Assembly (NCBI GenBank): GCA_009773555.1
Contig: WSXZ01000054.1
Location: 1-35,887 of the forward strand
Source of the DNA: Methylocystaceae bacterium
GTDB taxonomy: Bacteria; Pseudomonadota; Alphaproteobacteria; Rhizobiales; Beijerinckiaceae
Reading direction: 5' to 3'
DNA length: 35,887 nt
A program made the translations under genes and the position numbers. Below the pieces are notes generated by a model. The model was not told the origin of the DNA. It did not search any database and worked only from the letters and a program-made list of their open reading frames with translations. Below are positions 1-35,887 of the stretch, piece after piece. Position 1 is the stretch's first letter, and each line of letters opens with the position of its first letter.

Positions 1-98
1 CAGCGTTTCTCATCAGCAAGCCGTACAAGGTCGATACGGTCAAGGCGACGATCAGCCAGGCGCTGTTCTTCGAGCGCAAGGCGTCTCGCGCGGCCTAG
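1..98 (+). CDS. Response regulator receiver domain, C-terminal end (partial)
   Basis: The frame opening at base 3 encodes about 31 residues to a TAG at 96-98, beginning AFLISKPYKVDTVKATI and ending SRAA. The F-L-x-x-KP-Y signature followed by an amphipathic helix is the beta5-alpha5 end of a CheY-like receiver, where the Lys contacts the phosphoryl group. Most of the gene lies outside the window. The protein ends about 14 residues after the final helix, so it is either a single-domain regulator or one with its receiver last. The partner kinase cannot be identified. Confidence 0.7.
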   Translation, partial: AFLISKPYKVDTVKATISQALFFERKASRAA

Positions 99-389
99 CC
101 CATCTGCGCCGATGACATTCCGGTAAACCTCTCCCTGCATCCATTGGCGCCTCAGATCGCCTCGCATTTGACGCGATGACGCCCTGCGAACGGTGGCGGG
201 CGCAAGCCGCAAGCTGCGTAGCGCTTGTTCGACGACGCCGCGCTGTGTTGTTTGGCGCAAGGCGTTCGCGGCGCATGTATCCTCAACTGTGCCCAACGAT
301 CCATATATCGGGTTTCCCAAAGGACTTATCGTTTGCTCTGCGTCGATGAGCAAACGCGACATTGCATTTACCCTTTGGGAGGATCAGAT
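99..389. other. Non-coding gap before the repeat-protein gene
   Basis: No convincing coding frame or RNA gene was seen in these 291 bases. The 3' part is less GC-rich than the surroundings and probably holds the promoter of the glycine-zipper gene. The only clear signal is the ribosome binding site GGAGG at 378-382. Confidence 0.4.
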
Positions 390-1811
390 ATGCAAATGGC
401 TTACAACGGAGCAACGCCATCGGTCGCGCCGATGGGCGTGACCATGGATCAGATGTTTGCGCCGCAGGGCTTTATCGGCGGCGCGCTCGGCAGCGCGCTG
501 GGCGGATTAGGCGGCGGCGCGATTGGCCGCGCCTTCGGCAACCAGAATCTCGGTCGGCAGATCGGCAACGTCGCGGGCGGCGTGCTCGGCGGACTGCTGC
601 CGTTTGAGGCCGGCCCGCAGGCCTACGCCGGGACCTATTACGTCGCGCAAACGGCTGCACCCGGCTTTGCGCCTCAGGGGATCGTCGGCGACGCGCTCGG
701 CGCCATCGGGGCGCCGCTCGGCGGCTTCATCGGCGGCCGTTTCGGCAATGCCGGACTTGGCCAGACGATCGGCGGCACTGTGGGCGGTCTCGCCCAGCGC
801 TTCCTGCCGTTCGAAGCCGGCCCGCAGCAGCAGCCTGTCTATTATTACGCGCCGCAGTCGGCGGATCCGTCCTTTGCGCCGCAGGGCTTCATCGGCGATG
901 CGCTCGGCGCGGTCGGGGGCCGGGTTGGCAACTGGATCGGCGGACGCTTCGGCAACGCCGGCGCTGGTCAGACGGTTGGCAATGTGGTGGGCGGGCTCGC
1001 CCAGCGCTTCCTGCCGTTCGATGCCGGCCCGCAGCCCTACGCTGGGACCTATTACGTCCCGCAAACGGCTGCGCCCGGATTCGCGCCTCAGGGGATCGTC
1101 GGCGACGCGCTCGGCGCGATCGGCGCGCCGCTTGGCGGATTCATCGGCGGCCGTTTCGGCAATGCCGGACTTGGCCAGACGATCGGCGGCACGGTGGGCG
1201 GTCTTGCCCAGCGCTTCCTGCCGTTCGAAGCCGCGCCCGGATTTGCGCCGCAGGGGATCGTCGGCGACGCGCTCGGCGCGATCGGCGCGCCGCTTGGCGG
1301 ATTCATCGGCGGCCGCTTCGGCAATGCGGGACTCGGTCAGACGATCGGCGGCACGGTGGGCGGTCTCGCTCAGCGCTTCCTGCCGTTCGAGGCGGAGCCG
1401 GTTTTCGTTCCGCAGGGCTTCATCGGCGATGCGCTCGGCGCGGTCGGGGGCCGGGTTGGCAACTGGATCGGCGGACGCTTCGGCAACGCCGGCGCCGGCC
1501 AGACGGTTGGCAATGTGGTGGGCGGACTTGCCCAGCGCTTCCTGCCGTTCGAAGCTGGCCCACAGGCTGGAACGTATTATGTCCCCCAGGCGGCTGCGCC
1601 TGTGTTTGCGCCGCAGGGGATCGTCGGCGACGCGCTTGGCGCGATCGGCGCGCCGCTTGGCGGCTTCATTGGCGGGCGCTTCGGCAACGCCGGACTCGGT
1701 CAGACGATCGGCGGCACGGTGGGCGGTCTCGCTCAGCGCTTCCTGCCCTTCGACGCCGCGCCGCAGCCCGTCTACTACGTGCCGCAGATGCAGGCGCCGA
1801 TGTACGGCTGA
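390..1811 (+). CDS. Glycine-zipper tandem-repeat protein, seven units
   Basis: A 473-residue protein of unknown function. The start at 390 is chosen because GGAGG lies 7 bases upstream; the frame is open further 5' but that stretch has no repeat character. After a short leader (MQMAYNGATPSVAPMGVTMD) come seven units. Each opens with FAPQG(F/I)(I/V)G, continues through GxxxG/GxxG zipper helices (GGFIGGRFGNAG, GGTVGGLAQRF) and closes with LPF(E/D)A. Most units are joined by a Pro/Gln/Tyr linker such as GPQ..TYYVPQTA. There is no N-terminal signal peptide and no cysteine. Glycine zippers are known in membrane-inserting or self-assembling peptides, including the Caulobacter Cdz toxins, but no homology to these is claimed. 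It lies 104 bases upstream of the propeptide-like gene and in the same direction as the subtilase. Inference: a polyprotein or matrix substrate of that protease. It could instead be a structural surface protein. Confidence 0.85.
   Translation: MQMAYNGATPSVAPMGVTMDQMFAPQGFIGGALGSALGGLGGGAIGRAFGNQNLGRQIGNVAGGVLGGLLPFEAGPQAYAGTYYVAQTAAPGFAPQGIVGDALGAIGAPLGGFIGGRFGNAGLGQTIGGTVGGLAQRFLPFEAGPQQQPVYYYAPQSADPSFAPQGFIGDALGAVGGRVGNWIGGRFGNAGAGQTVGNVVGGLAQRFLPFDAGPQPYAGTYYVPQTAAPGFAPQGIVGDALGAIGAPLGGFIGGRFGNAGLGQTIGGTVGGLAQRFLPFEAAPGFAPQGIVGDALGAIGAPLGGFIGGRFGNAGLGQTIGGTVGGLAQRFLPFEAEPVFVPQGFIGDALGAVGGRVGNWIGGRFGNAGAGQTVGNVVGGLAQRFLPFEAGPQAGTYYVPQAAAPVFAPQGIVGDALGAIGAPLGGFIGGRFGNAGLGQTIGGTVGGLAQRFLPFDAAPQPVYYVPQMQAPMYG
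456..1811 (+). repeat. Seven in-frame tandem repeats (162-210 bp)
   Basis: Counting from the FAPQG/FVPQG codon, units begin at 456, 666, 873, 1080, 1242, 1404 and 1605. The periods are 210, 207, 207, 162, 162 and 201 bp. Units 4 and 5 are the 162-bp form, which lacks the GPQ...YYVPQ linker. Two sequence classes occur: GDALGAIGAPLGGFIGG (units 2, 4, 5, 7) and GDALGAVGGRVGNWIGG (units 3, 6), with unit 1 divergent. Nucleotide identity between units of one class is very high, as expected from recent duplication or gene conversion. Confidence 0.9.
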
Positions 1812-1863
1812 CGTCTGAGCGACGCAATCGACGCGACGCGTGAAGGATGATCTGCTGCCGCTT

Positions 1864-1885
1864 CCGGGCCAATTCTTTGGCCCGG
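1864..1885 (+). other. Perfect 9-bp hairpin between the repeat gene and the propeptide-like gene
   Basis: CCGGGCCAA pairs with TTGGCCCGG around a TTCT loop. It lies 52 bases after the repeat-protein stop and 30 bases before the next ATG. No T-run follows, so it is not a classic intrinsic terminator. It could act as an mRNA-stabilising or processing element that lets the repeat protein be made in excess over the protease, or as a Rho-linked attenuator. Role inferred. Confidence 0.5.
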
Positions 1886-1915
1886 GAGCCCTCAAGAGAT
1901 CAGGATCGCGAAATC

Positions 1916-2161
1916 ATGAGCGCAACGAACGGCATCGATCAATTTCTGGTGGCGCCCCGCAACGCGGCGAGCACAGGGGATTTGGCCGCTTTCGAACAGG
2001 CGATGCAGTCTGTTCCCGGCGCCGCAATTCTTCAGCGCGCCGGCAAGGCCGGTCAACCAAGGCTGGTCGTCGCTTTGCCTGCGGCGAGCGCAAGTCACTT
2101 GCGCGAACAATTTGGCGCGACCCTGATCATCGAACCAAACGCTCCGCTGAAACAATTTTAG
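1916..2161 (+). CDS. Stand-alone subtilase-propeptide-like protein (inhibitor I9-like)
   Basis: An 81-residue protein without signal peptide. It aligns end to end with residues 39 to about 125 of the subtilase encoded next door. IDQFLVAPRN matches TERFMIASRR. A central stretch with AILQRAGKAG matches IVRRIQPRG. QPRLVVALPAASASHL...TLIIEPNAPL matches SPEILVAEMDPARGAAL...VIVERDAFL. The pattern of two beta-hairpins with intervening helices, ending in a strand and an extended tail, is that of S8 propeptides and I9-type inhibitors, which act as folding chaperones and as competitive inhibitors of subtilisins. Stand-alone I9 inhibitors such as yeast IB2 are known. Inference: a trans-acting inhibitor or foldase for the neighbouring protease, descended by duplication of its prodomain. 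It sits 61 bases before the protease gene. The Shine-Dalgarno sequence is weak. Confidence 0.75.
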   Translation: MSATNGIDQFLVAPRNAASTGDLAAFEQAMQSVPGAAILQRAGKAGQPRLVVALPAASASHLREQFGATLIIEPNAPLKQF

Positions 2162-2222
2162 CGCCGGCGCGCGTCCTTCATGGCGATGCGCAGGCTGGCC
2201 CGAATTTATTAGGAGAGTCGAC

Positions 2223-4031
2223 ATGGCTGGTCCCGACAATAGTACTCCTGCGCCGAATGGCCACAACCCAGAGCCGCCCACGCCGTCAGCAAACGGCGCC
2301 GAAGCGCGGGTCGAGCCGATGGCGATAGCGCCCACCGAGCGCTTCATGATCGCCTCGCGGCGCGTGCCCGGATTCGCCCCTGCTTCGGCCATGGATCTCG
2401 CCAATGCGCTCCCCGACGTAAAGATTGTGCGGCGGATTCAGCCGCGCGGGCTCACCGCCTTTTCTGCGGGCGGCTCCTCTTCGCAGTCGCCGGAAATTCT
2501 CGTCGCCGAGATGGACCCTGCGCGCGGCGCAGCGCTGCAGGCGTCGGCGCCGCCCAACGTCATTGTGGAGCGCGACGCCTTTCTTCGCGCGTCGGACGAC
2601 TTCCGTCCTTTCGACTTCAACGGAGCCATGCCGATTGCGGCGGGCGTCGGAGTCGACGTGCAGCTGCGCGTCGTCGGCGCTGGCGGCAAGCCGCTGCCCA
2701 AGGCCACCGTCTATGTCTATGGCCTCGGCTTTCCGGGCCAAGGCGTCACCAATGAGCGCGGCGAAGTCGTCGTGACCGTGTTCGGCGGTCCGATCGAGAC
2801 CATCCAGGCGATCTACGTCAAACCGGCCGCCGATCACTGGGACCGTATGCTGCGCGCGCCGGCGCTTCAGGCCGGCGCCATGAACACGGTGCAATTGCGT
2901 CCGCTGGCCGAACGCTTCAACGGCTTTCCCCAAAACGGGATGGTCGGCTGGGGTCAGCGCCTCATGAAGCTCGACCGGCTCGATCCTTCCTTCACCGGCG
3001 CTGGCGTCAAGATCGGCATCATCGATTCAGGTTGCGACAGCGCGCACCCGCAGCTGCGCCACGTGACGCGGGGCGCCGATCTCACCAATGGCGGCGACAA
3101 GACGAGTTGGTCGAACGATCAGATCGGCCATGGAACGCATTGCGCCGGAATCATCACCGCCGCCTCTGAAAGCGTCGCCGGCATTCGCGGCTTTGCGCCA
3201 AGGGCGGAAGTTCACGCGTTGAAAGTATTTCCCGGCGGACGGTTCAGCGATCTCATCGACGCGCTCGACGAATGCATCGAACGGCAGCTCGACGTCGTCA
3301 ATATGAGCCTTGGCAGCGGCGATCCTTCCGAACTCGTCGCCCAGAAAATCTCCGAAGCGCGCCAGAGCGGCGTCGCCTGCATCGTCGCCGCCGGAAATTC
3401 CAGCGGACCCGTGCAATTTCCCGGCATGCTGCCGACGGTGCTGACGGTCGCCGCGATGGGCAAACTCGACGAGTTTCCTTCTGACAGCTACCATGCTCAG
3501 ACCGTCGTTCCGCAACTTGTCGCGGGGACGATGTTCTCGCCGAAATTCACGTGCTTTGGGCCGCAGATCACCGTCGCGGCGCCTGGCGTCGCAATTGTCT
3601 CCACCGTGCCTGGCGGGGGTTATGCGGCGTGGGACGGCACCTCGATGGCGACGCCTCACGTCACCGGCATGGCGGCGCTGCTTCTCGCGCACCATCCGCT
3701 CCTCGCTGGGGCGCGGACGGCGCGCAACGAGCAACGCGTCGCGCAACTCTTCTCGCTGTTGGCCGCGTCGGGCGTCCGCTATTTCGGCGACGCTACGCGC
3801 GAAGGCGTCGGCGCGCCGGATTTCGAGCGCACGCCCGGTCTCGCCGCGGCTCAGCCTTTGGGCGCGGCTGCGCCGGCGAACGCGGGGCTGGCGCCCGCGG
3901 GAGCGATGATCGACGGATTTGCTCCGCTGAGCGCGCCAGCGCCGTGGGCCATCGATCCCGCGATGATGCAAAGGGTCAATCCGGCGATCATTCAGCGCAT
4001 GATGCAGCTGCGGGCAGCGGGACTTATTTAG
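2223..4031 (+). CDS. Subtilisin-like serine protease (S8) with propeptide-like and Ig-like N-terminal domains
   Basis: A 602-residue protease, start set by AGGAGAG just upstream. The catalytic triad is complete: D268 in IGIIDSG, H303 in GHGTHCAGI and S474 in GTSMATPHVTG, with oxyanion-hole N392 in VAAGNSSG. Before the catalytic domain there is a Pro/Ala-rich start (1-37), a propeptide-like domain (about 38-125) and a beta-sandwich of carboxypeptidase-regulatory or Ig type (about 138-200; GKPLPKATVYVYG...NERGEVVVTV). The catalytic domain spans about 255-500. A low-complexity Ala/Pro tail ends with a repeated PAMMQR / PAIIQRMMQL helix. No signal peptide is visible, so the enzyme is cytoplasmic or leaves by a non-Sec route. 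It follows the repeat protein and the propeptide-like protein in one orientation and probably forms an operon with them. Inference: it processes the repeat protein. A generic protease role remains possible. Confidence 0.92.
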   Translation: MAGPDNSTPAPNGHNPEPPTPSANGAEARVEPMAIAPTERFMIASRRVPGFAPASAMDLANALPDVKIVRRIQPRGLTAFSAGGSSSQSPEILVAEMDPARGAALQASAPPNVIVERDAFLRASDDFRPFDFNGAMPIAAGVGVDVQLRVVGAGGKPLPKATVYVYGLGFPGQGVTNERGEVVVTVFGGPIETIQAIYVKPAADHWDRMLRAPALQAGAMNTVQLRPLAERFNGFPQNGMVGWGQRLMKLDRLDPSFTGAGVKIGIIDSGCDSAHPQLRHVTRGADLTNGGDKTSWSNDQIGHGTHCAGIITAASESVAGIRGFAPRAEVHALKVFPGGRFSDLIDALDECIERQLDVVNMSLGSGDPSELVAQKISEARQSGVACIVAAGNSSGPVQFPGMLPTVLTVAAMGKLDEFPSDSYHAQTVVPQLVAGTMFSPKFTCFGPQITVAAPGVAIVSTVPGGGYAAWDGTSMATPHVTGMAALLLAHHPLLAGARTARNEQRVAQLFSLLAASGVRYFGDATREGVGAPDFERTPGLAAAQPLGAAAPANAGLAPAGAMIDGFAPLSAPAPWAIDPAMMQRVNPAIIQRMMQLRAAGLI

Positions 4032-4797
4032 TCGCAAGCACGAGCGGTCCCCGATCGATCGGCGAATGAAGCGCTTCTCCGTCATGAGCGGGGGAGCGCT
4101 TTCGCATCGAGTGCGCCGCTTCGCCACGGCCGCGCACTTGCAGCTTCTGCAGAACATTGTGCACGTGATTCTTCACCGTGCCGAGCTCGATGCGGAGCCG
4201 ACGGGCGATCTCCTTATTGGACAGCCCGCGTTCGATCAGTTCAAGTATTTCCCGCTCGCGCGCGGTAAGCGCGTCCTTTGCGTCCGCGCTGGACGAGAGC
4301 GACTCCTTGCCGATAGGCCGACGCTCCTCGACGGGATGAATCGCGGGCGCCGCCGTCAATCGCGCGAGCAGTTCGACAACGTCGTCAATCGACCCCTCGC
4401 GAGGAATGACGCCGACGATCGATGGACAGGCGGCCGCCAGTGCTGGGCTAGCCGATGCCGGAGCGCCGATGGCGACGATTCGCAAATCGGGATGCTGCGC
4501 GGCGAGACCTTGCGCGATCGCAAGGCCTTCCAACTCGCCGACGTCGAGCAGAGCAATATCGGGCTCCAAATCAGCCGCTACCGCCAGCGCGGCGTCACAC
4601 TCGACGACGCCGACAACGCACATTCCCTGATGCTGCCCAAGACGCAAGCCAAGCGCCTCGCTGAACAGGCGCATGTCGCTAACGATCAAGATGCGCGCGT
4701 TTCGCGGCGGATTTGCCGATGTAGGAACAAACGCGCTCTGCGCTGACAGACCGGTGTCCAGGGCGGAATCGTCTCGGAAGGCCGCAAACCGAGGCAT
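4024..4797 (-). CDS. LuxR/NarL-type response regulator
   Basis: A 257-residue protein with an AGGAG ribosome site 7 bases before its ATG. After a 33-residue extension, a receiver domain (about 35-150) carries D41 and the likely phospho-acceptor D85 in DIALLDVGELEG. The acidic pair usual at the first strand is reduced to SDM, and the invariant Lys near the end appears as Arg in VIPREGS, so phosphorylation may be altered or absent. A GerE/LuxR helix-turn-helix follows (about 176-230): LTAREREILELIERGLSNKE then TVKNHVHNVLQKLQV. The 3' end overlaps the subtilase gene by 8 bases, tail to tail. No kinase gene is adjacent. The tight arrangement suggests, without proving, that it controls the protease/repeat cassette. 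Confidence 0.88.
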   Translation of the reverse strand: MPRFAAFRDDSALDTGLSAQSAFVPTSANPPRNARILIVSDMRLFSEALGLRLGQHQGMCVVGVVECDAALAVAADLEPDIALLDVGELEGLAIAQGLAAQHPDLRIVAIGAPASASPALAAACPSIVGVIPREGSIDDVVELLARLTAAPAIHPVEERRPIGKESLSSSADAKDALTAREREILELIERGLSNKEIARRLRIELGTVKNHVHNVLQKLQVRGRGEAAHSMRKRSPAHDGEALHSPIDRGPLVLATK

Positions 4798-5120
4798 GGA
4801 ACTACTCCTGAGCGCTATGTCTGAGTGGGCGCCTAATACATCGGCGCGTTTTGAAAGGCGTAACGCTCGGGCGTCATCGCCTGCAAGTTTTCGGTTTCAG
4901 CGTCATGGCCGTTGTTAAACCGCATCGACATTTAGCCGTCATGACGCCTCAGAAGGCGTATGGGGCGGAAGTCAACATGAGGGTTCATAAGCGCGCTTTC
5001 GCGAGCTTTGTCCTCCTGCAAATGAATGGTTTAGAGGGAAAGCCTCGACAGCTATTTGCGTTCGAGGCTGTTCAAGACGCCAAGGCGCAGTTTGCGATGA
5101 GCGATGTAGATTAGCGTCTG
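4798..5120. other. Intergenic region upstream of the LuxR-type regulator
   Basis: No credible gene was seen in these 323 bases. The short plus-strand frames have no recognisable protein character. One 8-bp inverted repeat is visible (GCGTCATG at 4900-4907, CATGACGC at 4940-4947). It could be regulatory for the leftward regulator gene, but it is not matched to any known site. Confidence 0.35.
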
Positions 5121-5594
5121 CTATTTTTTCGTCGGATGGAGAATAACATGCTCTTGTTCGTCGCCGTCATTGCGGGCGACGATTGCGATCGCTGCTTCGC
5201 TGTCGCTCAAGTTTACAGGCTGATGCGGCACGTCAGCAGGAATGAAGATAAAATCGCCAGCGACGTTCACGACGCTCTTTTCCAGGTTTTCTCCGTACCG
5301 CGTCTCGACACGGCCTTGCAGGAGATAAATTGCGGACTCATGGCCCTTATGGGTGTGAGCCTGTGCCTTGCCGCCGGGAGGAATGACGACCTTTAATAGA
5401 GACAGCCCTTTTGCGCCGGCGGTGTTTGTGGAAATTCCAGGGAAGATCGGGAGCGCCTGTTTGGATTGTGAGGCTTCGCCGACGCGCACCGTCACGATAT
5501 CCTTCCCGTCCTTGTTGCCTATGATCGACGTCTCTGACGCCGCCGTCGACACAAGGGCTGCAAAGATCAAGGAAAGAAGCAATGTGTTACGCAT
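5121..5594 (-). CDS. Periplasmic single-domain cupin protein
   Basis: A 157-residue protein. The ATG at 5594 is preferred over the GTG at 5603 because TCTGGAG lies 8 bases before the ATG. A signal peptide (MRNTLLLSLIFAALVSTAAS) indicates export. The mature part is a beta-barrel cupin. Motif 1 is PPGGKAQAHTHKGHESAIYLL plus GRVETRYG, giving His-x-His and Glu as metal ligands; motif 2 is GDFIFIPADVPHQPVN with the final His. Substrate unknown; such proteins range from dioxygenases to sugar-binding folds. It is divergent from the isoaspartyl peptidase gene with 76 bases between them, so they may share a control region. Confidence 0.85.
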   Translation of the reverse strand: MRNTLLLSLIFAALVSTAASETSIIGNKDGKDIVTVRVGEASQSKQALPIFPGISTNTAGAKGLSLLKVVIPPGGKAQAHTHKGHESAIYLLQGRVETRYGENLEKSVVNVAGDFIFIPADVPHQPVNLSDSEAAIAIVARNDGDEQEHVILHPTKK

Positions 5595-5670
5595 GGCGTT
5601 CACTCCAGAGGTTTGAGGCGCGAGATTATAGCGCAGGCTCGAGACGCATCGACAAGCGGCTGGTTGGGCG

Positions 5671-6573
5671 ATGAGCGACGTTTCTCTAATGATCCATGGC
5701 GGCGCCGGCGCGATTCACGATCCGCATCGTTATGACGCTTCCTTGCGCGCGATCGTTGAATCGGGCGCCAGTCTTCTTGCAAAGGGATCGTCGGCGCTAG
5801 AGGCGGTCGTTCACTGCGTCGCACTGCTCGAGGACGATCCACTATTCAACGCCGGTCGGGGTTCCGTGCTCAACGCCGAAGGCGACGTATTATGCGATGC
5901 GTCCATTATGGACGGCCGCCAGCTTAAGGCCGGCGCCGTCGCAGCGATACGTGGCGTAAGGAATCCAGTGCGTCTCGCATATCAGGTCATGGAGAAGAGC
6001 GGCCATGTGCTGCTTGTCGGCGCGGGAGCCGAGCGCTTTGCACGAGAGCAGCATCTGGCGATCGAAAGCGAAGATTATTTCCGGACGGAGGAACGCGTCG
6101 CGCAGCTCGCCAAGGCGAAGCGAAAGCACGAGATCGCGCTCGATCATTCTGACGCGACCGATGCGAAGCTCGGAACGGTGGGCGCCGTCGCGCGCGATCG
6201 CAACGGCGATCTTGCAGCAGCGACGTCAACCGGGGGCGTCGTGAACCAGCGTGCGGGCCGCGTCGGCGATTCGCCGCTCATCGGCGCGGGGACATTCGCT
6301 GATAACGTCAGTTGCGCGGTGTCCTGCACCGGCGTCGGCGAGGATTTCATCCGCACGGCGCTGGCGCGCACGGCCGCCTGCTTCGTCGAATTTCACTCGA
6401 TGCAGGCTGAAGAAGCGGCGCGCGCCGCGATACGCTATCTCGTCGACAGAGTGGGCGGCCGCGGCGGCCTCATTCTCGTCGATCGCGACGGGAGATGCGG
6501 ACGGGCGCACTCGACTCCGGGCATGCTGACAGCGACGTTCGTCGAGGGCGTCGTTCGGGTAGAGACAACATAG
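5671..6573 (+). CDS. iaaA: Isoaspartyl peptidase / plant-type L-asparaginase
   Basis: A 300-residue Ntn-hydrolase precursor. It hydrolyses isoaspartyl dipeptides, and often asparagine, after self-cleavage into alpha and beta chains. The N-terminus MIHGGAGAI and the FNAGRGSVLN motif are diagnostic. The autocleavage site is G-T in KLGTVGAVA, making T169 the nucleophile of the beta chain. GRVGDSPLIGAGTFADN carries substrate-binding residues. CTGVGE replaces the more usual CTGTGE, which changes a Thr that helps position the nucleophile in several family members, so activity may be modified. Length and domain order are normal. It stands alone on its strand, head to head with the cupin gene. Confidence 0.92.
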   Translation: MSDVSLMIHGGAGAIHDPHRYDASLRAIVESGASLLAKGSSALEAVVHCVALLEDDPLFNAGRGSVLNAEGDVLCDASIMDGRQLKAGAVAAIRGVRNPVRLAYQVMEKSGHVLLVGAGAERFAREQHLAIESEDYFRTEERVAQLAKAKRKHEIALDHSDATDAKLGTVGAVARDRNGDLAAATSTGGVVNQRAGRVGDSPLIGAGTFADNVSCAVSCTGVGEDFIRTALARTAACFVEFHSMQAEEAARAAIRYLVDRVGGRGGLILVDRDGRCGRAHSTPGMLTATFVEGVVRVETT

Positions 6574-6577
6574 AGCG

Positions 6578-6685
6578 CTTATCAATCACATGGAGTCATG
6601 TGATCGATAAGGAATCGCCCAAAAGCAAAATCGTTGGAGCAGGTTCTCATCGAAAAAGTCTGTCAACCTTTTCGGAACCTGCTCT
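6578..6685. repeat. Composite palindromic (REP-like) element, intact copy
   Basis: Two hairpins lie in tandem just after the peptidase stop. The first has 15-nt arms with one mismatch (6578-6592 and 6597-6611; right arm CATGTGATCGATAAG). The second has 10-bp perfect arms GAGCAGGTTC (6637-6646) and GAACCTGCTC (6675-6684), with an inner CGAAAAG/CTTTTCG pairing. A diverged copy in opposite orientation lies at 24777-24843, and a short decayed fragment (AGCAGGTTGAAAAAGTTCGG) at 23641-23661. Extragenic position and symmetry fit a dispersed REP/MITE-type repeat that may also protect the mRNA 3' end. Confidence 0.75.
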
Positions 6686-6698
6686 AGGCGCGGTCGTC

Positions 6699-7022
6699 TC
6701 AGGCCGGTCCCGTGCGCGGCGTATGCCGTCGACGCTCGGCAAGTCGCTGAGCCAGTGGGTGCCGCCGATCGAGCGCAAGTTGCGTCAATGGCGCGACGAA
6801 ACTTAGGGCGTCGATTTCGCCAGCGATCTCGAAGCGGCACATCAAACCCTGCGTTTCGCCCGCATCGAAGATGTCAACGACGACGAGCCGCGGCGCGCTT
6901 CGCCCGATTGCGCCGCGCGCGCGCAGAAATGCGAGGAGCGCCGGCCGGGGGCGAGCGGAGAGGGGCAGGGCGTCGCGAAGAGGGGGGATAAGACTTTCCC
7001 GATTGACGCGATCAGAATCCAT
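6699..7022 (-). CDS. Hypothetical protein
   Basis: A 107-residue frame. The ATG at 7022 is chosen because GGAG sits 6 bases upstream; another ATG lies at 7034. The protein has a Pro/Arg-rich first third followed by a plausible folded segment (RLVVVDIFDAGETQGLMCRF then EIAGEIDALSFVAPLTQLAL). The stretch reads like a small alpha/beta domain, but no family is recognised. The Arg-rich tail (RRRHTPRTGPA) is low in information. It is convergent with the peptidase gene across the REP-like element. It may be a real small gene or a chance frame. Confidence 0.45.
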   Translation of the reverse strand: MDSDRVNRESLIPPLRDALPLSARPRPALLAFLRARGAIGRSAPRLVVVDIFDAGETQGLMCRFEIAGEIDALSFVAPLTQLALDRRHPLAQRLAERRRHTPRTGPA

Positions 7023-7300
7023 TTGCCGCTCCATCAATAAACAAAAATTCGATGCAAACTCAGGTATTTAGGCAGTCTTCAAAAAGAAGACGCGGCTTTG
7101 CATAATCCGTCAAGCTGAGCGGCGTTCCTTTCCTGTGCATAGAACGGCGTCGCCAAGCCGTCGGCGCCGAACGACATCACGTCAATAGCGATCGCTAGCG
7201 GTATTTGGAGATGAGATCCTGACGGAGAGCAAAAACCCGCGCGCGCTCAGAGTCAGCCATTGAATGCTGACCGATCTGCTCATGAAAAAACGCCAGACGG

Positions 7301-9136
7301 TCAGTCCAGTTCGAACTTTTCTTTATAATCGTGCTTGAGCGATGCGTTCTGATCGTCTTTGCGCAGATAGCAGTCGCCGATCACCAGCGTGTCCATCTCC
7401 GTGCCCATGAAGCAGCCGAAGGCGTCCTCTGGGGTGCAGACGATGGGTTCGCCGCGCACATTGAAGCTCGTATTGACGAGAACGGGACAGGCGGTCAATC
7501 GCTTGAACGCCGAAAGCAGCGCGTGATAGCGCGGATTCGTCTCCTGATGCACGGTCTGAATCCGCGCGGAATAGTCGACGTGGGTCACGGCCGGAATGGC
7601 GCTGCGCGGAACATTGAGCTTGTCGATGCCAAACAGCGCCTGCTGCTCGGCCGTCATTGCGTGACGATGTTTTGCGGCGACGTCGGCGACGAGCAGCATG
7701 TAAGGGGAGTCGCCTTCGAGCTCGAACCAGTCGGCGACATCCTCACGCAACACCGACGGCGCGAAGGGCCGAAACGATTCGCGATATTTGATTTTGAGAT
7801 TGAGCGTTTTCTGCATGGCGTCGGAACGCGGATCGCCTAGAATCGACCGTCCGCCAAGAGCTCGAGGCCCGAATTCCATTCGGCCTTGAAACCAACCGAC
7901 CGCTTTCTCGTCGGCAAGGTCCCGCGCCGCCGCTTCGATAAGTTCGCCTTCCGCCATCGGCTCGAATCTGGCGCCAATGGCATGCAGCCGGCGCTCGATC
8001 TCGGCTTGCGGGAACGAAGGACCGAGATAGGAGCCGCGCATGGCGTCGCCGCCGCCGTTGAGGCTTCGGGGATTTTTTTTGTAGTGATAGTAGCCGGCGA
8101 GCGCCGCGCCGAGCGCGCCGCCAGCGTCGCCGGCCGCCGGCTGAATCCAAATCTGGTCAAAGCTGCCGTCGCGCAGCAGTTTTCCATTCGCGACGCAATT
8201 CAGCGCCACGCCGCCGGCGAGACAAAGATTGCGTGCGCCGGTCTCTTTGGCGAGCGCGCGAGTAAGCCGAAGGACGATCTCCTCGGTGACCGCTTGTATC
8301 GAGGCGGCGATATCCATGTGCCGCTGCGTCAGGAGTTCCTCCGGCTTGCGCGCCGGGCCACCGAAAAGTTCGTCGAACTTGGCGTTGGTCATCCGCAATC
8401 CGGTGCAATAGTCGAAATACGACTGATCGAGCCGAAAGGTGCCGTCCGGCTTCAGGTCGATCAAATTGTCCAGGATCAAATCGGCGTATTTCGGCGCGCC
8501 ATAGGGGGCAAGGCCCATCAGCTTGTATTCGCCGGAGTTCACCTTGAACCCGGTGTAATATGTGAAGGCCGAATACAGCAGGCCGAGCGAATGCGGGAAG
8601 CGCAATTCGCGCTGCATGGTCAGTTGATTGTCACTGCCGAAAGCGACCGACGTCGTCGCCCACTCGCCGACCCCATCCATCGTCAGAACGATCGCGTCCT
8701 TGAACGGAGAGGGGTAGAAGGCGCTGGCGGCGTGGCTGAAGTGATGCTCGGCGAACAGCAGCCTTTTCGACCAGTCGACATCCGCCGAATAGGCCTTCAT
8801 CTCTTTCAACAGCAGCGACTTTTGAAAGAGCTTTTCGCGCAGCCACAGAGGCAGCGACATTTTGAACGACTGGAATCCACGCGGCGCAAAGGCGATATAG
8901 GTTTCCAGCAGCCGCTCGAATTTGATGAACGGCTTGTCGTAGAAGGCGACGAAATCTATGTCCTGAGGCGTGACGCCAGCGGCCTCAAGACAATAGTCGA
9001 TCGCGTGACGCGGAAAGCGCGAGTCGTGCTTTTTGCGCGAGAATCGCTCTTCCTGAGCGGCGGCGATGATTTCGCCATCCTCCACCACGGCGGCGGCGCT
9101 GTCGTGGTAGAAGGCGGAAATGCCAAGTATCCGCAT
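7301..9136 (-). CDS. NodU/CmcH-family carbamoyltransferase
   Basis: A 611-residue enzyme of full family length. It transfers a carbamoyl group from carbamoyl phosphate, through carbamoyl-adenylate, to a hydroxyl of a sugar or natural product. The N-terminal part is an ASKHA/Kae1-like domain: ILGISAFYHDSAAA at the start, HHFSHAASAF with metal-binding His, LTMDGVGEWATTS, and GGVALNCVANGK in the nucleotide fold. The C-terminal YrdC-like-associated domain contains GRMEFGPRALGGRSILGDPR. It is last in a leftward set after the DUF5989 gene (6 bases between) and the sxtJ-like gene. That neighbourhood recurs in polysaccharide and natural-product clusters. The acceptor cannot be deduced; a surface glycan is plausible given the SGNH protein upstream. 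Confidence 0.93.
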   Translation of the reverse strand: MRILGISAFYHDSAAAVVEDGEIIAAAQEERFSRKKHDSRFPRHAIDYCLEAAGVTPQDIDFVAFYDKPFIKFERLLETYIAFAPRGFQSFKMSLPLWLREKLFQKSLLLKEMKAYSADVDWSKRLLFAEHHFSHAASAFYPSPFKDAIVLTMDGVGEWATTSVAFGSDNQLTMQRELRFPHSLGLLYSAFTYYTGFKVNSGEYKLMGLAPYGAPKYADLILDNLIDLKPDGTFRLDQSYFDYCTGLRMTNAKFDELFGGPARKPEELLTQRHMDIAASIQAVTEEIVLRLTRALAKETGARNLCLAGGVALNCVANGKLLRDGSFDQIWIQPAAGDAGGALGAALAGYYHYKKNPRSLNGGGDAMRGSYLGPSFPQAEIERRLHAIGARFEPMAEGELIEAAARDLADEKAVGWFQGRMEFGPRALGGRSILGDPRSDAMQKTLNLKIKYRESFRPFAPSVLREDVADWFELEGDSPYMLLVADVAAKHRHAMTAEQQALFGIDKLNVPRSAIPAVTHVDYSARIQTVHQETNPRYHALLSAFKRLTACPVLVNTSFNVRGEPIVCTPEDAFGCFMGTEMDTLVIGDCYLRKDDQNASLKHDYKEKFELD

Positions 9137-9142
9137 CGCGCT

Positions 9143-9289
9143 TTAAAACAGCGTATAGATGAACGGAGCGACCGCGGTGCCCTGCAAAACGATCAGCGCG
9201 CCAATCAGCAGCATGATGACCAGAACCGGCGCCATCCAATATTTCTTACTGGTTTTGAGATAATCCCAAAGTTCGAGCAGGAAACTCAT
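9143..9289 (-). CDS. Small DUF5989-family membrane protein
   Basis: A 48-residue protein starting MSFLLELWDYLKTSKKYWMA and ending FIYTLF. Residues 19-35 form one hydrophobic helix (PVLVIMLLIGALIVLQG). The amphipathic, Lys-containing N-terminus followed by one membrane span and a short aromatic tail is typical of DUF5989, usually found between an SxtJ-like gene and a carbamoyltransferase, as here. The ribosome site GGGAGAG overlaps the region of the sxtJ stop, 12 bases away, and the carbamoyltransferase follows after 6 bases, so translation is probably coupled. Possibly a membrane anchor or accessory for the transferase; function unknown. Confidence 0.85.
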   Translation of the reverse strand: MSFLLELWDYLKTSKKYWMAPVLVIMLLIGALIVLQGTAVAPFIYTLF

Positions 9290-9301
9290 TTTATCTCTCC
9301 C

Positions 9302-9718
9302 TCAGAATTGCTTGCTCATGTCGCTCGCCCCTTCGGGCGTGTTGCGCATGGTCCAGTAAGAAGTCGCGTTCTTGTCGAATGAAAGTTTGAGCGGATCGGC
9401 GCGGCGCAATCGGAAAATCACCGCGATCGGGAGGATCACCCCAAAGAACAGGACGCCCATGATGATCGGGTTGGTGATTTTGTGCAGCGCCAAGCCCAGC
9501 TGGTGCCAGAGCCGGTTCAGCGGCCGCAGTTTGGCTGGCGCGAGGAACGCCGCTGCGGCGAAACCAAGCGCTGCGGCGAGCCCCCAGAAGTGAGGCGCCT
9601 CGCCGTGCCGAAGCGGCAACATGCTGATGACCGTGATCGCCGCGGCGATCACCAGGCCGAACGATCGATCGGACCCCATGGCGGCGGAACGGTCTCTCGA
9701 ATAGTCCTCATGCGACAT
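9302..9718 (-). CDS. SxtJ-like membrane protein
   Basis: A 138-residue protein with hydrophobic spans at about 20-37, 43-62 and 84-102 and a basic cytoplasmic tail. The LNRLWHQLGLALHKITNPII motif followed by a long hydrophobic helix and the terminal FDKNATSYW segment is characteristic of the SxtJ family, named from the saxitoxin cluster but widespread beside carbamoyltransferases. Biochemical role unknown. It is first of the three tightly linked genes sxtJ, DUF5989 and carbamoyltransferase. A second ATG at codon 14 is possible. Confidence 0.85.
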   Translation of the reverse strand: MSHEDYSRDRSAAMGSDRSFGLVIAAAITVISMLPLRHGEAPHFWGLAAALGFAAAAFLAPAKLRPLNRLWHQLGLALHKITNPIIMGVLFFGVILPIAVIFRLRRADPLKLSFDKNATSYWTMRNTPEGASDMSKQF

Positions 9719-9937
9719 TCAGACGAGACCCCCCAGGTCGCCTCACCATCTCCGCGGCTCGCGAACAGCAAACCTTCGCGATGCTTCACCAAATTCCACA
9801 TCGCCTCATTTGAAGGCGCAAATTAAGGGATATCGCCGGGCGTATCAAGCTGCCGGTTCTGCAGCAGGCGGGCCGGCGCAGCGTGATTCCCATCACATTT
9901 TCGTAGGTTGCAGAGCCGTCGCGGGCCGGTCGCGCAC

Positions 9938-11101
9938 TCATTCGTAATTTCTGATGAGTTGGCGCGCCAGGAGTTCGTTGCCCTGGGCGTTGAAGTGAAA
10001 GTCTCCCCAGAAATACAAGGATCTTAGAAAATCAGCGTTCTGCGCCTTGTATTGAAAAAAGTCGGGGAAGTGATCGAAATATCTCCTGCATTTGCCCGCA
10101 CACCAGTCGCGCCAGAGCCGTGCTTGCCGCGAGTTCTCGCCGTCGTAGAGAAGCTGTTGCGGCCAGGGATAGACGCCAACTGAAAGCGCGATGCCGTGCG
10201 ACGACAGAAGTTCATGCAGGCGATCCATCTGCTTTTTGGCTTTGTCGATTGACGCTTCGATCCCCAGAGCGCCATAGCAGCTGGAATCGTCGCTATAGGT
10301 CCAACTTGGACGCGCGTAGTCACGACTATAAACGCTGCGCGATTTCGCGAAGTCCTCGAAGCTTGCCTGTTCGATCGCTCTCCCCAACTGCGCCGAATAG
10401 CGCATCTGACCGAGGAATTCCCCGACATAGGAGACTTTCTCCCACCACCGCTTCTCGGGGCGCGGTAGCGGCGGGCGCGGCACCGGCGAACACTCCTCAG
10501 AGCCGGTCTGAAACAAGCCCATCTGTAATGCGCCATTTTTATCATACGAATAGAGAATGGCTTCGTCCTGTATGTCGGAGATATCGATGTAGACGACGGC
10601 CTCATCGAAGGTGAGCCCGGAGTCGAGAAAATACTTGAGCTTCTCGTAATAGACCGACGGCGCGTAGCTCGAGACGCCCGCGTTCAGAACGTCGATCGCG
10701 GGAAACGCCTGCGCAAAAAGGCCGACGAAAGATTGTTCGTAAGGAACACCAAGGCTTTCGGTGAAGGAATCGCCGATAAAGACGACGCGCTTGCGATCCG
10801 CCGTCATCGGCACGCTGCGCACGGCGGCGTCTCTAAAGCCCAGTGAATTGGTGAAAATGGGAACCTTACTGGAGCCCCAGGCGTCGAAGCCGTTAAAATT
10901 GGGCTTCAGCCCATGGGTGTAATGCGAATCGCGAACCCTCAACTCGTTTCGCGCAGGCGCCAGAAACGGATTGCCGCCCGTGTAGACGAGATGAAGCACA
11001 ATCTCCGCAACGACGACGAGACTGACGAGCAGGCCAAAGTTGATGAAAAGAATGCGAAACAGCTTGTATGTTGAGTTTTTGCGCGACCACGACATCGACA
11101 T
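9938..11101 (-). CDS. Membrane-anchored SGNH/GDSL-type hydrolase-like protein
   Basis: A 387-residue protein if started at the ATG at 11101. An upstream ATG at 11188 lacks a ribosome site and would add an unlikely leader. A membrane anchor spans about residues 16-36 (ILFINFGLLVSLVVVAEIVL), placing the rest in the periplasm. The SGNH block I appears as VVFIGDSFTESLGV with the nucleophilic Ser, an Asn/Gly block as DVLNAGVSSYAPS, and the terminal catalytic pair as DFHFNAQGNELL (D-x-x-H plus H). The family includes acetyl-esterases acting on polysaccharides. It lies 219 bases upstream of sxtJ in the same direction and may add or remove acyl groups on the same product. Confidence 0.82.
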   Translation of the reverse strand: MSMSWSRKNSTYKLFRILFINFGLLVSLVVVAEIVLHLVYTGGNPFLAPARNELRVRDSHYTHGLKPNFNGFDAWGSSKVPIFTNSLGFRDAAVRSVPMTADRKRVVFIGDSFTESLGVPYEQSFVGLFAQAFPAIDVLNAGVSSYAPSVYYEKLKYFLDSGLTFDEAVVYIDISDIQDEAILYSYDKNGALQMGLFQTGSEECSPVPRPPLPRPEKRWWEKVSYVGEFLGQMRYSAQLGRAIEQASFEDFAKSRSVYSRDYARPSWTYSDDSSCYGALGIEASIDKAKKQMDRLHELLSSHGIALSVGVYPWPQQLLYDGENSRQARLWRDWCAGKCRRYFDHFPDFFQYKAQNADFLRSLYFWGDFHFNAQGNELLARQLIRNYE

Positions 11102-11261
11102 TGGCCAAAATCTGGCTTCCCCAGGATTGTGAGCGCCACTCTTGTCATAGATCGGCTGAAATGAGCAAGCTTCTTTACAAAAAATCATTTTGCGTCGCCG
11201 AATGCTCTCGGCCTTTGCGGTGCGCTAAGAAGCCGCAGTACATCGCGTCTCGGAGCTGCTC

Positions 11262-12893
11262 ATGATCTCGCGTCTCAGTTGTTCGCTTGCTGAATTTCTG
11301 CCGGGCTCTGCGTCGTTGCGGATGCTCTGCACGGCCCTCGCCGTCGCATGGGGCGGCTGCGCAGTCCATGCGCGCGATATGTCGCGCGCCGCCGCCGTAA
11401 GAGACACGTCTGCGGCGCTGGAAGGCCTGCGTGGCAATGGCGCCGCTCTACGCAGCTTCCTTGTCGAAATGCCGAAAGGCGCCGATTTGCACAATCACCT
11501 TGCCGGCGCCGTCTATGCGGAGAGCGCATTGGCTTGGGCGCGCGCGGAGGGGTGGTGTTTCGACGTCAAGAGCAAGGCCGCGCTGCCGCCGCCTTGCGAC
11601 GCCGCATCCAAGCCGCCTCTCGCCGAAGCGCTGCGCTCGACGCAGGCCTACCGAGACGCGGTCAACGCCTGGTCGATGCGCGACGTCGTCACCGCGCGCG
11701 TGAGCGGCCATGATCAGTTCTTCAACAGCTTCTTCCGCTTTTCAGACGTGACGGGCAACAATATCGGCGCCGCCCTCGCGGAGGTTGTCGAGCGCGCCGC
11801 TTCGCAGAACGTCTTGTATCTCGAATTGATGATCAGTCCGCTGATGGGAGAGGCGCGCGATCTAGGCGCGCAGATCGGCTGGAAAGACGATCCTGACGCA
11901 ATGCTTGCGGCGCTCGACGGCAAAGGCCTCCAAGACCTCGTCCAGCGCGCGGCGGAGAGCGTCGTCGCCGTGGTCGCCGACAAGGACCGGCGGCTCGCCT
12001 GCAGCGACGCGGTTCATCGTCGGCCCGGATGCGACGTCGCGGTACGGTTTCTCGCACAGGTCTATCGCAACGTCGACCGCGCGAAATTGTTTGCGCAGAC
12101 GGCGCTTGCGGCGCGCCTCGCCTCGCTCGACGGGCCCGTTGTCGGATTGAACCTCGTCGCTGCGGAGGACGATGAAATCACGCTGGGAAATTACAGCGAT
12201 CAGATGCGGATCGTCGGCGACATCGGGCGCCGACACCCGAAAGCGCGGATCAGTCTCCATAAGGACCTGACCTTCCATATTCGCGAGGCGGTCGAGGTCG
12301 CCGGTGCGGGGCGCATCGGCCATGGCGTCGACATCGGCTTCGAGCACGATGCCAAAGGTCTGATGACGCGAATGGCGCGCGATGGAATAATGGTCGAGAT
12401 CAATCTCACGTCCAATGCGCAAATTCTCGGCGTCGAAGGCGCGGACCATCCATTCCCGCTCTATCGCAACGCGGGCGTGCCGACGGCGTTATCGACCGAC
12501 GACGAGGGTGTATCGCGAATCGATCTCACGCACGAATATCAGCGCGCCGCGCGCGTCTACCACCTTTCCTACCGCGACTTGAAACAGCTGTCTCGAAACA
12601 GCCTGACGTATGCTTTTCTTCCGGGCGAGAGCCTGTGGCGCGATCCTGCGGCCACGCGACCCGTTTCGGCTTGCCTCAACGCACAGTTTGGCGGGACGTC
12701 GCCTTCCGCCGAGTGTCGTCGTTTCTTGGCCGGTTCCGAAAAAGCCAGACTGCAATGGGAGCTCGAGACGCGCTTCGCGCGCTTTGAGTCGACATGGCGC
12801 GGGGGCGGGGGAAAGCCAGCAAACAGCGTAGCGCTCGCTTCCCCGCCTTCGTCTTCGGCCAAACGAGAGCGTTCCTCGCGGAGCGTTCGCTAA
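11262..12893 (+). CDS. Exported adenosine-deaminase-like protein lacking the catalytic Glu segment
   Basis: A 543-residue member of the metal-dependent adenosine deaminase superfamily. The start is supported by GGAG 6 bases upstream. A hydrophobic N-terminus (to about residue 38) suggests export. Metal-site motifs are present: DLHNHLAGA (His-x-His), RIGHGVD and STDDEG. The segment that normally reads LHAGEL..GLVPP before FHIREAV is missing: H333 is followed directly by KDLTFHIREA. This removes about 11 residues including the catalytic Glu, in frame, at 12260/12261. The product is therefore either a pseudoenzyme or carries an assembly deletion. Intact relatives deaminate adenosine in the periplasm or outside the cell. 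The C-terminal 30 residues are low complexity. The 3' end overlaps the next gene's stop by 4 bases, tail to tail. Confidence 0.85.
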   Translation: MISRLSCSLAEFLPGSASLRMLCTALAVAWGGCAVHARDMSRAAAVRDTSAALEGLRGNGAALRSFLVEMPKGADLHNHLAGAVYAESALAWARAEGWCFDVKSKAALPPPCDAASKPPLAEALRSTQAYRDAVNAWSMRDVVTARVSGHDQFFNSFFRFSDVTGNNIGAALAEVVERAASQNVLYLELMISPLMGEARDLGAQIGWKDDPDAMLAALDGKGLQDLVQRAAESVVAVVADKDRRLACSDAVHRRPGCDVAVRFLAQVYRNVDRAKLFAQTALAARLASLDGPVVGLNLVAAEDDEITLGNYSDQMRIVGDIGRRHPKARISLHKDLTFHIREAVEVAGAGRIGHGVDIGFEHDAKGLMTRMARDGIMVEINLTSNAQILGVEGADHPFPLYRNAGVPTALSTDDEGVSRIDLTHEYQRAARVYHLSYRDLKQLSRNSLTYAFLPGESLWRDPAATRPVSACLNAQFGGTSPSAECRRFLAGSEKARLQWELETRFARFESTWRGGGGKPANSVALASPPSSSAKRERSSRSVR

Positions 12894-13039
12894 AGGATGC
12901 TGCGGCCCTGAATGACGCGCAGAACAATCACGATGATGGCGATGACAAGCAGAATGTGGATAAAGCCGCCGAGCGTATATGAGGAGACCAGCCCGAGCAG
13001 CCACATGATGACGAGGATGACCGCGATCGTTTCAAGCAT
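12890..13039 (-). CDS. Small lmo0937-family membrane protein
   Basis: A 49-residue protein starting MLETIAVILVIMWLLGLVSS and ending VIQGRSIL. Two short hydrophobic segments (about 5-20 and 26-42) are separated by SYTLGGFIH, with a basic C-terminus, the layout of the lmo0937 family of small membrane proteins, which are commonly stress-induced. Function unknown. It follows hdeA on the same strand with 32 bases between, so a shared envelope or acid-stress transcript is plausible. Confidence 0.82.
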   Translation of the reverse strand: MLETIAVILVIMWLLGLVSSYTLGGFIHILLVIAIIVIVLRVIQGRSIL

Positions 13040-13071
13040 TGTTCAGCCTTCCATTTGGCCAGAAAGGGGGT

Positions 13072-13404
13072 TCACAATTTTTTGCCAAGCGACTTTGCGT
13101 CGGTCTCGACCTTTTTCCAAGCTCCTTTGAGCTTGCTCCAGAAAGACTCTTGCGGCGCCTTCTTGCAATCGTCGATAATTATAGGAATGACCTTCTCCGT
13201 GCCCTCGATATCGACGTCCGTTGCGAGCGGCTTGCCTTTCTTGCTCTGCGCAGAAGACCAATAGATCACCTTGGGCTGAAACTGGTCGTCGACCGCCAGG
13301 AAATCCTCGCATGTCCACTTGGACGTCGGCTTCTTCGTATCGGCGAGCCCGTTCGTCGCGTAAAAAGACAATGCGGCCGCGGCAATGAAATAAATTGGCT
13401 TCAT
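13072..13404 (-). CDS. hdeA: HdeA-like periplasmic acid-stress chaperone
   Basis: A 110-residue precursor. The ATG at 13404 has AAGGAG just upstream and opens a signal peptide (MKPIYFIAAAALSFYATNGLA). The mature chain has the HdeA pattern: KWTCEDFLAVDDQFQPKVIY, then DVDIEGTEKVIPIIIDDC, with two cysteines positioned for the single conserved disulfide, and a Lys-rich C-terminus (SFWSKLKGAWKK). HdeA unfolds at low pH and binds denatured periplasmic proteins. It sits downstream of modE on the same strand with about 100 bases between, so separate regulation is likely. Confidence 0.88.
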   Translation of the reverse strand: MKPIYFIAAAALSFYATNGLADTKKPTSKWTCEDFLAVDDQFQPKVIYWSSAQSKKGKPLATDVDIEGTEKVIPIIIDDCKKAPQESFWSKLKGAWKKVETDAKSLGKKL

Positions 13405-13506
13405 AGGATGCTCCTTCGAGTCCACGCCTTCTGCGAAAAGCGTCGCCGAGAGACTATTGCGGAATTGCGCCGGCATCCAGTTGGAGCTGGCGCCGTCGTA
13501 GACCCG

Positions 13507-14298
13507 CTATTCCACCGCCAAAATGACGTCCGCAGCGTCGAAGGTCGCCAGCGCCGCGTCCCCTTCTTTCAGTCCCATATCTTCAACGAGATGGCGCGGC
13601 GTCACCGCAGTCATCGTCTTTCCGAAACCGACGTCGAGCAGGATTTCGCTATTGCGTTCGGCGTCGATTCGCTGCGTGACCACGCCCCGGAAGCAATTGC
13701 GCTGCAGCGGCGTCGCGTCGCCGGCAGGCGCCAGATTGACGAAGGACGCCTTGATCAGCGCCAGCGCCTTGCGCCCACGCGACAGGCCCAGTCGCTCCGC
13801 CGATTCATTGGTGACGATCGCCAGGATCGTATCCTTTTCCGACACGCGTAACGTCACTTCAACGTCGACCGGCCACTTCTTGACCTGAGTCACTTCGGCG
13901 CGAAAAACATTGCGCGCGGAAATTGTCATGCCCGTGGTCCACAGCAGAAAGTCCTCGGCGCCCGCGAGACCCTCTTCGGCGATCGTCTCGGAGATGCGCG
14001 CAAGTTTCTCTTCGAGGCGGTGGAAGGTGGCGATCAGCCGACGCCCTTCCTCCGTCACCTCGGCGCCGCCGCCGGTGCGGCCGCCAGCCTTGGTGATGAA
14101 GGCGGGCGTCGGCAAGAGATTGTTGATCGCGTTCACCGCGTCCCATGCGGCCTTGTAGCTGAAGCCGACGGCCTTGGCGGCCTTCGTAATGCTGCCGTGA
14201 AGGGCGACGGCCTCGAGAAGCTTCACGCGGTCGCGCCCAACGAGGAGTCGGCCCTCGCTACGCAGCGCCAGTGAAGCATCGATCTTGCCTTCGGCCAT
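13507..14298 (-). CDS. modE: Molybdenum-responsive transcription factor ModE
   Basis: A 263-residue, full-length ModE. The N-terminal winged helix (about 20-120) contains LEAVALHGSITKAAKAVGFS YKAAWDAVNAINNLL and the GGRTGGGAEVTEEG wing. Two C-terminal TOBE/Mop domains follow: one from SARNVFRAEVTQVKKW (about 125-190), the other from RNCFRGVVTQRIDAE (about 197-262). These bind molybdate or tungstate at the dimer interface. Molybdate-loaded ModE represses uptake genes and activates some molybdoenzyme genes. It is transcribed with the EF2563-like gene 75 bases upstream. Candidate operators lie further upstream at 15422-15440 and 15537-15561. Confidence 0.93.
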   Translation of the reverse strand: MAEGKIDASLALRSEGRLLVGRDRVKLLEAVALHGSITKAAKAVGFSYKAAWDAVNAINNLLPTPAFITKAGGRTGGGAEVTEEGRRLIATFHRLEEKLARISETIAEEGLAGAEDFLLWTTGMTISARNVFRAEVTQVKKWPVDVEVTLRVSEKDTILAIVTNESAERLGLSRGRKALALIKASFVNLAPAGDATPLQRNCFRGVVTQRIDAERNSEILLDVGFGKTMTAVTPRHLVEDMGLKEGDAALATFDAADVILAVE

Positions 14299-14373
14299 GT
14301 CCTGCGTCCCGCCTCATCGCCCGGATACAGGGCAAGACGGCCGGAGGCAACCGCGGCTAAGATGAATGTTCGG

Positions 14374-15243
14374 TTAGTGGAACGTTACTCTCGTGCGCGA
14401 CGGTCTCCGTCCCCCCGCGGGCGACTCTGCGATCGCCTTGACCACCGCCTCGGCAATGGCGCGGCCGCGTTCGTCCGTTCCGGTCCAGTTCGAGGCGCGT
14501 CCGCGAGGGTCGATTTCCACGAGCTTGACGCCCCGCGCCGCATGGACCCCGTCGCGCGCGATCCCGCGCAGGAAGCCGTCCATCGGCGCCTGGATGGGAA
14601 GGCCGTCGAGTCGGCCGAGCAGATAATCCTTGAAAACCCGCACGCCGATGTCGAGCGGCGTCCGCCAGACGCCGTCGCGCGCCGCATAGATAAAACGCTC
14701 CTTGCCGACGCCGCCGAGCATGCGAGCGACGCCGTCTGAAGGCAGCGTCGCGCCGTTTTCGAGCAATTCGCCCGTATGCGCCGGATGAGTCTCGATCGCC
14801 ACGTCGCAGTTCCAGCCCGCCGTGAAGTTTGGACCCAGCCCGATCACCAGACCTGCGATCCCGCGCAGATCAGGCGTGACGCGGTGCTTTTGCATGCGCG
14901 CGTCGATGAGAACGTCGGGCGCGCGCAGGGGGATGAGATCCGTCAAGGGCAGAGGCGAAACGGCGACGTGTCCCGGCCGGGACAAGACGTCGACCACATC
15001 CAGCGTCGTTTGCGTCAGATCGGCGACTACGCCGTCGACTTCGGCGCGATCTCCATAAAGCGCGTCGTGAAAGGCCATCCCTCGTCGGATGACCGGCGGG
15101 TAAGCGTCATGGCTGAGAACCACGCGGCGCCGCTCCCATGTCAATCGCGCCGCGACCGCGGAGGCGATCTCGTTCGTGCCGAGGATGATGACGAAATGCT
15201 CACTGCAGTCGGAGAGGAATTCTTTTGCTGAAAAGCCAGGCAT
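14374..15243 (-). CDS. EF2563-family molybdenum hydroxylase maturation protein
   Basis: A 289-residue protein matching the EF2563 (YqeB-like) family named from selenium-dependent molybdenum hydroxylase systems. An N-terminal Rossmann-like strand (FVIILGTNEIASAVAARL) is followed by the family blocks VVLSHDAYPPVIRRGMAFHD, APDVLIDARMQKHRV, LVIGLGPNFTAGWNCDVAIE and a biotinyl-like barrel (PIQAPMDGFLRGIARDG then VKLVEIDPRG). A role in handling the molybdenum cofactor is known only by association. Its position directly upstream of modE supports a molybdenum function. The start codon follows a hairpin carrying the ribosome site in its loop. Confidence 0.85.
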   Translation of the reverse strand: MPGFSAKEFLSDCSEHFVIILGTNEIASAVAARLTWERRRVVLSHDAYPPVIRRGMAFHDALYGDRAEVDGVVADLTQTTLDVVDVLSRPGHVAVSPLPLTDLIPLRAPDVLIDARMQKHRVTPDLRGIAGLVIGLGPNFTAGWNCDVAIETHPAHTGELLENGATLPSDGVARMLGGVGKERFIYAARDGVWRTPLDIGVRVFKDYLLGRLDGLPIQAPMDGFLRGIARDGVHAARGVKLVEIDPRGRASNWTGTDERGRAIAEAVVKAIAESPAGGRRPSRTRVTFH

Positions 15244-15245
15244 GG

Positions 15246-15261
15246 GGCGCCCTCCGGCGCC
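15246..15261 (-). promoter_or_regulatory. Hairpin presenting the Shine-Dalgarno of the EF2563-like gene
   Basis: On the minus strand GGCGCC, GGAG loop, GGCGCC form a perfect 6-bp stem two bases before the ATG at 15243. The GGAG loop is the likely ribosome binding site, so its access may depend on the structure. Read on the plus strand the same stem is followed by TTTT, but no plus-strand gene ends here. Confidence 0.5.
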
Positions 15262-15421
15262 TTTTCAGCAAATGACGCGCCAAGTCGCGCCGGCCAGGCG
15301 ACAGGAGAATCCTGTTTCGTGCATCTTGTATTGAAGTCGACAATGCGAACAAACAGCGGACGACGCTAAAATTTTTCCGGTTATCATGTGGAAATATATA
15401 AGTATTTTTGTTGAAGAGCGC

Positions 15422-15440
15422 TATGTCATATGAAAACATA
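15422..15440. promoter_or_regulatory. Candidate ModE operator 1
   Basis: TATGT, nine bases, ACATA. With flanks, the left half-site reads CGCTATGT and the right half-site on the opposite strand reads TGATATGT. The Escherichia coli modA operator, as recalled, has half-sites CGTTATAT and CGTTATGT with one base less between the arms. The spacing difference lowers certainty. Confidence 0.5.
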
Positions 15441-15536
15441 TCAACATCGAACTGTCCGTACAGTTTTGCACATGTACTAATCATGCGCTGCTTAAAGTTC
15501 TAACATTGACTTTTGTTCCGCTCGTTTGTAGTCAAG

Positions 15537-15561
15537 CAATATGTAAGCTAACTACATAACG
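15537..15561. promoter_or_regulatory. Candidate ModE operator 2
   Basis: The same TATGT-N9-ACATA dyad as at 15422-15440, 118 bases away. The right half-site on the opposite strand is CGTTATGT, identical to a half-site of the E. coli modA operator as recalled; the left half is CAATATGT. It lies just 12 bases before the ATG of the solute-binding protein gene and about 26 bases after TTGACT, so a bound protein would cover the transcription start and act as a repressor. Confidence 0.55.
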
Positions 15562-15573
15562 ATCATCGATCAC

Positions 15574-16875
15574 ATGATCCGCGCTGTCGCCGTCGCTGCA
15601 TTCGCTAGCTTTTTCAACATTCTCTGCGCTGCGCAGCCCGGCGCGTCGGCCAATGAGACGATTACCGTCGTCACGAGCTTTCCTGAAGAATTGACGACCC
15701 GTTACGAGCGGGAGTTCGAGCGCAGCCACCCGCAAATCCACGTCCGATTCGTCTGGAAGCAGTCCCGCGACGCGCTTGCCGAACTCGCCAAGCCCGAACA
15801 GGGCGGCGCGGACGTCTATTGGGCTCCTGCGCCGGCGAATTTCGCGCTGCTTCGCGACCGGGGCGCCTTTCGCAAGGTAACGGCCGACCGCGCCGCGCTT
15901 CCCGGCCGGCTCGGCCAGCAGCAATTGTCCGATCCCGCCGGCCTCTACGAAGCCTATGACGTCGCCGGCTATGGGATCGTCGCGAATCCAAGCGCGCTGG
16001 CGGCGGCCGGCCTTTCCGCGCCGCGACGCTGGCGCGACCTCGCGTCGCCCGAATATGCGCGTCGGCTCGCCATGCCGATCGCCTCAAAGGTCGGCTTTTC
16101 ACCTGCGCTCTATGACATCCTTTTGCAGAGCGAAGGTTGGGACGCAGGTTGGCGTCTCATCAGCGAGATGGCCGGCGAGGCGACGCTGCTCGATTCCGGA
16201 GTCGCGCCGACCGCCTCTGTGCGCGAAGGCAAAGCGGCGCTCGCGCTGACGATCGATTTCTTCGCCGAGATCGCCAAAGCCAATGGCGCGGCGGTCGAGA
16301 TGATCTATCCCGAGCGCACGGCGTTCCTGCCCGCACATGTCGCGATGACCGCCGGCTCCGAGCACGTCGCCGCTGCGCAGGCCTTCATCGACTTTCTGCT
16401 GTCGACGGACGGCCAGCGACTGATGATGGAGCGCGACAGCCGCCGGCATCCGGCGCGACCCGACGCCTATCAGAGCGCGCCGCAGGGCTTTGCGAACCCC
16501 TTTGCGCTGCCGGCGTCGACGCTCCTCGACTACGATTCTGAGATCGGCCGCCGCCGGCCGCCGCTGATCACGCTGCTCTTCGATCTCGCGATCGTCGAAG
16601 ACCATGCCGAGAGCGCCGAACTGTGGCGCAAGATTCACGACGCCGAGAAAAAGTTTGCCGGCAATGCGAAAGCGATGGCGGCCCTTCGCGAAGCGAAGAG
16701 ACTTGCCGGCTTCATTCCGGTTTCCGAAAGCGACGCGCGCGCAACCGCCTTCCTCGAGCGCTTCGCGCGGCGCGACGCCATCGATCCGCAGCAAATCGCA
16801 CAATGGCGCGAGGAGATCGGCGCGGCGCGGCGACAGGCGCGTGACCTCGTTGCAAGCCTGGAGCCGGCGCCATGA
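15574..16875 (+). CDS. Periplasmic solute-binding protein, iron/AfuA-like type
   Basis: A 433-residue type 2 periplasmic binding protein. A signal peptide ends near ASA-N (residues 1-28) and is followed by ITVVTSFPEELTTRYEREFE, the usual first strand and helix of AfuA/FutA-like binders. LAKPEQGGADVYWAPAPANF, YEAYDVAGYGIVANPSAL and FIDFLLSTDGQRLMM are further family landmarks. Extra C-terminal helices (about 340-433) make it longer than typical iron binders. No permease or ATPase gene is nearby, so it either borrows a transporter or acts with the TonB receptor downstream. No clear ribosome site precedes the ATG. The stop overlaps the next ATG (ATGA). Ligand unknown; the candidate ModE operator suggests molybdate or tungstate, alone or chelated. 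Confidence 0.83.
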   Translation: MIRAVAVAAFASFFNILCAAQPGASANETITVVTSFPEELTTRYEREFERSHPQIHVRFVWKQSRDALAELAKPEQGGADVYWAPAPANFALLRDRGAFRKVTADRAALPGRLGQQQLSDPAGLYEAYDVAGYGIVANPSALAAAGLSAPRRWRDLASPEYARRLAMPIASKVGFSPALYDILLQSEGWDAGWRLISEMAGEATLLDSGVAPTASVREGKAALALTIDFFAEIAKANGAAVEMIYPERTAFLPAHVAMTAGSEHVAAAQAFIDFLLSTDGQRLMMERDSRRHPARPDAYQSAPQGFANPFALPASTLLDYDSEIGRRRPPLITLLFDLAIVEDHAESAELWRKIHDAEKKFAGNAKAMAALREAKRLAGFIPVSESDARATAFLERFARRDAIDPQQIAQWREEIGAARRQARDLVASLEPAP

Positions 16876-18170
16876 AACGCTTCGGCGTCCTTCTATGCGC
16901 CGCGATGCTCGCGGGCGCCGCACGTTACGAGACGAACGGCCCTGCGAGCGAAGCCTTCACCCAGCCGATTGCGGGACTGGACGGCGAACATGCCGCGAGC
17001 TTTCGTAAGGGCGGCGGCATCTTCCGCCAAGCCTGGGTCATCGGGCCTTCGCAGGACCATCCCGACTTTACCGGTCTCGGTCCGCTCTATAATCGACTTT
17101 CCTGCATCGCCTGCCACGTCAAAAATGGCCGCGGCGCCGCGCCAGACAGCGAAAACGGCGTCGCGCGCACGATGGCGGCGAGGCTGAGCGTCGAGGGAAA
17201 GGACGCGCATGGCGGACCGCGCGTTCATCCTGATTACGGCGCTCAGCTCAATCCTGAAGGCGTGCCCGGCGTTGCTGGCGAAGGCCAGGCCGTCGTCGAA
17301 TACGCCGAATTCGATGTGGCGCTCGCCGATGGCGCGACAGTAAGACTTCGTCGGCCGACGCTTTCCTTCCGCAATCTCGCTTACGGTCCGCTCGGGCTAG
17401 AGACGAAGACGTCGCTGCGCAATGCGCCGCCGGTCTTCGGCCTGGGTTTGCTGGAGTCGGTGGCCGACGCCGAAATTCTCGCGGGCAAGGGCAGACCGAA
17501 TTTCGTCTTCAGCGTTGAGAGCGGCCGGAGAACGCTCGGCCGCTTCGGACTCAAAGCCAATCAGCCAAATCTCAAGCAGCAGATCGCCAACGCCTTCGTC
17601 GAAGACATTGGCGTCACCTCGTCGCTGTTTCCTGCCGAGAGCTGCGCGCCGACTCGCAGCGAATGCCGTCGCGGCGCTTCGACGCCGGAATTGACCGACG
17701 CCCAACTCGACGCGGTCGTCAATTACATCCGCGCGCTTGCGCCGTCGGCCAGGCGCAATCTCGACGACCCGCGCGTCAAGGACGGCGAAGTTCTGTTCCA
17801 TGAGATCGGCTGTTCGAACTGCCCTCGCGATGCGCTGCATGTTGCGGACTTCTCGCTGCAGCCGGCGCTCAACGGCGTCGAGATCCATCCCTACACCGAC
17901 CTTCTGTTGCACGACATGGGCGATGGGCTCGCCGACGGCCGCGAAGACTTCGAGGCTGGTCCAAGGGACTGGCGCACGCCGCCGCTCTGGGGATTGGGCC
18001 TCGCCGGCAAAGGCGGCGACGGCGTCGATTTTCTGCACGACGGCAGGGCGCGCACGTTCGCAGAGGCGATCCTCTGGCACGGCGGTGAAGCGCAATCGTC
18101 CGCCGAGTCCTTCCGCAGTCTTCCCGAACGTCAGCGCGACGCGCTGCTCGCTTTCCTCAACTCTCTCTGA
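16872..18170 (+). CDS. DUF1111 di-haem oxidoreductase-like cytochrome with a degenerate second haem site
   Basis: A 432-residue exported protein (signal at about 1-17) of the DUF1111 di-haem family, distantly related to MauG and cytochrome c peroxidases. The first haem site is intact: C78-I-A-C81-H82. The second, which normally reads CxxCH in FHEIGCSNC.., is C314-S-N-C317-P318, so the proximal His is replaced by Pro while the rest of the motif survives (PRDALHVADF). Other blocks are normal: GRFGLKANQPNLKQQIANAF, DIGVTSSLFP, HPYTDLLLHDMGDGLADG and WRTPPLWGLG. It is translationally coupled to the solute-binding protein and precedes the TonB receptor by 15 bases. A periplasmic redox step on the imported metal chelate is an inference. 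Confidence 0.87.
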   Translation: MKRFGVLLCAAMLAGAARYETNGPASEAFTQPIAGLDGEHAASFRKGGGIFRQAWVIGPSQDHPDFTGLGPLYNRLSCIACHVKNGRGAAPDSENGVARTMAARLSVEGKDAHGGPRVHPDYGAQLNPEGVPGVAGEGQAVVEYAEFDVALADGATVRLRRPTLSFRNLAYGPLGLETKTSLRNAPPVFGLGLLESVADAEILAGKGRPNFVFSVESGRRTLGRFGLKANQPNLKQQIANAFVEDIGVTSSLFPAESCAPTRSECRRGASTPELTDAQLDAVVNYIRALAPSARRNLDDPRVKDGEVLFHEIGCSNCPRDALHVADFSLQPALNGVEIHPYTDLLLHDMGDGLADGREDFEAGPRDWRTPPLWGLGLAGKGGDGVDFLHDGRARTFAEAILWHGGEAQSSAESFRSLPERQRDALLAFLNSL

Positions 18171-18185
18171 AGTTCACGGGGGCAA

Positions 18186-20340
18186 ATGATGACCAGGCTG
18201 CTGACGACGACGGCGATTTCAGGCGGCGTTCTTCTCTCACTGTTGTCGACTGCGGGCGCGCAGACGCCGCTGCCGCCGATTGAAGTGAACGCGCCCAAAG
18301 CCTTCGAACTCGGCCAGATCAAAGTCGGCGCACGCCGGCTCGGAGTCCCGACACGCGCTGCACAGCCCGGCGACGGCGCAGGCGAGTCGCGCTCGGCGCA
18401 AGCGGTTCCATCGGAAAAGATCGACAATGGTCCGACGCCCAGTCAGCACACCGACGCCTTCGGCGGCTACACCATCACCAACAGACAGATGGAGACCTTT
18501 GCGCGGCCAACGCTCGACAGAGCAAAATATTTATGTGCGCGGGTTCGATCGCTGGCAGGTGCCGCTCACCGTCGATGGCGTTCGCGTTTATCTGCCGGTC
18601 GACAATAGACTCGATTTCGCGCGCTTTCTCACCGCGGACATCGCCGAAGTGCAAATCGCCAAGGGCTATGTCTCGGTGCTCGACGGTCCGGGCGGCATGG
18701 GCGGCCAGATCAATCTGGTGACGCGCAGACCCACCCGAGAGATTGAAGCCGAATGGCGCACGCGATTCGATTTTGGTCGGGACGGCACATTCCTGGGGCC
18801 GATGACTTACGGTTTCGTCGGCACGAAAAAGGACATGTATTATGCGCAGCTCAGCGGCACTTTCCAGAACTACGACGGCTGGATGCTGCCGGCGAGCTAT
18901 CGTTCGACGCTCGCTCAGGGACCGGGCATGCGCGGTCAATCCTATACGCAAGACTACAATATCAATGCGCGCGTGGGCGTGACGCCCAACGCGACCGACG
19001 AATATTCCCTAAGCTTCAGCCGTCAAGAGGGACAAAAGGGCGCGCCGCTTCATACGACTGATCCCATCGCCACGCAGCGCTTCTGGCGATGGCCGTATTG
19101 GCGGGTCCAGAACCTCTATTTCCTGTCGAGAACTCAGCTCAATGACGCCGCCTATGTGAAGACGCGCGGCTATTGGAGCAAATTCGACAATTCGCTCGTC
19201 TCCTATGACGATACTTCCTTCATCAATCAGTCGCTGCCTCGATCCTTCAACAGCGCATACGCCGATTATGCGCTCGGCGCAGAGGTCGAGGCGGGCGCGC
19301 AGATCGGCGACATCGACACGCTGAAAGCGCTGTTCTTCTATCGCCTCGACAATCATTCCGAGTGGCAGGAGAATTTCGGTCAGAATTTTCGCGGCACGCG
19401 CTCGGGCTGCGTGACCAGCGTGCCGTGCTTCACTCAGCCGCTGATCTCCAGCATCGAAGATACCTATTCGGCGGCCGTGGAGAACACATTCCATCCGAGG
19501 CAGGACATCGATATCGTTGCCGGCTTCAGCTATGATTGGCGGCATCTGCGCCAGGCGCAAGGCTTCGCCGTTCCGCAGGGCGTCATCAACTATCAGCCCA
19601 TCGACGTGCAGGCGCCGAACTATCAAGGCGCGGCCATCTGGCGCTATAACGACACGGACCGCGTTTACTTCAACGGCTCGAGCCGAACCCGCTATCCGAC
19701 GCTTTTCGAGCGTTTCAGCACGCGCTTTGGCGGCGCGACGTCCAATCCCACGCTCATGCCCGAACGCGCTGCCAATTTCGATCTTGGCTGGTCGAGTCTT
19801 TTTGCGCCGGGATTGCGGGTGTCGGTCGACGTTTTCTACAGCCTTGTCGACAAACTCATCCAAAGCGTGCCTGCGCCGCAGTTCGGCGCCAATGTCACGC
19901 AGTCGCAGAATGTCGGCGGCGGGAGGTTCTGGGGCGCTGAGATCTCGGCCGACTATTTCGTACGCGAGGATTTTTCGCTCGGCGGCAATGTCACCTTCAT
20001 TCGGCGCCGGGTCTATTCGCCTTCGATCCTCAATTTTCAGCCGACGGGGGTGCCCGACTTTAAAATGTTTCTCTACGCCGGCTACCGCCCCATTCCTCAA
20101 CTGACATTGACGCCAAGCCTGGAAGTCGCGGACGCTCGCTGGACGACCATTACAAATGGCAATTGGTATTATCGGACCGGCGCGTATTGTCTGACGAACT
20201 TCAACGCCGATTATACGCCGGGCGACAACATCAAATTCAGCGCCGGCGTGCGCAACGCGTTCGATGACTATTATGTGCTCGCCGACGGCTATCCTTCTCC
20301 TGGCCGCACCTTCTACCTCGCGTCGAAAGTGAACTTTTGA
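18186..20340 (+). pseudogene. TonB-dependent receptor, frameshifted in the plug domain
   Basis: Two overlapping frames encode one receptor. The first (from 18186) gives a signal peptide and plug start up to QMETFARPTLDRA. The second continues from EQNIYVRGFDRWQVPLTVDG through the 22-strand barrel to the terminal aromatic FYLASKVNF. The switch is within AGAGCA at about 18519-18524. Intact relatives have about 15-18 residues there, of the form L-x-LLPGV..G-x-RN, so bases are missing (length congruent to 2 modulo 3) and a simple slip would not restore the protein. Such receptors import metal chelates across the outer membrane with TonB energy. Third gene of the solute-binding protein and DUF1111 operon. 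Either a true pseudogene or an assembly deletion. Confidence 0.85.
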
Positions 20341-20405
20341 ACGCTTGCCGCTGTGACTCACCACAATGTCGGCTGCGCTGCGCTCGCGCGGCGCCGCGCG
20401 ATCGT

Positions 20406-21308
20406 CTATTTCAGCTTCGCGTCCCATGTCGGCGAATCCGGCGCGCGAAAATCAAAGTCCCAGGCAAATCTCCGGATGAGATTGTAGCCGATCAGGAAAG
20501 AAACATCGCGGCCAAGCGCGGCGCGCAAGGCCCCGAAGTCATAGGAGATCGCATAGAGGTCGCGCAGGACGCGACCTTCGCCAAGGTCAAGCGACTTGAT
20601 TTTGTAGACCTGTAAGGAAATGCGCTTTCCGCCGACGCCGCTTGCGCGGGCTTTGGCCTTCACGGCCGTGAACAGCCCCTTGTGCTTGCGTATGAACTGC
20701 TGATCGACGGCCGAGACTTCCGCGCCAGAGTCGAACAGGCCGACCGCAGCCGTGGCGCCGAGGCGCAGGTCGACGCCGACAAGACGCCCGTCGGGTCCCA
20801 GTCGCCGAAACGGCTTCGGACGGCCGCTCGCCGTCGCGTCACCAAAAAAGGTGAGTTCGCGGCGATCGATATCGAGGCTGAATCGCGCGCCTTTGAAAAA
20901 ATCCAACCCCAAAAGATCGTCAGCGTCGCCAGGCGGACATCGCGTGAGTTGATATTTCGCTCGCGCGACGTTGTTTCCTTGATCGGCGACGAGTTCGACA
21001 TTCTGCGCTTCGACATCGTAACAGCGCATTGTCGCGCCTGAGGCTCCCGTGGAGAGGCTTGCGCCGAGAACCGGCAGGTCCTTGTTCCAGGGCGCCAGCC
21101 TGACGCGGGTGCTCGAGGCGCCCGTGTCAAGGCGCATGTTTCCCATGACATTGCCGATGCGGACCGGCAGGTAGATGCGCCCGCCGGAATATTGATCTTC
21201 GTTCAAGGTCAGCGGAATGACGGAACGGCTCCTCTCGGCGCCAACGGCGGCGACCGAAAGCAACAGCGTTGCAAAGAGGACCAACGCCGTCGCTCGAAAA
21301 AGTTTCAT
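20406..21308 (-). CDS. Exported retropepsin-like aspartic protease
   Basis: A 300-residue protein. The ATG at 21308 has AGGAAG upstream and opens a signal peptide (MKLFRATALVLFATLLLSVA). Two aspartic protease half-sites are visible: MRLDTGASSTRVRL (about residue 65) and VGLFDSGAEVSAVDQQFI (about 205). The hydrophobic-glycine motifs LLGLDFF and FLIGYNLI follow each, so this is a two-domain enzyme in one chain instead of a homodimer. Periplasmic or lipid-facing; substrate unknown. It is convergent with the TonB receptor gene with 65 bases between. Confidence 0.85.
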   Translation of the reverse strand: MKLFRATALVLFATLLLSVAAVGAERSRSVIPLTLNEDQYSGGRIYLPVRIGNVMGNMRLDTGASSTRVRLAPWNKDLPVLGASLSTGASGATMRCYDVEAQNVELVADQGNNVARAKYQLTRCPPGDADDLLGLDFFKGARFSLDIDRRELTFFGDATASGRPKPFRRLGPDGRLVGVDLRLGATAAVGLFDSGAEVSAVDQQFIRKHKGLFTAVKAKARASGVGGKRISLQVYKIKSLDLGEGRVLRDLYAISYDFGALRAALGRDVSFLIGYNLIRRFAWDFDFRAPDSPTWDAKLK

Positions 21309-21500
21309 GAACTGCTTCCTGCCGCCGAACACGCTTACCGCTAAGAAACGCGTCCTGAGCCTCCCGCGCAAGCTGCAGGCTCTGGCGTTTGCCCGGACCG
21401 CCTAAAGCGCAAGCACCCGTTCGCGAATTCCGCGTCCTGCTTACGGCTGTGAGCCAGCTTCTGTTGGTTGGCGGGGGTCGATGCGAAACATCGATATACA

Positions 21501-21577
21501 TGGTACCGCCACCCCGGCTCGAACGGGGGACCCCCAGATCCACAATCTGGTGCTCTAACCAACTGAGCTATGGCGGC
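21501..21577 (-). tRNA. tRNA-His (GTG), alphaproteobacterial type
   Basis: The minus strand folds into a full cloverleaf. The acceptor stem is GCCGCCA/TGGCGGT, the D-arm starts AGCTCAGTTGGTTAGAGC, the anticodon stem CCAGA/TCTGG carries loop TTGTGGA (anticodon GTG), and the T-arm is CCCCG-TTCGAGC-CGGGG. CCA is encoded. The discriminator is A73 and the base before position 1 is C, so the usual G-1:C73 identity pair is absent, as known for a group of alphaproteobacteria with a co-evolved HisRS. The first acceptor pair is a G-U wobble. Confidence 0.95.
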
Positions 21578-21647
21578 GTTTAGCGGCGCGAACCTAAAAG
21601 CAAGCGTTCGCGATTGCAAGCCTTGGCAAGGGCGCCTCGGGGCGCCG

Positions 21648-22223
21648 TCAAGCGTCGCCGGGCGCGCCGCTCGGGCCGGCGAGCGCATGTTCGCCGAGCC
21701 TGATAAGCGCGTCGCGTAGGCCTTCCTCGGCGACGCCCTCGGCCGCCGCGATGGCGCGGGCGCGCGCCGCCGCGTCGGGCTTTAGCGCCCGGCCAAGGCT
21801 GGGCCGAGACGCCGTTGCGAGGGGGATGGCTTCCTGTCGTAGCGCGATCCGCGCGACGCAGCGCCAGCCAAGATGCGCATTGACCCGATCGATGATGGTC
21901 GGGGCGAGATGCTGCGCCTCAAGTCCAAAGCCCGGGTCCACCCGCAGCACGAGAGTCGCCGGCTCTCGCGGCGTCTTTTCGCGGCGCTTGACCGGCGAGG
22001 GGTCGGCCGGCTTCGCCCGCCGCTGCGGCGGCCACTGCAGCGAGGCGGGCGCGCAGATTCGCGCGATTCGCGCCCCGACGATCTCCCGCCAGCACAAGAG
22101 CAGCGAGGCTTCGCCGAAGCCGCGCGCGGCGATGAGCGGGTCGAGTTCGCGCGCAACGTAATCCGCGAGCGAGCGCGCTTTGAAGCCTTTGGCGCGCATG
22201 GGGACGCTCGAAGATACGCTCAT
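21648..22223 (-). CDS. DciA/DUF721-family protein
   Basis: A 191-residue protein. It starts with the DUF721 core: AKGFKARSLADYVARELDPL, ARGFGEASLLLCWREIVGAR and, after a charged linker, ATLVLRVDPGFGLEAQHLA then IIDRVNAHLGW. This is the KH-like domain of DciA, the ancestral loader of the replicative helicase DnaB. The alphaproteobacterial form carries an Ala/Arg-rich C-terminal extension, seen here from about residue 130. It is divergent from mutY, with 63 bases between the starts. Confidence 0.83.
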   Translation of the reverse strand: MSVSSSVPMRAKGFKARSLADYVARELDPLIAARGFGEASLLLCWREIVGARIARICAPASLQWPPQRRAKPADPSPVKRREKTPREPATLVLRVDPGFGLEAQHLAPTIIDRVNAHLGWRCVARIALRQEAIPLATASRPSLGRALKPDAAARARAIAAAEGVAEEGLRDALIRLGEHALAGPSGAPGDA

Positions 22224-22286
22224 CGGACTTGCGGCGACGCCGCCCTCCTTGCCGGGGCGAGGCTTCGCCCTCTATCAATCGCTTTC

Positions 22287-23351
22287 ATGATAAAGCCTCG
22301 CGCGAGATCGACCAAACCGGGCGCGGCGCTGCTCGCCTGGTACGACGCCCATCGGCGCGACCTGCCGTGGCGTGCGCGGGCGGGCGAAGCGCCGGACCCC
22401 TATCGGATCTGGCTTTCCGAAATCATGTTGCAGCAGACGACCGTCGCGACGGTGAAGGAGCGCTATGCGGCCTTCCTGACGCGCTGGCCCGCGATCGATG
22501 ATCTGGCGCGCGCCCCGCTCGATGACGTTCTCGCGCAATGGGCGGGGCTCGGCTACTACGCCCGCGCCCGTAATCTACACGCCTGCGCGCGTGCGGTCGT
22601 TGAAGGGTATGAGGGGCGCTTTCCGCGCGAGGAAGCGGCGCTGCGCCGTCTTCCCGGCGTTGGTCCCTATACGGCCGCGGCGATCGCCGCCATCGCTTTC
22701 GATCAGCCCTGCGTCGCCGTCGACGGCAATGTCGAACGCGTTATCGCGCGTCTTCACGCGATCGAGACGCCGCCGCGCAAGGTTGCGCCGCTCGTTCGCG
22801 AAAAGGCCGCGGCGCTCATGAGCCCTGCGCGCCCCGGCGATTCCGTTCAGGCGCTGATGGAGCTCGGCGCGCTTGTTTGCGCGCCGCGAACGCCGGACTG
22901 TCCCGCCTGTCCGCTGTCCCCCGATTGCGCCGCGCGGCGTTTGGGCGCGCAGAGCGGCTATCCGGCGCGCGAGGTCAAGCGGCCGAAACCCAGACGCCGC
23001 GGCGCGATCTTTATCCTGCGGCGCGGCGACGAGGCGTTGCTCCTGCGCCGGCCGCCGCGCGGGCTCTTTGGCGGCATGAACGCCTTTCCCTCGACGCCTT
23101 TCACGCAGGACATCGCCGCCGCGGAATTCTCGGGTTTCGCGCCCTGCGCGGCGCGGTGGCGCGCGCTCGAAGAACCGGTGACGCATATTTTTACGCATTT
23201 CGCGCTGGAGGCGACCGTGTTCGTGGCGCAAACGCGCGCCAAAGCGGCGCCCTCGGATTGCCGCTGGGCGGCGCGCGCCAATCTCGGTAAAGAAGGATTG
23301 CCCACCCTCATGCGCAAGGCCGCCGCTCGCGCCGGACTTCTCGACGCATGA
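22287..23351 (+). CDS. mutY: A/G-specific adenine glycosylase MutY
   Basis: A 354-residue base-excision repair enzyme that removes adenine paired with 8-oxoguanine. The start at 22287 gives MIKPRARSTKPGAALLAWYD; the frame is open further 5' but overlaps dciA. Features in order: catalytic Glu in SEIMLQQTTVATV, helix-hairpin-helix LPGVGPYTAAAIAAIAF, catalytic Asp in VAVDGNVERV, and the 4Fe-4S ligands C-x6-C-x2-C-x5-C in CAPRTPDCPACPLSPDC. A C-terminal NUDIX-like domain that senses 8-oxoG starts near RRGAIFILRRGD (about 235) and includes GGMNAFPSTPF and HIFTHFALE. Length and order are normal. Confidence 0.96.
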   Translation: MIKPRARSTKPGAALLAWYDAHRRDLPWRARAGEAPDPYRIWLSEIMLQQTTVATVKERYAAFLTRWPAIDDLARAPLDDVLAQWAGLGYYARARNLHACARAVVEGYEGRFPREEAALRRLPGVGPYTAAAIAAIAFDQPCVAVDGNVERVIARLHAIETPPRKVAPLVREKAAALMSPARPGDSVQALMELGALVCAPRTPDCPACPLSPDCAARRLGAQSGYPAREVKRPKPRRRGAIFILRRGDEALLLRRPPRGLFGGMNAFPSTPFTQDIAAAEFSGFAPCAARWRALEEPVTHIFTHFALEATVFVAQTRAKAAPSDCRWAARANLGKEGLPTLMRKAAARAGLLDA

Positions 23352-23373
23352 GACTGCGAGGCTGGAGGGAGCG

Positions 23374-23640
23374 ATGGCGCGACGCGCAGGCGGCTATCAG
23401 GTCGAAGTGACGGAGGGCGCGATTCGCGTGCGCCGCGCCGGGAAAACGCTCACCATCCCCGCCGCGCCGCCGGACGGCGAATCTGAAGAAGACGCCGATT
23501 TCGTCGTGCGTCTCGACGACCTCGAACATTGGGACGCGCCCGACGATGAAACGCCGATCGGCATCGAGGAGCTGCAGAAAATTCTCGACGCGGTCGAAAA
23601 ACAGCTCGAAAAGCACGGTTTGAGCGCGGATTTCGAATAG
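23374..23640 (+). CDS. Imm74-like small protein
   Basis: An 88-residue protein, 22 bases after mutY, with GGAGGGAGC before its ATG. A short beta-rich start (YQVEVTEGAIRVRRAGKTLT) leads into DFVVRLDDLEHWDAPDDE and a final helix (IEELQKILDAVEKQLEKHG). The D-F-x-V-x-x-x-x-x-x-x-W-D-x-P core resembles the Imm74 family, assigned as an immunity protein in polymorphic toxin loci. No toxin gene is adjacent, so a housekeeping role coupled to mutY is equally possible. The protein is acidic, as usual for the family. Confidence 0.6.
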   Translation: MARRAGGYQVEVTEGAIRVRRAGKTLTIPAAPPDGESEEDADFVVRLDDLEHWDAPDDETPIGIEELQKILDAVEKQLEKHGLSADFE

Positions 23641-23719
23641 AGCAGGTTGAAAAAGTTCGGTATTACGGCGCAAACTCCACAAGGGCCGCTAAGTGAGCGG
23701 CGCGGCCCGGTGCACGATG

Positions 23720-24598
23720 TTATGCGTTTTGTTCGCTAGCTATTGAATATGGAATCAGTCGTCGATGGCTGCTGTCATATTTGTAACAGAACAGTCTGGC
23801 GCGCCTTTTTCCAAAAACGTCCTCGAAATGGACGTGGCCGACGATCCACAAGTGGAGATACCCTCGCGGAAGACCAGTTTCTTGTGCTTTTGTAAGGGAG
23901 ATTGTTTTCCGGGAGCATTCCAGTTCCCCAGACTCTTCGTCTGCGCCAAGGATTTCTATTGGACGCTCATCCCCTATCATTTCGCTGAAAAATTCAGCAT
24001 CGGGGAGCGGAGGATCGTTAGCGATGATGACGTCTATGTGATAACTGCCAATAATGGCCGGCGTCTTACCAAAATTTTTGATCGCGTATCTGACTTCTAC
24101 TCGTCGTTCGTTGCCTTCAGAAGTTCCATACCATCCCTCTCTGAAATTATAGATTCTAATCGTTTCGAAAACCCAAGCGGCCTCGCTAGCAACAGCGGCA
24201 TCGGCAGACTCCTTGGCGATGACGAGCGACCTCTTCATGTCATGAGCTTGCTGGTCCGCAGCCTTCCTGAGTCCCCTTGTCTCGTCAAAAAGACCTTTCG
24301 TAGCGATGTAGAGGCGCGCGGTGAACAAGGCCAGAAATCCATTGAAAAGCACCAACAAGGAATCCGTCGGCTTTTCAAAAAGTTGGCTAACCCAATAACC
24401 TTCTTTGTTTCCTCCTTGATCGTTTTGTTCCTGACGCTGACGAATAATAGCTTTGCCGGAATTAGCGTGCTCGTGTGGGGCTATGGCGGGCTTTCGGCCA
24501 TAATTTGGTTTGGGATGTTGAAATAAGGCAAATAGCATTACGCCAAAAAGTAGCAGCCAAAGCGCCAAGAGGGGCCAACGCCTAATTGGCAAATTCAA
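23720..24598 (-). CDS. Hypothetical membrane protein in AT-richer patch
   Basis: A 292-residue protein with a TTG as its apparent first codon; the nearest in-frame ATG (24538) falls inside the first membrane helix, so TTG is kept. Two hydrophobic helices are seen (about 8-26 and 80-98: LLVLFNGFLALFTARLYIAT), then a helical stretch (FDETRGLRKAADQQAHDMKR) and a beta-rich C-terminal domain (WVFETIRIYNFREG, YAIKNFGKTPAIIGSYHIDV). The layout is common among uncharacterised accessory membrane proteins in proteobacteria; no function is known. Base composition is lower in GC than the flanking genes, which suggests acquisition. It follows the DUF6471 remnant by 7 bases. Confidence 0.7.
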   Translation of the reverse strand: MNLPIRRWPLLALWLLLFGVMLFALFQHPKPNYGRKPAIAPHEHANSGKAIIRQRQEQNDQGGNKEGYWVSQLFEKPTDSLLVLFNGFLALFTARLYIATKGLFDETRGLRKAADQQAHDMKRSLVIAKESADAAVASEAAWVFETIRIYNFREGWYGTSEGNERRVEVRYAIKNFGKTPAIIGSYHIDVIIANDPPLPDAEFFSEMIGDERPIEILGADEESGELECSRKTISLTKAQETGLPRGYLHLWIVGHVHFEDVFGKRRARLFCYKYDSSHRRLIPYSIASEQNA

Positions 24599-24605
24599 AT
24601 CCTCA

Positions 24606-24833
24606 CTAGATGTCCTCCAAATCTATGCCGGTGAGCCCGAGCACGGCAATGCATGCGAGGAAAAAAATCGCTGAAAACGTCCCCCGCTTTAGCTTCATGG
24701 TGATAGACGCTTCGGTTTCACTCAAACCGTGCTTTTTCAGGCGCTTCGCCAACTCAGCGTAAGTTACCCCTGCTTCTTGACAGACTTTTTCGACGAGACC
24801 TGCTCCAACATTTGATTTTGAGCTATTACTTAT
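24606..24833 (-). pseudogene. DUF6471-family remnant with repeat-derived 5' end
   Basis: An open frame between a TGA at 24839-24837 and a TAG at 24608-24606. Its last 53 codons (from 24767) read VTYAELAKRLKKHGLSETEA, then SITMKLKRGTFSAIFFLACI, ending GIDLEDI. This is the DUF6471 core, a small helix-turn-helix-like domain. The usual charged N-terminal helix is missing; the preceding 19 codons (24777-24833) are REP-like repeat sequence, and no ATG, GTG or TTG occurs in frame before the domain. The simplest reading is that the repeat replaced the gene's 5' end. If translated it would need an unusual start or the internal Met at codon 24 of the domain. Confidence 0.65.
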
Positions 24834-24843
24834 CGATCACATG
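24777..24843 (-). repeat. Second copy of the composite REP-like element, diverged
   Basis: On the minus strand this stretch carries CATGTGATCGATAAG, then an AT-rich spacer, then TTGGAGCAGGT followed by CGAAAAAGTCTGTCAA, in the same order as 6597-6666. The CTTATCGATCACATG arm is exact, but its partner arm (CATTTGATCGGGA at about 24848) is degraded, and the GAACCTGCTC arm is replaced by DUF6471 coding sequence. Confidence 0.7.
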
Positions 24844-24891
24844 AATCCATTTGATCGGGACGCGCTCCAGCGCGCGCAAGTCTCAAACTTG

Positions 24892-26388
24892 TCAGATCGC
24901 CCAGCCGAGCGAACGCTCGACGGCCTTTTCCCAGGATGCGATCAGGCGCGCCCGCTCCTGCGGCGGCATATGGGGCGTAAAGCGGCGTGACTGTCGCGTG
25001 CGCGCGGCGATGTCATCCAGGCTTGTATAAACGCCGACGGCGAGGCCCGCCGCATAGGCGGCGCCGACCGCCGTCAACTCCAGCTGACTGGGCCGGACGA
25101 CCGGGGCGTCGATGAGGTCGGCCTGAAACTGCATCAACAAATCGCTCCCCGCCATGCCGCCATCGACCTTCAGCGCGCTGATCTCGACGCCCGCGTCGGC
25201 GATCATCGCCGCCAGGACTTCACGGGTCTGAAACGCCGCGGCTTCGAGCGCCGCGCGCGCGATATGGCCCTTGTTGGAGAATCGCGTCAGCCCGGCGATG
25301 ATCCCGCGGGCGTCGCCACGCCATCGCGGCGCAAAAAGACCAGAGAAGGCCGGCACGAAATAGACGTCGCCATTGTCCGGCACGCTCCTCGCCAGCGCCT
25401 CGATCTCGCGGCTCTCTTTAATGATCCCGAGATTGTCGCGCAGCCACTGCACCAGAGCGCCGGCGATCGCGATCGAGCCTTCCAGCGCGTAGCAGGGTTT
25501 GGCGTCGCCAAGCTGATAGGCGAGCGTCGTCAGCAGGCCCTTGGTCGAGATGCGCGGCGTCTCGCCGACGTTCATCAGCAGAAAGCAGCCGGTGCCATAA
25601 GTGTTCTTGGCGTCGCCAACATTGACGCAGGCTTGCCCGAGCAGCGCGGCGTGCTGGTCGCCGAGCGCGCCGGCGAGCGGAACGCCGGCGAGCGCGCCGA
25701 CGCATTCCCCATAGACTTCGCTCGACGAGCATATTTTCGGCAGGCAGGCTGGGGGAATGTCGAAGATCCGCAGCAGTTCATCGTCCCATTGCAGGGTTTC
25801 AAGATTCATCAGCTGCGTGCGCGAGGCGTTGGTCGCGTCGATGAGATGGCGGCCGCCGCCGGGGCCGCCGGTCAAATTCCAAATCATCCAGGAGTCGATC
25901 GTGCCGAACAGCGCCGCGCCCTGCGCCGCCTTCTCGCGCGCGCCGGGGATTTCGTCGAGAAGCCAGGCGAGTTTGAGCGCGGAAAAATAGCTCGCGAGCG
26001 GTAGTCCCGTCTTTGCGCGGACCAGATCGCCCAACCCCTGCGCCGCGATCCGGTCCACGGCGGCTTGCGTGCGGGTATCCATCCAGACGATCGCATGATG
26101 AAGCGGCGCGCCGGTCGCCGCATCCCACAAGACGGTCGTCTCGCGCTGATTGGTGACGCCGACGGCTGAGAGGTCGCTGGCCGAGAGCTTGGCCTCGGTC
26201 AGCGCCGCTTCGATCACGGTCTGCGCGTTGCGCCAAATCTCGGCGGCGTCATGTTCGACCCAGCCGGGGCGGGGATAGATTTGCCGGTGCTCGCGCTGCG
26301 CCTGGGCGATGATCCCGCCATGACTGCGCATGACGATAAAGCGGGTGCTCGTCGTGCCCTGATCGAGCGCGCCCAGGAGTTTGGACAT
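24892..26388 (-). CDS. glpK: Glycerol kinase
   Basis: A 498-residue FGGY-family kinase that phosphorylates glycerol to sn-glycerol 3-phosphate with [19 protein letters not shown] is the first phosphate loop; [23 protein letters not shown] and IVWMDTR carry glycerol-contacting residues; [25 protein letters not shown] and [20 protein letters not shown] form the second ATPase half. Length is normal. It stands alone; glpD and glpF are not in the window. After its stop there is a short hairpin (CAAGT/ACTTG, 24877-24891) and a GC stem (24862-24875), together a possible weak terminator. Confidence 0.96.
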
Positions 26389-26484
26389 TCATAACCCTCT
26401 GATGAACAGAAGTTTCAGCCTCGGTTCAGCGCGTTCGCCGCAACTTGAAAACGGTTCCATCATTTCTCAAGAGGAGGATGCTCC

Positions 26485-26847
26485 ATGAGATCGGCAGCCG
26501 TCAAAACCCTATCGGCGCCAATCAAGCCGGCCTTCGCCGCGCTTCTTTTCATTCTCGCTTCGAGCGCATGCGCGCCAGAGGCTTCCGCGCTGCCGGGGAT
26601 TGATCGCGCGCCAGCGGCTCAGCTGGGGCAGGGCGTCGAGAAGGCGCGCTGGGTGTGCGGTCCCTACCGGTGCTGGTGGCAGCCTGGCTATGGCTGGGGC
26701 GGCGGCTACGGCTGGGGTGGTCCCCGCTGGGGCGGCGGCTATGGTTGGCGACGCCAAGGCTGGGGCGGATCCGGCTGGGGCGGACCGGGCTGGGGCGGGC
26801 CTGGCTACGGTTGGGGCGGCGGAGGCTGGGGACACCGTCACTGGTAA
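26485..26847 (+). CDS. Exported Gly/Trp-rich small protein
   Basis: A 120-residue protein with GAGGAGG before its ATG. The signal peptide spans residues 1 to about 36 and ends near SSACAPEASA; the Cys may mark a lipoprotein or be incidental. The mature part has WVCGPYRCWWQPGYGWG with two cysteines, then about twelve Gly-Trp or Gly-Tyr dipeptides separated by short Pro/Gly/Arg runs, ending GHRHW. Such proteins are common, poorly characterised envelope proteins of Hyphomicrobiales. It is divergent from glpK and followed by a clear terminator. Confidence 0.8.
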   Translation: MRSAAVKTLSAPIKPAFAALLFILASSACAPEASALPGIDRAPAAQLGQGVEKARWVCGPYRCWWQPGYGWGGGYGWGGPRWGGGYGWRRQGWGGSGWGGPGWGGPGYGWGGGGWGHRHW

Positions 26848-26871
26848 GAAAGGATTAACCCCAAGCATCAA

Positions 26872-26904
26872 GGGCCGCGGACGTCGTTCGCGGCTCATTT
26901 TTTT
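26872..26904 (+). terminator. Rho-independent terminator after the Gly/Trp-rich gene
   Basis: GCCGCG (26874-26879), a 9-base loop, CGCGGC (26889-26894), then a tract containing seven T at 26898-26904. It lies 25 bases after the stop codon at 26845-26847. Confidence 0.85.
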
Positions 26905-27058
26905 ACACTTGCCGGGAGACCAATTCGTCCAAAATGTATTTGATAAACCGGCATGGTCCTTGCCAATTAGAATTCATGGGCGCGGGTCTGTCCGAAAGGC
27001 GACACGCGGGAGTTGGCAAACGACAGGAGATGTTGTAACCTACTGATACGAAAGGTAG

Positions 27059-27122
27059 TTTGCAATCTTTCCAAAGAAGGGAGATTTGCAACCTTTCCAG
27101 AAAGTAGTTTGCAACCTTTCCA
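27059..27122. repeat. Three direct repeats TTTGCAAYCTTTCCA upstream of bfd
   Basis: Copies at 27059-27073 (with T at the variable site), 27085-27099 and 27108-27122, spaced 26 and 23 bases, roughly two helical turns. A weaker related motif, TTGTAACCT, is just upstream at 27033-27041. They end 14 bases before the bfd ATG. Regular spacing immediately ahead of iron-storage genes suggests a regulator-binding array overlapping the promoter or leader; a mobile or dispersed direct-repeat family is the alternative. Confidence 0.65.
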
Positions 27123-27136
27123 AACTAGGCTAAGTA

Positions 27137-27373
27137 ATGATCGTCTGTTCGTGCAACGTCCTGTCGGACCGCGATGTGCGCGATACGCTTGGGCCACGCG
27201 GTGACCGGCCTTCGGTTTCAGCCGTGTTCCGGCATATGGGCTGCGAGGCGAAATGCGGGCGCTGCGTGCGCAGCATCGTCGCCATCGTCGACCAGCACGC
27301 CGCGAGAGGATTGGATGAGTGCTCGGGGAGCGGCGATTGTGAAGGCTGTCGCGCCGACGAATTGGCGGCGTAA
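27137..27373 (+). CDS. bfd: Bacterioferritin-associated ferredoxin
   Basis: A 78-residue Bfd-type 2Fe-2S protein that reduces and mobilises iron from bacterioferritin. Ligands fit MIVCSC at the N-terminus and CEAKCGRC further on (C4, C6, then C39 and C42 or neighbours). The helix-turn core SDRDVRDTL and the RSIVAIVDQH helix are typical. A Cys/Gly-rich tail (ECSGSGDCEGCRADE) with extra cysteines is less usual. It is 27 bases upstream of bfr, the expected partner. The ribosome site is weak. Confidence 0.9.
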   Translation: MIVCSCNVLSDRDVRDTLGPRGDRPSVSAVFRHMGCEAKCGRCVRSIVAIVDQHAARGLDECSGSGDCEGCRADELAA

Positions 27374-27400
27374 GTCTATTTTCATGGAAAGGATGCGGAC

Positions 27401-27883
27401 ATGCGCGGTGACGCGAAGGTCATCGACTATCTCAATCGCGGGTTGCGCGCAGAATTGACGGCTGTCAATCAGTACTGGCTGCATTACCGCATTTTCCACA
27501 ATTGGGGTTTTCTCGAACTCGCCAAGAAGTGGCGGGAAGAGTCGATCGAGGAGATGCGTCACGCGGATCATTTCGCCGAGCGCATCCTCTTCCTTGAGGG
27601 CTTCCCGAATATGCAGGTGCTCGATCCGCTGCGCATCGGCCAATCCGTCGAGGAGATCGTCAAGGCGGACCTCGAGACGGAGTTCGCCGCCCGTGAGCTC
27701 TATCTCGAAGCCGCGGCCTATTGTCTCTCGATCAACGATCGCGTTTCCGAGCAGCTTTTCGAAGGCGTGGTGAAGAGCGAGGAAAAGCACATCGACTTCC
27801 TCGAGACGCAGCTTGAGTTGATCAAGCAGCTCGGCGTCCAGCTTTACTCGCAAAAGCACGTCGGCGAGTTGCACTCCTCCTGA
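27401..27883 (+). CDS. bfr: Bacterioferritin
   Basis: A 160-residue bacterioferritin, a 24-mer iron-storage cage with haem at the dimer interface. The ferroxidase ligands are present: Glu in LRAELTAVNQYW, Glu and His in ESIEEMRHADH, Glu in ETEFAARELY, and Glu and His in KSEEKHIDFLE. M52 in IEEM is the axial haem ligand. Start MRGDAKVIDYLN and length are normal. AAAGGA precedes the ATG. It is co-directional with bfd, and the pair is probably controlled from the repeat-bearing region upstream. Confidence 0.96.
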   Translation: MRGDAKVIDYLNRGLRAELTAVNQYWLHYRIFHNWGFLELAKKWREESIEEMRHADHFAERILFLEGFPNMQVLDPLRIGQSVEEIVKADLETEFAARELYLEAAAYCLSINDRVSEQLFEGVVKSEEKHIDFLETQLELIKQLGVQLYSQKHVGELHSS

Positions 27884-27938
27884 CCGAGGGCCGCCATCGA
27901 CCGCCGCAGGATGCTCACGCGTCCGCGGCGGCGGCGGG

Positions 27939-28559
27939 TCATTCCATCACCGCCGCCTTCAGAATGCACACCATCGTCGCCTGCGCCGGCGTTTTGCCGA
28001 GGTTGCGGATAATGTGCGGCCGGTCGCAGCGATAGCGCAGGGTTTCCCCAGCTTTCACGCTCGACTTCGCTCCCGCGACCTCGACCTCAAGCTCGCCGTC
28101 GCGCACGGACAGGCTCTCGACCGAGCCACGCTGATGCGCCTCGGATTCCAGAACGCCTCCAGGCGCGGCGGCGAATTCATAGCACTGCAGCCACTCGACC
28201 GTCTTGATCCAGCCGATGATCTCGAGCCGGCATTTGCCGTCGTCGGACACCAGGATGGGCGTGTCCGCTTTGCTGGTTTTCTCGAGGAAGGGTCCATCTT
28301 CCGTGGTCTGCAAAACCCGCTCGATCGAGACGTCGAGCGCCTGCGCGAGACGCCAGATGGTGGCGAGCGTCGGATTGGTTTCATTGCGCTCGATCTGACT
28401 GATGATCGACTTGGCGACTCCAGACTGCGAAGAGAGTTCGGAAAGCGACAAATTATAGGCTTTCCGCAGCCGCTGCACGGTCGCGCCGAGCTGTCCAGAA
28501 AGCGCCAGCGCGCCCGCCTGCAGCATTTTCTGCTTGTCCTGACCTTCGACGCCCATCAT
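27939..28559 (-). CDS. XRE-family regulator with C-terminal cupin
   Basis: A 206-residue transcription factor. The N-terminal helix-turn-helix (about 22-80) has LGATVQRLRKAYNLSLSELS and VAKSIISQIERNETNPTLAT. A cupin sensor domain (about 120-200) follows, with YEFAAAPGGVLESEAHQRGS and GETLRYRCDRPHIIRNLG. The family usually controls a neighbouring catabolic or transport gene in response to a small ligand, but no obvious target is adjacent: bfr is convergent, and the LpxH-like gene is divergent with 185 bases between. Two consecutive ATG codons make the start uncertain by one residue. Confidence 0.87.
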   Translation of the reverse strand: MMGVEGQDKQKMLQAGALALSGQLGATVQRLRKAYNLSLSELSSQSGVAKSIISQIERNETNPTLATIWRLAQALDVSIERVLQTTEDGPFLEKTSKADTPILVSDDGKCRLEIIGWIKTVEWLQCYEFAAAPGGVLESEAHQRGSVESLSVRDGELEVEVAGAKSSVKAGETLRYRCDRPHIIRNLGKTPAQATMVCILKAAVME

Positions 28560-28744
28560 CCCCAGCGCTTCAGCTGCGCCCGTTACGTTGCAGAATCGAT
28601 CGGCAAGATAGCCGACTGCGTTCGAAATATCGAACAGCGAGCCCCCGCGCTTGCGTCTGCTCGAGCCGAGATGGCCATGTCATCTGGCTGTGATGCGAAT
28701 CTGGTCAATCAGGCCAAGCGGCGAAGGCGAGAGGCGAACAGCTC

Positions 28745-29638
28745 ATGCTCGACAGAAACGCCAGGGTGAAGGTCTCCCAAGCGGTGCGCTCCAACACAGC
28801 GCAAATGTCGGATCCGGCAAGTGAACATGCAGTGAAGCGCTATCGGACGCTGTTTCTGTCCGATCTGCATCTGGGCGCACGCGGCGCCCAGGCTGAACTG
28901 CTGGTCGATTTCCTTAAACATAACGACGCCGACACGTTCTATCTTGTCGGGGACATCGTCGACGGCTGGCGGCTGAAAAACGGCTGGTATTGGCCGCAGG
29001 CGCATAACGACGTCATTCAAAAGCTGTTGCGCAAGGCTCGAAAGGGCGCGCATGTCATCTACGTGCCGGGCAATCACGACGAATTCGCCCGCGAATACAC
29101 CGGTCTCAACTTCGGCGGCGTCGATGTCGTCGACCACGCGCTGCATAAAACCGCCGACGGCAAGACCATGCTGGTCATCCACGGCGATCAGTTCGACATC
29201 GTCGTGCGCAACGCCCGCTGGCTCGCCTTCTTCGGCGACTGGGCCTATGATTTTGCGATCGTCGTCAACACCTGGTTCAACCGTGCGCGCCGCATGTTCG
29301 GCGTCGGCTATTGGTCGCTTTCCGCCTGGGCCAAGCTGAAGGTCAAGAACGCCGTCAATTTCATCGGCGATTTCGAGAACGCCCTCGCGTCCGAGGCGGC
29401 CCGCCGCAACGTTGACGGCGTGATCTGCGGACATATCCATCACGCGACGATCAAGACGATCAGCGGCAAGCTCTACGTCAATACCGGAGACTTTGTCGAA
29501 AGCTGCACCGCGATCGCCGAACATGACGATGGCGCGTTTGAGATCTTGCGGTGGCACAAGACGGCGGCCGAACGCGACGCCGCTGACGCGGCCGAGCGCG
29601 CCAGGGCCTTGCCGGACCAGAGAGCGGCGGCGGCTTGA
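28745..29638 (+). CDS. LpxH-like metallophosphoesterase
   Basis: A 297-residue calcineurin-fold phosphoesterase. Metal motifs in order: FLSDLHLGARG (D-x-H), LVGDIVDGW, VPGNHDEF, IHGDQFD and ICGHIHHATI then YVNTGDFVE. The family is annotated as UDP-2,3-diacylglucosamine diphosphatase-like; the alphaproteobacterial form with a Trp/Arg-rich cap insert (FDIVVRNARWLAFFGDWAYD) is commonly coupled to a glycosyltransferase, as here. Substrate probably a membrane lipid or nucleotide-sugar; lipid A synthesis more often uses LpxI in this class. The ATG at 28805 (MSDPASEH) is an alternative start. The stop overlaps the next ATG (TGATG). Confidence 0.87.
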   Translation: MLDRNARVKVSQAVRSNTAQMSDPASEHAVKRYRTLFLSDLHLGARGAQAELLVDFLKHNDADTFYLVGDIVDGWRLKNGWYWPQAHNDVIQKLLRKARKGAHVIYVPGNHDEFAREYTGLNFGGVDVVDHALHKTADGKTMLVIHGDQFDIVVRNARWLAFFGDWAYDFAIVVNTWFNRARRMFGVGYWSLSAWAKLKVKNAVNFIGDFENALASEAARRNVDGVICGHIHHATIKTISGKLYVNTGDFVESCTAIAEHDDGAFEILRWHKTAAERDAADAAERARALPDQRAAAA

Positions 29639-30738
29639 TGCGAATATTGGTGGCGACGGACGCCTGGCGTCCGCAGGTCAATGGCGTCGTCCGATCGCTC
29701 GAGACCATGGCGCAGTCGGCGCGCGCGCTGGGCGCCGAAATCGACTTTTTGACCCCGCGCGACTTCAATTCGCTGCCCATGCCGACCTATCCGGAGATCG
29801 CGCTGGCGCTCGCTTCGCCGCGCGCCGTTCGCCGGCGGCTCGAAGATGGTTATGATCACGTCCATATTGCGACGGAAGGACCCATCGGCCTTGTGACCCG
29901 CGCCGTCCTGCTGCGGGCGCGCCGCTCCTTCACCACGAGCTTCCACACGCGCTTCCCCGAATATATCCAGGCGCGTTTTGGGCTTCCCGTCGGGGTCGCC
30001 TATGCGGCGTTGCGCCGCTTCCATAACGCCGGCGCCGGCGTGATGGTGTCGACGCCGAGTTTGTCGCGCGAATTGTCGGAGCGGGGATTTCGGCGGGTCC
30101 TGCGCTGGTCGCGCGGCGTGGACCACGCGTTGTTTACCCCCGATGCGGCGACGCCGCTCCCCTATGAGCGGCCGATTTTCCTTTACGCCGGGCGCCTTGC
30201 CGTAGAGAAAAACATCGAGGCGTTTTTGTCGCTCGATCTGCCGGGCACGAAACTTGTCGCCGGCGACGGACCGGCGCGCGCGGGGCTCGAAGCCAAATTT
30301 CCGCAGGCGAAATTCCTCGGCGTCAAAACGAGCGCCGAACTTGCGGCGCTCTACGCCGCATCTGACGTCTTCGTTTTTCCGAGCCGCACCGACACGTTCG
30401 GCATCGTGCTGCTCGAAGCCATGGCCTGCGGCCTGCCGGTCGCAGCCTATCCGGTCACGGGACCGCTCGACGTCATCGGGGCGAGCGGCGCGGGCGCGCT
30501 GAACGAGGATCTCCGGAGCGCCGCGCTGGCCGCGCTCGACATCAGCAGGGAGGCGGCGCGCGCACATGCGCTGACCTTCACCTGGGAGAATTGCGCGCGA
30601 CAGTTCCTCGATAATATCGCTTATGCGCGCGGCGCGGCTGCGCTCGGCGGCGTCGGCCTTGAGGCGTTGCGCGAAACGAGTCAGGCGTCTGCCGAGGACC
30701 GTCGATCGGTGAAAAAGCGGCAGCCCGTCCAACCCTGA
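29638..30738 (+). CDS. GT4-family glycosyltransferase
   Basis: A 366-residue GT-B enzyme. The start MRILVATDAWRPQVNGVVRS is the N-terminal acceptor domain; SFHTRFPEYIQARFGLP is shared with the MgtA/SqdX-like mannosyl- or glucosyltransferases that act on membrane lipids. The C-terminal donor domain has FLYAGRLAVEKNIEAFL, VAGDGPARAGLEAKFP and the sugar-nucleotide E-x7-E motif DTFGIVLLEAMACGLPVAAY. Coupled translation with the phosphoesterase suggests both act in one glycolipid pathway. Donor sugar unknown. Confidence 0.9.
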   Translation: MRILVATDAWRPQVNGVVRSLETMAQSARALGAEIDFLTPRDFNSLPMPTYPEIALALASPRAVRRRLEDGYDHVHIATEGPIGLVTRAVLLRARRSFTTSFHTRFPEYIQARFGLPVGVAYAALRRFHNAGAGVMVSTPSLSRELSERGFRRVLRWSRGVDHALFTPDAATPLPYERPIFLYAGRLAVEKNIEAFLSLDLPGTKLVAGDGPARAGLEAKFPQAKFLGVKTSAELAALYAASDVFVFPSRTDTFGIVLLEAMACGLPVAAYPVTGPLDVIGASGAGALNEDLRSAALAALDISREAARAHALTFTWENCARQFLDNIAYARGAAALGGVGLEALRETSQASAEDRRSVKKRQPVQP

Positions 30739-30797
30739 CTCATCGTCATTTCAGCGCTTGCAACTGTCACTGCTGGAGACAAGAGAGCGAAGCCGCT

Positions 30798-31569
30798 ATG
30801 GTCGTGCCGCCGCATTCCCCGCGCGCGCACCGGAGCGTCTTCTTGAGCCTTTCGCCTGAAGAAATCGAACGCTACGCGAGGCATCTCGTGCTGCGTGACA
30901 TCGGCGGGCCGGGCCAGAGCAAGCTCAAGGATGCTCGTGTACTCGTCGTCGGCGCTGGCGGGCTCGGCGCGCCGCTGCTGCAATATCTCGCAGCGGCCGG
31001 CGTCGGCGCGCTCGGCGTCGTCGACGACGACGCGGTTTCACTGTCCAACTTGCAGCGCCAGGTGATCCACGCGACGCAGGACGTCGGCCGCCCCAAGGTC
31101 GACAGCGCGCGAGACGCCATCGCGCGCCTCAATCCGCATGTCGTCGTGGAGCCGCATGCGCTGCGGCTCGATGAGACGAACGCCCGCGCGCTGATCGGGC
31201 GCTACGATGTCGTGGCCGACGGTTCGGACAATTTCGCGACGCGCTATCTCGTCTCGGACGCCTGCTATTACGAAAGAAAGCCGCTCGTGACCGCGGCGCT
31301 CGGCGGCTTCGACGCCGACCTATCGCTGCCTGTTTCCGACGCCGCCGCAGGCGGGGGAAATCCCGACCTGCGAAGAAGCCGGCGTTCTCGGCGCGCTTGC
31401 CGGCGTCGTCGGCGCGATGATGGCGCTCGAAGTCGTGCGCGAGATCGTCGGCTTCGGCGAGGGGCTGGTCGGCCGTCTGCTGCTCATCGACGCGCGCGGC
31501 ATGCGGTTCGAGACCATCCGCTATGCCTTTGACCCGGAAAATCCGCTGAGCGGCGCCGGCGCGCAATGA
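30798..31569 (+). pseudogene. ThiF/MoeB/HesA-family adenylyltransferase, frameshifted by an internal deletion
   Basis: The first frame encodes YARHLVLRDIGGPGQSKLKD, the nucleotide loop VLVVGAGGLGAPLLQYLAAA, VDDDAVSLSNLQRQVIHA and ADGSDNFATRYLVSDACYY up to GGFDAD. The second frame, from about 31315, continues PTYRCLFPTPPQAGEIPTCE and AGVLGALAGVVGAMMALEVV, ending PLSGAGAQ at 31569. Relatives have about 19 residues (of the form SLTT..DGRPN) between the two parts, so a stretch of length congruent to 2 modulo 3 is missing near 31314-31318. Intact proteins adenylate the C-terminus of MoaD/ThiS-type sulfur carriers for molybdopterin or thiamin synthesis. If the deletion is an assembly error, the true product is about 275 residues. 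Confidence 0.82.
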
Positions 31570-31636
31570 TGAATGCGCGCCTTTTTTGGTGGCGCATTTT
31601 CAGTGCCGATCCGGCGTCCACTTCGGCGGAAATGCG

Positions 31637-31990
31637 CTAAAGCGCCGCGATGACGGCGATCTCGACCTTGTAGGCCGGCGCCACGAGCTTCGCTTCGACG
31701 GTCGCGCGCGCGGGCGGATTGGCCTTGTCGACCCACTCGTCCCAAACGCCGTTCATCTCTGCGAATGTCGCGATGTCGGCAAGGTAGATCGTCGCCGACA
31801 GGATATTGGCCTTGGCGCTGCCGGCTTCGGCGAGAAGCGCGTCGATCTGCGCGAGGATTTCGCGAGTCTGATCGGCGACCGATCCGCCCTTGGTCTTGTC
31901 GGCCACCTGGCCGGCCGTGTAGACGGCGTTGCCGCGAACGACCGCTTGGCTCATACGCGGCCCCGCGCCGATCCTTTTAATGTTGCTCAT
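31637..31990 (-). CDS. RidA-family enamine/imine deaminase
   Basis: A 117-residue RidA (YjgF/YER057c/UK114) protein that hydrolyses reactive enamines and imines formed by PLP enzymes. A GGAGGCG ribosome site precedes the ATG. The pattern AVVRGNAVYTAGQVADKT, DQTREILAQIDALLAEAGS, ATIYLADIATFAEMNGVWDE and PARATVEAKLVAPAYKVEIA is typical, with the conserved Arg in PARATVE that anchors the substrate carboxylate. It is convergent with the ThiF-like gene. Subclass not assigned. Confidence 0.93.
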   Translation of the reverse strand: MSNIKRIGAGPRMSQAVVRGNAVYTAGQVADKTKGGSVADQTREILAQIDALLAEAGSAKANILSATIYLADIATFAEMNGVWDEWVDKANPPARATVEAKLVAPAYKVEIAVIAAL

Positions 31991-32137
31991 CTCGCCTCCA
32001 TGCGTGCCGCGCCGGTCTAGGCGAAGCGCGTGTCGCGGGCAAGCGGGTTAGATCATGGTCATTCGGTTCGTTGCATGTCCGCGCAGAGATCGCTCTGTAA
32101 TCCGATCATTGCGGAGAAAAGCGCGTCGAAGCGCGAG

Positions 32138-33040
32138 TTAGGAGAAGAATTTGCCGCGCAAGAACCGCTCGCCAATGAGACCGAGCGTGAGGCTAATGCC
32201 GCCGACCCACAGAACCATGGACTTGTTGATGAGCTCGATATCGTAGCTTGTATAATAAGCCGAGCGCAGCCATTCGACGAGATGCAGTAGAGGGTTATAC
32301 GCCATGTATTCCCGAACGCTTGCTGGCATCGCAGTCGGCGGCAGAAAGACCCCCGAGATCATGTAAAGGCCAATCATGACGAGGATGAAGAAAAGGAGAA
32401 AGTAATTCCCAATGAGCGCGCACATGACGACGTTGAAAAATCCTAGACCGATGCCGAGAAACACGGCGGCGCCAATCGCTTTGGCGGCTTCGGCGGTGTC
32501 TACCGGCAAGATGTCAATATCAAACAAGCTGACGACAAATACGAATAGCGCAAGCACGATTAGAGCGTTGAGCGTTTCCAGGATGCAACGACTGAAAATG
32601 AGATGCAGCGGCTGGATGACTGGGATGTTCAACAATTGGCGATTCTGCGGAATAGCCATCGCCAACAGACGGGCAGGATAAAGACATAATATATAAGGCA
32701 CGACGCCAGTTCCAACGAACGTCGCTGGGCTGTCGCCAACCGGGGCGATGCTGGTCTTCAGCAGGTGAGCAAACATGATAACGCCAATATGCGAAAGCGG
32801 CCAGGCGATTGCGATCAAATAGCCGATATGACTGTATCCATAGCGTGAGCGCATGTCCTGGATCAGAACAGCGCCAATGATGCGGCGAAACTCCGCGAGC
32901 TGCCCACCGAGCCTCGTAGAGTAACCCCGTCCGAGCGATTCAAAGGCTAGGCTCAACTTTTTACTCCAACGTGCGCACGAAGCACGAAATCCCAGAGGAG
33001 CCAGGCGGAATGATGAAGCCGATGCTGAGCTGCGCCGCAT
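32138..33040 (-). CDS. ABC-2-type permease of a polysaccharide or glycolipid exporter
   Basis: A 300-residue integral membrane protein. After a 60-residue basic/amphipathic start come the KpsM/Wzm-like landmarks: VLIQDMRSRYGYSHIGYLIA, then six hydrophobic spans, and FLPPTAMPASVREYMAYNPL with HLVEWLRSAYY near the end, the usual C-terminal block of ABC-2 polysaccharide exporters. The matching ATPase gene is not beside it within the window; the next gene leftward is ridA. It starts 3 bases after the cysNC stop, so the two are probably co-transcribed. That ties polysaccharide export to PAPS production. Base composition is somewhat AT-richer than neighbours. Confidence 0.85.
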   Translation of the reverse strand: MRRSSASASSFRLAPLGFRASCARWSKKLSLAFESLGRGYSTRLGGQLAEFRRIIGAVLIQDMRSRYGYSHIGYLIAIAWPLSHIGVIMFAHLLKTSIAPVGDSPATFVGTGVVPYILCLYPARLLAMAIPQNRQLLNIPVIQPLHLIFSRCILETLNALIVLALFVFVVSLFDIDILPVDTAEAAKAIGAAVFLGIGLGFFNVVMCALIGNYFLLFFILVMIGLYMISGVFLPPTAMPASVREYMAYNPLLHLVEWLRSAYYTSYDIELINKSMVLWVGGISLTLGLIGERFLRGKFFS

Positions 33041-33043
33041 GGG

Positions 33044-34945
33044 CTAGACCCCCAGCATCCCGTTCGCCTCAAGATAGGCGATGATCTGGTCGGCGATGGC
33101 TTCGGCGGAGCGCTCGGCTGAACTCAGCTTCAACTCCGGAAACTCCGGCGCTTCATAGGGCTGATCGACGCCGGTGAAATTCTTGATCTCGCCGGCGAGC
33201 GCGCGCTTATACAATCCCTTGGGATCACGCTCCTTGCATACATCGAGCGGCGCGTCGATGAAAATCTCGATGAATTCCTGTTCGCCGACCAGCGTTCGCA
33301 CCATCCGCCGCTCAGCGCGGAAGGGGGAAATGAAGGCGCAAAGCACGATCAAGCCCGCGTCGACCATCAGTTTCGCGACTTCTCCCACACGACGGATGTT
33401 TTCGACGCGGTCGGCTTCGGTAAAGCCGAGGTCCTTGTTGAGGCCGTGCCGCACATTGTCGCCGTCGAGCATCAGCGTATGGGCGTGACGTTCGACAAGT
33501 TTGGATTCGACGAGATTGGCGATCGTCGATTTTCCCGCGCCGGAAAGCCCGGTGAACCATAGGACCGCGGGCGTCTGATGTTTGAGACGCGCGCGCGTCG
33601 CCTTGGAGACGGATTGCTCCTGAAGATGGATATTCGTGGCGCGTCGCAGCGGAAAGGCGATGATCCCTGCGGCGGCGGTCGCATTGCTGAAGCGATCGAT
33701 CAGGATAAAGGCGCCCGTCGTGCGGTTTTCATCGTAAGAATCAAAAGCGACGGGCGCGGCGGTCGCGACATTGCAAAAGCCGATCTCATTGAGGCTCAGC
33801 GTTTTGGCGGCGCTCTTTGCGCCAGTGTCGACGTCGAGCTTGTGTTTGATGTCTGTCACGCTCGCGGCGAGAGACCGGCCGTTGATTTTCATCAGATAGG
33901 AACGGCCGGGCATAAGGCTGTCGTCGCTCATCCAAATGAGATGCGCGGCGAATTGGTCGGCGACATTCGGGCGCGTTGTCGGGTGGCAGAGAACGTCGCC
34001 GCGAGACGCGTCGATTTCGTCGGCGAAGGTCACCATGACCGAGTCCGGCGCAGCGGCGCTGAACAGGTCCCCGTCCCTGGCGACGATACGCGCGATTGTG
34101 GTTTTCCGTCCGGAGGCGGCGGCCACGATTTCATCGCCGACCTGGAGGCGGCCGGACGCGATGGCGCCGGCGAAGCCACGGAAGGCGTCACTTCGGCGAT
34201 TGACCCATTGCACCGGCAGCCGCAGCGGCGCCTCGCCGCCATCAGTCTCGACGTCGGCGTTTTCGAGATAGGTCAGGAGACTGGGGCCGCGACGCCACGG
34301 CATATTCGCCGAGTCGGCGACGACATTGTCCCCATGGCGGGCGGAGATGGGAATTGCCTCGACGGAGCGAAAGGCGAGCGATGCGGCGACGCTTTCAAAT
34401 TCGCCGACAATTCTTTCAAACACGGCTTCGTCGTAATCGACAAGATCCATTTTGTTGACGGCCAGCACGATGTGCCGGACGCCAAGGAGAGAGGCGATCG
34501 TCGCATGTCGCCGCGTCTGAGTCAGCAGACCCTTGCGCGCGTCGACGAGCAGTATGGCCAGATCGGCGTTTGACGCTCCCGTCGCCATGTTGCGCGTATA
34601 TTGCTCATGACCGGGCGCGTCGGCCAAGATGAACGACCGCGCGGGGGTGGAGAAATAGCGGTAAGCGACATCGATCGTGATGCCTTGCTCGCGTTCGGCC
34701 TCGAGCCCGTCGACAAGCAAGGCGAAATCGATCTCCTCGCCCAAAGTGCCGTGCCGCAGCGAGTCGCTGCGCAGAGCGGCAAGTTGATCATCGAAGATCA
34801 GCTGACGTTCATAGAGCAGACGCCCGACGAGCGTCGACTTGCCGTCGTCGACCGATCCGCAGGTCAAGACCCGCAAAGTGGGTCGCGGCAGGCTTGGCTG
34901 GGCTTTTGCGAGGATTTCCGCATCGGCGATAAAGGGGGCGGTCAT
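33044..34945 (-). CDS. cysNC: Bifunctional sulfate adenylyltransferase subunit 1 / adenylylsulfate kinase (CysNC)
   Basis: A 633-residue fusion. The CysN GTPase part has [19 protein letters not shown] (P-loop, about 31-49), [20 protein letters not shown] and NKMD in [10 protein letters not shown], followed by two EF-Tu-like barrels to about residue 440. The CysC APS kinase starts near [20 protein letters not shown] and has P-loop [35 protein letters not shown] and [12 protein letters not shown]. With CysD it makes APS from sulfate and ATP; the kinase then makes PAPS, the donor for sulfotransferases or for sulfite production. The ATG overlaps the cysD stop by one base (TGATG). Both parts are complete. 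Confidence 0.96.
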
Positions 34946-35828
34946 CAGAAATAGCCCTCGCGCTTCTTTCGCTCCATGGACGCGGACTCATCGAAATCGA
35001 TCAGCCTGCCCTGACGTTCGGAGGTCGAGGCCTGTCGCATTTCCGCGATGATCGCCTCCAGCGTATCCGCCTCGGATTCGATCGCTCAACGGATAGCAGC
35101 CCAGCGTTCGAAAGCGCACGCGCCGCGATTCGACGACCTCATCCGGCGCCAGCGGAAACCGTTCATCATCGACCATGATGTAAGCGCCGTTGCGGCGGAC
35201 GATTGGCCGTTCCTTTGCGAGATAAAGAGGCACGACCGGGATGTTTTCGGCGGCGATGTAGTCCCAGACGTCGGTCTCGGTCCAATTCGACAGCGGAAAG
35301 ATCCGCATGGTCTCGCCGGCTCCCAGACGAGTGTTGAAAATCCGCCAAAGTCTTAGGATCCCAACCGTGGGAAGCGGTTCGATGCGAGAAGATGCGCTCC
35401 TTCGCCCGACTTTTCTCCTCGTCGCGGCGCGCGCCGCCGAAGGCCGCGTCGAATCCGCCTTCGTTCAGCGCCTGTCTGAGCGCCTCGGTTTTCATTGTTT
35501 GCGTGTATGCGGATGAGGAGCACGTGAAGGGCGAGACGCCGCGCTTTCGCCCGTCTTCATTCGTATGGACGATTAGATCCATTTCGACGCGCGCCGCGGT
35601 TTGGTCGCGGAACGTGATCATTTCGCGAAACTTCCACGTGGTGTCGACATGCAACAGCGGGAAGGGCGGCTTGGCTGGGTAGAAGGCCTTGAGCGCGAGA
35701 TGCAACATCACGCTCGAATCCTTGCCGATAGAATAGAGCATCACCGGACGCCGGAACTCGGCCACCGCTTCTCGCAAAATGAAAACCGCTTCGGCTTCGA
35801 GCCGGCGAAGATGGGGCGTGAGGGACAT
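34945..35828 (-). pseudogene. cysD: Sulfate adenylyltransferase subunit 2 (cysD), two frameshifting deletions
   Basis: Three frames add up to one CysD. Frame 1 (from 35828): [20 protein letters not shown], the PP-loop [50 protein letters not shown], to WDPK. Frame 2 (from about 35350): [40 protein letters not shown], to [11 protein letters not shown]. Frame 3 (from about 35083): [15 protein letters not shown] to [11 protein letters not shown]. Relatives read WDPKNQRPELW and CYPLSGAIESE, so about 14 and 5 bases are missing; both are congruent to 2 modulo 3. Everything else is well conserved and cysNC is intact, so sequence or assembly error is a serious possibility. CysD is the ATP pyrophosphatase subunit of ATP sulfurylase. 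Confidence 0.87.
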
Positions 35829-35884
35829 TCTTCCTCAAAATTAGCAATGATCTCATCATGTTGGTCGTCAAAGGAGTCGAAAAT

Positions 35885-35887
35885 ATG
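35885..35887 (+). CDS. Start codon of a divergent gene running off the window
   Basis: AAAGGAG at 35870-35876 followed 8 bases later by the ATG that ends the window looks like a normal translation start. It would be divergent from cysD with 56 bases between. Nothing of the product is visible. Confidence 0.4.

Follow-up and report, generated by a model that had tools for sequence, protein, structure and literature searches.

A candidate proteolytic maturation cassette combining a glycine-zipper repeat protein, a stand-alone propeptide-like protein and an S8 subtilase in Methylocystis and other bacteria

In the Methylocystaceae contig analyzed here (the window, 35,887 nucleotides), which comes from a methane-consuming Methylocystis, three genes spanning positions 390-4031 encode a glycine-zipper repeat protein, a small propeptide-like protein and an S8 subtilase, and the trio co-occurs all-or-none in the genomes searched. 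We propose, with a probability of about one half, that these genes form a self-contained proteolytic maturation cassette in which the protease cuts the repeats after an LPF motif and the small protein inhibits it as a mimic of the product. According to this model, the product of the repeat gene would be a polyprotein built from glycine-zipper modules that associate with one another. The protease, which carries a prodomain of its own, would recognize (F/L)-x-P-F and cut after the Phe of LPF-[E/D/S]-A at the unit end, which would free single modules. The small protein would have the propeptide fold as a separate protein and place its C-terminal L-K-x-F in S4-S1 as a product-like inhibitor. As long as it stays in place the protease would be restrained, and a regulator or stress signal could in this way time module release. 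That a cut follows LPF and that the small protein inhibits by mimicking the substrate are inferred from the sequences; regulation by removal of the small protein and assembly of the released modules are presumed steps.

The repeat protein (473 aa, 390..1811, + strand; recognized from its translation and from relatives in other genomes) begins with a 22-aa head, which is followed by seven units of 70, 69, 69, 54, 54, 67 and 68 aa, in line with an earlier note on this DNA, which had described seven units of 54-70 aa. All seven window units close with LPF-[E/D]-A: the LPF motifs lie on the + strand at 597..605, 804..812, 1011..1019, 1218..1226, 1380..1388, 1542..1550 and 1743..1751, are followed by EAGP, EAGP, DAGP, EAAP, EAEP, EAGP and DAAP, respectively, and each carries a proposed cut after Phe. 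The cut had previously been placed within the Pro/Gln/Tyr linkers; since this stretch is variable and is missing after units 4 and 5, the conserved LPF-[E/D]A with which each linker begins is the more plausible putative site. The eight complete Methylocystis arrays counted hold 5 to 9 LPF-ended units, with as many LPF motifs as units, and same-type units of the window show dN/dS values of 0.04-0.18. These two features, together with the presence of the same protein in 12 Methylocystis genomes, indicate that the units are beyond chance.

A second genus of the same order carries a different repeat, of which 54/54 units of 47 aa (nine frames at eight loci) end in G(V/I)F-[SNDE]-A. The C-terminal halves of the two repeat types look alike by eye, and the motif common to both may reflect common descent. 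In one genome of the second genus, G396, a degenerate unit has lost the zipper pattern and retains LPFEAAP. The repeat frame of this genome is cut off by the start of its contig; with three or more complete units and a partial one present, it was dropped as a candidate single-unit precursor. Phe at the unit end is not absolute, since endings without it occur in the second genus (LPL-SAGP in G436, L133) and in G1014, a genome of another class (LPL-AAGP). In G361 (L131) the array is split over two separate frames and may be broken or misassembled.

The invariant glycines of the units stand at GxxxG spacing, which is also compatible with bacteriocin-like units, antagonistic or membrane-active, that are harmless as a polyprotein and freed by the protease. 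Caulobacter Cdz provides the comparison: the excerpted text of PMC5380434 describes small, aggregating glycine-zipper toxins of an alphaproteobacterium, but together with type I secretion genes, leader regions and an immunity protein, features that were not recognized at the trio, and without mention of a subtilase or propeptide-like protein, both of which are found here. Pfam detected no type I secretion exporter or membrane-fusion protein in 26 window proteins, a set that spans the 35 kb and not every reading frame, and no immunity gene or leader was recognized by eye. In G006, the sole ABC transporter among four genes scanned upstream is SbmA/BacA-like. Hydropathy of the repeat protein reaches a maximum of 1.35 over 19-residue windows, below the usual membrane-helix level, and thus lends no support to a membrane-active role; net charge is 0, and units of the same type are under purifying selection rather than diversification. 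Release of antagonistic peptides is, in our estimate, improbable.

The second gene of the trio (1916..2161, + strand) encodes the proposed inhibitor, an 81-aa protein with the C-terminus IIEPNAPLKQF, which was characterized by profile homology and predicted fold. Profile-profile comparison with the protease prodomain gave a probability of 95% and a score of 49.8; the best of 60 controls with shuffled columns reached 17.7, and reversing the profile gave 14.6. When 12 windows along the protease were compared with the small-protein profile, three scored above 12 (29.6, 47.8 and 22.4), and all three overlap the prodomain. Pairwise BLASTP between the two proteins found nothing, and the likeness is absent from Pfam too. 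At the level of profiles, the small protein is clearly a homolog of the protease's own prodomain, a relationship that the earlier note had claimed and with which the predicted fold agrees.

The AlphaFold model of the small protein (mean pLDDT 79.9; E7-14, H17-31, E37-44, E47-55, H56-66, E70-74) has the fold of stand-alone I9 inhibitors. A fold search with this model matched POIA1, along with numerous unrelated ferredoxin-like folds that scored just as high; the VIA-align 2 rows examined besides POIA1 were ferredoxin-like folds of unrelated proteins. As no I9 match was found in Pfam, nor in PDB by profile sequence search, the protein is not filed as a Pfam I9 sequence member and is at most I9-like in its working. 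The stand-alone I9 inhibitors named in the excerpt of PMC6993865 are POIA1, yeast proteinase B inhibitor, Arabidopsis SPI-1, Plasmodium SUB1-ProM and Toxoplasma MIC5; these examples of the MEROPS family are eukaryotic, whereas the small protein of the trio is bacterial. This predicted inhibitor further differs from them in lying in a row with a protease and a putative substrate and in having a tail that resembles the putative cleavage site.

The Phe of the tail is conserved in the small proteins read. Phe stands at position E-x-[D/N]+6 in 21/21 small proteins, as the last residue in 14 of them, and at the same place in 4/4 further small proteins and in that of G1014 (26/26 in total). The window protein ends in LKQF, with its Phe, by the E-x-[D/N] count, at the place of the P1 residue of a cleaved propeptide. 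In the proteases' own prodomains the P4 residue is Leu in 30/30 cases, and the P1 place is occupied by Ser (12), Met (10), Ala (7) or Thr (1) and never by Phe (0/30), so that the protease's own sequence leaves the proposed Phe specificity unsupported. The match between the Phe tail of the small protein and the LPF motif of the unit ends is a new observation of this work. Propeptides aid folding of the catalytic domain besides inhibiting it, according to the excerpt of PMC6993865, and a propeptide homolog could accordingly act in trans as a foldase for the protease or the repeat protein, the trio then serving folding rather than switching. However, all six proteases in the A5 alignment carry an E-x-D prodomain of their own, which leaves no obvious need for a second foldase, and the P1 Phe of the small proteins has no counterpart in those prodomains; we regard a foldase role as very improbable.

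The third gene (2223..4031, + strand) encodes a 602-aa subtilase identified by Pfam and motifs. Peptidase_S8 matched with an E-value of 2.5e-42 and 145.6 bits (cut-off 21.8), and the catalytic residues D268 (IDSG), H303 (GHGTHC) and S474 (GTSMA), correctly assigned in the earlier note, all lie in canonical motifs, as does the oxyanion residue N392 (AAGN). The protein is composed of a head without predicted structure, a prodomain (~38-120), a beta domain (~142-228), the catalytic part (259-495, Pfam), a Pro/Ala-rich linker and a C-terminal tail NPAIIQRMMQLRAAGLI; the borders ahead of the catalytic part derive from alignments and a low-confidence AlphaFold model (mean pLDDT 34). The dN/dS values of the protease are 0.08-0.12, and selection on both the protease and the repeat units is, by this measure, purifying. 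Subtilases of the mycosin, QhpE and PatA/PatG types mature or clip a dedicated partner. All three turn up when the catalytic part is matched against NCBIfam; their scores, 121.6, 74.8 and 42.8, fall far under the family cut-offs of 278.75, 165 and 421.05, and membership was rejected. A self-cleavage site of the protease at FRPF-DFNG was also considered and dismissed, as the motif is missing in the second genus.

No hydrophobic N-terminal segment is visible by hydropathy in any of the three proteins, as expected from the earlier remark that the trio lacks visible signal peptides, and no export route was found for them. In this respect the trio resembles Myxococcus PopC/PopD, for which the excerpt of PMC6434023 describes a subtilisin-like protease without a signal peptide, restrained by a partner and exported in an unusual way. 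PopC differs in that its N-terminal part has no recognizable domains and its substrate, p25, is encoded by csgA (same excerpt), whereas the trio has a prodomain, a beta domain and an adjoining repeat protein.

Mobile-element and defense origins were considered as well. No phage match extended over 80% of the protease (48 records; the ten matches listed all lie within the catalytic part), and its N-terminal part matched only two Streptomyces plasmids. The repeat protein had no phage or plasmid match, its unit no relative among viral contigs and the small protein no plasmid match, and these searches speak against a phage or plasmid origin of the trio. PADLOC matched only the catalytic domain, to the generic 'subtilase' and IetS models, and found nothing for the repeat protein or the small protein; these scores give no support to an anti-phage subtilase system.

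Co-occurrence of the three families in other genomes had been set beforehand as a test of the processing idea, which passed it: the families occur together in two genera and one further genome. In Methylocystis, a search of 39 genomes detected the protease and small protein in 12, and a search of 37 likewise detected the repeat protein in 12, although these 12 carriers perhaps form one clade and their independence is not assured. In the second genus, all three genes are present in the same 12 of 117 genomes. G1014 was located by the protease N-terminus alone, and the other two genes were then seen there as well. The gene order repeat-small-protease is kept in all three lineages. The G396 protease is 64% identical to that of the window and 40% identical to the two other same-genus copies compared, and it groups with Methylocystis in the tree (100/100), as if the trio had been transferred whole between genera.

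Among more distant relatives, the same protease architecture is paired with partners rich in glutamine, and the small protein is missing: its profile found no separate protein in eight clade-2 loci or three Streptomyces loci. The partners read in clade 2 (six) and Streptomyces (three) are without F-[SEDN]-A, except for one match in L142; the small protein was found solely beside partners bearing a motif of this type. Since clade-2 proteases keep the triad and have no stand-alone small protein, a protease of this type can work without one. In the Streptomyces relatives, the catalytic Ser is replaced by Thr or Ala and the Asn by Asp, and low-complexity partners still adjoin.

That this pairing outlasts catalysis agrees with the repeat protein being a scaffold and not a substrate: the LPF motifs would serve as docking sites for the protease, or would vie with the small protein for the cleft of the enzyme, many proteases would be held in an assembly switched on as a whole, and the units would stay joined. 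Sequences rich in Gly, Gln or Tyr are prone to self-association, and the partners are of this kind; the differing number of units among genomes would likewise fit a valency. Nevertheless, the triad and oxyanion Asn are retained in every aligned locus of the LPF-motif lineages, and the protease is under purifying selection. Subtilisins prefer Pro at P2 and Phe at P1, which LPF-EA suits. We consider a scaffold function unlikely on balance and retain cleavage after LPF as the preferred reading. A broader generalization of it, which we put forward more tentatively, is a bacterial polyprotein cassette of substrate, processing protease and dedicated inhibitor whose tail has come to copy the cut site of the substrate rather than that of the protease's own propeptide. 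Such a cassette would move between genera as a unit, with its output tuned by unit copy number. It would be part of a wider group that couples the prodomain-beta-S8 architecture to low-complexity proteins able to self-associate, and in which some proteases are dead and retain a binding role only.

The all-or-none pattern links two protein families, the repeat and small proteins, neither of which has a Pfam or NCBIfam match, to one rare S8 architecture, and no report of such a bacterial trio was found in the literature searched by title and abstract start, mostly outside subscription journals. If the model is true, the trio would offer bacteria a compact, genetically portable means of producing protein modules that self-assemble and of releasing them when called for, as well as a natural pair of a subtilase and a substrate-mimicking inhibitor whose specificity is readable from sequence. 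Two predicted residues, Phe81 in the small protein and, in every unit, the Phe at P1, would then control cutting and inhibition.

Two further observations concern the distribution of the families. The profiles of the unit and of the small protein gave weak matches at class level in G507, G564 and G693. S8 genes with an 80-81-aa neighbor on Rhizobium/Agrobacterium plasmids were discarded as candidates, as the small-protein profile does not match that neighbor.

The window contig begins 389 bp ahead of the trio, and its first feature, outside the system, is the end of an upstream gene (1..98, + strand; translation AFLISKPYKVDTVKATISQALFFERKASRAA*) whose product is a PhyR-type regulator of the general stress response; the fragment covers its receiver part. 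In G006, the region upstream of the trio includes a PhyR gene that matches PhyR_sigma2, PhyR_sigma-like and Response_reg, and from its place and sequence type we infer that the window fragment belongs to the same gene. Control of the trio by this PhyR/EcfG general stress locus was considered and is not claimed: a scan with the consensus GGAA[ACT]N15-19[CGT]GT[TA] gave a single hit to an EcfG-type promoter, in one of six upstream regions. A NarL/FixJ-type response regulator (4024..4797, - strand) is encoded by a convergent gene that overlaps the 3' end of the protease gene with its own 3' end; it is present in exactly the 12 trio-bearing Methylocystis genomes and is a probable dedicated regulator. 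Ahead of the repeat gene, a ribosome-binding site, GGGAGG, is located at 377-382. A perfect 8-bp inverted repeat (GTTTGCTC-9-GAGCAAAC, 331..355, 34 bp before the repeat gene) is a possible operator or hairpin; it lies within a block conserved across six aligned upstream regions, in some of which the arms are imperfect.

In the Methylocystis window, which spans a complete contig, three genes are arranged in the layout proposed by the earlier note, all on the forward strand: those for a glycine-zipper repeat protein (390-1811, +), a small stand-alone propeptide-like protein of 81 residues (1916-2161, +) and an S8 protease (2223-4031, +). The presence, order, co-occurrence and homology of these genes, together with the selection on them and the motif that ends the repeat units, are best read as a maturation cassette, whose cutting, inhibition, timing and assembly we infer: the protease would cut after LPF, the small protein would block its cleft with LKxF, and the released modules would then assemble. 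The window repeat protein consists of seven units, comprising two main types and a distinct first unit, and 25 of 54 core columns show no variation across them (one extra residue of unit 1 being omitted), including eleven glycines at a spacing of mostly three to five, an opening PQG and a closing LPF-x-A-x-P. Units of the same type differ mainly by silent changes (dN/dS 0.04-0.18 by a simple counting method); dN/dS is 0.03 to 0.22 for the ends of the repeat gene, 0.07 to 0.33 for the small gene, with the top value resulting from very few changes, and 0.08-0.12 for the protease compared with four relatives. The unit number differs among genomes, ranging from 5 to 7 in six distinct complete arrays, a count that omits partial rows, a second copy from one genome and wrong-frame rows; the arrays at loci L062 and L063 contain nine LPF each.

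The catalytic part of the protease is that of an ordinary subtilase with an intact triad and oxyanion Asn, and is preceded by a prodomain and a beta domain, a pair that marks a rare S8 architecture. Among 398 genomes from the phylum, a profile of this pair picked out 4 (the window's own, G290, G307 and G1014); the whole-protein query, run on 297 genomes from the order, matched S8 enzymes in 150. Copies of the trio protease with 90-98% identity come from two metagenome bins as well as from six Methylocystis strains with names. After a Pro/Ala-rich linker, the window protease ends in the tail NPAIIQRMMQLRAAGLI, conserved within Methylocystis; the corresponding tail in a second genus of the same order, also following a Pro/Ala-rich linker, is PAQIRQIMHKVGLL and is kept within that genus.

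The three families, grouped by the earlier note into one candidate system, do co-occur elsewhere, namely in the same 12 Methylocystis genomes, in a shared set of 12 among 117 genomes from the second genus, and in G1014, a genome of another class. Within Methylocystis, the repeat protein was detected in 12 of 37 genus members searched, and the small protein, the full-length protease and a convergent NarL/FixJ-type response regulator (4024-4797, -) each in 12/39 genomes, with only distant subtilases in three more; the 12 genomes are identical for all four genes, and the carriers may form one clade. In the second genus, one set of 12 genomes contains all three, counting only proteases similar enough to be assigned to the group; a 13th match of the small-protein search, in G440, is a protease's own prodomain. 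The unit lies on a separate contig in G334 and G367, where the assemblies apparently break within the repeats, and the G361 array is spread over two reading frames. G307 is an additional member, and small-protein and unit profiles revealed no further clear case in 337 genomes across the class. G1014 was found via the protease N-terminus, all three genes then being seen in order, with a Gln-rich partner containing two glycine-zipper units. The protease of G396, a second-genus genome, clusters with Methylocystis in the protease tree (100/100) and is 64% identical to the window protease versus 40% to two compared copies of its own genus; this grouping and these identities suggest that the three genes were transferred together.

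A paper on malaria SUB1-ProM describes Glu69 and Asp71 of the subtilisin BPN' propeptide as capping helices of the enzyme (PMC6993865). In the window small protein, the corresponding pair is Glu73/Asn75, and Phe81, six residues further, is the last residue. Tyr77 of the BPN' propeptide, six residues on from Asp71, is P1. Phe occupies this +6 position in 21/21 small proteins counted and is the C-terminal residue in 14 of them, the others adding G, DAD or DPD; it is also found at +6 in four small proteins outside the 21 counted (L104, L120, L132, L136) and in that of G1014 (C-terminus IEPDRPLSLFD). The proteases' own prodomains carry Ser (12), Met (10), Ala (7) or Thr (1) at the same position and Phe in 0/30, with Leu at P4 in 30/30. 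Since Phe is present in the small proteins and missing from the prodomains, the tail is no copy of the prodomain P1; its sequence resembles the unit end (F)LPF. Besides one glycine-zipper unit, the second genus has a 47-residue repeat ending in G(V/I)F-[SNDE]-A in 54/54 units (9 frames, 8 loci), the rows of the motif counts being interrelated and no set of independent events. Exceptions to LPF are one G436 unit ending LPL-SAGP and one G1014 unit ending LPL-AAGP; in the tandem array of G396 (L139, 1-630), one degenerate unit has kept LPFEAAP while its zipper glycine pattern has decayed. As rough figures for chance, F[SEDN]A arose in 1136 of 20000 shuffles of one window unit, and [LF]xPF[SEDN]A in 23 of 20000.

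In eight other second-genus genomes, the same architecture recurs in a protease (40-46% to G290). At the six such loci examined in detail (L140, L141, L142, L144, L145, L147), the gene row is an M48-like peptidase (assigned by look in the six, with a Pfam check in one), a Gln/Gly/Tyr-rich protein with RQL(S/T)xQDV repeats, a protein of 152-185 residues and then the S8 protease; here the small-protein profile matched only the proteases' own prodomains. At three loci on two Streptomyces plasmids (L148, L161, L162), a Gln-rich protein lies ahead of a protease with Thr or Ala in place of the catalytic Ser and Asp in place of the oxyanion Asn, and because of these replacements the enzymes are probably dead, i.e., pseudoproteases. 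These relatives support the main rival to the maturation cassette, a scaffold that operates without cutting. The partners in both groups lack F-[SEDN]-A, except for one match in L142. The small protein, not detected beside the non-LPF partners at these loci, thus goes together with the LPF-type partner, which is what a tail imitating the unit-end site would predict; its distribution does not follow catalytic activity alone, and this sets a limit to the tail-copy argument. A C-terminal [ST]-[IMVY]-H closes the repeat proteins of L103, L139 and L184 (GGTMH, GVTYH, GATIH) and the 152-185-residue protein of the six M48-like rows (SSIH or SSVH), and is absent from the window repeat protein.

Release of membrane-active peptides, which the earlier note had considered beside self-assembling material, is less likely, as membrane-helix hydropathy is lacking and no exporter of the kind serving Cdz, the Caulobacter glycine-zipper bacteriocins, was detected among 26 window proteins scanned. 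PopC of Myxococcus is described as a subtilase without a signal peptide that is able to exit the cell (PMC6434023). Each part of the trio is of a known kind, and a literature search of incomplete coverage returned no description of such a bacterial trio; what appears to be new is their combination, and also that a stand-alone propeptide protein from a bacterium has a putative substrate-mimicking tail.

In Methylocystis, the ends of the protease and convergent regulator genes overlap, and the regulator is more variable (75-96%) than the protease (91-98%). A perfect 8-bp inverted repeat at 331-355, 34 bp ahead of the repeat gene, sits in a block kept across 6 upstream regions, with arms not perfect in all, and is a possible operator or hairpin. 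G290 and G307 instead have an upstream gene for a SARP-like regulator (BTAD domain confirmed in G290). General stress response genes adjoin the trio (window 1-98, L065); a scan in G006 assigns them to PhyR, an ECF sigma factor and an HWE histidine kinase. An SbmA/BacA-like ABC transporter gene is situated between PhyR and the repeat gene in G006, and a similar 606-residue gene lies ahead of the repeat gene in G018; none occurs within the window. Further along the window (7301-9718), a carbamoyltransferase adjoins another small protein, with an SxtJ family match; the carbamoyltransferase is found at the same position in 4 of the 5 related genomes listed, the fifth having an opposite-strand frame there.
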